Assembly: GCA_022565395.1 (NCBI GenBank)
Contig: JAIUMV010000017.1
Location: 1-64,000, forward strand
DNA from: Marinobacter sp.
Lineage (GTDB): Bacteria; Pseudomonadota; Gammaproteobacteria; Pseudomonadales; Oleiphilaceae
DNA length: 64,000 nt
Direction: 5' to 3'
Numbering within the stretch: position 1 is the stretch's first letter; the number at the start of each line of letters is the position of its first letter. Positions 1 to 64,000 of this stretch are shown here, one piece after another. The translations under genes and the position numbers were made by a program. The notes beneath the pieces are model-generated. The model was not told the origin of the DNA, did no database searches, and was given only the letters and a program-made list of their open reading frames with translations.

Positions 1-97
1 AATATCTTCTATACCGAGACATTCCAGCCAGCACCCACACGAATTACTTGGTTAACTTTTTAAAGAGCGTTGGGACCGTGTCCCGATGAGGCTGCGC
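1..97 (-). promoter_or_regulatory. rRNA operon leader with boxA (16S gene lies beyond left edge)
   Basis: On the minus strand positions 69-57 read CGCTCTTTAAAAA, close to the boxA antitermination element of bacterial rRNA leaders (consensus TGCTCTTTAACAA). About 20 nt downstream (roughly 43-31) comes GTGTGGGTGCT, which resembles the conserved stretch after boxA in gammaproteobacterial pre-16S leaders. Two strong promoters lie just upstream. Together these indicate the leader of an rrn operon transcribed leftwards out of the window. The mature 16S sequence is not present, so the operon itself is inferred. Confidence 0.72.
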
Positions 98-125
98 ATT
101 TTACTCCGCTCAACCTCGTTGTCAA
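98..125 (-). promoter_or_regulatory. rrn promoter P2
   Basis: The minus strand shows TTGACA (125-120), a 16-nt spacer and TAAAAT (103-98), followed at once by a GCGC discriminator. A GC-rich discriminator and 16-nt spacing are typical of stringently controlled rRNA promoters. It lies about 110 nt downstream of an equally good promoter, matching the usual tandem P1/P2 arrangement. Confidence 0.75.
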
Positions 126-208
126 CCTCTTTTTTTCTGCTCTCCGTGAGAGCCTGGAGGTTAACTGCCCCGGTCAGCGTTGTGTTTGCTGCCCTGAACG
201 TGGAGCGC

Positions 209-236
209 ATTCTACAGGGGGACGGCTGGGAGTCAA
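209..236 (-). promoter_or_regulatory. rrn promoter P1 with AT-rich upstream region
   Basis: The minus strand shows TTGACT (236-231), a 16-nt spacer and TAGAAT (214-209), then GCGC. The 40 nt upstream (about 240-280) are AT-rich, as expected of an UP element contacted by the RNA polymerase alpha subunit. The promoter starts about 70 nt after the msrQ stop codon, so it is an independent initiation point. Confidence 0.75.
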
Positions 237-309
237 CGCTATTTTTGGCTAAATTCACAAATATTTCGGTTTTCCGAAACACCTTGTTCACAAAGCAAAC
301 AGGCGCTGT

Positions 310-909
310 TCAAACCTTGGTCATAATGCGCATTTTTGCACCAGCCCAGCCAGCCAACCGCACCCCCAATAGCGCACCAAGCACCGCGCCGTACAACACC
401 ATATCGCCAATATCTGCCCGCGCCTGCCACAGATAGTGTATCCAGGCTGCGATTGCGGCCGGATAGATGAGCCGGTGCAGCAACCGCCAGCGGCGGCCCA
501 GCGCCTTTATTGCAGCCCGGGTCGAGGTAAGGGCCAGGGGCAACAGCATGAGGAAAGCGGCCAACCCTGCAATAATGTAGGGGCGCCGGGTGAATGAGCC
601 CCACAGATCCTGCCAGCCGGCGATCAAATGAAGATAGGCCACGAAGTGCAGGCAGGCGTAGAAGAACGCGAACAACCCCAACATGCGACGGAGGCGCATC
701 CACTCTGTCCGCCCCGTCCACTTTCGCAGCGGCGTCATGGCCAGCGTTAGCAGCAGCCACTGTAACGCGGCGAGGCCTGTTGCACGGGTAATGGGCTCCG
801 CGGGGTCTGGCCCGAGCTGCCCAAACAGCAGTCGCGCCACCAGTACGGCAAGCGGCACCAACGACAGCGTAAAAACCGACCACCACCAGACCCGGTAGCC
901 CGGCACCAT
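310..909 (-). CDS. msrQ: MsrQ, haem-binding membrane subunit of the MsrPQ methionine sulfoxide reductase
   Basis: 199 residues, the usual length for MsrQ (YedZ). It is an inner-membrane b-type haem protein that passes electrons from the quinone pool or flavin reductase to periplasmic MsrP. Hydrophobic spans with a ferric-reductase-like pattern are visible, and His88, His94, His145 and His158 sit in or near membrane segments where haem ligands are expected. The ATG overlaps the msrP stop as TGATG, so the pair is translationally coupled. An rRNA promoter follows about 70 nt after the stop. The call is secure because of the msrP neighbour. Confidence 0.93.
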   Translation of the reverse strand: MVPGYRVWWWSVFTLSLVPLAVLVARLLFGQLGPDPAEPITRATGLAALQWLLLTLAMTPLRKWTGRTEWMRLRRMLGLFAFFYACLHFVAYLHLIAGWQDLWGSFTRRPYIIAGLAAFLMLLPLALTSTRAAIKALGRRWRLLHRLIYPAAIAAWIHYLWQARADIGDMVLYGAVLGALLGVRLAGWAGAKMRIMTKV

Positions 910-1877
910 CAGTAATGTTCAGCCAGATTCATGCCCGCGTACAGATGGGCCACTTCAGCCTCATAACCATTAAACAGCCGCGTATCCATCCAGTTGGGAC
1001 TGAGCAGACCGCTGGGCAGACGGCGCTCGCGACGCTGGCTCCACCTGGGATGATCTACGTGCGGGTTTACATTGGCATAAAAGCCATACTCGTGGGGCGC
1101 CATCTGCTCCCAGGTCGTCTTCGGTCGCTCGGCCTGGAAGCGAATGCGTACAATAGACTTGATACTTTTGAAGCCATACTTCCAAGGCACTACCAGCCGC
1201 AAGGGGGCGCCGTTCTGATTCGGAAGCACACGCCCGTAGAGACCTACCGCGACAAATGTCAGGGGATGTACCGCCTCATCCATGCGCAGCCCCTCACGGT
1301 ACGGCCATTCAATGGTACTGAAACGACCCCGCTGTCCGCGCATCTGGGCAGGATCATGGAGGGTTTCAAAATAGACATATCTGGCGGACGGCGCTGGTTC
1401 GAACTTTTCTATCAGACTGGCCAAAGGCACGCCTACCCAGGGAATGACCATGGACCAGGCTTCGACACAGCGGAGCCGGTAGACCCGCTCTTCGAGTGCT
1501 GCCTCATTGATGAGATCAGCCAGATTGTATCGGCCTGGACGGGCACACTCACCCTCAACACTGACGAACCAGGGCTCGACCTGCATTTCATGGGCGTAAC
1601 GGGCAGGATCCCCCTTACCGGTACCGAATTCGTAAAAGTTGTTGTAGCGGGTCACATCGCTGAAGGGTGTTTTGGTTTCAGCAGTTGAGTAGTCCGGATT
1701 TGGGGCGGCTGACAGCGATCGCAACCCCTTTTCCTCCGCCAGTAACGAGGCTGGCAGCATCAACGCGGTGGCGGTTGCCAGCGTGCCGGCCATGAACTGG
1801 CGACGCGCGAGATAAACAGGCTCGGGGGTGACCTCTGCATGGGAGATGTGCCAGGACGGCTTGTTACGAATAAGCAT
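909..1877 (-). CDS. msrP: MsrP, periplasmic molybdopterin protein-methionine-sulfoxide reductase
   Basis: 322 residues of the sulfite-oxidase-like molybdopterin family (YedY). It reduces oxidised methionines in periplasmic proteins using electrons from MsrQ. The N-terminus has a Tat signal: twin arginines at 25-26 in LARRQFM, then a hydrophobic stretch ending near LPASLLA. Cys137 in RLRCVEAW is at the position of the molybdenum-ligating cysteine. The downstream msrQ overlaps by one base. Nothing is missing compared with the family. Confidence 0.95.
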   Translation of the reverse strand: MLIRNKPSWHISHAEVTPEPVYLARRQFMAGTLATATALMLPASLLAEEKGLRSLSAAPNPDYSTAETKTPFSDVTRYNNFYEFGTGKGDPARYAHEMQVEPWFVSVEGECARPGRYNLADLINEAALEERVYRLRCVEAWSMVIPWVGVPLASLIEKFEPAPSARYVYFETLHDPAQMRGQRGRFSTIEWPYREGLRMDEAVHPLTFVAVGLYGRVLPNQNGAPLRLVVPWKYGFKSIKSIVRIRFQAERPKTTWEQMAPHEYGFYANVNPHVDHPRWSQRRERRLPSGLLSPNWMDTRLFNGYEAEVAHLYAGMNLAEHY

Positions 1878-1930
1878 GGGCGGCTCCGGCCGAATAGTCT
1901 GTAGTCAGACCGGAGCGCTGCCTGCAGGTT

Positions 1931-1954
1931 CCGGAAGCTGTAACCAGCTTCCGG
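1931..1954. repeat. perfect hairpin between pssA and msrP
   Basis: CCGGAAGCTG (1931-1940) and CAGCTTCCGG (1945-1954) form a perfect 10-bp stem with a four-base loop. It sits 6 nt after the pssA stop codon on the minus strand. No T-run follows on either side, so it is not a standard intrinsic terminator. It could be a 3'-end stabilising hairpin for pssA mRNA or a partial terminator. Confidence 0.6.
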
Positions 1955-1959
1955 CCCAA

Positions 1960-2769
1960 TTATCCCACTGCGGGGCGTTTGACTTTACGAACGGCGGCGC
2001 GTACCGGTCCCGACAGGGCATAAGCAAAGAACAGGACAAACAATACGGTGCCTGGATCAAGAGCGATCACTACAAACGCCAGCACCACCGCCAATATGGC
2101 CGCAAACGGAACACGACCACGCAGATCAAGGTCCTTGAAGCTGCGATAGAGGATGTTACTGACCATCAGTACGCCAGTACCACCCACCAGCAGCAGGGTC
2201 AGCACAGTTAGCCAGCCGGTCGGCTCAAAGTCATGGAAGCACCACACCAGCCCCGCCACGACGGCCGCCGCCGCGGGACTGGGCAAGCCGACGAAATACT
2301 TTTTGTCCACGGAGCCAATCTGGGTATTAAAGCGCGCCAAGCGCAGCGCAGCCCCGGCGACATAGATAAAGGTGACTGCCCAGCCGAGCTGGTCAAGATG
2401 GTTGAGGGACCAGAAGAAGGCCACCAGCCCGGGCGCAACGCCAAAGGCGACCATATCCGCAAGGCTGTCGTATTCTTCGCCAAACTTGCTCTGAGTATTG
2501 GTCAGGCGTGCTACACGGCCATCAAGCCCATCCAGCACCATAGACACAAAAATGGCAATAGCGGCATTTTCAAACATGCCGTTCGCTGCTGAGACGATGG
2601 CGTAGAAGCCGGAAAACAGGGAGGCTGTGGTCAGTGCATTCGGCAGCAGATAGATACCTTTACGACGCACCTTGGAACCACCGACCAGCTCCTCTTCGAC
2701 GACCTCGCCCGCAACTATGTCGGTGTCGTGTTTGTCGGAAAGTTCGGGCATGTCTTTTTCGCTACTCAT
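1960..2769 (-). CDS. pssA: CDP-diacylglycerol-serine O-phosphatidyltransferase
   Basis: 269-residue integral membrane enzyme that makes phosphatidylserine from CDP-diacylglycerol and serine, the precursor of phosphatidylethanolamine. The CDP-alcohol phosphatidyltransferase signature D-x2-D-G-x2-A-R-x8-G-x3-D-x3-D is complete at residues 80-104 (it begins DGLDGRVAR). Several hydrophobic spans follow. The first 35 residues are acidic and variable. It is the membrane type II (Bacillus-like) PssA, not the peripheral E. coli type. It sits between msrPQ and ilvC, and is separated from ilvC by a terminator. Confidence 0.93.
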   Translation of the reverse strand: MSSEKDMPELSDKHDTDIVAGEVVEEELVGGSKVRRKGIYLLPNALTTASLFSGFYAIVSAANGMFENAAIAIFVSMVLDGLDGRVARLTNTQSKFGEEYDSLADMVAFGVAPGLVAFFWSLNHLDQLGWAVTFIYVAGAALRLARFNTQIGSVDKKYFVGLPSPAAAAVVAGLVWCFHDFEPTGWLTVLTLLLVGGTGVLMVSNILYRSFKDLDLRGRVPFAAILAVVLAFVVIALDPGTVLFVLFFAYALSGPVRAAVRKVKRPAVG

Positions 2770-2800
2770 TCAACCCATCCATTCAATGGAAATTTCCCGC

Positions 2801-2806
2801 ATTATA
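2801..2806 (-). promoter_or_regulatory. candidate -10 element for pssA
   Basis: TATAAT reads on the minus strand at 2806-2801, 31 nt upstream of the pssA ATG and just downstream of the ilvC terminator, where a pssA promoter is expected. I see no good -35 at 16-18 nt, so only the -10 is offered. Confidence 0.45.
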
Positions 2807-2846
2807 GCGTATCGCAACGGTGAGCATAGGCAGGCTACCCACACAA

Positions 2847-2880
2847 ACAAAAACGCGGCCATAGCAGGCCGCGTTTTTGT
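2847..2880 (-). terminator. intrinsic terminator of ilvBNC
   Basis: AACGCGGCC and GGCCGCGTT pair across a 6-nt loop (2861-2866), flanked by A- and T-runs on both sides. On the minus strand the stem is followed by TTTTTGT, directly after the ilvC stop. The symmetric flanks allow termination in both directions. Confidence 0.9.
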
Positions 2881-2891
2881 ACTGACGTCGA

Positions 2892-3917
<1,026 letters not shown>

Positions 3918-3972
3918 CTATAGCTTTCCTGGCCTCTGGCCATGATGTTTTAAAATGTTACCCGGCACCCTG

Positions 3973-4464
3973 TCAGAGGCTGAGTACTTTCTCGCCTCTG
4001 GCAATTCCGGACACTCCGGAACGCACCACTTCCAATACCCCACCGGTACCCACCGCCTGAATAAAGGCGTCCAGTTTGTCGCTGTCGCCTACCAGTTGCA
4101 CGGTGTAGATGGCGCTGGTGACATCAACGATCTGGCCACGGAAGATGTCCACCGTGCGCTTGATCTCAGCCCGTTGAGCACCCGTTGCTTTGAGTTTGAT
4201 GAGCATCAGCTCACGCTCTATGTGCGCGCCTTCTGTCAGGTCAACCAGTTTGACCACCTCAATCAGCTTGTTGAGCTGCTTGGTGATTTGCTCGATGACT
4301 TTGTCAGAGCCGGTCGTGGTGACGGTCAACCGTGACAGGGTCGGATCTTCAGTGGGTGCAACGGTCAGGGTTTCGATGTTGTAGTTACGCTGAGAGAACA
4401 GCCCAACCACCCGTGACAGCGCACCCGGCTCGTTTTCCAACAACACAGATATGATGCGACGCAT
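3973..4464 (-). CDS. ilvN: Acetolactate synthase, small regulatory subunit
   Basis: 163 residues starting at MRRIISVLLENEPGALSRV, the conserved N-terminus of the family (IlvH/IlvN). A longer reading frame starting inside ilvB is less likely. An N-terminal ACT domain (about 1-75) binds valine for feedback inhibition, and a C-terminal ALS_ss_C domain activates the large subunit. The ATG lies 5 nt after the ilvB stop, consistent with coupled translation of the two subunits. Confidence 0.95.
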   Translation of the reverse strand: MRRIISVLLENEPGALSRVVGLFSQRNYNIETLTVAPTEDPTLSRLTVTTTGSDKVIEQITKQLNKLIEVVKLVDLTEGAHIERELMLIKLKATGAQRAEIKRTVDIFRGQIVDVTSAIYTVQLVGDSDKLDAFIQAVGTGGVLEVVRSGVSGIARGEKVLSL

Positions 4465-4469
4465 GGTGA

Positions 4470-6188
4470 TCAGACCCTCTCCGTTTTGCTGAGCCACATG
4501 TCTTTCATGGCACCTCTGGGTACCTGCATGGGATACACGTGCTCAAAGCGGTCAACGTAGATATCAAGGAACACCAGCTTGTCCTTCATAGCAAAAGCTT
4601 CACGCAGCTTGGGCTCCAGATCTTCCTTGCGGTCGATGCGGATGCCGACGTGACCATAGGCTTCTGCCAGTTTGATGAAGTCCGGCAGCGACTCCATATA
4701 GGACTGTGAGTGACGGGCCTCGTAGTTCATGTCCTGCCACTGCTTGACCATACCCAGCGCCTGATTGTTCAGGTTGACGATCTTGACCGGCAGGTTGTAT
4801 TGCTTGCAGGTGGACAGCTCCTGGATGTTCATCTGGATACTGCCTTCACCGGTGAAGCAAACCACTTCTTCTTCAGGGAAGTTCAGCTTGATACCCATGG
4901 CCGCCGGTAATCCAAAGCCCATGGTGCCGAGGCCACCGGAGTTGATCCAGCGGTTCGGCTTGTCGAACTTGTAGTACTGGGCCGCAAACATCTGATGCTG
5001 ACCCACGTCGGAGGTAACAAAGGCATCACCCTGAGTGATCCGCCAAACCGCTTCGACAACCTCTTGCGGTTTGATCACGTCGTCACTGGTTTGATAACGC
5101 ATGCCGTGGAATGCACGCCATTCATCAATCTGCTTCCACCAGGCCGCCAGTGCACCTGCATCCGGCTTGGCCTTGGCTTCCTTGACCAGGCTGATCATCT
5201 CTTTGAGCACCGAATCCACCGGGCCCACAATGGGCACGTCGGCTTCGATGGTTTTGGAAATGGACGCCGGATCAATATCGATATGAATAATGCGCGCGCC
5301 CGGGCAGAACTTTTCTGTTGCGTTGGTCACCCGGTCATCAAACCGCGCGCCAATAGCAAGGATCAGGTCAGCGTGGTGCATGGCCATGTTGGACTCGTAC
5401 GTCCCGTGCATGCCGAGCCAGCCCAGGTGCTGTTTATCGGTTGCCGGATAACAGCCGATCCCCATCAGGGTGTTGGTGATGGGGTAACCGAGCATCTGCA
5501 CCAGTTCGCGCAGCTGATCAGAAGCCTTGCCCAGAATGACGCCGCCACCGGCATAGATCATCGGCCGTTTGGCTGCAAGCAGCATATCGACGGCTTTCTT
5601 GATCTGACCGGCGTGGCCGCGTACCACGGGGTTATAGGACCGCAGTTTCACCTTGGCCGGAAAGTGATACTCGTAGCGCTCATTGGGGGTGGTCATATCC
5701 TTGGGGATATCCACAACCACAGGGCCGGGGCGACCTGTTGACGCGATGTAATAGGCCTTGCGAATAATTTCCGGAATTTCAGAGGGGTGACGCACACTCA
5801 TGTTGTGCTTCACCACCGGCCGGGAGACACCGATCATGTCGGTTTCCTGAAAGGCATCTTCGCCGATCAGGTGTGTCATCACCTGCCCGCAAAGCACCAC
5901 CATCGGAATCGAATCCATAAAGGCGGTGGCAATGCCGGTAATGGTGTTGGTAGCTCCAGGACCCGAGGTCACCAGTACGGTACCTGGTTTTCCGGTCGCA
6001 CGGGCGTAGCCATCTGCCATATGGACAGCGGCCTGTTCGTGACGAACCAGGATGTGCTTGACTTTGTCCTGCCTGAACAGCGCATCATAAATATGCAGCG
6101 CTGCGCCACCGGGATAGCCGTATATATATTCAACCCCTTCATCTTCCAGGGACCGAATCAGCATATCGGCGCCAGATAATAACTCCAC
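4470..6188 (-). CDS. ilvB: Acetolactate synthase, large catalytic subunit
   Basis: 572-residue ThDP-dependent enzyme that condenses pyruvate with pyruvate or 2-ketobutyrate, the first committed step of branched-chain amino acid synthesis. Glu51 in [12 protein letters not shown] is the ThDP-activating glutamate. The ThDP/Mg motif begins at GEGS (447-450, in place of the textbook GDGS) and ends NLNNQ. The central domain binds FAD. The start is GTG, with AGGA five bases upstream. It heads the ilvBNC operon after a long leader, and could equally be named ilvI. Confidence 0.96.
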
Positions 6189-6555
6189 GTTTTCCTACCC
6201 TCTTGACGAGTGAATGTGCCGGGATACGTCCCGCTTGCCTGGATACCCGGGCGCCGGCTTCTTGTGGAAGCTGAACCGGATACTCCGCCACACCATTGAC
6301 GAGAGGTTGTCTCCTGGCCGACCGTGCCTCCTGAGGGTTCCGAAAGACCGGTCTAACAACGGGTTGCGATAGTCAGCAACCGTACCGCGCCAACAGCGCG
6401 GAGCGTTCAGTGTGGAATTCAACGGGGGATACTGCTCGGGGTTGCCTGCCGTATTGGCCCCTGTTTTCAGGCAATCGGTAATTTTGACAGGGCGAAACCT
6501 ACTGTCAATAGCGAAGCCTTGAAACCGGCGCATTATACATCAGTTGTTGTGCCAG
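6189..6555 (-). other. long untranslated leader of the ilvBNC operon
   Basis: About 370 nt separate the ilvB start from the repeat at 6556. A promoter-like element lies at 6508-6481, leaving a transcribed leader of roughly 280 nt. A 112-codon open frame exists here (6533-6195) but looks like nothing known, and I see no run of Leu/Val/Ile codons typical of a classical attenuator peptide. Short hairpins are possible, for example GCGCTGTTGGCGC near 6400-6388. A structured ilvB-OMG RNA motif has been described upstream of ilvB in marine Gammaproteobacteria; I cannot confirm a match by eye. Confidence 0.4.
6481..6508 (-). promoter_or_regulatory. candidate ilvBNC promoter
   Basis: TTGACA (6508-6503), a 16-nt spacer and CAAAAT (6486-6481) on the minus strand. 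A second -10-like TATAAT lies upstream at 6537-6532; its -35 would fall at the edge of the palindromic repeat. Which is used is not decidable from sequence. Confidence 0.5.
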
Positions 6556-6695
6556 GGCGCCGCTGAAAAACCACCTGCGTTGCCGCAGCTACGTTAAAAA
6601 CAGGCTCAAAATGCTCATTTACAACTCGTAAACTGCGCTTTCTCACCTGTTTTTGCCTTGCTGCGACTACCTCGCCTACGTTTTCCAGAGGCGCC
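6556..6695. repeat. 140-nt imperfect palindromic repeat element
   Basis: The element begins and ends with GGCGCC (6556-6561, 6690-6695), and its halves are imperfect reverse complements. GGCGCC-CTG-AAAAC on the left pairs with GTTTT-CAG-GGCGCC on the right, and an inner TAAAAACAGG (6595-6604) pairs with CCTGTTTTT (6648-6656). It has no coding capacity. From memory, similar palindromes occur in many copies in marine Gammaproteobacteria such as Marinobacter. It behaves like a MITE or REP-type dispersed repeat, and only one copy was seen here. Confidence 0.7.
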
Positions 6696-6789
6696 CAAAG
6701 TTTTGAACTATGATTAGGAAATTAACAGGGGAAACTGTAACAATGTTCGAACCCCGTTCATGAACCACAGGAATGTGCGAGCCAACACT

Positions 6790-7227
6790 ATGATGAAAAC
6801 CCTGACCCTCAGCCTGGCCCTGATGTTTGCCCCAGCCCTTGCCATGGGCAGTGCCGTTTATAAATGGACCGATGAAGATGGCGTGACTCACTTTGGCGAC
6901 CGTCAGCCGACCGGCCGTCAGGCCGAGTCAGTCAATGTGCGCTCGGGCACCAGCCAGCAGGCACAGCCAGGCCGCAGCATGCAGGAACGCCTGGAAGGCG
7001 TGCAAGGCCCGCAAACACCTCAGGATGCCACTGCGGCCTCCGTGACGGAGCAGCAACAGGCCCAGCGCCAACAGAACTGCCAGCAGGCACAGGAAAATCT
7101 GCGGCTGCTGGAAATCGGCGGCCGCCTGCGGATTCAGGAGAATGGCGAGGAACGCTTCCTCAGCGCCGAGGAAATTGACGCCAAGCGTATTGAGTACCGC
7201 CAGCTGGTGGTCGATCTCTGCGACTGA
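6790..7227 (+). CDS. Exported DUF4124-domain protein
   Basis: 145 residues from the first of two ATGs at MMKTLTLSLALMFAPALAMG, a clear signal peptide likely cut after the glycine near residue 20. A DUF4124 motif follows (VYKWTDEDGVTHFGDRQP), common in periplasmic proteins of Gammaproteobacteria. The rest is Gln-rich and probably coiled-coil (about 55-110), ending in a short conserved tail. An in-frame ATG at 6760 would spoil the signal peptide. The function of the domain is unknown. It stands alone, convergent with clpB. Confidence 0.8.
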   Translation: MMKTLTLSLALMFAPALAMGSAVYKWTDEDGVTHFGDRQPTGRQAESVNVRSGTSQQAQPGRSMQERLEGVQGPQTPQDATAASVTEQQQAQRQQNCQQAQENLRLLEIGGRLRIQENGEERFLSAEEIDAKRIEYRQLVVDLCD

Positions 7228-7247
7228 CCCCGCTGTGATTGCCCATT

Positions 7248-7277
7248 AAAAAAGCCCAGGACTCGCCTGGGCTTTTT
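7248..7277. terminator. bidirectional terminator between DUF4124 gene and clpB
   Basis: AAAAAGCCCAGG (7249-7260) and CCTGGGCTTTTT (7266-7277) form a 12-bp stem including its A/T flanks, with loop ACTCG. It ends transcripts from both convergent genes. Confidence 0.92.
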
Positions 7278-7311
7278 AGTGTTAGTGGCCGGAGGACTGC
7301 CGACGCAGCCC

Positions 7312-9891
7312 TTAATTCCGGCGCGCAAACACCAGTTTGTTTTCCTCAACCTGAGCGATTATCTGATCCCCAGGGCCAAAATCACCCTTGAGAATCCGCT
7401 GCGCCAAGGGGTTTTCGATCAGCCGTTGAATGGCACGCTTAAGCGGGCGGGCACCGTATACCGGGTCGTAACCCACCTCGCCAAGTAAGGCCATGGCCTC
7501 ATCCCCGATCTCCAGGGTCATCTCCTGATCCCGCAGGCGCCGGTTCAGGGAGTCGATCTGGATGCGGGCAATGCCCTGGATCTGATCCTTCGCCAGCGGA
7601 TGGAACACCACCACTTCATCCACCCGGTTAATGAACTCTGGCCGGAAATGGGTACCCACCACCTCCATTACCGCCGATTTCATGGCCTCATACTGGGCTT
7701 CACCGGCCATGGTCTGGATGATGTCGGAGCCCAGATTGGAGGTCATCACCACCACGGTATTACGGAAGTCCACGGTCCGGCCCTGTCCATCCGTCAAACG
7801 GCCATCGTCCAGCACCTGCAACAAGATGTTGAATACATCAGGATGCGCCTTTTCCACTTCGTCCAGCAGCAACACCGAGTAGGGGCGGCGACGCACGGCT
7901 TCTGTCAGATACCCCCCTTCCTCGTAACCCACATACCCTGGAGGCGCACCAATCAGACGGGCGACCGAATGTTTCTCCATAAACTCTGACATATCAATGC
8001 GAACCATCGCCTCCTCGGTATCGAACAGGAAGGACGCCAGGGATTTGCAAAGTTCGGTTTTACCCACACCGGTAGGCCCCAGGAACAGGAAGGAGCCATT
8101 GGGGCGGTTGGGATCAGATAACCCGGCCCGGGAGCGACGCACCGCGTTGGCCACAGCCTCGACCGCCTCATCCTGACCGATCACCCGATTGTGGAGCGCT
8201 TCCTCCATGCGCATCAGCTTGTCGCGCTCGCCTTCCAGCATCTTGGATACGGGGATGCCGGTCCACTTGGAGACCACCTCCGCGATTTCCTCATCGGTAA
8301 CGCGGTTACGCAGCAGTTTCATCTCCATCATCTCAGCCTGGCTGGCCATGTCCAGCTGGCGCTCCAGCTCGGGAATCCGCCCGTACTGCAACTCAGACAT
8401 ACGACCAAGGTCACCGGCCCGGCGGGCGTTCTCCAGGTCAATGCGGGCTTGTTCCAGCTGGCTCTTGATTTTCTGGGAACCGTGCAGGGCGGCCTTTTCG
8501 GTATTCCAGATTTCTTCCAGATCCGCATACTCCCGCTCAACCTTGGTGATAACCTCACCCAGTTCAGCCAGGCGCTTCTTGGAGGCTTCGTCGGTTTCTT
8601 TCTTCAAGGCCTCACGCTCAATCTTGAGCTGAATCAGGCGACGCTCCAGGCGGTCCAGCGCCTCGGGCTTGGAATCCATCTCCATGCGAATCTGGCTGGC
8701 TGCCTCGTCCACCAGGTCAATGGCCTTGTCGGGCAGCTGACGATCGGCAATGTAGCGGTGGGACAGTTTGGCAGCGGCAATGATCGCGCCATCGGTGACT
8801 TCAACACCGTGGTGCACCTCGTAGCGCTCCTTCAGGCCACGGAGGATGGCAATGGTGTCTTCCTCGCTGGGCTCAGACACCAGCACCTTCTGGAACCGGC
8901 GTTCCAGCGCGGCATCCTTCTCAAGGTACTCGCGGTATTCATCCAGGGTGGTGGCGCCGACACAGTGCAGCTCGCCGCGGGCCAGGGCAGGCTTGAGCAT
9001 ATTGCCGGCATCCATGGAGCCTTCCGCCTTACCGGCTCCCACCATGGTGTGGATTTCATCGATAAACAGGATGATCTGTCCTTCCTGCTTGGCCAGCTCA
9101 TTGAGCACCGCCTTCAGGCGCTCCTCAAACTCGCCGCGGAATTTGGCACCGGCGATCAGCGAGCCCATATCCAGCGAGAGCACTTTCTTGTTCCGTAGCC
9201 CTTCCGGTACTTCGCCGTTCACGATGCGCTGGGCCAACCCTTCCACAATGGCGGTTTTACCCACACCAGGCTCACCGATAAGTACCGGGTTGTTTTTGCG
9301 CCGACGCTGCAGCACCTGGATGGTGCGGCGAATTTCATCGTCCCGACCTATCACGGGGTCCAGCTTCCCTTCCTCAGCACGGGCGGTGAGGTCGATGGTG
9401 TATTTGGAGAGCGCCTGGCGGTTTTCCTCAGCGCCCGGGTCGCTCACCGCTTCGCCACCACGAACCTGGTCAATGGCCTGCTCCAGCACTTTGCGGTCGA
9501 CACCCTGCTCCCGCAGCACACGCCCCAGGGAGCCGCGGTCTTCGAGCGCAGCCAGCAGGATCAGTTCGCTGGAGATAAACTGGTCTTTGCGTTGCTGGGC
9601 CAGCTTGTCGGCAATATTGAACAGTCGCCCCATGTCGTTGGACATGGACACATCACCGGCATTGCCCTGCACCTGGGGCAGGTTGTCGATTTCCCTGGCC
9701 ACGGCCTGACGCACTTTAACGGGATCAGCGCCCACCTGCTTGAGCAAAGGCTTGATGGCGCTGCCGTCCTGATCCATCAGCGCCTGCATAAGGTGCAGCG
9801 GCTCAATGAAGTTGTTGTCTTTGCCCACAGCCAGAGACTGGGCATCTGCCAACGCCATTTGCAGGCGGCTGGTGAGTTTGTCGATTCGCAT
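7312..9891 (-). CDS. clpB: ClpB ATP-dependent disaggregase
   Basis: 859 residues, standard for this hexameric Hsp100 chaperone, which works with DnaK to extract proteins from aggregates. Domains: double Clp_N repeat (1-145), AAA1 with Walker A GEPGVGKT (206-213), the coiled-coil middle domain (about 410-520), AAA2 with GPTGVGKT near residue 605, and the C-terminal D2-small domain. There is no ClpP-binding loop, consistent with ClpB rather than ClpA. GAGG stands 7 nt before the ATG, and a sigma-32-like promoter lies about 65 nt upstream. Confidence 0.97.
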
Positions 9892-9954
9892 AGTCTGTCC
9901 TCAAAACGATGTGCGCTGCCCGAACTGGGCAAATTTTGCGCATTGATTGAGAAC

Positions 9955-9984
9955 TAATGTAGGGCCATATCCCGGCACTTCAAG
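9955..9984 (-). promoter_or_regulatory. sigma-32-type heat-shock promoter of clpB
   Basis: Minus strand: CTTGAA (9984-9979), 14-nt spacer, CCCTACATTA (9964-9955). This matches the RpoH consensus CTTGAA-N13-15-CCCATnT well and is placed correctly before clpB. Confidence 0.75.
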
Positions 9985-10036
9985 GCGGCACCCCACAATA
10001 ACGACAATTTATTGACGGCAGTCAAGGCGTCTCTGA

Positions 10037-10768
10037 TCAAGCCAGCCAGATTAGCGACGCCATACGCCCGGTGGCGCCATCACGCCGGAAGGAATAAAAC
10101 CGCTGGGCATCGGTCCAGGTGCAGAGCCCACCGCCATAGACCTGATGGACCCCCACCGCAGCCAGGCGCTGTCGGGCCAGCAGATAGAGGTCACAGAGAT
10201 AATGTCCTGAGCGCGCGGCGGGGGCGAAAGCCGCAGCGGCCTCCAGCTCCACTTTCAGAAAGGCGTCCCTGACCTCTGCGCCCACCTCGAAGGCCTGGGG
10301 GCCGATGGCCGGACCCAACCAGGCCATCACCTCATCACCGGGGGCGGCCAGCGCCGCCACGGTTTGCTCCAGCACCCCATCGCACAAGCCGCGCCAGCCC
10401 GCATGGGCGGCAGCAACCCGACGGCCGTCCAAGGTACAGAAGAGCACCGGCAGGCAATCAGCGGTCATCATGGCACAGACCCGACCCGGCTCCGTCGCCA
10501 GACTCGCATCGCCTTCGCTGCCCGCCGGTGCTGGCAAGCGCACCACATTCACGCCATGCACCTGCTTTAACCAGTAAATGCGGTCTGCTGGCACGCCGGC
10601 GGCTTCGGCGATCCGGCGGCGATTTTCCGCAACATGTGCGGGATCGTCGGCAACATGGTCACCGGCGTTCAGACTGTCCCAGGGGGGCAGGCTGACGCCA
10701 CCCTGCCGCGTGGTGACCAAGGCGTGCACAGTGGGTGGTGCAGGCCAATCCGGGCGAATGGGTTGCAT
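10037..10768 (-). CDS. pgeF: Multicopper-oxidase-fold (YfiH/PgeF) purine nucleoside phosphorylase / peptidoglycan editing factor
   Basis: 243 residues from the ATG at 10768, preceded by AGGAG at good spacing; an upstream start at 10792 lacks one. The family (DUF152, laccase domain) was linked to purine nucleoside phosphorolysis and, in E. coli, to removing misincorporated serine from cell-wall precursors. The conserved AHAGWRGL segment, a Cys in MMTADCLPVLFC and the C-terminal Cys/His segment are present and correspond to the metal/active site. It lies 81 nt after rluD, in the same order as in Pseudomonas. Confidence 0.9.
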   Translation of the reverse strand: MQPIRPDWPAPPTVHALVTTRQGGVSLPPWDSLNAGDHVADDPAHVAENRRRIAEAAGVPADRIYWLKQVHGVNVVRLPAPAGSEGDASLATEPGRVCAMMTADCLPVLFCTLDGRRVAAAHAGWRGLCDGVLEQTVAALAAPGDEVMAWLGPAIGPQAFEVGAEVRDAFLKVELEAAAAFAPAARSGHYLCDLYLLARQRLAAVGVHQVYGGGLCTWTDAQRFYSFRRDGATGRMASLIWLA

Positions 10769-10849
10769 GCTACGCTCCTGTGACGTTATCAAGGCGCCTG
10801 TAACTCACCCTTGGCACCGGTAAGTCATGTTGGCTTACCTTCGTACCGA

Positions 10850-11824
10850 TTAGTAAACGGACTCCTGCGCCTGGCGGTTGGCCCGCAAGGCACTGAGCAT
10901 GACTTGCATATCCTCTGGCAAAGGCACTTCCCAACTCAACTCCTCGCCCGTTTCCGGGTGTTCAAGGGTCAACTGACGGGCATGCAGGGCCTGCCGGCGA
11001 AAGTCACTTAACAACCCCTGCAAGTGCTCGTCACACCCCTTGGGCTGTTTCATGCGACCGCCATAAACCGGGTCACCCAGCAACGAGTGGCGAATGTGAG
11101 TCATGTGCACGCGGATTTGGTGGGTGCGCCCGGTTTCCAGTTTACAGCGGATATGGGTATGGGCAGTAAAGCGCTCCAGCACCCGATAGTGGGTCACCGC
11201 CGGCTTACCGCTTTTCACCACGCCCATCTTCTTGCGCTGCTGTGGATGGCGACCGATAGGAGCCTCCACCTTGCCGCCACCGGTCATGGTGCCGTTGACG
11301 ATCGCTTCGTATTCACGCCCCATGGTGCGGGACTGTAGCTGTTCCACCAGTGAGGTGTGGGCAATCAGGCTACGCGCCACCACCATAATACCGGAGGTGT
11401 CTTTGTCCAACCGATGCACGATGCCCGCCCGGGGCAGGTTTTCCACTTCAGGCGCATAGTCCAGTAGGGCGTTGACCAGAGTGCCTGCGGCATGCCCCGC
11501 GGCAGGATGCACCACCAACCCCGCCGGCTTATTGATGACAATGAGGTGCTCATCCTCATAGATAATATCAAGGGCAATCTGCTCGGCCGTCCAGCTGACC
11601 TGAGCCTCCTGCTCTGCCTCCAGGCTGATGACATCACCCAGCACCACCTTATCACGGGGCTTACGGGACTGGCCGTTGACTTGCAGGCTGCCGGACTTGA
11701 TCCAGCCCTGTATGCGGGAGCGGGAATGCTCCGGCATGAGGTCTGCAACAGCCTGATCCAGGCGGCGCTCGCTCAATTCGGGCGGAATGGTAAACTCCGC
11801 GGTAATCCGGGACACTGATGACAT
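10850..11824 (-). CDS. rluD: 23S rRNA pseudouridine synthase RluD (1911/1915/1917)
   Basis: 324 residues. An N-terminal S4 RNA-binding domain (about 15-80, with the LDQAVADLMPEHSRSRIQ segment) is followed by the RluA-type catalytic domain. HRLDKDTSGIMVVAR carries the catalytic aspartate. It modifies helix 69 of 23S rRNA. It is divergent from bamD and followed by pgeF, the arrangement found in E. coli (yfiO/rluD/yfiH) and Pseudomonas, which supports RluD over RluC or RluA. Confidence 0.94.
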   Translation of the reverse strand: MSSVSRITAEFTIPPELSERRLDQAVADLMPEHSRSRIQGWIKSGSLQVNGQSRKPRDKVVLGDVISLEAEQEAQVSWTAEQIALDIIYEDEHLIVINKPAGLVVHPAAGHAAGTLVNALLDYAPEVENLPRAGIVHRLDKDTSGIMVVARSLIAHTSLVEQLQSRTMGREYEAIVNGTMTGGGKVEAPIGRHPQQRKKMGVVKSGKPAVTHYRVLERFTAHTHIRCKLETGRTHQIRVHMTHIRHSLLGDPVYGGRMKQPKGCDEHLQGLLSDFRRQALHARQLTLEHPETGEELSWEVPLPEDMQVMLSALRANRQAQESVY

Positions 11825-12005
11825 GCAGACCTCAAGCCTATGGGTTTATTACAACTGTTTCAGGAAGCGCGACAGGATACGGTGATGGCTGCACATCCGG
11901 GACAACCCCGCTACAATGGTCCCGCAATGGCATTTGGAGCACTGCTGACATTCGCAGCGACCGTGTTATCGCCAACCTGACATTTCAATTATACGGGATA
12001 AGGGC

Positions 12006-12833
12006 ATGAGTTCAGTTGTTCGTTACACTTTTCTGGCTATTCTGGCCCTGGGGCTGACCGCCTGCGCCAGCAAACCCGACGAGGTACTGCCAGAAGAGCG
12101 TTATTATGAGAATGCCCGCTCCGCCATGCGCTCTGGCAATTTCAATGAAGCTGAGCGCAACCTGAACGCACTGGAAACCTACTATCCCTTCGGTCGCTAT
12201 GCTGAGCAGGCGCAGCTGGATTTGATCTACGCCCGTTACCAGAACCTGGACCTGGAGGGTGCCCGCAGCGCCGCAGATCGGTTCCTGCGCCTGAACCCGC
12301 AAAGCGAACACGCGGACTATGCCATTTATTTACGCGGCATTGCGGCCTACAACCTGGATATCAGCCTGGCGCAAAGGTATTTTGGCGTCGATGCCACAGC
12401 CCGGGACCTGGGCATGCAGCGCCAGGCCTTCCGCGACTTCAATGAACTGCTGACCCGCTACCCCAACAGTGAATACGCCGCTGATGCCCGCCAGCGCATG
12501 ATCGCCATTCGCAATCGCATGGCGGCGCTTGAGCTGCATGCGGCCCGTTACTACATTAAGCGCGAAGCCTATATCGCAGCTAATAACCGCGCCCGCTTTG
12601 TGGTGGAGAACTACCCCTCAGCGCCCGTTGCGGAAGAGGCCCTGCGCATCATGGCAGAAACCTTCCTGATTCTGGATCTGCAGGAAGCGGCTCAGGACGC
12701 CATCCAGCTGCTGGCCACCAACTTTCCTGACAGCGCAGCCTTTGACCGCAACCAGAAATTCCAGGCTTCACTGATTCAACCTCAGCGTCGGTCCCTGCTG
12801 AGCGTCGTGACCTTCGGGTTGTTTGGAAACTAG
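12006..12833 (+). CDS. bamD: BamD, outer-membrane protein assembly lipoprotein
   Basis: 275 residues with a lipoprotein signal ending in lipobox LTAC at Cys20. The mature part is made of TPR repeats (about 30-245), including the family segments ENARSAMRSGNFNEAERNL and YPNSEYAADARQRM. BamD is an essential BAM-complex partner of BamA at the inner face of the outer membrane. Divergent from rluD; the 181-nt gap between them must hold both promoters, but I cannot assign them confidently. Confidence 0.95.
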   Translation: MSSVVRYTFLAILALGLTACASKPDEVLPEERYYENARSAMRSGNFNEAERNLNALETYYPFGRYAEQAQLDLIYARYQNLDLEGARSAADRFLRLNPQSEHADYAIYLRGIAAYNLDISLAQRYFGVDATARDLGMQRQAFRDFNELLTRYPNSEYAADARQRMIAIRNRMAALELHAARYYIKREAYIAANNRARFVVENYPSAPVAEEALRIMAETFLILDLQEAAQDAIQLLATNFPDSAAFDRNQKFQASLIQPQRRSLLSVVTFGLFGN

Positions 12834-12861
12834 AGAAAACAAGGCCCCTGGAAGAGCGGTA

Positions 12862-14508
12862 TTAGCTGCCGATCTTCCAGCCATTGGTAATCGGATAGCG
12901 CCGGTCCTTGCCGAATCCACGCTCGGTGATGCGCACACCGATAGGGGCCTGGCGCCGCTTGTACTCATTGATGTCGATCAGACGCAACACCCGCTCCACC
13001 GCCTCGCGCTGATAGCCTTCCGCGATAATCGCCTCGGCGCTCATATCACGCTCCACATAGCGATGCAGAATCTGGTCAAGAATCTCATAGGAGGGCAGAC
13101 TATCCTCATCCTTCTGGTCGGGCGCCAGCTCCGCTGATGGTGGCCGGGTGATCACCCGCTCCGGAATGACGGGGGACAGGCTGTTGCGATAATGGCTCAG
13201 AGCAAACACCAGCGTTTTCGGCACGTCCTTGAGTACATCAAAGCCGCCGGCCATATCACCATAGAGGGTGGAATAACCCACCGCCAGCTCGCTTTTGTTG
13301 CCGGTCGTCAGCACCAGTGAACCAAATTTATTAGACAGGGACATCAGCAGCACACCACGCAGGCGTGCCTGCAGGTTTTCTTCTGTGGTATCGGGGCGCG
13401 TGCCCGCAAAGGGCTCGGCCAGTGCCGCCATAAAACTGTTGTACATGGGCTCAATAGACATGACATCGTACTGCACCCCCAGCGCTCGCGCCTCAGCCTC
13501 CGCATCTTCGAGACTCATACTGGAGGTGTAGCGGAACGGCATCATCACCGCCCTCACCCGCTCAGGACCCAGGGCGTCTGCGGCGATGGCGAGCGTCAGA
13601 GCAGAATCAATACCGCCGGACAGCCCCATAACCACTGACTTGAAACCATTCTTGTTAACGTAATCCCGCACGCCCAGCACCAGCGCCTGGTAGACACTGG
13701 CCTCTGTTGAGAGAGGCGCAGGTAGTGGCTGGCTGACAGGCTGACAATGCTGTTCATCTATAAAGCAGACGGGAAACAGACCCTCGACAAACTGCGGCGC
13801 TTCCACCGCCAGAGTGCCAGAGGCATCAATCACCATAGAACCGCCATCAAACACCAGTTCGTCCTGGCCACCCACCAGGTTGACGTATACCAGCGCAACC
13901 CCCAGCTGACGGCATTTCTGCTGCAAGAGCGCCTTACGGCGAGCCTGTTTGCCGGTGTCATAAGGCGAGGCATTCAGCGCCAGAATCAACCGTGCGCCCG
14001 CTGCTACGGCGCTTTCCAGCGGCCCTTCTTTCCAAAGGTCTTCACAGATTACCAGCGCACTGGGTACACCTTTTACCTCCAGCAGCCCTGCCTCGGCGCC
14101 TGCGGCGAAGTAACGCATTTCATCGAAGACCTGGATATTGGGCAGATGATGCTTGTCGTAACGGCTGTGTAGCTTGCCATCACGAATGACCACCGCAGCG
14201 TTATAAAGCCGGCCCGTTTCCCGCACCGGCGCACCCACCACCAGTGTCGCCGGCAGGTTGGCAGCGGCAATACGGGCAAGGGCCTCTTGGATACGCAGCT
14301 CCAGGCTGGGCCGCAGGAGCAGGTCCTCCGGCGGATAACCGGTCAGGCAAAGCTCCGGAAACAGCACCAGGTCTGCACGGTGCTGCTCAACCGCCTCTCT
14401 GGCAGCGGCGATCACCTTGTCTGTGTTGCCCGGAATATCCCCAACCAGAAAGTCCAACTGGGCCATCACCAGGGTAAACTGGCGGGACTCGGCAACGGAC
14501 GGTGACAT
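12862..14508 (-). CDS. nadE: Glutamine-dependent NAD+ synthetase
   Basis: 548 residues, the fused glutaminase-synthetase form. The N-terminal carbon-nitrogen hydrolase domain (about 10-255) has the Glu-Lys-Cys pattern (FPELCLTGYPPEDLL, KHHLPN, VICEDLW) that supplies ammonia from glutamine. The C-terminal synthetase domain has the PP-loop SGGIDSA near residue 290. It amidates deamido-NAD+. AGGAG precedes the ATG. It is convergent with bamD and divergent from pilS, an insertion relative to the P. aeruginosa bamD-pilS order as I know it. Confidence 0.95.
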   Translation of the reverse strand: MSPSVAESRQFTLVMAQLDFLVGDIPGNTDKVIAAAREAVEQHRADLVLFPELCLTGYPPEDLLLRPSLELRIQEALARIAAANLPATLVVGAPVRETGRLYNAAVVIRDGKLHSRYDKHHLPNIQVFDEMRYFAAGAEAGLLEVKGVPSALVICEDLWKEGPLESAVAAGARLILALNASPYDTGKQARRKALLQQKCRQLGVALVYVNLVGGQDELVFDGGSMVIDASGTLAVEAPQFVEGLFPVCFIDEQHCQPVSQPLPAPLSTEASVYQALVLGVRDYVNKNGFKSVVMGLSGGIDSALTLAIAADALGPERVRAVMMPFRYTSSMSLEDAEAEARALGVQYDVMSIEPMYNSFMAALAEPFAGTRPDTTEENLQARLRGVLLMSLSNKFGSLVLTTGNKSELAVGYSTLYGDMAGGFDVLKDVPKTLVFALSHYRNSLSPVIPERVITRPPSAELAPDQKDEDSLPSYEILDQILHRYVERDMSAEAIIAEGYQREAVERVLRLIDINEYKRRQAPIGVRITERGFGKDRRYPITNGWKIGS

Positions 14509-14537
14509 GCTTTGCTCCTTATCGCGCGTAAAGCGCT

Positions 14538-14543
14538 ATTATA
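14538..14543 (-). promoter_or_regulatory. candidate -10 of the nadE promoter
   Basis: TATAAT on the minus strand (14543-14538), 30 nt upstream of the nadE ATG. The -35 is weak (TTGGGG at 19 nt). Its position within the possible TTG-started extension of pilS argues for the shorter pilS. Confidence 0.5.
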
Positions 14544-14580
14544 CCCTCCAGAGCTGAAGAATCCCCAATCTGGCGAACCC

Positions 14581-16230
14581 ATGGCACTAACACCAACAAG
14601 TAATGACCCGGTCTGGCAAGGCCCCGTAGCACTGGCACAGCGAGCCCGACTGTTCCGCATCTATAACCACTACCGTATCGTGGCCTGCCTGATTCTGGCT
14701 TCCCTGGCATGGCTGGGGGTTGAGGGGCTGGACAGCAAATACAGCCATCCGGACTATTACCAGGCCAGCATGGTGGCCTATCTGGCCCTTAATGTGTTCC
14801 TGGGGCTGCTGATGCTGGCCGGGATCAGTCTGCGGAACCGCCACATTTCCCTGTCCATCATCGTCGACATCCTGGTGCTGCATGCCCTGTTGCTGTTCAG
14901 CTCGGGGGTGACCAATGGCCTCGCCAACCTGATTATTGTTGCCGTTGCGGCAGGAAACATTCTCACCCCATCTCGTGTCGGTGTGTTCTATGCCGCACTG
15001 GCGGCCATCACTTCACTGAGCATCGCCAGCTGGGGGATGATGGCGGAAGGCGGTGATCCTGATGACATCGTGCGGGCCGGCACCCTAGGCATCCTCTACT
15101 TTACTGTCGCCTTTACCCTGCTCTATATCACCCGCCGCATGATGCGCAGCGAAGCCCTTGCCAGCTCCCGCGCCCGCAGCATCGTGGAGCTTGAGCAAAT
15201 CAACGAACAGATCATTCAGCGCATGCGCACCGGCATTGTAGTCACCGACCGTTTCGGCCATATTCGCCTGGCCAACGCCGCCGCCGGCGAGCTGCTATTT
15301 GGACACCCCGCCGACCTGAGCCCGCGGCAGGCCGCACGTATCCGCACCCTGCCTGGCGCGTTGAAACAGCAACTGGATCGCTGGCTGCGAGCTCCCGAGG
15401 AGCGTTCGGAACCCTTTCAGCCCACGGCCGTATCGCCGCCGCTGCAAGCCAGTTTCACCCGCCTTAGTCCGGAAGGTGGCGAGCAGATCCTGATTTTTAT
15501 CGAGGATCTGAGCAAGGTCACCCAACAGGCACAGCAAATGAAACTGGCGTCCTTGGGACGGCTGACGGCCGGTATCGCCCATGAAATCCGCAATCCGTTA
15601 GGGGCTATGAGCCATGCCGCCCAGTTGATGGCAGAATCACCGCAGCTGGATGAAGGTGACCTCAAGATGCTAGACATCATCCAGCGCCACGCCCGACGCG
15701 TGAACAATATTATCGAGAACATACTGGACCTTTCCCGGCGCAGAGCCGCAACCACAGAGCTGGTTGATGTCAGCCAGTGGCTGGATGAGTTCGCCAGCGA
15801 CTATCAACAGAGCATCAGCAATCGTTTCCAACAACCGGTAACCATCAGCCTCCATCTTGCCAACGCCCTCCCACCCGCCCGCTTTGACCCTAGCCAGATT
15901 GAGCAGGTGCTTGTGAACCTGTGTGACAACGGGCTACGCTACAGCCTCGCCCACAGCGGCAGACCGGCGATTCACCTGTCAGCCGACGTGACCGCAGACG
16001 GTGAGCGGGCCTACATTGATGTCAGGGATGAAGGGCCAGGCATTGACGCAGACAATCGCCTGTCCGTTTTTGAACCCTTCTATACCACCGACAAAGGCGG
16101 CACGGGCCTGGGCCTTTACCTTGCACGGGAACTCTGTGAAGCCAACCAGGCACACCTGTCCTTGCTGGACGACAGCCACGCTGGCGCTTGTTTTCGAATT
16201 ACTTTTGCGCCCCATGGGCGACTGACCTGA
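14581..16230 (+). CDS. pilS: PilS, sensor histidine kinase of the type IV pilus two-component system
   Basis: 549 residues from the first ATG; an upstream TTG at 14512 would add 23 residues but overlaps the nadE promoter. Six membrane segments lie within about residues 20-200, then a PAS-like region (about 210-315). The HisKA box has His334 in GIAHEIRNPL, and the ATPase domain has N-box NLCDNGLRYS and G-box GTGLGLYLA. In Pseudomonas PilS senses membrane pilin and controls PilR, the activator of pilin transcription. pilR starts 12 nt after the stop. Confidence 0.94.
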   Translation: MALTPTSNDPVWQGPVALAQRARLFRIYNHYRIVACLILASLAWLGVEGLDSKYSHPDYYQASMVAYLALNVFLGLLMLAGISLRNRHISLSIIVDILVLHALLLFSSGVTNGLANLIIVAVAAGNILTPSRVGVFYAALAAITSLSIASWGMMAEGGDPDDIVRAGTLGILYFTVAFTLLYITRRMMRSEALASSRARSIVELEQINEQIIQRMRTGIVVTDRFGHIRLANAAAGELLFGHPADLSPRQAARIRTLPGALKQQLDRWLRAPEERSEPFQPTAVSPPLQASFTRLSPEGGEQILIFIEDLSKVTQQAQQMKLASLGRLTAGIAHEIRNPLGAMSHAAQLMAESPQLDEGDLKMLDIIQRHARRVNNIIENILDLSRRRAATTELVDVSQWLDEFASDYQQSISNRFQQPVTISLHLANALPPARFDPSQIEQVLVNLCDNGLRYSLAHSGRPAIHLSADVTADGERAYIDVRDEGPGIDADNRLSVFEPFYTTDKGGTGLGLYLARELCEANQAHLSLLDDSHAGACFRITFAPHGRLT

Positions 16231-16242
16231 CGGCGATTTGAT

Positions 16243-17637
16243 ATGACTACACCGACTGTGCTGATCATCGACGACGAACCGGATATCCGCGACCTACTGG
16301 ACATCACTCTGGCGCGTATGGGCATTGCCACGCTGACGGCCGCCGATGTTGCCAGCGCCAAAGCTTTACTCAAGGAACATGGCCCGGCCCTGTGCCTGAC
16401 GGATATGAACCTGCCGGACGGTAATGGCATAGAGCTGGTGCAGTGGATCCAGACCCACCGACCCAATACGCCGGTTGCGGTAATTACCGCCTACGGCAGC
16501 ATGGATACCGCCATCGAGGCCCTGAAAGCTGGCGCCTTCGACTTTGTCTCCAAACCTGTTGAACTTGGCCGCCTGCGCGAACTGGTAAACAGCGCCCTGC
16601 GGCTGGACGACACCCCCGCCGACATGCCCCAGGCCGCTGATGAACCGGGCCTGCTGCTGGGCCAGTCAGAAGAAATCAAACGGCTACGCACCCAAACACG
16701 TAAACTGGCTCGGAGTCAGGCGCCGGTTTTTATTAGCGGGGAGTCCGGCAGCGGCAAGGAGCTGGTGGCGCGCATGATCCACTTACAGGGGCCACGCCGC
16801 GAAGGGCCATTTATCGCTGTCAACTGCGGCGCGATCCCGTCGGAGCTGATGGAAAGTGAATTCTTTGGCCACAAGAAAGGCAGCTTCACCGGCGCCACAG
16901 ACAACAAGGACGGCCTGTTCCGCTCTGCCAACGGCGGCACCCTGTTTCTGGACGAGGTCGCTGACCTGCCCCTGGCGATGCAGGTAAAACTGCTGCGAGC
17001 CATTCAGGAGAAGGCCGTGCGCCCGGTTGGTGAAGCCAAGGAATTCCCGGTGGATATCCGGGTACTCAGCGCCACCCACAAAAACTTGCCACAACTGGTG
17101 CAGGAGGGCAGCTTCCGTCAAGACCTGTTCTACCGCATCAACGTGATTGAACTGGCCGTGCCTCCGCTGCGTTCAAGGCCCGATGATATCGCCATTCTGG
17201 CCAACCATATCTTGGAACGCATGGCCCGGGAATATGAATGCGAACCCGCCCGCCTGACTCCCAGCGCCCTTGCCCGCTTGCAGGCCTACAGCTTCCCCGG
17301 CAACGTAAGGGAGCTAGAAAACATTCTGGAGCGCGCCTTTACGCTCTGCGATACAGATGTTATCGATGTCACTGACCTGCAGTTGGGCAACAGTGCAGCA
17401 ACAACCTCAAACCACGAAGACGCTAGTTCCGGTAACAGCGGCTCGCCGACTGACCAGCAACCGTGCCCGGTGGTCAGCGGTGATACAGACCTGGAAACCT
17501 ATCTGGAACGCATTGAACGCCAGACCATCGAGCAGGCGCTGGAAGCTACCCGCTGGAACAAAACCGCTGCCGCCAAGAAGCTGGGTATCAGTTTTCGGGC
17601 GTTGCGGTATCGGTTGAAGAAGTTGGGGATGGAGTAA
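16243..17637 (+). CDS. pilR: PilR, sigma-54-dependent response regulator of pilin expression
   Basis: 464 residues. The receiver domain (1-120) has Asp10, Asp11 and phosphoacceptor Asp54 in LTDMNLPDG. The AAA+ sigma-54 interaction domain (about 150-375) has Walker A GESGSGKE and the loop GSFTGA, a usual variant of GAFTGA. The Fis-type helix-turn-helix is at the C-terminus (NKTAAAKKLGISFRALRYRLKKL). Paired with pilS. The pilin gene it would activate, pilA, is not in this window. Confidence 0.95.
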   Translation: MTTPTVLIIDDEPDIRDLLDITLARMGIATLTAADVASAKALLKEHGPALCLTDMNLPDGNGIELVQWIQTHRPNTPVAVITAYGSMDTAIEALKAGAFDFVSKPVELGRLRELVNSALRLDDTPADMPQAADEPGLLLGQSEEIKRLRTQTRKLARSQAPVFISGESGSGKELVARMIHLQGPRREGPFIAVNCGAIPSELMESEFFGHKKGSFTGATDNKDGLFRSANGGTLFLDEVADLPLAMQVKLLRAIQEKAVRPVGEAKEFPVDIRVLSATHKNLPQLVQEGSFRQDLFYRINVIELAVPPLRSRPDDIAILANHILERMAREYECEPARLTPSALARLQAYSFPGNVRELENILERAFTLCDTDVIDVTDLQLGNSAATTSNHEDASSGNSGSPTDQQPCPVVSGDTDLETYLERIERQTIEQALEATRWNKTAAAKKLGISFRALRYRLKKLGME

Positions 17638-17743
17638 ATGGTTTATAGTGTGAAAAAGCACACAAAAATTCATAGAGCTTTTTCTTAGTATTCAGCTAGT
17701 TGATCAATGGAAGGTCAAACTGACAATCAGGGAAGAATCCGCC

Positions 17744-18295
17744 ATGCACAACAACAAAGGCATAACACTGATCGAATTGCTTGTCGTTCTCGCCATCTTG
17801 GCGGTGCTAGCTACAGTATTACCCGGCTTTAAAGGCCTGATTGACAACCATCAGCAGCGGAAGGCACTGAACAACCTCTACCACGCCTTCAGTCAAGCCC
17901 GGAGCACGGCTATCACCAGCGGTGTAACCGTCACACTCTGTCCGCTGGATACCAACAACGTCTGCACTACCGATTGGAATAGGCCTATTGCACTATTTCT
18001 CGACCCGGCCAACGAGCGCAGGTTGAGCGCGAATACTAACCTGCGCTATCAGATACCGGCTGCCTCATCAGGAATCCTGATTGCCCGCCCATATCATAAG
18101 AGCTATTTTCAATACCGGCCTGACGGCACGGTTCGGGGCACCATTGGCAATATTACCTGGTGCCCGAACGATGGCGAGCTAACGGCAGCGGGACAGTTGA
18201 TTGTGAATATGGGCGGACGAGTGAGGCACGCTCGCGATCTGAACGGTAACGGTATTGTGCAGGGCAGCAACGGACAATCCATCACCTGCCCCTAA
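17744..18295 (+). CDS. fimT: FimT-like GspH-family pseudopilin
   Basis: 183 residues with a class III prepilin leader: MHNNKG, cleavage before ITLIELLVVLAILAVLATVLPGF, Glu at +5. A GspH/FimT domain fills the rest, with paired cysteines (TLCPLDTNNVC and later TWCP/SITCP). The P+1 residue is Ile, not Phe, as also in the PilE-like gene here. It lies on the plus strand after pilR and faces pilE tail to tail, separate from the minor-pilin operon. The region is visibly more A+T-rich than pilSR. Confidence 0.82.
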   Translation: MHNNKGITLIELLVVLAILAVLATVLPGFKGLIDNHQQRKALNNLYHAFSQARSTAITSGVTVTLCPLDTNNVCTTDWNRPIALFLDPANERRLSANTNLRYQIPAASSGILIARPYHKSYFQYRPDGTVRGTIGNITWCPNDGELTAAGQLIVNMGGRVRHARDLNGNGIVQGSNGQSITCP

Positions 18296-18303
18296 ACTTT
18301 GGG

Positions 18304-18732
18304 TTACCAGCAGCCCTGCCCAGAACCTGAAGAGGTTCTGTTCCCAAGGTTATCGATGATCAAGGTGCCGCAAGGCTCTCCTGCCTGCGCATTTACCGGT
18401 ACCGCCTGCAAGGTGAACGTATTCCGAGTTACGTTACCCTGAAAGCCCAACTGGTAAGACTCACTGCCTGCAGCGCTTTGACGGGGCGTACGGGTAAACG
18501 GCAGCGCAGGCGCGGCTCCGCCGTCAGTGTAATCAAAACCCTGACTGAAGCGTCTTTCCATAAACTGTGCCAGCTCCAGCAGATCTGCCTCTGCGGCAGT
18601 ACGCTCGCTGGTCTGAACGTAAGTCCGATACGCAGGCAAAATAGTTGCTGTCAATATACCGATGATGACCACAACGATCATCAGCTCAATCAAGGTAATC
18701 CCTTTACTTCGGTTTATGGTCACTGTGGTCAT
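18304..18732 (-). CDS. pilE: PilE-like minor type IV pilin
   Basis: 142 residues. The leader MTTVTINRSKG is cleaved before ITLIELMIVVVIIGILTATILPAY, with Glu at +5. The globular part includes the PilE segment AEADLLELAQFMERRFSQ, and two C-terminal cysteines (EPCGTL and QGCW) probably form the D-region disulfide. It is the last gene of the fimU-pilVWXY1Y2E operon. In P. aeruginosa PilE is a minor pilin at the pilus tip. A major pilin is less likely given its position. Confidence 0.88.
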   Translation of the reverse strand: MTTVTINRSKGITLIELMIVVVIIGILTATILPAYRTYVQTSERTAAEADLLELAQFMERRFSQGFDYTDGGAAPALPFTRTPRQSAAGSESYQLGFQGNVTRNTFTLQAVPVNAQAGEPCGTLIIDNLGNRTSSGSGQGCW

Positions 18733-18750
18733 AGCACGTACTTCCCGCTG

Positions 18751-19101
18751 TTATTGCCCGACTGTCGTGGTCATTTCAACCACCTGGGACCGGCCATCAG
18801 GCATCTGCGTAACGGTAAAACGCACCACCTGGCCCGGCTTGAGTTCCTGGATCACCTGCCTCACAGTTTGCACGCGATCATTAACAGGGAACATTTCAGG
18901 CATCGAGTAAACGCTATCGTCAACTACCAATTCAAAGCGTTCAGCATGCACAAAATTGATAATTCCCTCTATTTGGTTGCGTTCGCTCAATCGCTCATGA
19001 GCGACCGCCATGTTTATACTTGCAGCAACAAACAGCGCAATACCAAAAAGCACAGACCTGCCATAAAGTGGGGAAGCATATCTACGTATCATATTCGACA
19101 T
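18751..19101 (-). CDS. Small exported protein in the PilY2 position
   Basis: 116 residues with an N-terminal hydrophobic segment (SVLFGIALFVAASINMAVA), probably a signal peptide cut near AHA. The mature part is about 80 residues and beta-rich in appearance: ELVVDDSVYSMPEMFPVND then LKPGQVVRFTV. GGAG precedes the ATG. It sits exactly between pilY1 and pilE, where P. aeruginosa has pilY2, and has the same size. I infer a PilY2-like role in pilus assembly from position, size and general pattern, not from a strong motif. Confidence 0.65.
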   Translation of the reverse strand: MSNMIRRYASPLYGRSVLFGIALFVAASINMAVAHERLSERNQIEGIINFVHAERFELVVDDSVYSMPEMFPVNDRVQTVRQVIQELKPGQVVRFTVTQMPDGRSQVVEMTTTVGQ

Positions 19102-19165
19102 TACTCTTTCTCCTCAGTAACGACCCGCCCTGCGACACAAAGGCGGGTGTGCATGCTGCGATATA

Positions 19166-22100
19166 CTAGCGCAATTGCTCCCAGGACTGCCGGCCGAAAC
19201 CAAGCATATTGGAGAGTAGGTCGGGCGAGTTTTCACCGCCGTCGACAATGCGATCTATACCCCGCTCAAGGTCTGTCACTGTTGTGATCTGTTCACCGCG
19301 AATAACCCCCTGAATACCACTGATGTCTGCGTCATAGAACTCTCCATCCCGCTCCAGATCAAAAACGGCAGCATCAAGGCGCCCACCACTACCTAAGTTC
19401 AACTCCATGAGGAATCCATCCACACCAACATTACAGACATCGCTATCCGGGAACAGTGTCGTAAAGCGAATTCGATTGGTTATAGCTCCCGAGGGGAATG
19501 TAGGCTGGCTCACCACCCGTTCGGTAGATGGCAAGTCAAGATACCATCCCTGCTTATCACTACCCACAGTGTTATCGGATACCTTGCGGATCCGATATGT
19601 TTCTGCTTTTGTAGTTCCGTCGTCCTGAAGCACCTGAACCGTACGGCCCTCATGACCAGTGATTGACTGTTGCTGTAAGTTGCCTCTCACAACATTCGTC
19701 GTCTCGTTATCCACATCAAAGATGCCATATAGTGACTGGATACTACCGTCCCCTCTGTCACCAACTCGGAACAAGCTCCCCGTACCAAAGGCCACGACGC
19801 GGGTATCGGCCCGATCTGGATGCCGAGCCACTCTCGGGCGAGAAGTTATTGGCTGGCGTTTTCCTCCAGCATCTGTTGCAGTGAAAAGCCTTGCTGAAGT
19901 CCAGTCAGCCGCATTAGAGCTACTCAAATCAAAGCGCCAAAGCTCTCCGGCCATATTACCGGCATAAGCGAACTCAGCCTTGCCATCATTTGCGGTGATA
20001 ACGGGCGTGGACAAACCGCCGGTTCCCGCATCCAGCACGCGAATCAGCGATCCACTTGCGATATTGACAGCAAACAACTTGCCGTTACTGGCCCCTTTAC
20101 CATTGCCAAACAATGCAGCCCACTGCCCTCCCTCAAGCCGGACAATCTGCGGTCTATCAACACCCAAACCAAGATCGCTATGAGTGAACTCCCACAGCAC
20201 ATCACTTGGAGAAAAGCTCTCAGGGTTCGATATGTCCAGTGCGAATACAGTGCGGCCACCCACCCCCATGGATCCAATTAATACTGTTCTCCACTTACCA
20301 CCGATATTGACATCGCCGATCGTAGGCGTTCCATCCACAAAAAAGCGATGACGTTCGTCAGCGTAGCTTCGGTCCATGAGGCGGTTGACTTTTGCAAATC
20401 CAGCTGATGCCTCAGGCGCTAATAGCTCCCCCGGCATATAAGCAAAGAGCTCTTGGCCACTGCTAGCTTTGAAAGCGTGCAAGAAGCCCCCATTGGTTCC
20501 AACGTACAATACATCGGGCCGGTTCTTGTATTCCGCTGAGCTACGGTAAGCGTTATAGCTGCTGTCAAACACCGCATGACCAAAGTTCACTTTACGCTCC
20601 AGCTGGGGGTTTGAGTTCACGACATCGCCGAGCAAACGTCGATCACCAGCATCCCCCCGTGAACGGAAACTGGCATGAGCATTAGCCTCACCTCTGAGCC
20701 AACGCAGCCGATTATTAGCAAGACCATCAGCGTCACCCTCAAGATTACGGTTCAATGCTGCAGCTTGTGCAGAGTTCAACCCAGCTGTGGTCGTACCCAA
20801 TGTAACAGCTGCACTACCATTGTGCGTGAACAGCCTACGCTCACCCGGCGCCGTTGCACGGAGAACCTCCTCCGCATCCCACACCAACGCATTATTCGAA
20901 ATGCGCCGAGCATTTACTGTACCCGACCAGTCAGCACTACGAAAACCTGCACGGTAACGCTCTGTAGAAGTACTCAACACCGAAGCACTAGCGGCAGCTG
21001 AAGTGGCAGAGGTCTGATCTCGACCGACAATCTCATTCAAAAGCGCCTGCAGCCGATTTCCGAAAGTCACGGGATCGCTAGCATTAAAAAAGCCACCGCG
21101 GCTATTGACTGCAGCGTGCAAAAGATCATCAATTTTACCAGGATCGGTATTGGTACTCGCCCAGTTTACCGACGCTCCGGTTTCAATCGCCCGAAATGCC
21201 TCGTCTGGCTCAACATTCCCCACCACACCAAGTGCTACACCGTAGGTAACCATATGTTGCCAAAAGGCAGGGTTGGTTTGCGCAGCAATCAACTCAATAT
21301 TATCGTTTTGCGGATCGTTCACATCAAAACCGCTATCATAGGTGGGAACGCGATTTTTCAGGTCCGGCCGTAGGTCGTTTTTCCAATAGTGCATCGCCAC
21401 ATCCGCGAGCGTGTTGCTTACACCGTCACTGAAGGGCGCTGCCGGCGTATATCGATAACTCACACCGCCCTCTCCGGTAATAGTTGAGCCACTCGTGCCA
21501 TCAGCATTCCCAACGCTTGGGGCAGGTCCATTCCAGTAGCCATCTGTCATGAGTATCGTGTAACTGGAACGACACTCTGCGTGTGAACCAGACACAGCGG
21601 AGCCGGGGTTATCACCCCACGGGCCGCGGTTATCGGTGCGTGTGAAATACTCCCCTGCTCCTTGCAATGCACGGCGCAGGGGCGTGCCTGCCGCTGGGTA
21701 TTCATTTAAGTACAGGTTGTCGTAGAAGGATTGTCTATTAGCGCCTTCAAATCGCCTTACGCCTGTAAGTATGCCGGTATTGCTGGTCACGCCATCGATA
21801 ACTCGGCTACCCGTATTAATCGTGCCGTACCCGACCCTTGCAGCAGGTGCCAAATCAGCAAAAGCACGACCTATAGCCGCTTGGGATGCAAGGATTCTGG
21901 AGCGGTAATAGGTGTACCAGTTCGCGAAATTGCGAATCTCCTGCTGATATGTACACGATGCTGTTTCTACGCCACTCACCACTACCACGTTGCAATCCTC
22001 TCGATTTTGAGGCGTGCGCCCGTGGCCGATGAAAGGCGCATTAGCAGGCCGGATCTCTACAACCTCATAGTTGTTTTGATTCCAAAAACTGCCACCAGTA

Positions 22101-22699
22101 TGAAACGCATAAACGGCGGGAAAAAAGGTTCTTGTTGCATTCGTGTCACTACAACTACTCCGCGGAGAGGTGCTGAAGTTACAATACCCCCAAATCGCAC
22201 GCTGACTGTTATCAACAGTGAGATTACGAGTCCCAGTATTCCGAACTGGAGAATGCTGAACTCGTGTTGGGTCATTTTGGTCTGGAAAAAAGCTGCCGTC
22301 GGCTCTTATCCACGGAGTATATTGAATTGCCGGATTGTAGTATGTCGCATTTACAGCTGAAGATCTCAATGCTCTTGCGGCGACGCGCTCATTAGCCACT
22401 GATGAATTGAATCTAAAAGAAACGACGTAATTCTGGTAGTCAGCACCGCCATAGTTACCGCTTGCCCGCGGAAACATATAGTACGACCAGTTATAGTCAT
22501 CCGGCGTCACCTCCCAATGCATAGATCCCGAATCATCGATAATAAACATGATATTGGGATCTGCCCCGCTGGACAGCTGGGGAGGAATATTGGACACGCT
22601 GGCGTGCGCCATGGATGACAGGCTCGTGACCACTGTCAGTGCGCAGCTGGCAGCAAACCAACCCAGGCGCTCCTTTAAAACACGTTGTTTACCGGACAT
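19166..22699 (-). CDS. pilY1: PilY1, type IV pilus tip-associated adhesin
   Basis: 1177 residues from the ATG at 22699, which has GGAG 7 nt upstream; the frame also opens at a GTG six bases earlier. A signal peptide (to about AHA, residue 33) is followed by a von Willebrand A-like region with the MIDAS start IMFIIDDSGSMHW. The C-terminal half is the PilY1 beta-propeller (GTNGGFLHAFKASSGQELFAYMPGEL and GGRTVFALDISNPE are typical). PilY1 primes pilus assembly with the minor pilins and acts in adhesion and surface sensing. Base composition is lower in G+C than the housekeeping genes around it. Confidence 0.94.
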   Translation of the reverse strand: MSGKQRVLKERLGWFAASCALTVVTSLSSMAHASVSNIPPQLSSGADPNIMFIIDDSGSMHWEVTPDDYNWSYYMFPRASGNYGGADYQNYVVSFRFNSSVANERVAARALRSSAVNATYYNPAIQYTPWIRADGSFFPDQNDPTRVQHSPVRNTGTRNLTVDNSQRAIWGYCNFSTSPRSSCSDTNATRTFFPAVYAFHTGGSFWNQNNYEVVEIRPANAPFIGHGRTPQNREDCNVVVVSGVETASCTYQQEIRNFANWYTYYRSRILASQAAIGRAFADLAPAARVGYGTINTGSRVIDGVTSNTGILTGVRRFEGANRQSFYDNLYLNEYPAAGTPLRRALQGAGEYFTRTDNRGPWGDNPGSAVSGSHAECRSSYTILMTDGYWNGPAPSVGNADGTSGSTITGEGGVSYRYTPAAPFSDGVSNTLADVAMHYWKNDLRPDLKNRVPTYDSGFDVNDPQNDNIELIAAQTNPAFWQHMVTYGVALGVVGNVEPDEAFRAIETGASVNWASTNTDPGKIDDLLHAAVNSRGGFFNASDPVTFGNRLQALLNEIVGRDQTSATSAAASASVLSTSTERYRAGFRSADWSGTVNARRISNNALVWDAEEVLRATAPGERRLFTHNGSAAVTLGTTTAGLNSAQAAALNRNLEGDADGLANNRLRWLRGEANAHASFRSRGDAGDRRLLGDVVNSNPQLERKVNFGHAVFDSSYNAYRSSAEYKNRPDVLYVGTNGGFLHAFKASSGQELFAYMPGELLAPEASAGFAKVNRLMDRSYADERHRFFVDGTPTIGDVNIGGKWRTVLIGSMGVGGRTVFALDISNPESFSPSDVLWEFTHSDLGLGVDRPQIVRLEGGQWAALFGNGKGASNGKLFAVNIASGSLIRVLDAGTGGLSTPVITANDGKAEFAYAGNMAGELWRFDLSSSNAADWTSARLFTATDAGGKRQPITSRPRVARHPDRADTRVVAFGTGSLFRVGDRGDGSIQSLYGIFDVDNETTNVVRGNLQQQSITGHEGRTVQVLQDDGTTKAETYRIRKVSDNTVGSDKQGWYLDLPSTERVVSQPTFPSGAITNRIRFTTLFPDSDVCNVGVDGFLMELNLGSGGRLDAAVFDLERDGEFYDADISGIQGVIRGEQITTVTDLERGIDRIVDGGENSPDLLSNMLGFGRQSWEQLR

Positions 22700-22773
22700 A
22701 TTCACTCTCCAGTTCTGTCAATCCGGGCCTGCGGGCCCTGGGCTTCCTGTAGGGTATTCGTGGGCGACAATAT

Positions 22774-23289
22774 TCAGTCCGCCCGACGGCCAATAATGGA
22801 TCGCAGCATCACTTCTGTCTGCGGGCGCGCACCTACGGCGCGACTTGTTACGTAATAGAGTTCCAGGGGGATGCCTGCACCATCCGAGGGCAGCTCCACA
22901 AACAAAGCCTGTGGTACCCGCGGAGGCCCGATGTGATAGGCCGGCTGAGCATCCGCGCGAGGGTCCACACTTGGCACTGCGGTACCCGGAGCCACCAGAG
23001 CCCAGTTAGTTGTGGGGTTGAGCTGGACGCCACCAGTGGTGCCATTAAACCAAGCGAATTGCTCTCCGGCCCGCAACGCCGCCTCAGCATTTTCAAAAGC
23101 GATCGCCCGGTCAGCGGTATTAGTCACCATACTGTCTTGCAATAAGGTGTCCTGCATACTGCCAATGGCGATCAGGGACAGCAGCAACAGCATGATCAGC
23201 GATACCACCAAGGCACTACCCTGTTGCCGGTGCCCGGATTTTCCACGACCGCCGGATGCGAAAGTGAAGGAATCAGTTACCTGTAGCAT
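22774..23289 (-). CDS. pilX: PilX minor pilin
   Basis: 171 residues. A long leader ends RQQG, followed by SALVVSLIMLLLLSLIAIGSM. The +5 position is Val, not Glu, as is common in PilX/GspK-like tip pseudopilins with the PilX_N domain. The DTLLQDSMVTNTADRAIAFENAEAALRAGE segment is characteristic of PilX. It lies 4 nt after the pilW stop and 68 nt upstream of pilY1 translation, in the usual minor-pilin order. Confidence 0.9.
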   Translation of the reverse strand: MLQVTDSFTFASGGRGKSGHRQQGSALVVSLIMLLLLSLIAIGSMQDTLLQDSMVTNTADRAIAFENAEAALRAGEQFAWFNGTTGGVQLNPTTNWALVAPGTAVPSVDPRADAQPAYHIGPPRVPQALFVELPSDGAGIPLELYYVTSRAVGARPQTEVMLRSIIGRRAD

Positions 23290-23293
23290 GGTT

Positions 23294-24391
23294 TCACTCC
23301 AGTCTGTTGCGTAAGGTGATCGTAGTAGTGGTTAGCAACCGGGCACGCCGGTCAACCGGCGTAGTGACGGCCGTGCCCAGCATATTGAAGGTGCGTGCAG
23401 CGGGTGTGTCAGTAACACCGTCTTCGCTGCGCAATAGCAAGGCAATACGGACACTGCGCACCTGATCCCAGTCATTCACCAACGTCGCAGGCACGTAAGC
23501 TATCGCGCCATTTCGATCAGGCCCTTCACCGTAGAGCACCTGCATGCTCTCCACGCCGGGAATCAGTGCTTCAGGAATCCGACCCGCCGCCAGAGGCAGG
23601 CGAAACAGGGTCGGTTCAAAATTATTAGCTGCATCCGGACCAACATAGAATGCCGTGCTACGGAACTCGTAAAGCTGTGCGTCTGCATTATTGTACGGCA
23701 CGTCAATGTTGGCAGGGGGCGTATTCAGGGCGGCGCCTGCAACAGCGATGGCCGCAGCATTTGCAGCCGCCGCGGTTATGAAACGCAACCCTTGGTCACA
23801 GTCACCGGACACCATCTCAAGGACTGTCCCCGCAGGCACAGTCGATGGGCCTGGAGCAACAACGACGACATTCCCCGGACCACCTGCCACGGCATTACCA
23901 CCAAGATCAAGCGCAAAGGAACCCTGCGCAATCAGAATATCGCTTTGAGCAACCTTCACCTGGTTATCTACCAAAGGGGCAGCGACGTTCAGGTCAAGAC
24001 CTGGGGCACCATTACCCAGCCAGTTGTTACCGACAGCGCCCGTCAGAGTCACTGTGTCACCTATAGCGGTGTTAGCAAAATCCCAACCGACGACCGACTC
24101 TACCAAGGGTTCCGTTACCTGCGCTGGCCGCCGCAAATCATCCAACTGAGCCCCAGGCAACCTGCAGCCGGTACCGCCCGCTTCCGCAATCTCACGCTTG
24201 AGAACGGAGGCACCAAAACGGGCATTCTCCTGTAGCCGCGAAATACTGTCCGTAAGCTGATAAGTACCACTGGAGGCGATATAGACCTGTATCACTCCCA
24301 GCGTTAGCAGAGTACCGAGCACCAGAGCAATCATCAGCTCAACCAGGGACAAGCCCTGCTGGGAGCGGTGAAAAACAAACATAGCTTTCAT
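23294..24391 (-). CDS. pilW: PilW minor pilin
   Basis: 365 residues. The leader MKAMFVFHRSQQG is cleaved before LSLVELMIALVLGTLLTLGVIQVY, with Glu at +5. A large globular domain follows, ending in a PilW-like tail (LLTTTITLRNRLE). In P. aeruginosa PilW bridges PilV, PilX and PilY1 in the tip complex. It lies between pilV (15-nt gap) and pilX (4-nt gap). Confidence 0.9.
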   Translation of the reverse strand: MKAMFVFHRSQQGLSLVELMIALVLGTLLTLGVIQVYIASSGTYQLTDSISRLQENARFGASVLKREIAEAGGTGCRLPGAQLDDLRRPAQVTEPLVESVVGWDFANTAIGDTVTLTGAVGNNWLGNGAPGLDLNVAAPLVDNQVKVAQSDILIAQGSFALDLGGNAVAGGPGNVVVVAPGPSTVPAGTVLEMVSGDCDQGLRFITAAAANAAAIAVAGAALNTPPANIDVPYNNADAQLYEFRSTAFYVGPDAANNFEPTLFRLPLAAGRIPEALIPGVESMQVLYGEGPDRNGAIAYVPATLVNDWDQVRSVRIALLLRSEDGVTDTPAARTFNMLGTAVTTPVDRRARLLTTTTITLRNRLE

Positions 24392-24406
24392 ACTCGCAGT
24401 TACTCC

Positions 24407-24853
24407 CTAGAAGCTGCCATTAACGGTAAGTGAGCTTCTGGCGTCACCGATACGATCGACCCAGCCCATATTGACGGTGACGGTGCGCGCAGCCGCATTA
24501 ACTTGGACTCTAGCGGTACCGACCGGCAGCAGGCAGCTAACCGAATTGGTCCACTCAGCGCGATCCTGGGTCGCGAGGTTGCCCCCCGGTGGAACAAAAT
24601 TAGGGTTACAGGCATCACCTGCGCCCACAGCCAGACCGTTATAGGCCGCTACATTTGCTCGCCCAAGACCCTGATTGGCACGAATGCGCTCGATAAGGTC
24701 CTCAGCCAAAAGAATTGCCTGGGAGCGATACTGGGCTTCATTCACCATTTGGGTAGAGCGCACCTGCAAGGCAGCCAAACCGAGCAAGCCAACCCCCAGA
24801 ATCACTACCGCCACAAGGATTTCAACCAGCGCGATACCGGCCAGCCTGTTCAT
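24407..24853 (-). CDS. pilV: PilV minor pilin
   Basis: 148 residues from the ATG at 24853, chosen because AGAGGA stands 6 nt upstream and because the leader is then MNRLAG, cleaved before IALVEILVAVVILGVGLLGLAALQ (Glu at +5). The longer frame from 24889 would overlap fimU and give an unusual leader. The GLLGLAALQVRSTQMVNEAQYRSQAILLAEDLIERIR segment is diagnostic of PilV. Second gene of the minor-pilin operon. Confidence 0.9.
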   Translation of the reverse strand: MNRLAGIALVEILVAVVILGVGLLGLAALQVRSTQMVNEAQYRSQAILLAEDLIERIRANQGLGRANVAAYNGLAVGAGDACNPNFVPPGGNLATQDRAEWTNSVSCLLPVGTARVQVNAAARTVTVNMGWVDRIGDARSSLTVNGSF

Positions 24854-24885
24854 ACACATTCCTCTGACTCTATCCGCTCTCATGA

Positions 24886-25413
24886 TCATTGGCAGTCCAC
24901 CCGGTTTGCTACTGCCCGCCCTGTGGGGCCGATTACAACATCCGTTTGAGCATTTGGAGTGCCCGGATCACAACTGGGGGGGCGTAGTGACAGCGTTACC
25001 ACTCCACCCGGTGCCTGGCTCCGCCCCTGATTATCAAAAGTGACCTCGGCAACGTTGGCTACCACCACAACGCCGTCCGGTGCGGGGAACATTCTCAGCA
25101 AGCCTGCACCGGCACAGCCATTACCGTCATGAACGCACCAACCGTTGGCAAAAGTTCCACCCTGACCGGCAAACACCACAGGGGTGCCGCGCCGGATAGC
25201 CTCACTGCGGGCGTAGTTGATGGCGCCCACCAGTTGATTGGCCTGTGTCACCACCCGGTTCCCCTCAACCACACCTTGAAATCCAGGCACCACAACCGCC
25301 AACAGAATACCGGCAATGATGATGGCAATGAGCAATTCAATGAGGGTAAAACCGCGACTCCCACCTCCAGATAGGGGAGCGTTATGTCGGCTGATCGTTC
25401 TGTCTTTATGCAT
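24886..25413 (-). CDS. fimU: FimU/FimT-family minor pseudopilin
   Basis: 175 residues from ATG 25413 (a GTG at 25425 is also possible). The leader is 21 residues and ends GGGSRG, before FTLIELLIAIIIAGILLAVVVPGF. The GspH domain follows, with ANQLVGAINYARSEAIRRG, and several cysteines. It heads the fimU-pilV-W-X-Y1-Y2-E operon and so is named FimU by position. In P. aeruginosa this operon is under AlgR control; I could not identify an AlgR site in the 177 nt upstream. Confidence 0.86.
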   Translation of the reverse strand: MHKDRTISRHNAPLSGGGSRGFTLIELLIAIIIAGILLAVVVPGFQGVVEGNRVVTQANQLVGAINYARSEAIRRGTPVVFAGQGGTFANGWCVHDGNGCAGAGLLRMFPAPDGVVVVANVAEVTFDNQGRSQAPGGVVTLSLRPPSCDPGTPNAQTDVVIGPTGRAVANRVDCQ

Positions 25414-25534
25414 GCGAAGACTCACAAGGTCATTAGGGATTCGCCAAGTCTAAGCATAGACATTACCAAGCGCTAATAAAGCAGCCGTCAGATAAACGGC
25501 AACGCTGGGGGGATAAGCGGTAAAGGCAGGCCGG

Positions 25535-25558
25535 AGAGCGTGATAACAATCACGCTCT
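25535..25558. repeat. perfect hairpin between fimU and ispH
   Basis: AGAGCGTGAT (25535-25544) and ATCACGCTCT (25549-25558) give a 10-bp perfect stem with loop AACA, 44 nt downstream of the ispH stop on the minus strand. There is no T-run, so termination would be Rho-aided at best. Its place fits the end of the ispH transcript. Confidence 0.55.
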
Positions 25559-25602
25559 ACTTCATTGCAGCGAGCACTCTCTGCAGGCACGAAACCCGGA
25601 TT

Positions 25603-26556
25603 TCAGGAGACTTCCACCACCTCAATCCGGAGCTCCTTGGGCATGGAAAACACAATGCTCTCCTCTCGTCCGGCAACTTCTTCCGGGGCGTCGCAGCCGA
25701 GTTCGCGGAGGCGGGTGATGACATCGCTGACCAGCACTTCCGGGGCGGAGGCGCCGGCGGTGACGCCTACCACGGATTTGCCCTGCAGCCAGGCGGGGTC
25801 GATCTGGGCGGCTTCGTCAATCAGGTGGGCCGGGGTGCCCATGCGTTCGGCCAGTTCCCGCAGACGGTTGGAGTTGGAGCTGTTGGGGGAGCCCACTACC
25901 AGCATCAGATCACACTCATGAGCCAGCTGCTTGACGGCATCCTGGCGGTTCTGGGTGGCATAGCAGATATCGTCCTTGCGGGGTCCGCGAATGGCGGGGA
26001 ACTTCTTGCGCAGGGCGTCGATGACCCGGGCTGTGTCGTCCATCGAGAGGGTGGTCTGGGTGACATAGGCCAGCAGCGCCGGGTTACGGACCTCCAGCTT
26101 GTCCACATCCGCCTCATCTTCCACCAGATAGATGTCGCCACCGTTGCTGGCGTCGTATTGCCCCATGGTGCCTTCCACTTCCGGATGACCGGCGTGGCCG
26201 ATGAGGATGCACTCGCTGCCTTCACGGCTATACCGCATCACTTCCATATGCACTTTGGTGACCAGTGGGCAGGTGGCATCAAATACTTTCAGGCCGCGGC
26301 GGGCGGCTTCGCTCTGTACGGCTTGGGACACACCGTGGGCACTGAAAATCACCAGGTGGTCGTCCGGCACCTCGTCCAGCTCATCAACAAACACCGCGCC
26401 CCGCTCACGCAGGTTGTTGACCACAAACTTGTTGTGCACCACTTCGTGACGCACATAGATGGGTGCACCAAACACATCCAGGGCGCGGTTAACGATTTCG
26501 ATAGCGCGATCAACGCCAGCACAGAAGCCGCGGGGGTTTGCCAGTTTGATTTGCAT
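25603..26556 (-). CDS. ispH: 4-hydroxy-3-methylbut-2-enyl diphosphate reductase
   Basis: 317 residues from [18 protein letters not shown]; the open frame extends 35 codons upstream without family similarity. It catalyses the last step of the MEP isoprenoid pathway using a [4Fe-4S] cluster. The three cluster cysteines are visible: Cys12 (GFCAG), one in DATCPLV near residue 95 and one in [11 protein letters not shown] near 195. The TxGAS and SxNS segments ([24 protein letters not shown]) are intact. It follows fkpB by 58 nt. Confidence 0.96.
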
Positions 26557-26614
26557 AGGTCTGCCTGAAGTCCGTCGATGTTGCCTGTTAGCGGTAAGCC
26601 TTGCCTGAGCAGCC

Positions 26615-27067
26615 TCAGTGGGCCTGCCCGGCAGGCTCGACATCAATAATTTCCACATCAAAGGTCAGTGTACGCCCGGCCAGGGGGTGGTTAAAGTCCA
26701 CGGTCACCTGGTCCCCTTCCACCCGCACCACGACACCGGGCAGCTCCGCTTGCCTCGCGTCGGCGAAGGACACCACAACGCCAGGCTCCAGCACCATATC
26801 GGGGCCGAATTCACTGCGTTTAAAGGTCTGGATATTATTGGGGTTGGCCTGACCGAAGGCTTTCTCCGGCGGCACCTGGTAGCTGGCCTTGTCACCGGCG
26901 ACCATACCCATCAGGTAAGCCTCAAAGTTTTCCGGCAGGTTGTCGTCACCAATTTCCAGGGTAGCGGGTTCGCGATCAAAGGTGGTATCCACCACCTGAC
27001 CATCATCAAACTTCAGGGCAAAATGCAGGGTCACTTTTGTACCCTTGTCCACAGGCAGGTTATTCAT
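26615..27067 (-). CDS. fkpB: FKBP-type peptidyl-prolyl cis-trans isomerase, SlpA/FkpB type
   Basis: 150 residues with the SlyD-like arrangement: an FKBP fold split by an insert-in-flap chaperone domain (about 70-125). The start [24 protein letters not shown] and [23 protein letters not shown] are typical. There is no His-rich tail, so it is FkpB/SlpA, not SlyD. It lies between lspA and ispH, as in E. coli and Pseudomonas. The substrate is unknown; it likely acts as a cytoplasmic folding helper. Confidence 0.92.
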
Positions 27068-27095
27068 CAGTTGATCTCCCAGGGTACCGCTCGCT

Positions 27096-27590
27096 TCAGT
27101 GCTCTTCAGTAGGCTTGCGGAACATGTCCAGAATCAGCATGAAAGCACCGATTGTGATGGCCGTGTCCGCCAGGTTAAAGGCGGGAAAGTGGTAGTTGCC
27201 CCAATAGAAGTGCAGAAAATCCACCACATAGCCGTGTACGATACGATCATAAACATTACCAAGGGCGCCGCCCAGAATCAGGCTGAGAGCAACCGCCAGC
27301 CAGGTTTCATTGGCCTTGAGGGTCGCCAACCATCGCACCAGCACACCGCTGACCACCAGCGCCAGGATAATAAAAAACCAGCGCTGCCAGCCGCCGGCAC
27401 CCGCCAGGAAGCTGAAGGCTGCGCCGGTGTTGTGCAGCAAGGTGAAGTTGAACACCGGCAGCACCGGTACCGGCTGGGCATAGGTCAGCATGGCGGTCGC
27501 TATGGCCTTGGTGCCGAGATCCAGCACAATGACCGCCAGTGCCAGCCAAAGCCAGCGCAGCATGGGAAAGCGCCGCTCGTTTGCTGTCAT
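27096..27590 (-). CDS. lspA: Lipoprotein signal peptidase (signal peptidase II)
   Basis: 164 residues from ATG 27590, which has GGAG about 6 nt upstream; an ATG at 27602 overlapping the ileS stop (TGATG) is the alternative. Four membrane spans. The catalytic aspartates lie in NVYDRIVHGYVVDFL and FNLADTAI, and the conserved NTGAAFSFL is present. It cleaves prolipoprotein leaders such as those of BamD and the DUF2057 protein in this window. Coupled to ileS, an order conserved in many Proteobacteria. Confidence 0.95.
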   Translation of the reverse strand: MTANERRFPMLRWLWLALAVIVLDLGTKAIATAMLTYAQPVPVLPVFNFTLLHNTGAAFSFLAGAGGWQRWFFIILALVVSGVLVRWLATLKANETWLAVALSLILGGALGNVYDRIVHGYVVDFLHFYWGNYHFPAFNLADTAITIGAFMLILDMFRKPTEEH

Positions 27591-27601
27591 CAGCTGCTCC
27601 A

Positions 27602-30421
27602 TCAGGCGTAGGCGCGCTGTTCGCCAGCGCCTTCCACGTTGTCCACGCAGCGACCACACAGGTCGTCATGCCCGGCGTGCTGGCCCACATCATCACGGTG
27701 GTGCCAGCAGCGCTCGCACTTCTTGTGACCCGTTGGGGTGACTTTTACGCGCAAACCTTCCAGCTGGCTCATCTCGGCGCTGACCGCCTCGGCCAACGGG
27801 CACACACGGGCCTCGGAGGTGATCAGCACAAAGCGCAGCTCATCCCCCAGCGCATTGAGCTGCTCTGCCAGCTCACCGCCACAGTAGAGGGTGACTTCCG
27901 CACTCAGCGAGCCTTTGATTTCACCGCGGTTGCGTGCGTCTTCCAGGCACTTGTTGACGGCGTCTTTGACGGCCGCTACCTGACGCCAGTATTCACGGCC
28001 CATAGCGGTGTTTGCCGGCAGCCGCGTCAGCTTGTCGTACCAGGTATCGTAAAACACGCTGTCACCGTGTTCACCGGGCAGGTGTTGCCAGATTTCATCA
28101 GCGGTAAAGCTGAGAATCGGCGCAATCCAGCGCACCAGCGCCTCGGCCACGTGATACATGGCCGTCTGGCAGGAGCGACGGGGCAGACTATCCGCCTGAG
28201 TGGTGTACTGACGGTCCTTGATGATATCCAGGTAGAAGCCGCCAAGGGTGGCTTCACAGAACTGGTACACCTTCTGGTAGACCTTCAGGAAGCTGTAATT
28301 CTCGTAGGCATCGATCAGTTCCTGCTGCACCACCAGCGCCCGGTCCACCATCCAGCGATCCAGGGCGATCATCTCTTCCGGTGCCACCTGATCACGGGCA
28401 GGGTCGAAGCCGCTCAGATTGGACAGCAGGAAGCGGGCGGTGGTGCGGATGCGGCGATAGCCGTCGGCGGTCTGGCGCAGGATATCCTTGGAGACGGTCA
28501 TCTCGCCGCTGTAGTCAGTGGCGGAGACCCACAGTCGCAGAATATCAGCACCCAGCTCATTCATAACTTCCTGAGGGGCGATGACATTACCCAGAGATTT
28601 GGACATCTTGCGGCCCTGACCATCTACCGTGAAGCCATGGGTCAACACCTGACGGTAGGGCGCTTCACCGGTAATGGCGATGGCGGTTTTCAGGGAGGAC
28701 TGGAACCAGCCCCGGTGCTGGTCAGACCCTTCCAGATACAGGTCGGCCGGGTATTGATTGAGCTCTGGCCGTTTACGCAGTACCGAGCTGTGGGTAACGC
28801 CGGAGTCAAACCACACGTCCAGGGTGTCCAGCACCTTCTCGTACTGATCCGCTTCATCACCCAGCAGGCTTTTCGCATCCAGTTCGTACCAGGCGTCAAT
28901 GCCGCCTGTTTCCACCTGTTTGGCCACCGCTTCAATCAGTTCTGCCGTGCGAGGGTGCAGTTCCTGGGTTTCCTTGTGGATAAACAGGGTAATGGGCACA
29001 CCCCAAGTACGCTGACGGGAGATACACCAGTCCGGTGACTGCTCCACCATCGCTTCAATACGGTTCTGCCCCCAGGCAGGTACCCAGCGCACGCCTTTAA
29101 TGGCACCCAGAGCGGCCGCTTTCAGGCCTTGCTGCTCCATGCTGATAAACCATTGGGGCGTGGCCCGGTAAATCAGGGGCGTTTTGGTCCGCCAGCAATG
29201 CGGGTAGCTGTGCTGGAACTTTTCACTGCGCACCAGTTTGCCTTCCCGGGTCAGTGCATCACATACCGGGGCGTCGGCTTTATAGACATGAATACCCGCA
29301 AACTCGCCCGCAGCCGAGGTGTAGGTACCATCGGGCTGCACCAGGTTCAGGGTGCCGATACCATAAGCCTGGCCTACGACAAAGTCTTCCATACCGTGGT
29401 CAGGGGCTGTGTGCACCGCGCCGGTACCGGCGTCAGTGGTTACGTGATCACCCAGAATGACCGGCACCTGTTTGTCATAGAAGGGGTGCTGCAGGCGCAT
29501 ATTTTCCAGCGCCGCACCTTTGCAGCTGGCCAGTACGCGATAATCTTCGATACCCCAGCGGGCCATGATCGCGGGCACCATGGACTCCGCCAGGATCAGG
29601 CGTTCCGGCCCCTGCCCCGCATCCACCTGCACCAACGCATAATCCAGCTCGCCGCTGAGGGCGACGGCCTGGTTGGCAGGGATGGTCCAGGGGGTCGTGG
29701 TCCAGATGACGATGGCCACCGGGCCTTCGCCCGCGGCACCGGCAAAAGCGGACAATACCGCAGCGCTGTCCACGGCAGTGAAGCGAACGTCAATCTGGGT
29801 GGAGGTCTTGTCCTGATACTCTACTTCAGCCTCGGCCAGGGCGGACTGGCCCACCACGCTCCAGTACACCGGCTTGAAGCCCCGCACCAGATGACCATTC
29901 TCGATAATCGCACCCAGCGCACGGATGATATCCGCCTCAACCATGGGGTCCATGGTCAGGTACGGCTTATCCCATTCACCCATGACACCCAGGCGGATAA
30001 AGTCTTCCTTCTGCCCTTCAACCTGCTTGGCAGCGTAGTCCCGACAGGCCTGGCGGAAGGTCTTGTAGTCTACCTTGAGGCCGGCTTTGCCGATCTCCTG
30101 CTCCACCTTGTGCTCAATGGGCAGACCATGGCAGTCCCAGCCCGGCACATAGGGCGCATCAAAGCCCATAAACCCACGGGACTTGATGATCATGTCCTTG
30201 AGAATCTTGTTGACCGCATGACCAATATGAATACTGCCGTTAGCGTAGGGGGGGCCATCGTGCAGAATGAATTTGTCGCGCCCCGCCCGCGCCTTGCGCA
30301 GGTTGCCGTAGACATCCAGCGCCTGCCAGCGCTTGAGCATCTCGGGTTCACGCTGCGCCAGAGTGGCCTTCATGGGGAAGGCGGTGCCTGGCAGATTCAG
30401 GGTATGCTTGTAGTCGCTCAT
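27602..30421 (-). CDS. ileS: Isoleucyl-tRNA synthetase
   Basis: 939 residues, the bacterial type I length. The class I signatures are [15 protein letters not shown] (HIGH) near residue 63 and [10 protein letters not shown] (KMSKS) near residue 607. The CP1 editing domain has [12 protein letters not shown]. The C-terminal zinc site CERCW...LCGRC is complete. The type I synthetase is expected to be the mupirocin-sensitive form; that is a family statement. It follows ribF by 21 nt and is coupled to lspA. Confidence 0.97.
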
Positions 30422-30442
30422 AGTGGGTCTGTTGGTCAGTGG

Positions 30443-31408
30443 TCAGTCAATGGAAGTCGGCTGGCAGGCCAGCCACGCGCGGGCCTGCGTAATATCTTCA
30501 AGAATCTGGCCCTTGAGGGCCTCTACATTATCGAACTTTTGCTCACCCCGCAGGAAGTGACGGAACCCCACATGCAACCGCTGGCCGTACAGTGACCCCG
30601 AATAGCCGAATAAATGGGCTTCAAGGGCGGGGTGTTTGCCATCTACGGTGGGGCGCAGGCCGATATTGGCCACGCCGTGGTAGCGTTCGCCCTGCTCGGT
30701 GGTGGCGGTAATCACATACACACCCCGCAGCGCCGGCATTCGGGCCAGGCGGATGTTGGCTGTAGGCGCATCCAGCTGACGCCCGAGTTGACGCCCGTAG
30801 ACGACCCGCCCCTCAATGCCATAGGGCTCACCCAGCAGGCTGGCGGCCTGGGCCAGCCCACCTGCCTGCAAACAATCACGTACCCGGGTGCTGCTGACAC
30901 GCTCACCGGCCACCATGACCGTGCGGGTGCGCTCAACGCTGTACCCGAACACCTCACCCTGAGCCTGCAGCAGATCAAAGTCACCGTTGCGGTCGCAACC
31001 AAAACGGAAGTCATCACCCACCACCAGATGGCGGATATGCAACCCGCCAACCAATACCTCTTCGATAAAACCGAGGCCGGAATACTGGCGGAAGCGTTCA
31101 TTGAAGCGCAAACAGACGACAATGTCTGTGCCATGCTGCAACAACGCCTGCCACTTTTGCCGGAAGGCCGTTAGCCGGGGCGGCGCCTGATCCCCCTCAA
31201 AATATTCCCGGGGCTGCGGCTCAAATACCATAACCACCGCGGGCACACCCAGCTGGTGAGCCTTGTCACGCACCTGATCAATAATGGTCTGATGCCCGAG
31301 GTGCACGCCATCAAAGTTGCCGATGGTTGCCACACAACCCCGCCGCAGTGGCGAATCAGGTTGCCCTGCCAGCGCCAGCAGGTTAGTGAGCCCTCGGATC
31401 AACTGCAT
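30443..31408 (-). CDS. ribF: Bifunctional riboflavin kinase / FAD synthetase
   Basis: 321 residues. The N-terminal nucleotidyltransferase domain has ATIGNFDGVHLGHQ (20s) and VVGDDFRFGCDRNGD. The C-terminal flavokinase domain begins with YGRQLGRQLDAPTANI, the GxxxGxxxxxPTANI signature. It makes FMN and FAD from riboflavin; the riboflavin genes are 14 kb away in this window. Upstream is murJ and downstream ileS, as in most Gammaproteobacteria. Confidence 0.96.
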   Translation of the reverse strand: MQLIRGLTNLLALAGQPDSPLRRGCVATIGNFDGVHLGHQTIIDQVRDKAHQLGVPAVVMVFEPQPREYFEGDQAPPRLTAFRQKWQALLQHGTDIVVCLRFNERFRQYSGLGFIEEVLVGGLHIRHLVVGDDFRFGCDRNGDFDLLQAQGEVFGYSVERTRTVMVAGERVSSTRVRDCLQAGGLAQAASLLGEPYGIEGRVVYGRQLGRQLDAPTANIRLARMPALRGVYVITATTEQGERYHGVANIGLRPTVDGKHPALEAHLFGYSGSLYGQRLHVGFRHFLRGEQKFDNVEALKGQILEDITQARAWLACQPTSID

Positions 31409-31489
31409 CGATGGGAAATCCTGTCACGGTTGGTGAGAAAACACGCGATTATACCTGAAGGCTGCGCCGCGCCCAATGCGCAACACGCC

Positions 31490-33091
31490 CTATCGACCAC
31501 GGAAATGACGCACACGCACACCCATAGCGGCGAGCGCAGCAAAATAGGCACCGACACCGGCCGCCACCAGCACCGCCATCTCCCCTGCCCGCTGCCAGCC
31601 TGTCAGCCCCAGCCAGTGACTGACATCGCCCGACAGGCTCAGGATCACCAGCGCCAGCACACCGTTTGCCAGCGCCAGCTGCAGCAGGAAACGCCCCCAG
31701 CCTGACTGCCCCCGCCAGACACCATCGCGACGCAAACCGCGGTAGAGCAGGCCGGCGTTGAGCCAGGCCGACAGTGAGGTGGCTAACGCCAGACCCACGT
31801 GAGCGAGAGGAAATACCAGCGCCAGGTTGAACACCATGTTGGCAACCATGGCAATAATGCCGATTTTAACCGGCGTGCGCATGTCCTCCCGGGCGAAGAA
31901 GCCCGGCGCCAGCACCTTAATCAACATAAAAGCCAGCAGGCCCGCGGAGTAGGCCCGCAAGCTCATACCCGCCATCATGACATCGCGATCCGTCACCTCA
32001 CCATAATGGAACAAGGTGGCCACCAGCGGCTCCGCCAGCAACGCCAGCGCCAGCGCTGCCGGCAAACCGATCAGCAGCACCGCACGCACCGCCCAGTCGA
32101 GGGTGGCGGCAAACTGGTCAGCATTGTTCGCCGCATGCTTGCGCGACAGATTGGGCAGAATCACCGTAGCGATGGCAATGCCAAAGACCCCAAGCGGCAG
32201 CTCCGCCAAGCGGTCAGAATAATATAGCCACGACACACTGCCGGTTTGCAGGAAGGACGCCAGCACCGTATCCAGCAGCAGGTTGATCTGACTGACGGAC
32301 ACGCCAAACAGGGCTGGGGCCATCAGTTTCATAATGCGAATCACCCCTTCGTGGCGGTAATCCACCCGCGGACGCGGCAGCAAATTAAGACGCATAAGGA
32401 AAGGGATCTGGAAGAACAGCTGCAGCGCACCGGCAATCAGCACCCCCCAGGCCAGCGCCATAACAGGCGTCTGCATCAATGGCGCCAGAAAAATAGCCGC
32501 ACCAATCATGGATAAGTTCAGCAATACCGGGGTAAACGCCGGCACCGCGTAACGGTCATAGCTGTTGAGAATGGCACCGGCAAAGGCGGTCAGAGACACC
32601 AGCAACAGGTAGGGAAAGGTAATCCGCAGCATGTCGCTGGCCAGCGGGAACCGCACCTCATCTCCCAGAAAACCGGGTGCAAACACCGCCGTCAGTACCG
32701 GCGCCCCCAGCATGGCCACCAGGGTAACCCCCAACAGCACCAACCCAAGACTACCGGCAACAGCATTAACCAGCTGCTGCACTTCACTGTGACTTTGCTT
32801 TTCCCGGTAGGACGAGAGTACCGGTACGAAGGCCTGGGCAAAGGCCCCCTCAGCAAACAGACGCCGCAGAAAATTGGGGATTTTGAAGGCAACAAAGAAG
32901 GCATCGGCCGCGGCACCGGCACCAAAATAACGGGCAATCACCATATCCCGCACCAGCCCAAGCACGCGGGACAGCATGGTCATCACACCCACAATACCGG
33001 AAGAACGCAACAATCCCGGTGCCCGCGGCGGCTGCGGCGATGGCGGTGTTGCTGGTGAGGTTGACTGGAGCTGACCAGACTCTGTTGGCAT
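31490..33091 (-). CDS. murJ: MurJ, lipid II flippase
   Basis: 533 residues from MPTESGQLQ; the frame continues upstream for 41 codons without family similarity. A MATE/MOP-superfamily protein with about 14 membrane segments, it begins at LLRSSGIVGVMTMLSRVLGLVRDMVIARYFGAGAAADAFF, the highly conserved MviN N-terminus with its essential arginines. It flips lipid II across the inner membrane for peptidoglycan synthesis. The first 25 residues are Pro/Ser-rich and poorly conserved, so the exact start is uncertain. Confidence 0.94.
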   Translation of the reverse strand: MPTESGQLQSTSPATPPSPQPPRAPGLLRSSGIVGVMTMLSRVLGLVRDMVIARYFGAGAAADAFFVAFKIPNFLRRLFAEGAFAQAFVPVLSSYREKQSHSEVQQLVNAVAGSLGLVLLGVTLVAMLGAPVLTAVFAPGFLGDEVRFPLASDMLRITFPYLLLVSLTAFAGAILNSYDRYAVPAFTPVLLNLSMIGAAIFLAPLMQTPVMALAWGVLIAGALQLFFQIPFLMRLNLLPRPRVDYRHEGVIRIMKLMAPALFGVSVSQINLLLDTVLASFLQTGSVSWLYYSDRLAELPLGVFGIAIATVILPNLSRKHAANNADQFAATLDWAVRAVLLIGLPAALALALLAEPLVATLFHYGEVTDRDVMMAGMSLRAYSAGLLAFMLIKVLAPGFFAREDMRTPVKIGIIAMVANMVFNLALVFPLAHVGLALATSLSAWLNAGLLYRGLRRDGVWRGQSGWGRFLLQLALANGVLALVILSLSGDVSHWLGLTGWQRAGEMAVLVAAGVGAYFAALAAMGVRVRHFRGR

Positions 33092-33175
33092 TCCTGCGCC
33101 CTTACGAGGGTGATGTGCGAGTGGCGGGAGTCTACCACAGGCGCTGCCGAGATCAGAGCAGGCACGGTTTTCCGC

Positions 33176-33204
33176 TTGACATTTAGCCGCCTGACTGGCA
33201 CGAT
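33176..33204 (+). promoter_or_regulatory. rpsT promoter
   Basis: TTGACA (33176-33181), 17-nt spacer and CACGAT (33199-33204). It leaves a leader of about 90 nt before the GTG of rpsT. The -10 is weak but the -35 and spacing are ideal. Confidence 0.55.
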
Positions 33205-33300
33205 TTCGCGTCATTTATTTCGCCGCGCTCGCATTTGGCGCACCCGCGACGTTTAGAACCTATTGTTAGCAACGCACCCAGAATCTTCAGGAGTTACACG

Positions 33301-33570
33301 GTGGCAAATTCCCCACAAGCCAAGAAGCGCGCTCGTCAAAACGAGAAGAACCGCAAGCATAACGCCAGCCTGCGTTCCATGGCGCGCACCTACATCAAAA
33401 AAGTAAACGCCAAGATTGAAGCCGGCAACTACGAAGAAGCCCGCGCGGCTTTCGAAAAGTGCCAGCCCATCATCGACAGCATGGTGAACAAAGGCATTTT
33501 TGCCAAGAACAAGGTTGCTCGCCATAAGAGCCGCCTGAGCGCCAAGATCAAGGCTCTGAAAGCTGCCTGA
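33301..33570 (+). CDS. rpsT: 30S ribosomal protein S20
   Basis: 89 residues starting with GTG (read as Met) at [20 protein letters not shown], preceded by AGGAG. A longer frame from an ATG at 33235 does not match the family. S20 binds the 5' domain of 16S rRNA. E. coli rpsT also uses a non-AUG start (UUG) that is needed for its translational autoregulation, so the GTG here may serve the same end. A strong terminator follows; the gene is divergent from murJ. Confidence 0.97.
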
Positions 33571-33584
33571 TATCTTGTTCGCAT

Positions 33585-33612
33585 AAAAAAACCGGCCTTG
33601 GCCGGTTTTTTT
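33585..33612. terminator. bidirectional terminator between rpsT and proB
   Basis: CCGGCC (33592-33597) and GGCCGG (33600-33605), flanked by seven As and seven Ts that can extend the stem. It terminates rpsT on the plus strand and can serve the proB transcript on the minus strand. Confidence 0.93.
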
Positions 33613-33695
33613 ATGCCCGATACACCGAAAACTCTCCGCAAGCCTCGCAGCCGCCTATCAATAGCCGCGACAGTTACACCAGACCCCCAGAGCCA

Positions 33696-34823
33696 CTACA
33701 CCAACACCATGTTATCCCTGTGAATCAGCTCCTCATCAGAGAGGTAGCCCAGAATTTCAGCGATACGGTCACTGCTGCGACCAGCAATAGCCCGCGCCTC
33801 ATCGGCATCATAGTTCACCAGCCCGCGCGCCACTTCGTGACCGGCCTCGTCCACGCAGGACACCATTTCGCCGCGCCTGAAGCCACCGCTCACCGCCTTT
33901 ACACCCACTGGCAACAGGCTGCGACCACCTTTGCGCAGCACCCGCACGGCACCGTCGTCGATGATCACCTGCCCCCGGGTTTGCAGATGACTGGCCAGCC
34001 ACTGCTTGCGGGCAGCGATGCGACCCTGTTCTGGCAACAGCAACGTGCCCAGCACTTCGCCCTGCCGCAGCCGGGTAACCACTTGCTCAATGCGACCGCC
34101 GACAATCACGGTAAAAGCGCCGGAGCGGGCCGCCAGCCGGGCTGCCCGCACCTTGGTCAGCATACCACCGCGCCCCAGTACGCCGGCGCCACCGGCCGCC
34201 ATGGCATCCAGTAACGGGTCATGCGCCTGCCCCTCGGTGACCAGTTCCGCATCCGGATTGCTGCGGGGATCCTTGTTGAACAGACCCAGCTGATCAGTGA
34301 GGATAATCAGGCCGTCGGCCTCCACCAGATTGGCCACCAAGGCACCCAGCGTATCATTGTCACCGAAACGGATTTCGTCCGTGACCACCGTATCGTTCTC
34401 ATTGATGATAGGCACAACACCCACATCCAACAGCGCCCGCAAGGTACTGCGGGCATTCAGGTAACGCTTGCGGTTGGAAAGGTCATCGTGAGTCAGCAGC
34501 ACCTGGGCCGCATGGCGGCCATGGCGGCGGAACTGAGCCTCCCAGGTTTGCACCAGGCCCATTTGCCCTACCGCGGCGGCGGCCTGCAGTTCATGCAGAT
34601 GCTCGGGGCGCTTGCTCCAGCCCAAACGACTCATGCCCTCAGCCACCGAGCCTGAAGACACAACCAGCAACTCCACGCCGTCATCGATCATGGCCGCCAA
34701 CTGATCCACCCAACCCGCCAGGGCAGGCACATCAAGGCCCTTGCCGTCATTCGTGAGCAATGCGCTGCCAATCTTGACGACCAGCCGGCGCGAACGGGTA
34801 ATCAGATTACGCTTGGTGACCAT
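33696..34823 (-). CDS. proB: Glutamate 5-kinase
   Basis: 375 residues from ATG 34823; a GTG at 34832, directly after the obgE stop, is the alternative. The amino-acid-kinase domain (about 10-250) carries [13 protein letters not shown] and the [15 protein letters not shown] segment. The C-terminal PUA domain (about 275-360) is present. It phosphorylates glutamate in proline synthesis and is feedback-inhibited by proline. It is co-transcribed with obgE, as in Pseudomonas; proA is not adjacent. Confidence 0.95.
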
Positions 34824-34832
34824 AGAGAACAC

Positions 34833-36091
<1,259 letters not shown>

Positions 36092-36124
36092 CTTCGGTTC
36101 TGGGAACCGGGGAGCGTCGTTGGC

Positions 36125-36385
36125 TTAGTTAGCCGGTACGATGCTCACGAATTTCCGGTTTTCAGGACCTTTAGTTTCAAACTTGACGATACCGGTAGCG
36201 GTTGCGAACAGAGTGTGATCGCGACCCAGACCTACGTTGCTACCCGCGTGGAAACGCGTGCCACGCTGACGAACGATGATGCTGCCAGCGCTGACCGTTT
36301 CACCACCGAAGCGCTTGACGCCAAGTCGTTTCGACTCGGAATCGCGACCGTTGCGGGTACTACCTGCTGCCTTCTTATGAGCCAT
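36125..36385 (-). CDS. rpmA: 50S ribosomal protein L27
   Basis: 86 residues, beginning [29 protein letters not shown], the invariant L27 N-terminus that reaches into the peptidyl-transferase centre. There is no N-terminal cleavable extension as found in Firmicutes. It follows rplU by 35 nt in the same operon. Confidence 0.98.
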
Positions 36386-36420
36386 TTCCAGTCTCCTGTA
36401 TTAGGGGGCGACCTAGAGCC

Positions 36421-36732
36421 TTAGCCCTTGATACCCGTGATCTTGACTTCAGTGAACCACTGACGGTGGCCCTGACGTTTCATGTGGTGCTTGCGACGAC
36501 GGAACTTAATGATATGAATCTTTTCGCCACGGCCGTGACCCAGCACTTCAGCAGTCACTTTTGCACCTTCAACCACCGGCGCACCGACTTTAACGTCATC
36601 GCCGTTGGCAACCAGCAATACACGGTCGAACTCGACGGTGCTACCAGTTTCCACTTCAATCTTTTCAAGCTTCAGGGTTTCGCCTTCAGCTACACGGTGC
36701 TGTTTACCACCGCTAACAATAACTGCGTACAT
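36421..36732 (-). CDS. rplU: 50S ribosomal protein L21
   Basis: 103 residues from [26 protein letters not shown]; five upstream codons in the frame are not part of the family. [25 protein letters not shown] is the conserved rRNA-binding loop. First gene of the rplU-rpmA operon, with a strong promoter about 110 nt upstream. Confidence 0.98.
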
Positions 36733-36843
36733 GGAGTTTCTCCGCATGTTGACCCATCCCTGCTCTTATCCACCTGGTTCTAAGGGAAGTACTCTGACGA
36801 CCCTATAGCAGGGAGCGCAGGTTGGGATGAGTTGGGGCGCGTG

Positions 36844-36872
36844 ATTGTACGAAAAGCGGCCGGGCTTTACAA
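36844..36872 (-). promoter_or_regulatory. rplU-rpmA promoter
   Basis: TTGTAA (36872-36867), a 17-nt spacer and TACAAT (36849-36844) on the minus strand, followed by CACGCGCC. It is divergent from the ispB promoter; both lie in the 322-nt gap 36733-37054, which otherwise shows only leader sequence. Confidence 0.75.
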
Positions 36873-36983
36873 GCCTGCGGGACTTTGATTGGCAGGCCGA
36901 GGTAAAATCAACCGCATTTCGTAAGAACACGCAGCCACAGACGTCTCAAAAGCCGGCAAAACTCACGATCAGGCTCAGTAAAG

Positions 36984-37012
36984 TTGACACTTTTCAGACC
37001 AGTACCTAGGAT
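36984..37012 (+). promoter_or_regulatory. ispB promoter
   Basis: TTGACA (36984-36989), 17-nt spacer and TAGGAT (37007-37012), 43 nt upstream of the ispB ATG. Confidence 0.75.
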
Positions 37013-37054
37013 TGCCGCGTTTCCTTTTATTAACTCCTGAACCGGGCCAGCGGC

Positions 37055-38023
37055 ATGACAGTGCAGCGTATCTATGACACAGTCGCGGAAGACTTCAGCC
37101 GCGTCAATGACCTGATCAAAAACCGACTCTCCTCCGATGTGCCCCTGGTGGAGAAAATTGCCCAATACATTGTGGAAAGCGGTGGCAAGCGGTTACGGCC
37201 GCTACTGGTGTTGCTATCCACTCGCGCCCTCGCCTATCAGGGCAACGACAACCTCAAGCTGGCTGCCGTTATCGAGTTTCTGCACACGGCCACTCTGCTA
37301 CATGATGACGTAGTGGATACCTCAGACCTGCGACGCGGCAAAGCCACCGCCAATGCCCGTTGGGGCAACGCACCCAGTGTGCTGGTAGGTGATTTCCTCT
37401 ACTCCCGCGCTTTCCAGATGATGGTGGAACTGGGCAGCATGCGAATCATGGAAGTGCTATCCAATGCCACCTGCGTGATCGCCGAGGGCGAGGTGCTGCA
37501 ACTGATGAACGTCAAAAATCCTGACGTGTCCGAGCAGAAGTACATGGAGGTCATCCACAACAAAACCGCCATGCTGTTCGAAGCGGCCTCCCACACCGGC
37601 GCGCTGCTGTGTGGCGCTGCACCGGTTCAGGAACAAGCCCTGCAAGCCTACGGTAAGCATCTGGGGCTGGCGTTCCAGCTAGTGGATGATGTACTGGACT
37701 ACCGCGGTGACGCCGTCACCATGGGCAAGAATGTCGGCGATGACCTCGCCGAGGGCAAACCCACGCTGCCACTCATTTACGCCATGGCCAACGGCGGCGA
37801 CGAAGCCCGCACGCTGATCCGCAAAGCCATCCGCCAGGGTGGGCTGGACGAGCTGCCCGACATCCTGAAGGTGGTGGAAAGCTCTGGCGCACTGGATTAC
37901 ACCCTGCAGAAAGCGCGGGAACAGGCAGACCTGGCCCTCAAATGCCTGGATAGCCTGCCCGACACGCCCCACAAGGAGGCTTTGGCCCTGCTGACCGAGG
38001 TCGCCATCAGCCGCAGTAATTAG
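37055..38023 (+). CDS. ispB: Long-chain (octaprenyl-type) polyprenyl diphosphate synthase
   Basis: 322 residues of the trans-isoprenyl diphosphate synthase family, making the side chain of ubiquinone. The first Asp-rich motif is LLHDDVVDTSDLRRG (about residues 84-98) and the second QLVDDVLDYRGD (about 209-220). Divergent from rplU, as in E. coli and Pseudomonas. Chain length (C40 or C45) cannot be read from the sequence with confidence. Confidence 0.95.
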   Translation: MTVQRIYDTVAEDFSRVNDLIKNRLSSDVPLVEKIAQYIVESGGKRLRPLLVLLSTRALAYQGNDNLKLAAVIEFLHTATLLHDDVVDTSDLRRGKATANARWGNAPSVLVGDFLYSRAFQMMVELGSMRIMEVLSNATCVIAEGEVLQLMNVKNPDVSEQKYMEVIHNKTAMLFEAASHTGALLCGAAPVQEQALQAYGKHLGLAFQLVDDVLDYRGDAVTMGKNVGDDLAEGKPTLPLIYAMANGGDEARTLIRKAIRQGGLDELPDILKVVESSGALDYTLQKAREQADLALKCLDSLPDTPHKEALALLTEVAISRSN

Positions 38024-38027
38024 GGCA

Positions 38028-38057
38028 TGAACAAAGCCGCAGGCGCGGCTTTGTTCA
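38028..38057. terminator. bidirectional terminator-like hairpin between ispB and yqjG
   Basis: TGAACAAAGCCGC (38028-38040) and GCGGCTTTGTTCA (38045-38057) form a perfect 13-bp stem with loop AGGC. It begins 5 nt after the ispB stop and its right arm includes the yqjG stop codon (38055-38057). Flanking T-runs are short, so efficiency is uncertain. Confidence 0.65.
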
Positions 38058-39056
38058 GTGGGCCAGCGGCTCCGGCCCCAACCGTGAGCGCCCCGGCGCG
38101 GCCGTAAAATCAAGCTCGGGCCCCAGGGGCACAATCCGGGTCGGATTGATGGTGCGCTGGCTGACATAGTAATGCTGTTTGATCTGCGCGATATCCACCG
38201 TGTCGGCAACACCTGATACCTGGTACAGATCGCGCAGGTAGGCGGAGAGATTCGGATAGTCGCTAATGCGCTGACGGTTGCATTTGAAGTGACCAAAATA
38301 GACCGCATCAAAGCGCACCAGGGTGGTAAACAGTCGCCAGTCCGCTTCCGTCAAACGGTTGCCCACCAGATAACGCTGCCCGCGCAGCCTGGCCTCCAGC
38401 CAGTCCAGGGTCTCAAACAAGGCGTCATAGGCCTCGCCATAGACGGCCTGCGCTGTGGCGAACCCTGCCTTGTAGACGCCATTATTCACCGTGTCATAGA
38501 CCCGCGCGTTAACCGCGTCAATGTCCTGTCGAAGGGCGTGGGGATAGAAATCCAGCTCACGCCTGACACCGGGCAGATCATCAAAAGCGCTGTTGAACAT
38601 ACGAATGATATCCGCGGACTCATTGCTGACTACCGTCTGCTGATGACTGTCCCACAGCACCGGTACGGTGACACGGCCGCTGTAATCAGCAGCAGCCCGG
38701 GTGTACAGCTGGTGTAAATACGCCAGCCCGTACAGACGATCCCTGTGCGCCCCCTCAGACCTGAACTCCCAGCCGTTTTCCAGCATGTCAGGGTGCACAA
38801 CAGAAACACTGATATGAGCCTCCAACCCTTTCAGCGCACGCATGATCAAGGTGCGGTGAGCCCAGGGGCACGCCAGAGACACATACAGATGATAACGCCC
38901 CGATGCGGCGTCAAAGCCAGCGCTGCCGGACGGCCCGGCCTCACCGCTGGCGGTCACCCAGTTGCGGAAGCGGGCGGCCTCACGCTCAAATTTACCGCCG
39001 CTTTTCTCCGTGTCATACCACTGGTCTTGCCACTGACCATCCACCAACAAACCCAT
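38055..39056 (-). CDS. yqjG: Glutathionyl-hydroquinone reductase (YqjG / Xi-class GST)
   Basis: 333 residues from the ATG at 39056, which has a strong GGAGG upstream; the frame continues to 39170 without family similarity. SLACPWAHRTLIMRALKGLE holds the catalytic Cys and the CPWAHR motif of Xi-class glutathione transferases. A C-terminal GST helical domain follows (RLTEADWRLFTTLVRFDAVYFGHFKCN). It reduces glutathionyl-hydroquinones. It is divergent from a YhaJ-like regulator with a palindrome between them; E. coli also keeps yqjG and yhaJ close together. Confidence 0.93.
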   Translation of the reverse strand: MGLLVDGQWQDQWYDTEKSGGKFEREAARFRNWVTASGEAGPSGSAGFDAASGRYHLYVSLACPWAHRTLIMRALKGLEAHISVSVVHPDMLENGWEFRSEGAHRDRLYGLAYLHQLYTRAAADYSGRVTVPVLWDSHQQTVVSNESADIIRMFNSAFDDLPGVRRELDFYPHALRQDIDAVNARVYDTVNNGVYKAGFATAQAVYGEAYDALFETLDWLEARLRGQRYLVGNRLTEADWRLFTTLVRFDAVYFGHFKCNRQRISDYPNLSAYLRDLYQVSGVADTVDIAQIKQHYYVSQRTINPTRIVPLGPELDFTAAPGRSRLGPEPLAH

Positions 39057-39091
39057 AAACCTCACCTCCAGTCGTTTTCGGGAGCCGAGGG

Positions 39092-39110
39092 TATTCTGTA
39101 AATCAGAATA
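39092..39110. promoter_or_regulatory. candidate LysR operator
   Basis: TATTCTGTAAATCAGAATA is a 19-nt inverted repeat with perfect 7-nt arms. It contains the T-N11-A LysR consensus (T at 39095, A at 39107). It lies 36 nt upstream of yqjG and 99 nt upstream of the LysR gene, within the divergent intergenic region, so it could control both. Confidence 0.6.
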
Positions 39111-39208
39111 ACTTGCGCCCCCCGCCAAACCAGTTAGTCTTAGGTTAAAGCGCGGCAGCAAGACGCTCAAACGATGAATTCTGGCCCTTTAATTCAAAAA
39201 AACTGAAC

Positions 39209-40126
39209 ATGCATCACGCCATTACCATTGACGCACTGAAAGTACTCGACGCCATTGATCGCCGAGGCAGCTTCGCTGGCGCCGCCAGCGAACTGTTCCG
39301 GGTGCCCTCTGCCATCAGCTACACGGTACAGAAGCTTGAGGAAGACCTCGATGTCGCTCTCTTTGACCGTTCCGGCCACCGGGCGGTGCTGACGCCGGCC
39401 GGCCGCTACCTGCTGGAAGAAGGCCGCACCCTGCTGGAGGCCGCAGAAACCCTCGCCCACAATACCAAACAAGTGGCACAGGGCTGGGAAACCCGCCTGA
39501 AAATTGCATTCAATTCCCTGCTTCCCGCCGAGGCTCTTTTTCCCGCTATTGAAGCGTTTCAGGCGCTCGGTGTGCCGGTGGAGATTCAGTTGATCGAGGA
39601 GGTGTTCGCCGGCGCCTGGGATGCACTGCAGTGCCGTCGCGCGGATCTGGTGGTGGGCGCCGATCAGATGACTCAGCCTGCGGGTCAGTTTGCCACCCTG
39701 CCTCTGGGAGAAATGCACTTTGTGTACACTGTTGCGGCGAACCACCCCCTCACCTCAGCACAGCAGCCGCTGGAAGATGACGTGATTGCCGACTATCCCG
39801 CCGCAGTCGCCGCAGACAGCTCACGCCACCTGCAACCAGGGACCGCAGGGATATTCAGCCGCCAGCGGACACTGACTGTCTCCAACCTGGACCAGAAAAT
39901 TGCGTTGCAAAAGGCGGGCCTCGGCGTAGGCTGGCTACCGGCCAGCCGCATCCAGCGCGAACTGGCCACAGGGGAACTGATAGCACTGGAGGTGAAAGCG
40001 CCACGGCGGCCGGTCACCCTTCAGATGGCCCGTTATCGCGAAGACAAAGGCAAGGCCCTGATGTGGTTCTGGGATACCTTGAGCCGCCCCGGCACCTTTG
40101 ATCGCTGGCTCAGCAAACAGGCATAA
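39209..40126 (+). CDS. LysR-family transcriptional regulator, YhaJ-like
   Basis: 305 residues. An N-terminal winged helix-turn-helix (about 6-65) begins IDALKVLDAIDRRGSFAGAASELFRVPSAISYTVQKLEEDLDVALFDRSGHRAVLT, close to my recollection of E. coli YhaJ. The periplasmic-binding-like effector domain follows (about 92-300), including EEVFAGAWDALQCRRADLVVGAD. YhaJ responds to aromatic compounds, including quinone-like products, and regulates genes near yqjG. Placement divergent to yqjG supports a role in hydroquinone/aromatic response. The effector is unknown. Confidence 0.88.
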   Translation: MHHAITIDALKVLDAIDRRGSFAGAASELFRVPSAISYTVQKLEEDLDVALFDRSGHRAVLTPAGRYLLEEGRTLLEAAETLAHNTKQVAQGWETRLKIAFNSLLPAEALFPAIEAFQALGVPVEIQLIEEVFAGAWDALQCRRADLVVGADQMTQPAGQFATLPLGEMHFVYTVAANHPLTSAQQPLEDDVIADYPAAVAADSSRHLQPGTAGIFSRQRTLTVSNLDQKIALQKAGLGVGWLPASRIQRELATGELIALEVKAPRRPVTLQMARYREDKGKALMWFWDTLSRPGTFDRWLSKQA

Positions 40127-40287
40127 GCTTATGCAAATCTGCCGGAAATCCCACTTCATCCGGGCATTCCGGCAACTCAACTGACGTAACGGCTGGGTTA
40201 TACTCCAGCCATGCTATCGGTGCGGCCCGCCACATACACCGAAAACCTGCGCCAGGGCCGCCAATTCAGACTATCACGGGACACCCT

Positions 40288-41811
40288 ATGCGGCAGTTAT
40301 CGGAACTCGACGCTTCGTTTCTTTATCTGGAAACAGATACCGCCCCCATGCACATCAGCGGCATCTACTTGTTTGACGGCGGCGACAGCGAAAAAGCCGT
40401 GTCTTACAGCACCTTTGTCAGCTACCTGCAGAGCCGCCTGCATGTGGTGCCCTTTTTTCGTGAACGCTTGAAACACATTCCCCTCCATTTGGGGCGGCCA
40501 TACTGGATTGATGACCCGGACTTCAGCCTTGACCGGCACCTGGCCTACGTCAAACTTGGCGCCCGCAACGATGTCGACAACCTGATGGCACTGGCATCCC
40601 GCATCTTGCAGGAACCGCTGAAAAGGGACCGACCGCTCTGGCACATTACCTTTGTCGATGGCATGGCAGGTGAAGAAGGCAAGGACAACAGCTTTGCTTT
40701 GATCGTCAGGCTGCACCACGCAGCTATTGACGCCTTCAGTGGCGAGGAAATCATGGGCAAATTGCTGGAATACCGCCCGGAGCCAGCCGTAATCACCCGG
40801 CCCCGTCCCTGGACCGCAAAGCCAGCTCCGTCGGAAGAGCGGGTGTTACTGCAGGCAACCGCCAACCTGGCACGCAAACCCTTTGCTGTTGCGGCACTGG
40901 CCTATAATGCGGCAGAAGCCACAACCCGCGGCCTGGTACAACGCTACCTGCACAAGCTGCCCCTGCCCTTCCCGCTGTTTGACGCCCCCCACTGCCCCTT
41001 TAACCGGCAAATCACCGCCAATCGCAGCGTGTTGTCCTGCACGGTGGAGCTGTCGCGTCTGAAGACCATCAAGGCAGAGCTGGGAGATGTCACGCTGAAT
41101 GACGTGGTACTGGGTCTCTGTGCCGAGACACTGCGACGCTATCTGGATCAGCAGGGCAGCGATACCCTGCGCCCGCTGGTTGCGATGACGCCGGTTTCTG
41201 TGCGCTCCAAGAGCCTGCGCCGGGCCACCGGCAACCAGATGTCCGCCATGCTGCTGAACCTTGCCACAGATGAGCCTGACCCGGCCTTGCGTATCCGCCG
41301 TATTCACTGGAATGCCATTGCGTCAGAGCCGTACCAGGAAGCCATCGCAGCTGACCGCCTGACTGAGCTGGTCCCCTCCACCATGCTGGCGCTATCAGCA
41401 CGCCTCTACACCGAACTGCAGATTGCCCAGCGTTACCGGCCCGTGTTCAACCTGCCCATCACCAACGTGCCCGGCCCTCAGGTGCCCATGTACCTGCAGG
41501 GCGCGCGCCTGGTACGCCAGTTCAACTCGGCGCCGCTGTTCGACAGCATGGGGTTGGTAGTGGTTGCCGTCAGCTATTCCGGCCACCTGACAATGAACTT
41601 TACCCTGTGTCCGGATGTAGTACCCAACGGGGATCAGCTGCCAACGCTGGTAGAGGAGAGCCTGGCGGCCATTGAGGAAGCCGCTCATCATCTGCCCCAT
41701 CAATCCAGCAGTGAACCGCCTGAACTGAATCAGAACCTGTCACTGGCGGATGAAGCCCTCAATCTGCTGGAAGGCGTGATACAGAAAGCCGTCGCCCGCC
41801 TGCGGCGCTAG
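40288..41811 (+). CDS. Wax ester synthase / diacylglycerol acyltransferase (WS/DGAT)
   Basis: 507 residues of the bacterial bifunctional acyltransferase family, which makes wax esters or triacylglycerols from acyl-CoA for storage. The condensation-like N-domain starts LSELDASFLYLET, and the active-site segment is RLHHAAIDAFSG (His143, His144, Asp148). The usual HHxxxDG ends in Ala here. The NDVVLGLC motif (ND) and the DUF1298-type C-terminus (PVFNLPITNVPGPQVPMYLQGARL) are present. A single gene, convergent with a DUF2057 lipoprotein. Substrate preference cannot be inferred. Confidence 0.92.
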   Translation: MRQLSELDASFLYLETDTAPMHISGIYLFDGGDSEKAVSYSTFVSYLQSRLHVVPFFRERLKHIPLHLGRPYWIDDPDFSLDRHLAYVKLGARNDVDNLMALASRILQEPLKRDRPLWHITFVDGMAGEEGKDNSFALIVRLHHAAIDAFSGEEIMGKLLEYRPEPAVITRPRPWTAKPAPSEERVLLQATANLARKPFAVAALAYNAAEATTRGLVQRYLHKLPLPFPLFDAPHCPFNRQITANRSVLSCTVELSRLKTIKAELGDVTLNDVVLGLCAETLRRYLDQQGSDTLRPLVAMTPVSVRSKSLRRATGNQMSAMLLNLATDEPDPALRIRRIHWNAIASEPYQEAIAADRLTELVPSTMLALSARLYTELQIAQRYRPVFNLPITNVPGPQVPMYLQGARLVRQFNSAPLFDSMGLVVVAVSYSGHLTMNFTLCPDVVPNGDQLPTLVEESLAAIEEAAHHLPHQSSSEPPELNQNLSLADEALNLLEGVIQKAVARLRR

Positions 41812-41847
41812 GGGCTGCAGGCACACCCGGCGTGAAAAGGGCGGAGG

Positions 41848-42441
41848 TTATTCGAAAGTCCAGCGCAGGAAAGCCCGCCGCTCCTCTTCCGTCGCCTGCT
41901 GCCAAAGCTGCTTTAGGGCGCCAAGGGTATTCGTGTCAGCCGCTGGCGTCACAGCGACCTGATCGGCAGGCATGGCTTCTGCCACAACACGCCCTGCACT
42001 ATCCAGGATCTGCGCGCTGAAGTTGGCTGCCAGCACCTGCGCCTCACGGTGATTGCTCGCGCGGGGCAACTGGAAGGTATAGGTTTCCCCCGCCACGGCA
42101 TCCAGTGTAACCACCAGCAGGGGCGTCTCCACCACATGTACCGGTGACTCATCATTGCGGGTTATCTGGCCTTTCGCCCAGAGAGTATGGTGCACAAACT
42201 CAATCCGGTTAGGTCCCGGCAACAACTGGTAGTCCAGTGCAAGGTCCTTCATGAGGAAATTGCCCATGGCCTTGTCGTTCACCCGCTTCACATTGATGCT
42301 GCCGGGTGCGGCCAGCATGGCCGGCTCAACGCCGCCTGCCGTCTTACCCTCCCAAGTCTTGACCGGACCAAGGGCTGCGGCACAGGCCGACAGGCCGACA
42401 GCCCAGACCATAACCAGCAAAACCCGGTTAAACCTTTTCAT
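41848..42441 (-). CDS. DUF2057 (YccT/CsgI-type) lipoprotein
   Basis: 197 residues from an ATG with strong GGAGGG upstream. The lipoprotein signal ends LSAC at Cys20. The body matches the DUF2057 layout: NFLMKDLALDYQLLPGPNRIEFVHHTLW, a TYTFQLPRASNHREAQ segment and a C-terminal LKQLWQQATEEERRAFLRW like the tail of E. coli YccT. YccT/CsgI is a periplasmic protein linked to curli inhibition. Here it is lipidated, and I see no curli genes, so the function is open. Confidence 0.78.
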   Translation of the reverse strand: MKRFNRVLLVMVWAVGLSACAAALGPVKTWEGKTAGGVEPAMLAAPGSINVKRVNDKAMGNFLMKDLALDYQLLPGPNRIEFVHHTLWAKGQITRNDESPVHVVETPLLVVTLDAVAGETYTFQLPRASNHREAQVLAANFSAQILDSAGRVVAEAMPADQVAVTPAADTNTLGALKQLWQQATEEERRAFLRWTFE

Positions 42442-42558
42442 CTGCCCTCCAGAACTGTGAAATATTGTTGAATTAGGCACCAAATGAGCTAATGTAGAAT
42501 AGTTGACCAGCGTTGCCTACAAAACAAACAACAATAATCAGAGGCATGAGGAGGGCGC

Positions 42559-42765
42559 ATGGAACATTTGCACCACCGCACCGGCGAGGCCGGTAATATT
42601 CCTTTCCGCAGCAGCCGGTTTTTCTGTGTCGGCGGCAAATGGTACTTCACCACGCGGGAAGGGTTTGACAGCGGGCCTTTCGCCACCCGACTCCGGGCGG
42701 AAGACGGCCTCAGACGCTTCCTGCACGTGGTAAGTCTAATGCCACAGGAGGTGCGCGCTCACTGA
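42559..42765 (+). CDS. Small 68-residue protein, DUF6316-like
   Basis: The ATG has GAGGAGGG at proper spacing, so the frame is probably real. The sequence reads HHRTGEAGNIPFRSSRFFCVGGKWYFTTREGFDSGPFATRLRAEDGLRRFL, a compact Arg/Phe-rich domain. It resembles the small DUF6316 family seen in marine Gammaproteobacteria, as I recall. No signal peptide or membrane span. Divergent from the DUF2057 lipoprotein and convergent with pgpA. Function unknown. Confidence 0.65.
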   Translation: MEHLHHRTGEAGNIPFRSSRFFCVGGKWYFTTREGFDSGPFATRLRAEDGLRRFLHVVSLMPQEVRAH

Positions 42766-42774
42766 ACCTTCCAA

Positions 42775-43272
42775 TCAAACAGGGAAGGGGATAACCCAAC
42801 GATCCAGGGCATAGAGCGCTGCCAGCGCCATGAAACCGGCCACCACGTCATCCACCATAATGCCTGTGCCGCCGGGTATGCGTGTGTCCATCCATTTGAT
42901 GGGCCAGGGCTTGACGATATCGAAGAACCGGAACAGCACGAAACCCAACACCACCCCCACCCAACTCACCGGCATCAACCCCAACACGATCCACATACCC
43001 ACGAATTCATCCCAGACGATGCCGCCGTGGTCATGAACCCCCAAGTCCCGCGCTGTTTTGTCACATAGCCAGATGCCCAGCACAAACGCTACCGTTACCA
43101 ACAACCAGTACAGCGGCAGTGGCAACCAGAAAAACAGGCCCCAAATGGGAATCGCCGCCAGGCTACCCCAAGTACCCGGGGCCGTGCGTACCGCACCACT
43201 ACCAAAACCAAAAGCCGCCAGATGAACAGGATGACGCAGGAAACCTGCGGGGATGGGGGTGTTTTTGCTCAC
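42775..43272 (-). CDS. pgpA: Phosphatidylglycerophosphatase A
   Basis: 165 residues starting with GTG that overlaps the thiL stop (GTGA). It is an integral membrane enzyme with several hydrophobic spans and the family segments GTWGSLAAIP, HDHGGIVWDEFVGMW and GTGIMVDDVVAG, which carry the conserved acidic metal ligands. It dephosphorylates phosphatidylglycerophosphate to phosphatidylglycerol. Last gene of the rib-nusB-thiL-pgpA cluster, the order also seen in E. coli and Pseudomonas. Confidence 0.94.
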   Translation of the reverse strand: MSKNTPIPAGFLRHPVHLAAFGFGSGAVRTAPGTWGSLAAIPIWGLFFWLPLPLYWLLVTVAFVLGIWLCDKTARDLGVHDHGGIVWDEFVGMWIVLGLMPVSWVGVVLGFVLFRFFDIVKPWPIKWMDTRIPGGTGIMVDDVVAGFMALAALYALDRWVIPFPV

Positions 43273-44213
43273 GATTGGGCTCCAAAGTGATCGTAACCGT
43301 GGGGCATTACTGGCTGACCATCCAGCAGGATATCAGCCCCGGAAGAGACCTTACCAATGACCGTGCAGACTTGCGGCGCCTCTCGCGCCAGGGCTTCCTG
43401 CAGGCCTGGGGGCAAGGTAAAACACAACTCGTAATCATCCCCGCCGTACAATGCCAGTGTCAGCGCTTCATCCCCGACGCTCGCCCGTAGGGCTGGCGTC
43501 AGGGGAATGGTGGCACTGTCAATGCTGGCTCCCACACCCGAAGCCCGGCAGATATGGGCGAGATCTGCCAGCAGCCCGTCAGAAATATCAATGGCTGCCG
43601 TCGCCCTGCCCTGCAACCACTGCCCCAGCGCCAGCCGCGGCACGGGGTGATGGTAGCTGGCCAATAGCTGTTCGGCCCGGGCATCAGGCGCCGGCGTACT
43701 CAGCCAGTGCAGGGCGGCCGCCGCGTTGCCCAAAGGGCCAGAAACACAGATCAGGTCGCCAGGTCTGGCACCGGAACGCCGCAAGCCCTGACCTACTGGA
43801 ACCAGGCCATGAACCTGAACGCTGAGAGCCAGTGGGCCGCGGGTAGTGTCGCCACCGGCCAGCCGCATACCGAACGAAGTGGCCGCGTGCTGCATACCAC
43901 GCGCCAGCGCTTCAAACCAGTCAACCGAGGCTTCAGGCACGGTGAGTGCGAGGGTAAAGCAGACCGGGGAAGCGCCCATGGCAGCCAGATCACTGGCGGC
44001 CACGGCAAGGGCGCGCCAGCCGAGTTGTTCCGGCGCGTAACCGGTGGGGAAATGGACCCCCTCCACCAGGGTGTCCACGGAGAAGGCCAGCCAGTGGCCT
44101 GGAGGGATCGCCTGCAAGGCACAGTCATCGCCCACGCCCAGCACCAGTCCCGTGCCGGTATCCGAGCATGACAGGGGTGCAAAAACCCGTTCAATCAGCT
44201 CGAATTCACCCAT
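43269..44213 (-). CDS. thiL: Thiamine-monophosphate kinase
   Basis: 314 residues of the PurM/ThiL ATP-binding family. GEFELIERVFAP begins the protein, followed by GVGDDCALQ, SVDTLVEGVHF and the DLAAMGASP metal/nucleotide segments; AAIDISDGLLADLAHIC lies near residue 210. It makes thiamine diphosphate, the cofactor of IlvB in this window. The ATG overlaps the nusB stop (TAATG), and its stop overlaps pgpA, so three genes are coupled. Confidence 0.95.
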   Translation of the reverse strand: MGEFELIERVFAPLSCSDTGTGLVLGVGDDCALQAIPPGHWLAFSVDTLVEGVHFPTGYAPEQLGWRALAVAASDLAAMGASPVCFTLALTVPEASVDWFEALARGMQHAATSFGMRLAGGDTTRGPLALSVQVHGLVPVGQGLRRSGARPGDLICVSGPLGNAAAALHWLSTPAPDARAEQLLASYHHPVPRLALGQWLQGRATAAIDISDGLLADLAHICRASGVGASIDSATIPLTPALRASVGDEALTLALYGGDDYELCFTLPPGLQEALAREAPQVCTVIGKVSSGADILLDGQPVMPHGYDHFGAQS

Positions 44214-44686
44214 TATTTGGCGCGGGTCTCTGCCAGCCGCAAGCGGCGGCTGAGCTTATCCAGAATACTATTGACGAATTTGTGACCTTCAGTGCCGCCA
44301 AAACGCTTGGCAAGCTCAATGCCTTCGTTGATCACAACCCGGTATGGCACGTCGACACGATGTTTTAGCTCGTAAGCACCAATCCGCACAATCGCCAGCT
44401 CCACCGGGTCCACTTCTTTGAGTGGCCGGTCAAGAAACGGCGTCAACGCCTCATCCAGCATAGGCTGTTCACGATACACGCCCTGCAGCAGGTCACGAAA
44501 GTAGGCTCCGTCAACCTTACTCATATCATTGTCCACAATGAACTCAGCTTCGATATCCGTGATGGAGTTTTTGCTGAAATGGTGCTGGTACAGGCCCTGC
44601 ATCGCCAGCACACGGGCACGGCGACGGTCACCGGCTTTAGGCTTGCCAGCGCCCCCAAGGGGCGCGTTTTCGTCCACTACTGACAT
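44213..44686 (-). CDS. nusB: Transcription antitermination factor NusB
   Basis: 157 residues of all-helical NusB fold: [18 protein letters not shown] at the start, [27 protein letters not shown] at the end. NusB with NusE binds boxA RNA for rRNA antitermination; a boxA element is present at the left edge of this window. The ATG overlaps the ribH stop (TGATG). Confidence 0.95.
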
Positions 44687-45162
44687 CAGGCACCCAGCTT
44701 CTTGAACAGGCTGACCATTTCCAGCGCTGTGATGGCAGCTTCAGCACCCTTGTTGCCGGCCTTGGTGCCCGAACGCTCAATGGCCTGCTCGATAGAATCC
44801 ACCGTCAGCACGCCGAAGGTCACTGGTACGTCTGTCTCCAGGCTCACGGCGCCCAGCCCGCTGGAGGCCTCACCCGCCACATATTCAAAGTGGGGCGTAC
44901 CACCGCGGATGACCGCGCCCAGAGCGATAATGGCATCGTAGCTGCCAGTTTCTGCCACACGCTTGACCGCCAAAGGCATTTCGTAAGCCCCGGGCACACG
45001 TACCAGGGTGATATCGCTGTCGGCAATACCGTGGCGACGCAGGGTATCCAGAGCGCCTTCCACCAGGCTTTCCACCACAAAACCGTTAAACCGGCCAACC
45101 ACCAGGGCGAACCGGCCACTACAGGCGGTGAAGTCGCCTTCAATTACGTTGATTCCAGACAT
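44686..45162 (-). CDS. ribH: 6,7-dimethyl-8-ribityllumazine synthase
   Basis: 158 residues from [11 protein letters not shown]; 14 upstream codons in frame are not part of the family. It condenses the pyrimidine from RibD with dihydroxybutanone phosphate from Rib[31 protein letters not shown] and [17 protein letters not shown] are the family's active-site segments. It forms icosahedral shells in many bacteria. It lies 44 nt after ribBA and is coupled to nusB. Confidence 0.95.
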
Positions 45163-45206
45163 TCTTTGCTCCTCTACCGGGCCGCCTTCGGCCCGATGAT
45201 CCATTA

Positions 45207-46319
45207 TCAGGGGTTATAGGGAAGATACTCCACCACTTTCAGATCAAAACCGGAAATGGCCGAAAACTTGATAGGCGCGCTCAGCAGGCGCATTTTGCCA
45301 ACGCCCACCTCTCGCAAGATCTGCGAGCCGGTACCCACAGTAAAGTACACGCCGGAGGAGCCTTTGGCAGAGCCCTGGCTGTCGTTGCCAAAAAATGTAC
45401 GGATGCGCTCTTCCAGATCGACAGAATCCTCGCCACTGTTGAGCAGTACCACCACGCCCTTGCCTTCATCCGCCACTTCCTTCAGGGCACGATGCAGGGG
45501 CCAGCTGTGCGAGCCCTCACGGCGAGCACCCAGCAAGTCACGCAGCGTGTCGGTGATATGCACCCGCACCAGCACCGGATCATCCGCTCGGATATCGCCT
45601 TTCACCAGCGCCAGATGAGCGCCACCCTGTATGGTGTCCCGGTAGGTACGCAGGTTGAATACGCCGTACTCAGTATCCAGGTCATACTGCTCCACCAGCT
45701 CGATGGTGCATTCGTTCATGGTGCGGTAGTGAATCAGATCAGCAATGGTGCCGATCTTGAGATTGTGCTCCTGAGCAAAAGCCTCCAGATCCGCACGCCG
45801 GGCCATGGTGCCATCGTCATTCATGATCTCGCAGATCACTCCGGCCGGCTCGGAGCCCGCCAACGCGGCCAGATCACAGGCGGCCTCAGTGTGACCGGCG
45901 CGACTGAGTACACCACCCGGATCAGCCATCAGAGGAAAGATATGTCCCGGCTGCACCAGGTCCGCCGGCTTGGCGTTGCGGGCCGCAGCCGCCTGTACGG
46001 TTCGGGCCCGATCGGCGGCAGAGATACCGGTAGTGACGCCCTCGGCAGCCTCAATAGACAGGGTAAACTTGGTACCAAAACCCGAGGCGTTCTTCTGCAC
46101 CATCAAGGGGAGCCCCAACTGCTCACAACGCTGGCGGGTCATGGGCATACAGATAAGACCGCGCCCGTACTTGGCCATGAAATTGATCGCCTCGGCGGTG
46201 CAGAACTCCGCTGCCATCACCAGGTCACCCTCATTCTCACGGTCTTCGTCATCCATCAGGATGACCATTTTGCCCTGGCGGATGTCCTCAATGATTTCTT
46301 CGATCGTGTTCAATTCCAT
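45207..46319 (-). CDS. ribBA: 3,4-dihydroxy-2-butanone-4-phosphate synthase with degenerate GTP-cyclohydrolase-II domain (RibBX type)
   Basis: 370 residues. The N-terminal DHBP synthase (1-205) is complete: [22 protein letters not shown]-equivalent [13 protein letters not shown] and CEIMNDDG. The C-terminal half has the length of GTP cyclohydrolase II but lacks the zinc-binding pattern C-x10-C-x-C; the equivalent region reads [22 protein letters not shown]. It therefore probably provides only RibB activity, like the RibBX variant known in Proteobacteria. A separate ribA would be needed elsewhere. Confidence 0.92.
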
Positions 46320-46352
46320 ACGAATTGCACCTTAACGTTGTAATACCAGTGG

Positions 46353-47468
46353 TTACTGGCGCCGGAGAATCCAGCGCAAGTCCTGGCCAATCTGGCGGCG
46401 ATCGGCCACTTGCCATTCAATTTTCTCTGCCATGGTCTGTAGCGGCAGGTTCACTGTCGGACGGCCTGCACTGCCAAGAAATACCGGTGCCTGATAAAGC
46501 CAGAGCTCATCAGCCAGGGCCTGCTCAACAAAAGCCCCCGCCAGGGTTGGCCCGGCTTCCACCAGCACCTCGTTAATACCCAAGTCGCCCAGTACATCCA
46601 GTGTCTGACCAAGATGAATACCGGTGGCCGTCCAGTCAACGCCGGTCAGGCTGATCCCCAGCGCCGCCAGGTTTTGGGCGCTTGCGGTGGGGATGGACTG
46701 GGAGGCACAGAATACATGCACGTTCCCACCCCTGAGAATAGTGGCATCTACCGGTGTTCGCACATCACGGTCCGCGATGATCCGTAACGGCTGCCGGGAT
46801 GGCTCAGTGGCCTGACCGAGATCTCCCAGTTCAGCGCGCCGCACCGTCAACGAAGGGTCATCCGCCAGCACCGTGCCGACACCCGTAAGAATGGCGTCAC
46901 TCATGGCTCGCAAACGCTGCACGTCGCGCCGCGCCTCCGGACCGGTTATCCACTGGCTTTCACCCGACGCCATGGCGGTGCGGCCATCGAGGCTGGCAGC
47001 CACCTTGACCCGCACCCAGGGCCGCCCGGTGCGCATGCGTTTCATAAAGCCGGGGTTCAGGGCTTCCGCCTCTGCCGCCAGTACGCCGACAGTGACCTTG
47101 ATGCCGGCATCCCTGAGCAGCTGGATACCTCGCCCTGACACCACCGGATTGGGGTCTTCAGTCGCCACCACCACATGGGCCACACCCGCATCAATCAACG
47201 CCCTGGCGCACGGGGGGGTACGGCCATAATGGCTGCAGGGTTCAAGGGTTACGTAGACCGTCGCACCACAAGCCAGATCACCGGCCCGGCTGAGGGCGTG
47301 GATTTCAGCGTGACTCTCTCCGGCACGCTCATGCCAGCCTTCCCCAACAACTTGCCCTTGCCGCACAACAACAGCGCCAACACGGGGGTTGGGGTGGGTG
47401 GAGTAAAGACCGCGGCGCGCCAGTTGTATGGCTCGCGCCATCATGGCAGTGTGCTCTGGGTTGACCAT
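46353..47468 (-). CDS. ribD: Bifunctional diaminohydroxyphosphoribosylaminopyrimidine deaminase / uracil reductase
   Basis: 371 residues from an ATG that overlaps the nrdR stop (TGATG). The deaminase domain has zinc ligands in SHAEIHAL and PCSHYGRTPPC (about residues 50-85); the reductase domain (about 145-365) has KVAASLDGRTAMASGESQWITG. It does two steps of riboflavin synthesis. In many relatives ribE (riboflavin synthase) follows; here ribBA comes after only 33 nt. Confidence 0.95.
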   Translation of the reverse strand: MVNPEHTAMMARAIQLARRGLYSTHPNPRVGAVVVRQGQVVGEGWHERAGESHAEIHALSRAGDLACGATVYVTLEPCSHYGRTPPCARALIDAGVAHVVVATEDPNPVVSGRGIQLLRDAGIKVTVGVLAAEAEALNPGFMKRMRTGRPWVRVKVAASLDGRTAMASGESQWITGPEARRDVQRLRAMSDAILTGVGTVLADDPSLTVRRAELGDLGQATEPSRQPLRIIADRDVRTPVDATILRGGNVHVFCASQSIPTASAQNLAALGISLTGVDWTATGIHLGQTLDVLGDLGINEVLVEAGPTLAGAFVEQALADELWLYQAPVFLGSAGRPTVNLPLQTMAEKIEWQVADRRQIGQDLRWILRRQ

Positions 47469-47989
47469 CACTCTGCCTTGGCTGGAGGGGTGCCTGCGAG
47501 CGCCTGGGCAACATCTGTGGGGTCATTGCCCTCGCCCAGATTCACCGACAAACGCTCAATCTCTTCCTTGAATTCGTTGATATCCTGGAAGCTGCGGTAT
47601 ACCGAGGCAAAGCGCACATAGGCCACCTTGTCCAGCTGACGCAACTCGGTCATCACTTCTTCACCCACCTGCATGGACTTGATTTCGCGCTCGCCGGTGG
47701 CCCGCAGGCGGAATTTAATCCGGTTGAGGGCTGCTTCGATCTCTTCGATACTGACTGGGCGCTTTTCCAGCGCTTTCATCAAGCCGGAGCGCAGCTTTTC
47801 TTCGTCGAAGGGCTGGCGGGTGCCATCCTGTTTTACCACCCGAGGCATGACCAGCTCTGCGGTCTCAAAAGTGGTGAAGCGCTCCCGGCAGGACAGACAC
47901 TCGCGGCGCCTGCGAACCTGGTCACCTTCAGCCACCAGGCGTGAGTCGATCACCTTGGTGTCGGCCTCTCCACAGAATGGACAGTGCAT
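47468..47989 (-). CDS. nrdR: NrdR, transcriptional repressor of ribonucleotide reductases
   Basis: 173 residues. The N-terminal zinc ribbon uses Cys3, Cys6, Cys31 and Cys34 (MHCPFC...CLSCRERF), then an ATP-cone domain (about 48-138). It senses ATP/dATP and represses nrd genes; none are in this window. It lies between glyA and ribD, a common proteobacterial order. A GC hairpin (48013-48018 with 48031-48036) lies between glyA and nrdR. Confidence 0.97.
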
Positions 47990-48050
47990 AACTCCGCCTC
48001 CTCAGGATAGTACCCGGCACCCTCACAGATGCCGGGACAGGTGCTTGCGC

Positions 48051-49307
48051 TTAACCGCGGTATACCGGGAAGCGGGCACACACAGCCTGTACCTGCTCAC
48101 GCACACGGGCAATGGTCTGCTCGTTATTGATGTCGTCGAGAATGTCGCACATCCAGGTCGCCAGCTCACGGCACTCAGCTTCACCAAAGCCACGCGTGGT
48201 GATGGCCGGGGTCCCGACGCGCAGGCCAGAAGTGACAAAGGGTGAACGGGGGTCATTGGGAACAGCGTTCTTGTTGACCGTAATATGGGCCTTACCGAGG
48301 GCGGCATCCGCGTCCTTACCGGTAATGTCCTGCTTGATCAGGCTGACCAGGAACAGGTGGTTCTTGGTGCCACCGGAAACCACATCAAAGCCGCGCTCAA
48401 CGAACACGTCCGCCATGGCAGCAGCATTCTTCACCACTTGTTGCTGGTAGGTCTTGAACTCGTCGCTCATGGCCTCCTTGAAACAGATGGCCTTGGCGGC
48501 AATCACATGCATCAGGGGACCACCCTGGCCGCCGGGGAACACGGCGGAGTTCAGTTTTTTGTGCAGGTCTTCATCAGCACAGGCCAGAATAAGACCGCCA
48601 CGAGGACCGCGCAGGGTCTTGTGGGTGGTGGTGGTAACCACGTGAGCATGAGGCATGGGGTCAGGATAGACACCGGCTGCCACCAGACCTGCCACGTGCG
48701 CCATGTCCACAAACAGATAGGCGCCTACTTTGTCAGCAATGGCGCGGAAGCGGGCAAAATCCAGCTCCTGGGAGTAGGCGGAGAAACCAGCGATAACCAT
48801 CTTGGGCTTGTGCTCAACTGCCAGACGCTCGACTTCGTCATAGTCGATCAGGCCGGTTTCCGGGTTCAGGCCATACTGCACCGCGTTGTAGATCTTACCA
48901 GAGAAGCTGACAGAGGCACCGTGGGTCAGGTGACCACCGTGCGCGAGGCTCATGCCCAGCACCGTATCACCCGGCTGCAACAAGGCCATAAACACCGCAG
49001 AATTGGCCTGGGAACCCGAGTGAGGCTGCACGTTGGCATAGGCTGCACCGAACAGCTCTTTGGCGCGGTCAATGGCCAGCTGCTCAGCGACGTCAACGTA
49101 CTCGCAGCCACCGTAGTAACGCTTGCCGGGGTAGCCTTCGGCATACTTGTTGGTCAGCACACTGCCCTGAGCTTCCATTACCCGCGGGCTGGTGTAGTTT
49201 TCGGAAGCTATCAGCTCAATGTGCGCTTCCTGACGCTTCTCCTCTGCCTGCATGGCATTCCAGAGTTCGTCGTCAAAACCGGCGATTTTCATATCACGAT
49301 TAAACAT
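48051..49307 (-). CDS. glyA: Serine hydroxymethyltransferase
   Basis: 418 residues of PLP fold type I. It interconverts serine and glycine with tetrahydrofolate and supplies one-carbon units. [38 protein letters not shown] and the PLP lysine segment [15 protein letters not shown] are all present. The first Met (MFNRDMKI) is used here; an ATG five codons later is possible. First gene of glyA-nrdR-rib cluster. Confidence 0.97.
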
Positions 49308-49547
49308 GGATGTGCTGCCCCTGTCTGTATGGCTTGGCCCGGAGCAAATTCACGCCCACGGAACCCCTGAAAATTTGGGCCGCTATTCTAGCTTGAAAAC
49401 GGGTGAAAAATCATCCTTTATACTGCCCGCAAATACCGGCATGCGGCCTATTCCGGTTTTGCGTCAATTGCTATCCCCGGGAGGTTTAGATACCTTACGG
49501 GTTTGATTTGTCAGCGGCCTTATCCCGGCTGCTTTTTTGATTTTTTG
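49308..49547. other. glyA-ettA intergenic region, promoter-bearing part
   Basis: No gene is visible. On the minus strand TAGAAT at 49390-49385 is a plausible glyA -10 without a good -35. On the plus strand TTGAAA (49393-49398) and TTTATA (49417-49422, 18-nt spacer) are a possible ettA promoter. Both are tentative. Confidence 0.4.
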
Positions 49548-49682
49548 TCACGGAATCCACGGAAGACGCGGACATGCACAGACAAAGAAAAAACTTTTTG
49601 TCATTTCGTCCGTGCATGTCCGTGTCGTCCGTGGCTGACCTTTAGTCGTTTTGCTGTTCCGCATCTTCCGTGGATTACGTGG
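49548..49682. repeat. Inverted-repeat element with CCACGGA/TCCGTGG arms
   Basis: The left arm 49557-49579 (CCACGGAAG...ATGCAC) and right arm 49612-49634 (GTGCATGTCC...CCGTGG) are 23 nt long and complementary at 21 positions, around an A/T-rich centre with GACAAA and TTTGTC. A further outer copy of the motif, CTTCCGTGGATTACGTGG, ends at 49682 and mirrors the sequence at the left edge. No coding potential. It ends 30 nt before ettA. Similar (TCCGTGTxxTCCGTGG) repeats are, as I recall, scattered across diverse bacterial genomes. Confidence 0.7.
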
Positions 49683-49711
49683 CATCAACCCTTCATGAGG
49701 ACCTAGCCAAT

Positions 49712-51373
49712 ATGGCCCAATACGTATATACCATGAACCGCGTGGGCAAGGTGGTTCCGCCCAAGCGGGAAATCCTGAAGGACATCTCTCTGAGTTTCTT
49801 CCCCGGCGCCAAGATTGGCGTGCTGGGCTTGAATGGTGCCGGTAAGTCGACTCTGCTGCGTATTATGGCGGGCGTGGATCAGGATTACATCGGCGAGGCC
49901 CGCCCTCAGCCCGGTATCAAGGTGGGCTACCTGCCGCAGGAACCGCAGCTGGATGACAGCAAGACGGTACGTGAGATTGTTGAGGAGGCCACGCAGGGTA
50001 TTCGGGATGCCTTGGCCGAGCTCGACCAGGTGTACGCAGCCTATGCCGAACCCGATGCTGATTTCGACGCCCTGGCCAAAAAACAGGGTGAGCTGGAAGC
50101 GTACATTCAGGCGACTGATGGTCACGACCTGGACCGCAAACTGGAAGTGGCCGCTGACGCCCTGCGCCTGCCCGCCTGGGACGCACCGGTAAAGAACCTG
50201 TCCGGTGGTGAACGCCGCCGGGTGGCCCTGTGTCGCCTACTGCTGTCCGGGCCGGACATGCTACTGCTGGACGAGCCTACCAACCACCTGGATGCCGAAT
50301 CTGTTGCCTGGCTGGAGCGCTTCCTGCACGACTACCCGGGCACTGTGGTCGCCATTACCCATGACCGTTACTTCCTGGACAACGTAGCGGGCTGGATTCT
50401 GGAGCTTGACCGCGGCCACGGCATCCCCTTCGAAGGTAACTACAGCCAGTGGCTGGCGGCCAAGGAGAAGCGCCTGGAAATAGAGGCCAAGCAGGAGGCT
50501 GCGCGCCAGAAGAGCATCAAGCACGAACTGGAGTGGGTACGCAGCAATGCCAAGGGCCGTCAGGCCAAGAGCAAGGCTCGCCTGTCACGCTTTGAGGAAA
50601 TGAGCTCCCAGGACTTCCAGAAGCGTAACGAAACCAACGAACTCTACATTCCACCGGGGCCCCGCCTGGGTGACAAGGTAATCGAGGTGGAGGGTATCAG
50701 TAAGTCCTTTGATGACCGGCTACTCTACGAAAACGTGTCCTTCCGCGTCGCGCCTGGCGCCATTGTTGGCATCATCGGTGGTAACGGTGCCGGCAAATCC
50801 ACCCTGTTCCGCATGCTGGCAGGCCAGGACACCCCCAACACCGGCACCATCACGCTGGGGGAAACCGTCCAGCGGGCCTATGTTGATCAGATGCGCGATC
50901 TGGATGGCAGCAAGACCGTATGGGAAGAGCTGAGCGACGGCCAGGATATTATCCGGGTCGGCAATTACGAAACCCCGTCCCGGGCCTACGTGGGCCGCTT
51001 CAATTTCAAGGGCTCGGACCAGCAAAAACGGGTAGGCGACCTGTCCGGCGGTGAGCGTAACCGCCTGCACCTAGCCAAGCTGCTGAAGGAGGGTGGCAAT
51101 GTCCTGCTGCTGGACGAACCCACCAACGATCTGGACGTTGAAACCCTTCGGGCACTGGAAGAGGCACTGCTGAACTTCCCCGGTTCCGCCCTGGTGATCT
51201 CACACGACCGCTGGTTCCTGGACCGGGTGGCAACCCACATCCTTGCCTTTGAGGATGACGGCGAGGTGGTCTTTTTTGAGGGTAACTTCAGTGAGTACGA
51301 TGAAGACCACAAGAAACGTAAAGGCGACTCCGCCATGGTACCCCAGCGTATGAAGTACAAGAAGCTGGCCTAA
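49712..51373 (+). CDS. ettA: EttA, energy-dependent translational throttle ABC-F ATPase
   Basis: 553 residues from MAQYVYTMNRVGKVVPPKREIL, the conserved start; an upstream ATG in the repeat is not used. Two ABC domains: Walker A GLNGAGKST and GGNGAGKST, signatures LSGGERRRVALCRLL and LSGGERNRLHLAKLL, and DEPTNHLD/DEPTNDLD. The arm and the linker (P-site tRNA interaction motif) lie between. It binds the ribosomal E site and gates the first elongation step by ADP/ATP ratio. Formerly annotated as ABC transporter YjjK. Confidence 0.95.
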   Translation: MAQYVYTMNRVGKVVPPKREILKDISLSFFPGAKIGVLGLNGAGKSTLLRIMAGVDQDYIGEARPQPGIKVGYLPQEPQLDDSKTVREIVEEATQGIRDALAELDQVYAAYAEPDADFDALAKKQGELEAYIQATDGHDLDRKLEVAADALRLPAWDAPVKNLSGGERRRVALCRLLLSGPDMLLLDEPTNHLDAESVAWLERFLHDYPGTVVAITHDRYFLDNVAGWILELDRGHGIPFEGNYSQWLAAKEKRLEIEAKQEAARQKSIKHELEWVRSNAKGRQAKSKARLSRFEEMSSQDFQKRNETNELYIPPGPRLGDKVIEVEGISKSFDDRLLYENVSFRVAPGAIVGIIGGNGAGKSTLFRMLAGQDTPNTGTITLGETVQRAYVDQMRDLDGSKTVWEELSDGQDIIRVGNYETPSRAYVGRFNFKGSDQQKRVGDLSGGERNRLHLAKLLKEGGNVLLLDEPTNDLDVETLRALEEALLNFPGSALVISHDRWFLDRVATHILAFEDDGEVVFFEGNFSEYDEDHKKRKGDSAMVPQRMKYKKLA

Positions 51374-51457
51374 GCGCCGCTACTGCCCTCACCCTCCCTG
51401 CCCAGGGCGGGTGAGGCGCGCCACCCCTGATGCTCCCCAACCTGCAATGGATTCTCC

Positions 51458-52837
51458 ATGGCCAAAACCAAAACCGCCTACGTATGCACCGAGTGTGGCG
51501 CTGACTATTCCAAGTGGCAAGGCCAGTGCACCGCTTGCCAGAGCTGGAACACCATCAGCGAAGTCCGCGGCGTAAGCGGCAGCGCCAGCAAAGGCGCCCG
51601 GGGCGCACGGTTTGAAGGCTACGCCGGCACCCTGTCCGCAGTGCAGTCCCTCAGCGAAATCAGCCTGCAGGAACAGGCCCGCATCAGCACCGGTGTGCAG
51701 GAGTTTGACCGGGTACTTGGCGGCGGACTGGTGGAGGGCTCCGCGGTGCTGATGGGCGGACACCCTGGCGCAGGCAAAAGCACGCTGCTGCTGCAGACTG
51801 TGTGCCACCTGGCCAGCAACGTACCCGCACTGTACGTTACTGGCGAGGAGTCCCTGCAACAGGTTGCCATGCGCGCGCGCCGCCTGGGACTACCCACCGA
51901 TGCGCTGAACATGCTGTCGGAAACCAGTGTCGAGCGCATTATCCAGATAGCGGAAACCGAGCAACCCCGGGTGCTGGTTATAGACAGTATCCAGGTGATG
52001 CATGTGGCGGATATTGAATCCGCTCCTGGCAGTGTTTCCCAGGTGCGCGAGGCGGCGGCGTTTCTTACCCGTTTCGCCAAGCAAACTGGCACCATTCTGT
52101 TTCTGGTGGGGCACGTTACCAAGGACGGCTCCCTCGCTGGCCCGAAGGTGCTGGAGCACATGATTGACTGCTCAGTCCTGCTGGAGGGCTCCAGTGACAG
52201 CCGCTACCGCACCCTGCGCGGCATCAAGAACCGGTTTGGCGCGGTGAATGAGCTGGGGGTGTTCGCCATGGTGGAGCAGGGACTGAAAGAGGTTAAGAAC
52301 CCCAGCGCCATCTTCCTCAACCGGGGCGAGGATGAGGCTCCAGGCAGCGTGGTCATGGTGATCTGGGAAGGCACCCGCCCCATGCTGGTGGAGATTCAGG
52401 CCTTGGTGGACATGGCTCAGGGTAGTTATCCGCGGCGGGTGGCCGTTGGCCTCGACCAGAACCGCCTGGCCATGTTGCTCGCAGTACTGCACCGCCACGG
52501 TGGGCTGCATATCGCCGATCAGGACGTATTTGTGAACGTGGTGGGCGGCGTCAAGGTATCGGAAACCAGCGCTGATCTGGCACTACTGGCGGCCATTGTA
52601 TCCTCCTTCCGGGACCGCGCCCTGCCCCAGGACCTGGTGATCTTTGGTGAGGTGGGACTGTCTGGCGAAATACGACCGGTGCCCAACGGCCAGGAGCGCA
52701 TCCACGAGGCCGCCAAGCATGGATTCCGCCGGGCCATTGTGCCCAAGGCCAACGCCCCCAGAAAGCCACTGGAGAACATGAAAGTGGTACCGGTCAACAA
52801 GCTCAGCGACGCGCTGGCGGCTCTCGATGACCTGTAA
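51458..52837 (+). CDS. radA: DNA repair protein RadA (Sms)
   Basis: 459 residues. Zinc finger Cys10, Cys13, Cys24, Cys27; RecA-like ATPase with Walker A GGHPGAGKST near residue 100 and the RadA-specific KNRFG motif; C-terminal Lon-protease-like domain (about 290-450) without an apparent protease catalytic pair. It is a branch-migration helicase in recombination. It follows ettA by 84 nt and faces the PilZ gene, as PA4609/PA4608 do in P. aeruginosa. Confidence 0.96.
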   Translation: MAKTKTAYVCTECGADYSKWQGQCTACQSWNTISEVRGVSGSASKGARGARFEGYAGTLSAVQSLSEISLQEQARISTGVQEFDRVLGGGLVEGSAVLMGGHPGAGKSTLLLQTVCHLASNVPALYVTGEESLQQVAMRARRLGLPTDALNMLSETSVERIIQIAETEQPRVLVIDSIQVMHVADIESAPGSVSQVREAAAFLTRFAKQTGTILFLVGHVTKDGSLAGPKVLEHMIDCSVLLEGSSDSRYRTLRGIKNRFGAVNELGVFAMVEQGLKEVKNPSAIFLNRGEDEAPGSVVMVIWEGTRPMLVEIQALVDMAQGSYPRRVAVGLDQNRLAMLLAVLHRHGGLHIADQDVFVNVVGGVKVSETSADLALLAAIVSSFRDRALPQDLVIFGEVGLSGEIRPVPNGQERIHEAAKHGFRRAIVPKANAPRKPLENMKVVPVNKLSDALAALDDL

Positions 52838-52845
52838 TCCAGCCC

Positions 52846-53220
52846 TTAACCGCCCGCCAGCTGACTGAGCTCTCGCTCCAGCAACGACTGGTCGCCCAGA
52901 TTAAGCTCCACCAGACGACGCAGGTGTGTGGCACTATCGAGGTCAATATAGCGTATCTCAAAACCCAGCTGGTCCGCCTCGGTATGGCGTAACTCCACCG
53001 CCAGCACAATACCGCTGGCATGTTCGTCCAGGTCGATGGTGATTTCAAAAGGACTGGTCAGCGGCGCCTTCCAGCCCTCTGGGCGGCGCACCAGCACGCC
53101 TTTGAGGGAAATATCCAGCAGTTCACTGGACCAGGTATTGTCCTGGCAGTGCAAGCTGCAGGGGGCATCAAACAACACCCGGCTGAAGCGACGGCGGTTA
53201 TCGGGGTCTCGGCTGGCCAA
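52846..53220 (-). CDS. PilZ-domain c-di-GMP receptor, MapZ-like
   Basis: 124 residues with a TTG start; no in-frame ATG is close and a stop lies six codons upstream. The c-di-GMP motifs are complete: RRRFSR (9-14) and D-x-S-x-x-G (Asp36, Ser38, Gly41). The C-terminal HLRRLVELNLGDQSLLERELSQL is nearly as in P. aeruginosa PA4608/MapZ as I recall it, which also adjoins radA. MapZ binds chemotaxis methyltransferase CheR1 and alters motility. By analogy this may link c-di-GMP to chemotaxis. Confidence 0.87.
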   Translation of the reverse strand: MASRDPDNRRRFSRVLFDAPCSLHCQDNTWSSELLDISLKGVLVRRPEGWKAPLTSPFEITIDLDEHASGIVLAVELRHTEADQLGFEIRYIDLDSATHLRRLVELNLGDQSLLERELSQLAGG

Positions 53221-53353
53221 GTGGCGGGTACTCCATCAATGATTGCCTGACACGGAGCCACTGATACCTTGTCATCAGCGGCTCCCTAAACTATAGGCTC
53301 TCGGCTGTCATCCCGCCACTGGCACGCCCGCACACGACGGGTCCGGCCCGGGC

Positions 53354-54418
53354 TCAGTCGTGGTACTGGCCGCTCAACTCCACCACAGCTTCGATAAAGG
53401 CACCCGCGTTGGCAGGGTCCACATCCGGCGTGATGCCATGGCCGAGGTTAAAGATATGGCCAGTGCCGCGACCAAAGCGCTCAAGAATGTAGGCAACCTC
53501 CTCGCGGATACGGGCGGGCGGCGCGTACAACATACTGGGGTCCATATTGCCCTGCAGAGCCACACGGTCACCCACCCGGGCGCGAGCAGCCCGGATATCG
53601 GTAGTCCAGTCCAGCCCCAGTGCATCGGCACCGGCATCAGCCATCTGCTCCAGCCACTGACCACCGTTTTTGGTGAACAGGATGACTGGAACCCGACGCC
53701 CCTCATACTCACGGATCAGGCCATCAACGATGCGCTTCATGTAGCTCAGGGAGAAGGCCTCATAGGCCCAGCTACTCAGCGAGCCACCCCAGGTATCAAA
53801 GATCTGTACCGCCTGGGCCCCCGCTCTGATCTGGGCGTTCAGGTAGTCTGTCACCGCATCGGCAAGCTTGCTCAGCAGCCCGTGCATGACCTCTGGCTCA
53901 GCGTACATCAGCCGTTTGGCCTCACGGAAGTCCTTGGAGGAACCGCCCTCTACCATGTAGGTGGCCAGCGTCCAGGGGCTGCCGGAAAAGCCGATCAGCG
54001 GCACCCGGCCACCGAGGGCGCTGCGAATGGTGCTGACCGCCCGCATGACATAGTCCAGATCAACTTCGGCATTGAGGCTGGGCAGGGCCGCCACATCAGC
54101 CGCACTGCGAACGGTACGCTTGAAACGGGGCCCTTCGCCCGTCTCAAAGTAGAGCCCCAGGCCCATGGCGTCCGGAATGGTCAGAATATCGGAGAACAGA
54201 ATGGCGGCATCCAGCGGATAACGCTCCAGCGGCTGCAGGGTCACTTCGCAGGCCAGTTCGGCGTTCTTGCACAGGCTCATAAAATCGCCAGCCTTGGCAC
54301 GTGTTGCGCGGTACTCCGGCAGATAGCGGCCGGCCTGGCGCATCATCCATACCGGCGTGCGATCCACCGGCTCACGGAGCAATGCCTTCAGGAAGCGATC
54401 ATTTTTGAGTTCACTCAT
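53354..54418 (-). CDS. hemE: Uroporphyrinogen decarboxylase
   Basis: 354 residues, full length. It decarboxylates uroporphyrinogen III to coproporphyrinogen III in haem synthesis. The conserved [16 protein letters not shown] (about 21-36) and [17 protein letters not shown] segments are present, as is the catalytic Asp in [14 protein letters not shown]. It follows gltD after a terminator, the same order as in Pseudomonas. Confidence 0.97.
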
Positions 54419-54476
54419 GCCAAAGCCTCAACTAGTCATCTGTATCAAGTGCGGCCATGATAATGGTTACAGGCCA

Positions 54477-54512
54477 ATAAAAAAGGGCAGGCGGAAACTT
54501 TCCTGCCTGCCC
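54477..54512 (-). terminator. intrinsic terminator of gltBD
   Basis: GGGCAGGC (54485-54492) and GCCTGCCC (54505-54512) with a 12-nt loop; on the minus strand the stem is followed by TTTTTTATT. It separates gltD from hemE. Confidence 0.9.
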
Positions 54513-54533
54513 TTGGCGTTTCCCTGACCGGAA

Positions 54534-60475
<5,942 letters not shown>

Positions 60476-60567
60476 AAGCTTTCTCTCGCATCGAAATACG
60501 TTTTCAATCAGGCAGCGTGCACCATTTTGAGGCCCTCGCGCCTGACACTGAAAAAAACGGGCGGACA

Positions 60568-60596
60568 ACTATACACACCAGCCATATTCAAATCAA
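60568..60596 (-). promoter_or_regulatory. gltBD promoter
   Basis: TTGATT (60596-60591), 17-nt spacer and TATAGT (60573-60568) on the minus strand, 93 nt before the gltB ATG, in the 280-nt gap after damX. A start from here excludes the longer gltB frame. Confidence 0.7.
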
Positions 60597-60755
60597 ACAG
60601 GGCGCCGGTATGCACAGGCATGTCTATACGAAGATAACGAAAGAAGGGGCTGATTTGAAAGACCAAATAGTTTGGGAGGTGGTCCTGAAAATTCGATCTC
60701 ACCGCAGCGCCGAAACAGCCCAAAGCCTGCCCCTGGCGCAAAATCAGCCATCACA

Positions 60756-62324
60756 TCAGTATGAATCGAAACGCCTGATCCAGGGCGATTGCGCCCGCAA
60801 AGCCGGCGGCAGGGCTGCAACTGCTTGCTGGGCGGCTTCCCGAGAGGGGTACTGGCCGGATATCACGACAAACCAATCCCGCCCATCCCGCTTCGTCAAG
60901 GTGTAACGGGCAACAGTCAACGTCGGGTGCTGATCCATAAAGCGCAGCGCCGTGCGCTCTTCGAAACCTGCCACCAACTGCAAGGTAAAGCCTTCCTGCA
61001 CCCTCAGGGCCGCTATATCCTGAAAACGCTCCGGTCGGGCAGGCTTAAAACCTGCAGCCTCAGGCGCCGCTGCCGGCGCCGCAGGCTCTGGCTCTGGCGC
61101 AACAGCAGGAGCCGCCGCCAGCTCATCCGCCATACGCTCGCTTTCAGCACTCCCTGCAGGCGATTCCGTTGCCTGCACAGGCGTTTCCAATTCCGCGAAA
61201 ACAGGCTCCTCAGCAATATCTAGCGGCAGAGTCTCTGCCTGGACCGCCGGAGGCTCAGGCTCCAGCGTCACGTCGGGCTCAGGGATCGGCGGGGGCGCAT
61301 TCAAGGCTGGCTGGATGTCTGCCCAGGGTGAGTCGACATCCGGCCCCAAGCGCACTGTCGGCCGCTCCGGCAACGCTGGCAATTCGTCAGCCGCCACCAC
61401 CACAGGTTCCGGGTCACTATAAAACTGGCTGACCATATACCAGGAGCCCAGCAAGAGCACCACCGCGGCAGCAACCCAACGCCCGATATCAAGCCAGGGC
61501 AAAGGCTTCGCCCGCCGCACGGGGTTCGCGCTCTGGCCCGCATCCGCAAGCCCCAGCCATACCGCGGGCGCAACCCGCTTGAGGCGTGCAAAACTACCCT
61601 GACTGAGCTGCATCAGCTGGCGCGACATTTTACGACTAAGCAATACCGCAGGATCGCCACCTGCCTTCTGAATTCGGGGCTGGAGGTAGTGCGCAACATC
61701 GTCTTCATTGAGCGGCTTGAGGACAACCCCCTGGCATAGGCCATCCTGAGTGGATTCACCAGTAACAGGATCAACAGCCAATGCAGCTGCCAGCTCCTCG
61801 CCGCCGGTGAACACGGGCACCGCACACTGACTGCGATCGGCATTGCGGAAGGCAGCAAGCAGCAATCTGGGCAATTCGGGGGGCAACTGGTCGGCGTCAT
61901 CAAACAGCAACACCATACGCTTGCCTCGCCGCGTAGCGCTCTCGCTCCAACGAAAAAAATTGAAGATCGCGTCCCGGCCAGAGACACCTTCCGCCAGGCT
62001 TTGGTTGGCAAGCTGGAGCAATGATCGCGCTAACGCCCCCTCGCTGCTGATTTGACCCGGCTGCAAGCGGTGAAAGCTGAGCTGAGCTGCGTCCGCCTTG
62101 ACCAGCTCCACCAACAGACGAGTCTTTCCCGCCCCCCGGCCTCCAATGACAGCCAGCGCCTGGTCACCGAAGCCCACCAGGTGACGAAGGGTTTCCAGCG
62201 CCTGTTGCCGCTGGGCGCCAGTGAAGAACGGCTGATCCATGGCCAACGGATCGTCACTCAATTGGTACTGTGATTGCAGGCGCGGAAACAGTCCGCCCGG
62301 GTCTGGAGCGATGGATTCTTCCAT
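60756..62324 (-). CDS. damX: DamX-like AAA ATPase with SPOR domain
   Basis: 522 residues. The cytoplasmic AAA-type domain has Walker A GGRGAGKT (61-68) and Walker B MVLLFDDAD near 140. A single membrane span follows (about 280-300), then a Pro/Glu/Ala-rich periplasmic linker and a C-terminal SPOR domain (about 445-520, LQLVAGFEERTALRFM...) that binds denuded glycan at the septum. It sits after aroB as in E. coli and Vibrio. A role in cell division is inferred from the family. Confidence 0.88.
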   Translation of the reverse strand: MEESIAPDPGGLFPRLQSQYQLSDDPLAMDQPFFTGAQRQQALETLRHLVGFGDQALAVIGGRGAGKTRLLVELVKADAAQLSFHRLQPGQISSEGALARSLLQLANQSLAEGVSGRDAIFNFFRWSESATRRGKRMVLLFDDADQLPPELPRLLLAAFRNADRSQCAVPVFTGGEELAAALAVDPVTGESTQDGLCQGVVLKPLNEDDVAHYLQPRIQKAGGDPAVLLSRKMSRQLMQLSQGSFARLKRVAPAVWLGLADAGQSANPVRRAKPLPWLDIGRWVAAAVVLLLGSWYMVSQFYSDPEPVVVAADELPALPERPTVRLGPDVDSPWADIQPALNAPPPIPEPDVTLEPEPPAVQAETLPLDIAEEPVFAELETPVQATESPAGSAESERMADELAAAPAVAPEPEPAAPAAAPEAAGFKPARPERFQDIAALRVQEGFTLQLVAGFEERTALRFMDQHPTLTVARYTLTKRDGRDWFVVISGQYPSREAAQQAVAALPPALRAQSPWIRRFDSY

Positions 62325-62357
62325 CCGTAGCAGGCCTCTTAAAGAGTCAGTCCGTGA

Positions 62358-63449
62358 TCAATGATGGCAAAATGCAGCCAAGGTCTCGTCCAGGGCAGAC
62401 AATGGGAAGTCACCGGTAACACAGGCATCACCCAGCCCCTTCAACAGCACCAGCCGCAACGAACCATCAACATTTTTCTTATCCACAGCCATCAGCGTTT
62501 TGAAGTCGGCAGGCGTCATCTGCGCAGGCGGCTGCAGTGGCAAGTGAGCTGCAGCTAACATCCCGGCCACCCGAGCCCGATCAGCCTCAGTGATCCAACC
62601 CGCCCTGGCAGACAAGTCTGCTGCCATCAGCATACCGGTACCAACCGCTTCACCGTGAAGCCAGCTGCCGTAGCCGGTGTAGGTCTCTATCGCATGACCG
62701 AAGGTATGGCCCAGATTCAGAATAGCCCTCAGCCCCCCCTCTCGCTCGTCCGCCGCTACAACCTCGGCTTTGCAGGCACAGGAACGATAGATGGCCTCAG
62801 CTATGGGCTCGGGCTCCAGCCGCAACAGCGCCGGGATATGAGCCTCCAGCCAAGCCAGAAAATCCGGCTCACGGATCAAACCATACTTGATGACCTCCGC
62901 AAGCCCCGCAGGCAGCTCCCGATCCGGCAGTGTCTGCAAGGTATTGGTATCAATCAACACAGCTTCAGGCTGGTGAAAAGCACCTATCATGTTCTTGCCA
63001 AGGGGGTGATTGATACCGGTCTTGCCGCCCACGGAAGAGTCCACCTGGGATAACAGTGTGGTCGGAATCTGGATAAAGGGCACACCACGCTGATAGGCTG
63101 CAGCAGCGAACCCGGTCATATCACCCACCACGCCACCGCCCAAGGCAACCAGGGTCGTCTTACGACTATGGCGTGCGCGCAGCAAGGCATCGAAAATAAG
63201 ATTGAGGGTTTCCCAATTCTTGAACTGCTCTCCGTCAGGCAATATAACCTGATCAACCTGCTTGCCGGGAAAACAAGCGATAGCGGCCTCGAGATACAGG
63301 GGCGCAACCGTTTCATTGGTCACGACCATCACCTGCTTGCCCGCCACATAGGGCGTCAGATCCTGTTGACCCAGCAGGCCCTGACCAATAAAAATCGGAT
63401 AGCTGCGTTCACCCAGATCAACCGCCAGTTCACGCTGAATGTTGGGCAT
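62358..63449 (-). CDS. aroB: 3-dehydroquinate synthase
   Basis: 363 residues, complete. The NAD-binding and active-site segments [64 protein letters not shown] and [11 protein letters not shown] (zinc-ligand His) are intact. Second step of the shikimate pathway. It overlaps aroK by 20 nt and is followed by damX after 33 nt. Confidence 0.97.
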
Positions 63450-64000
63450 TAGTGCGGACTTCCTTCTTTGCTTTGCGGCGATGCCGCGGCGTACGTGGGT
63501 TTATCTTGTTGACCAGCTGTCGAACAACCAGCCGCGGACTTTTGCGGTCGGTATATACAACAACGTGCGCAAGCCGTGTGTAAATCGGGTCGCGAATTTC
63601 AAACAGGCGCCGCAAAACCTCTTCCGGATCCGCGTTTTGCAGCAATGGCCGGTTGCGATCACGCCGGGTTCGTTCAACCTGTTGTTCAAGGGAGGCCTTG
63701 AGGTACACCACCAGCGCATTACGCTGCAACGCCTCGTGATTATCATCGCGCATAACCGCGCCGCCACCCGTCGCCAGCACCACCTGACGCTGGTGACTCA
63801 ACTCTTCCAGAACCTGCATCTCGCGCTGACGAAAGCCGCTTTCCCCTTCAACGTCGAATATCCAGGGAATATCTGCTCCGCACCGCTCCTCAATCACCTT
63901 ATCCGAGTCCACAAACTGGTACCCGAGTTCCCGGGCCAAGAGGCGGCCGATGGTACTTTTACCCGCGCCCATAGGGCCCAGCAGGACAATGCGGTCAGGC
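63430..64000 (-). CDS. aroK: Shikimate kinase, cut by the window edge (5' end missing)
   Basis: Reading continues to the right edge as [22 protein letters not shown], so the true start is beyond 64000 and only a few N-terminal residues are missing. Walker A is [25 protein letters not shown] binds shikimate (Asp) and GGGAV lies further on. The C-terminus carries a basic tail ([14 protein letters not shown]). In related genomes pilMNOPQ lies upstream, which would be just outside the window. Confidence 0.95.

Follow-up and report, generated by a model that had tools for sequence, protein, structure and literature searches.

The 64,000-nucleotide stretch of a Marinobacter sp. contig analysed here (JAIUMV010000017.1, hereafter the window) carries a conspicuous inverted repeat in front of ettA, and it raises the question of whether this structure belongs to the gene it precedes or is a copy of a scattered repeat. 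The structure consists of two nested palindromes at 49546-49684, in the intergenic space shared by ettA (49712..51373, + strand) and its divergent neighbor glyA (48051..49307, - strand). The outer inverted repeat pairs 49546-49572 with 49658-49684 (27 nt, 89% complementary), and the inner one pairs 49557-49586 with 49605-49634 (30 nt, 87% complementary, with an 18-nt loop). The left outer arm, of the kind we call A type (49546..49572, + strand), reads TGTCACGGAATCCACGGAAGACGCGGA and holds three CRCGGA hexamers, separated here by 3-nt spacers; in the right outer arm (A type, 49658..49684, + strand) two hexamers have one base changed each (TCCGCA and TACGTG). The right inner arm (C type, 49605..49636, + strand) contains GTCCGTGCATGTCCGTGTCGTCCGTGG and matches other copies in the genome by up to 94%. 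Its left counterpart is represented by a C-type remnant at 49573..49587 (+ strand), apparently fused to the left outer arm, as judged by comparison with 25 full-length copies from the same genome, in which an A/T-rich stretch and the whole inner arm stand where the ettA copy has only this remnant. Given this fusion and the several changed bases, the ettA copy reads as a deletion product, that is, as a truncated, worn copy of a scattered repeat.

The predicted RNA fold of 49541-49690 has a free energy of -68.7 kcal/mol (z = -8.1), and none of 200 shuffled sequences was as stable. The inverted repeat that the preliminary description had picked out is thus real and far beyond chance. The further copy of the outer motif that had been noted on its right is also present, but it is the partner of the left outer arm, hence the nesting of the palindromes. 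The element does end close before ettA, 27 nt from the start codon; this ATG, at 49712, is kept in relatives, and the alternative GTG at 49670 of the open reading frame list falls inside the hairpin. Taken singly, TCCGTGG heptamers show no enrichment in the window (13 observed, 9.96 expected, with 24 of 100 shuffles having as many), which indicates that the signal lies in the arrangement and not in the heptamer. In a consensus scan, the region of the element yielded no promoter; a terminator-like hairpin followed by a T tail lies just upstream, at 49513-49533. Some other copies in this genome likewise lie after T runs or terminator-like hairpins (L027 and L030 are examples judged by eye), which may reflect a preference in insertion. 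Were transcription to start upstream of the hairpin, the hairpin would be part of the ettA leader, and since it ends 27 nt before the start codon it may then act on ettA, if at all, through RNase III-like processing of the RNA rather than through the binding of ribosomes.

To assess whether the element is tied to ettA, we searched 61 genomes of the family, including our own, with the ettA region and compared the loci of 29 of the 60 relatives, among which ettA could be placed in 28 and both ettA and glyA in 26. The gap between the two genes is 404 nt here and 215-403 nt in the 26 relatives. The arm motif, allowing up to 4 mismatches, is absent before ettA in 27 of the 28 relatives, with one weak match in the remaining one (L255), and a search of 49301-49900 against Rfam returned 11 matches, all to microRNA families and all below their gathering scores. 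Because the relatives compared lack the element at this site, apart from that weak match, and no Rfam family reached its threshold, we rejected a leader or riboswitch for ettA; a repeat that is present in many copies and missing from this site in 27 of 28 relatives is not a leader structure of ettA. The case that had been named against a dispersed repeat, a structure unique in the genome and conserved with ettA, is therefore contradicted on both counts, with the weak match in L255 as the single reservation. The absence in relatives is most simply explained if the ettA element was inserted in this lineage. In three relatives (L252, L258 and L263, from genomes G174, G444 and G138) the glyA-ettA space holds a different palindrome of about 100 bp, with arms like gccatcgggtagggcgatccggga in two of the three, which indicates that palindromes from different families enter this site.

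Searched with a 150-bp stretch that contains the element, the 3.89-Mb genome gave 75 HSPs at about 40 places, in keeping with the earlier suggestion that the repeat has copies elsewhere. Full copies are about 158-236 bp long and composite, with an outer pair of arms around an inner pair. The outer arms have the consensus GCCGCGGAATCCRCGGAAGNACGCGGAAA and the inner arms GCCACGGACGACACGGACNNNCACGGAC, each with its complement on the right, and the two types are built alike, from three CRCGGA hexamers set 3 and 4 nt apart. The genome contains 129 exact triple-hexamer arms against 0 for the reversed-pattern control, and in the loci fetched from this genome 119 of 124 arms lie outside open reading frames of at least 150 aa. 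Copies reduced to the inner pair exist (L015, L028), as do outer arms around other DNA (L012, L018, L035). Capture of outside DNA between arms was considered and is not supported, as the interior of L018 has no second copy in this genome.

In the outer stem, the two arms of one copy pair better than arms taken from different copies. Across 25 copies from this genome this stem has 31 mismatched pairs, whereas exchanging right arms among copies at random gave a mean of 58 (0 of 2000 shuffles as low), and 7 of 27 outer pairs carry changes on both sides, counts that are inflated by related copies. The inner stem pairs no better within than between copies (110 mismatches against a shuffled mean of 103), in part because the third spacer hardly pairs.

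The preliminary description held that similar repeats occur sporadically in unrelated bacteria and that their origin is unclear. The pattern TCCGYG-N4-TCCGYG-N3-TCCGYGGC was found in at least 114 stretches of named genomes, and the matches listed include Marinobacter, Lysobacteraceae, Acidobacteria, Verrucomicrobia, Planctomycetes, Chloroflexi, Bacteroidota, Cloacimonadota, Nitrospirae and one MAG labelled Halobacteria. These loci hold 62 inward arm pairs no more than 140 nt apart (up to 3 substitutions per arm), and the palindrome is therefore a common form among the kin. Relatives in unrelated bacteria do exist, but they are one architecture across many phyla rather than sporadic look-alikes, and the question of their origin can be narrowed to the arms of elements that carry a GxxExxY nuclease gene.

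GxxExxY proteins are known as neighbors of such repeats, which prompted a search with the Pfam model PF13366. The genome under study has exactly one match, and this gene (L154:1486-1860) lies between A-type arms, with a left arm GCCGCGGAATCCGCGGAAGGACGCGGAAA from position 1437 and a shorter right arm TTTCCGCGTCCTTCCGCGG, beyond which follow an antitoxin-like ORF, a PIN-like ORF and then a full right arm. Its left arm is of the same kind as the left outer arms of the ettA element and of the full-length copies in this genome, and gene-bearing and gene-less elements thus have their arms in common. The ettA element itself has the features by which we delimit the proposed GxxExxY-arm family, triple CRCRRA arms with spacers of 2-4 nt in inverted pairs, and the genome that holds it also has such arms around a GxxExxY gene. 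In Marinobacter daqiaonensis (L142) an arm pair holds a GxxExxY ORF in the same arrangement, with arm strings identical to those of another genome of the family, G502 (L206). Antitoxin-like and PIN-type ORFs, so labelled by eye, adjoin the GxxExxY gene near or inside the arms in both genomes (L154:1952-2540 in our own, L142:982-1561 in M. daqiaonensis), and the antitoxin-like ORF of our own genome matches no NCBIfam or Pfam family.

The gene in this genome matches TIGR04256 (NCBIfam, 2.8e-40) and PF13366, PDDEXK_3 (Pfam, 3.2e-39), and GxxExxY proteins, of about 125 aa, are by family match PD-(D/E)XK nucleases. The E of the GxxExxY motif, a D, and the E and K of an ExK motif are each conserved in no fewer than 72 of the 73 aligned sequences. 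No relative was found in the PDB at E values up to 1, and an AlphaFold model computed from three sequences (pLDDT 44) is too weak to interpret. GxxExxY genes occur in 8 of 72,556 plasmid records and in none of the phage records, and no relative was confirmed among viral contigs. We know of no transposase activity of these proteins. The one-line descriptions of TIGR04256 and PF13366 mention neither repeats nor mobility, and a search of the open-licence literature found no link between such repeats and GxxExxY, PF13366 or TIGR04256, which may exist elsewhere. In one genome (L183, G272) the gene has a whole short palindrome on each flank, which indicates that the hairpin itself acts as an end repeat. 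GxxExxY genes are also found in housekeeping neighborhoods (L236, L238 and L239: after radA in Bacteroides, after ade in Bernardetia, and between fabD and fabG in Sphingomonas), and L239, where no arms bracket the gene, is perhaps a settled form.

To measure how regularly such arms accompany the gene, we used 398 evenly drawn Pseudomonadota genomes, 64 of which have PF13366 matches, at 102 places including our own. Of the 101 other places, 50 were examined, 30 as returned and 20 picked by hand, mostly to reach other families. For each gene, the preceding 350 nt were compared with the following 350 nt in reverse complement, and a locus was scored positive when it stood above all of 100 shuffles. 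Inverted arms bracket the GxxExxY gene in 36 of 47 usable loci, and in each of these 36 the aligned arm contains two or more CRCNRA units. Among control genes, the test was positive in 0 of 41 from the window, in 9 of 432 at loci chosen because they carry arms, and in 10 of 106 that neighbor GxxExxY genes (36/47 versus 19/579, Fisher P = 7.5e-35). The sample leans on one bacterial family, f39, which contributes 26 positives among 30 loci against 10 of 17 for the others. Elsewhere, bracketing was found in 9 of 13 loci from our own genome and its family, 2 of 8 plasmid records and 1 of 2 loci found by pattern. The same test gave no bracketing arms at 11 of 47 Pseudomonadota-draw, 4 of 13 own-plus-family, 6 of 8 plasmid and 1 of 2 pattern-found loci, which indicates that some GxxExxY genes live without arms or with arms further out. 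Dropped before counting were L155 and L159 (short flank), L194 and the second piece in L158 (fragments), the second match of L184, L142, L214 and L220 (duplicates), and L216, L217, L222 and L223 (degenerate). A version of the test with 30 shuffles and windows that cut into the arm scored 36 of 72 loci positive (controls 1/41, 37/432 and 19/106).

As a comparison, we examined genes of another family, PF05635 (four-helix bundle, S23p; L271-L300), whose inverted arms stand above shuffles in 21 of 30 loci, with the rows for L288, L296 and L297 unsafe because another ORF was picked. Bracketing alone is therefore not unique to GxxExxY. The PF05635 arms are of another kind, GTAGGC and GTGAGTA arrays, and none of the 30 loci has CRCRRA triples on both sides of the gene, which indicates that the arm type is specific to the protein family. 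This hints that the PF05635 elements may be a parallel class that includes the intervening sequences of rRNA genes.

Within the GxxExxY family, the spelling of the arm unit differs by locus (CACGAAG, CGCAGAG, CACAGAT, CACGGAA, CACGGAC), and the seventh letter of the unit is the same on the left and on the right at 44 of the 45 loci where both arms could be read (L162 is the exception). On a tree of 73 proteins this letter requires 4 changes over 57 labelled rows, where 3 is the minimum for four states, and shuffled labels require a mean of 20.9 and at least 16 (0 of 500 as low as 4), on a tree of 117 columns that has many unresolved forks and in which near-copies help any label to cluster. Arm type and protein clade are thus inherited together, as is expected for any linked pair. 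A second association appears at the level of genomes. An intact GxxExxY gene (E < 1e-30) is present in 12 of 151 genomes of the family, a match of any quality in 15, and exact arms in 21. Genomes with at least six arms number 11, and 9 of these have the intact gene, whereas among the remaining 140 it is present in 3 (P = 1.3e-10, phylogeny ignored). Two arm-rich genomes, G537 (39 arms) and G493 (20 arms), have no PF13366 match, and three genomes with an intact gene and no arms of the exact pattern (G138, G532, G535) have arms of other spelling or spacing (L185, L207, L215). In f39, considered as a second lineage that might show amplification of one arm type, exact CACGAAG arms are found in 18 of 45 genomes, with up to 11 per genome, and are thus multi-copy there, with the gene copies only partly typed.

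Two hairpins of genome G520 are missing at the syntenic sites of genome G500, where the flanks are 94-97% identical. Neither site shows a clean target-site duplication, and since the alleles differ by about 10-30 nt beyond the arms, the difference may be an insertion or a deletion, in either direction. Other hairpins compared between G520 and G500 (L305, L308) are matched through by the other genome and are thus common to both. At the ettA site, the pattern among relatives favors insertion.

Taken from sequence comparison, this evidence suggests a family of mobile elements with an unrecognised enzyme. We consider it probable, at roughly 60%, that the hairpin before ettA is a worn, truncated and gene-less copy of a mobile palindrome whose autonomous form carries the GxxExxY gene, with mobilisation by the nuclease as the inferred step. 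The autonomous form would consist of a GxxExxY gene between inverted arms with three CRCRRA hexamers each, whose starts are about 8-10 nt apart, and gene-less pairs of these arms, the hairpins, would increase in number in intergenic DNA, in the manner of REPINs and their RAYT transposases. When single-stranded, the arms would fold into a hairpin or cruciform; the nuclease would read the hexamers, which recur regularly, about once per helical turn, and cut at the foot of the hairpin, and the freed hairpin would be re-inserted between genes. We infer in particular that the nuclease itself mobilises the arms, that there is a cleavage step, and that the intermediate is single-stranded DNA or a cruciform. 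A wider proposal, which is tentative and may well be wrong, is that there is a pan-bacterial class of mobile elements in which a stand-alone GxxExxY nuclease moves or maintains its own hexamer-array hairpins, with the S23p proteins as a parallel class that has its own arms.

The alternative that survives best is that GxxExxY is a passenger or parasite that homes into existing hairpins mobilised by a different enzyme, or that it is only one of several cargoes. The two ORFs that separate the gene from the full outer right arm in our own genome fit this alternative, as do the outer-arm pairs that bracket other DNA in L012, L018 and L035; moreover, the hairpins far outnumber the gene, and some arm-rich genomes lack it. 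A mere passenger is at odds with an arm type that follows the protein clade with only 4 changes, and PF05635, the second bracketed family in the comparison, has arms of another kind. In addition, no other shared enzyme was found in a search that covered PF01797 only. On balance we regard this alternative as rather unlikely, and retain the nuclease-borne element as the preferred reading.

An improbable explanation is that the hairpins act at the RNA level, being excised by RNase III-type cleavage as in the intervening sequences of 23S rRNA and spread by rare RNA copying or by recombination. The stability of the RNA fold would agree with this, and there is a precedent in Coxiella, whose intervening sequence is described as having terminal inverted repeats that form a 28-bp stem cut by RNase III and an S23p ORF preceded by heptamer repeats (PMC4990558). 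The inverted arms of PF05635 genes, which belong to the S23p family, also point in this direction. The likeness to our elements extends to a small ORF inside inverted arms that form a long stem and to heptamer-type internal repeats (PMC4990558), whereas the protein family and the arms are different and the ettA copy lies outside an rRNA gene. The copies examined in this genome are intergenic and GxxExxY is by homology of a DNA-nuclease type, both of which argue against an action on RNA.

It is more improbable still that the palindromes belong to a REPIN system driven by a Y1 (HUH) tyrosine transposase. Two papers describe the REPIN/RAYT system, and likewise TIRYT/TIRtron, as a small enzyme gene flanked by inverted repeats, with the REPIN repeats also occurring as gene-less, extragenic, covarying multi-copy hairpins (PMC3116915, PMC3733652). 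The anatomy is alike in that extragenic inverted doublets are present in many copies, form hairpins and show compensatory changes (PMC3116915), which here are seen in the outer stem only, and Y1_Tnp is found in 90 of the 151 genomes of the family. However, PF01797 has no match in our own genome or in G502, the two arm-richest of the family draw, and Y1 is present in 9 of the 11 genomes with six or more arms against 81 of the other 140 (P = 0.2). A RAYT/REP system was therefore rejected, given the lack of PF01797 in the arm-richest genomes and of an association between arms and Y1. The GTAG tag is also missing from the foot of the copies in this genome, as judged by eye. The enzyme here is by family match a PD-(D/E)XK nuclease whereas RAYT is an HUH/Y1 enzyme, and the arms are three spaced hexamers whereas REPs are GTAG-tagged palindromes of 20-40 bp. 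REPIN/RAYT is thus the closest analogy, and by the measure of PF01797 and the GTAG tag the element before ettA is not a member of it. Least probable of all is a non-mobile host motif under selection, such as a terminator or a nucleoid-protein site, with which the intergenic location agrees and which is contradicted by the absence from the ettA site in relatives, the presence/absence between close genomes, the nested and truncated copies and the patchy distribution of exact arms (21 of 151 genomes of the family).

As short non-autonomous inverted repeats with the ends of a gene-bearing element, the hairpins preferred here as derivatives of a GxxExxY element also resemble MITEs. They appear to differ from these in that the gene between the ends encodes a nuclease and not a known transposase (the scan of our own genome for transposases being limited to PF01797), in that the arms are internally repeated, and in that the two presence/absence sites have no clean target-site duplication. 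The best reading of these comparisons, and the new element in them, is that the repeat arms are those that bracket the GxxExxY nuclease gene and that the hairpins may be gene-less, REPIN-like derivatives of the GxxExxY element.

CCACGGA-type palindromes occur in many phyla, and we found no assigned origin for them. Linking them to one protein family provides a candidate enzyme and allows their spread to be tested with just one small protein, and it offers a function for GxxExxY, a little-studied family named only after its motif. If the wider class exists, it would consist of small proteins with cognate hairpin arms that are neither DDE, tyrosine, serine nor HUH transposases, and it would explain the repeats of the TCCGTGG, CTTCGTGG and CTCTGCGG types across bacterial phyla. 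If the nuclease mobilises the arms, bacteria would have a second, unrelated solution to the task that RAYT performs for REPINs.
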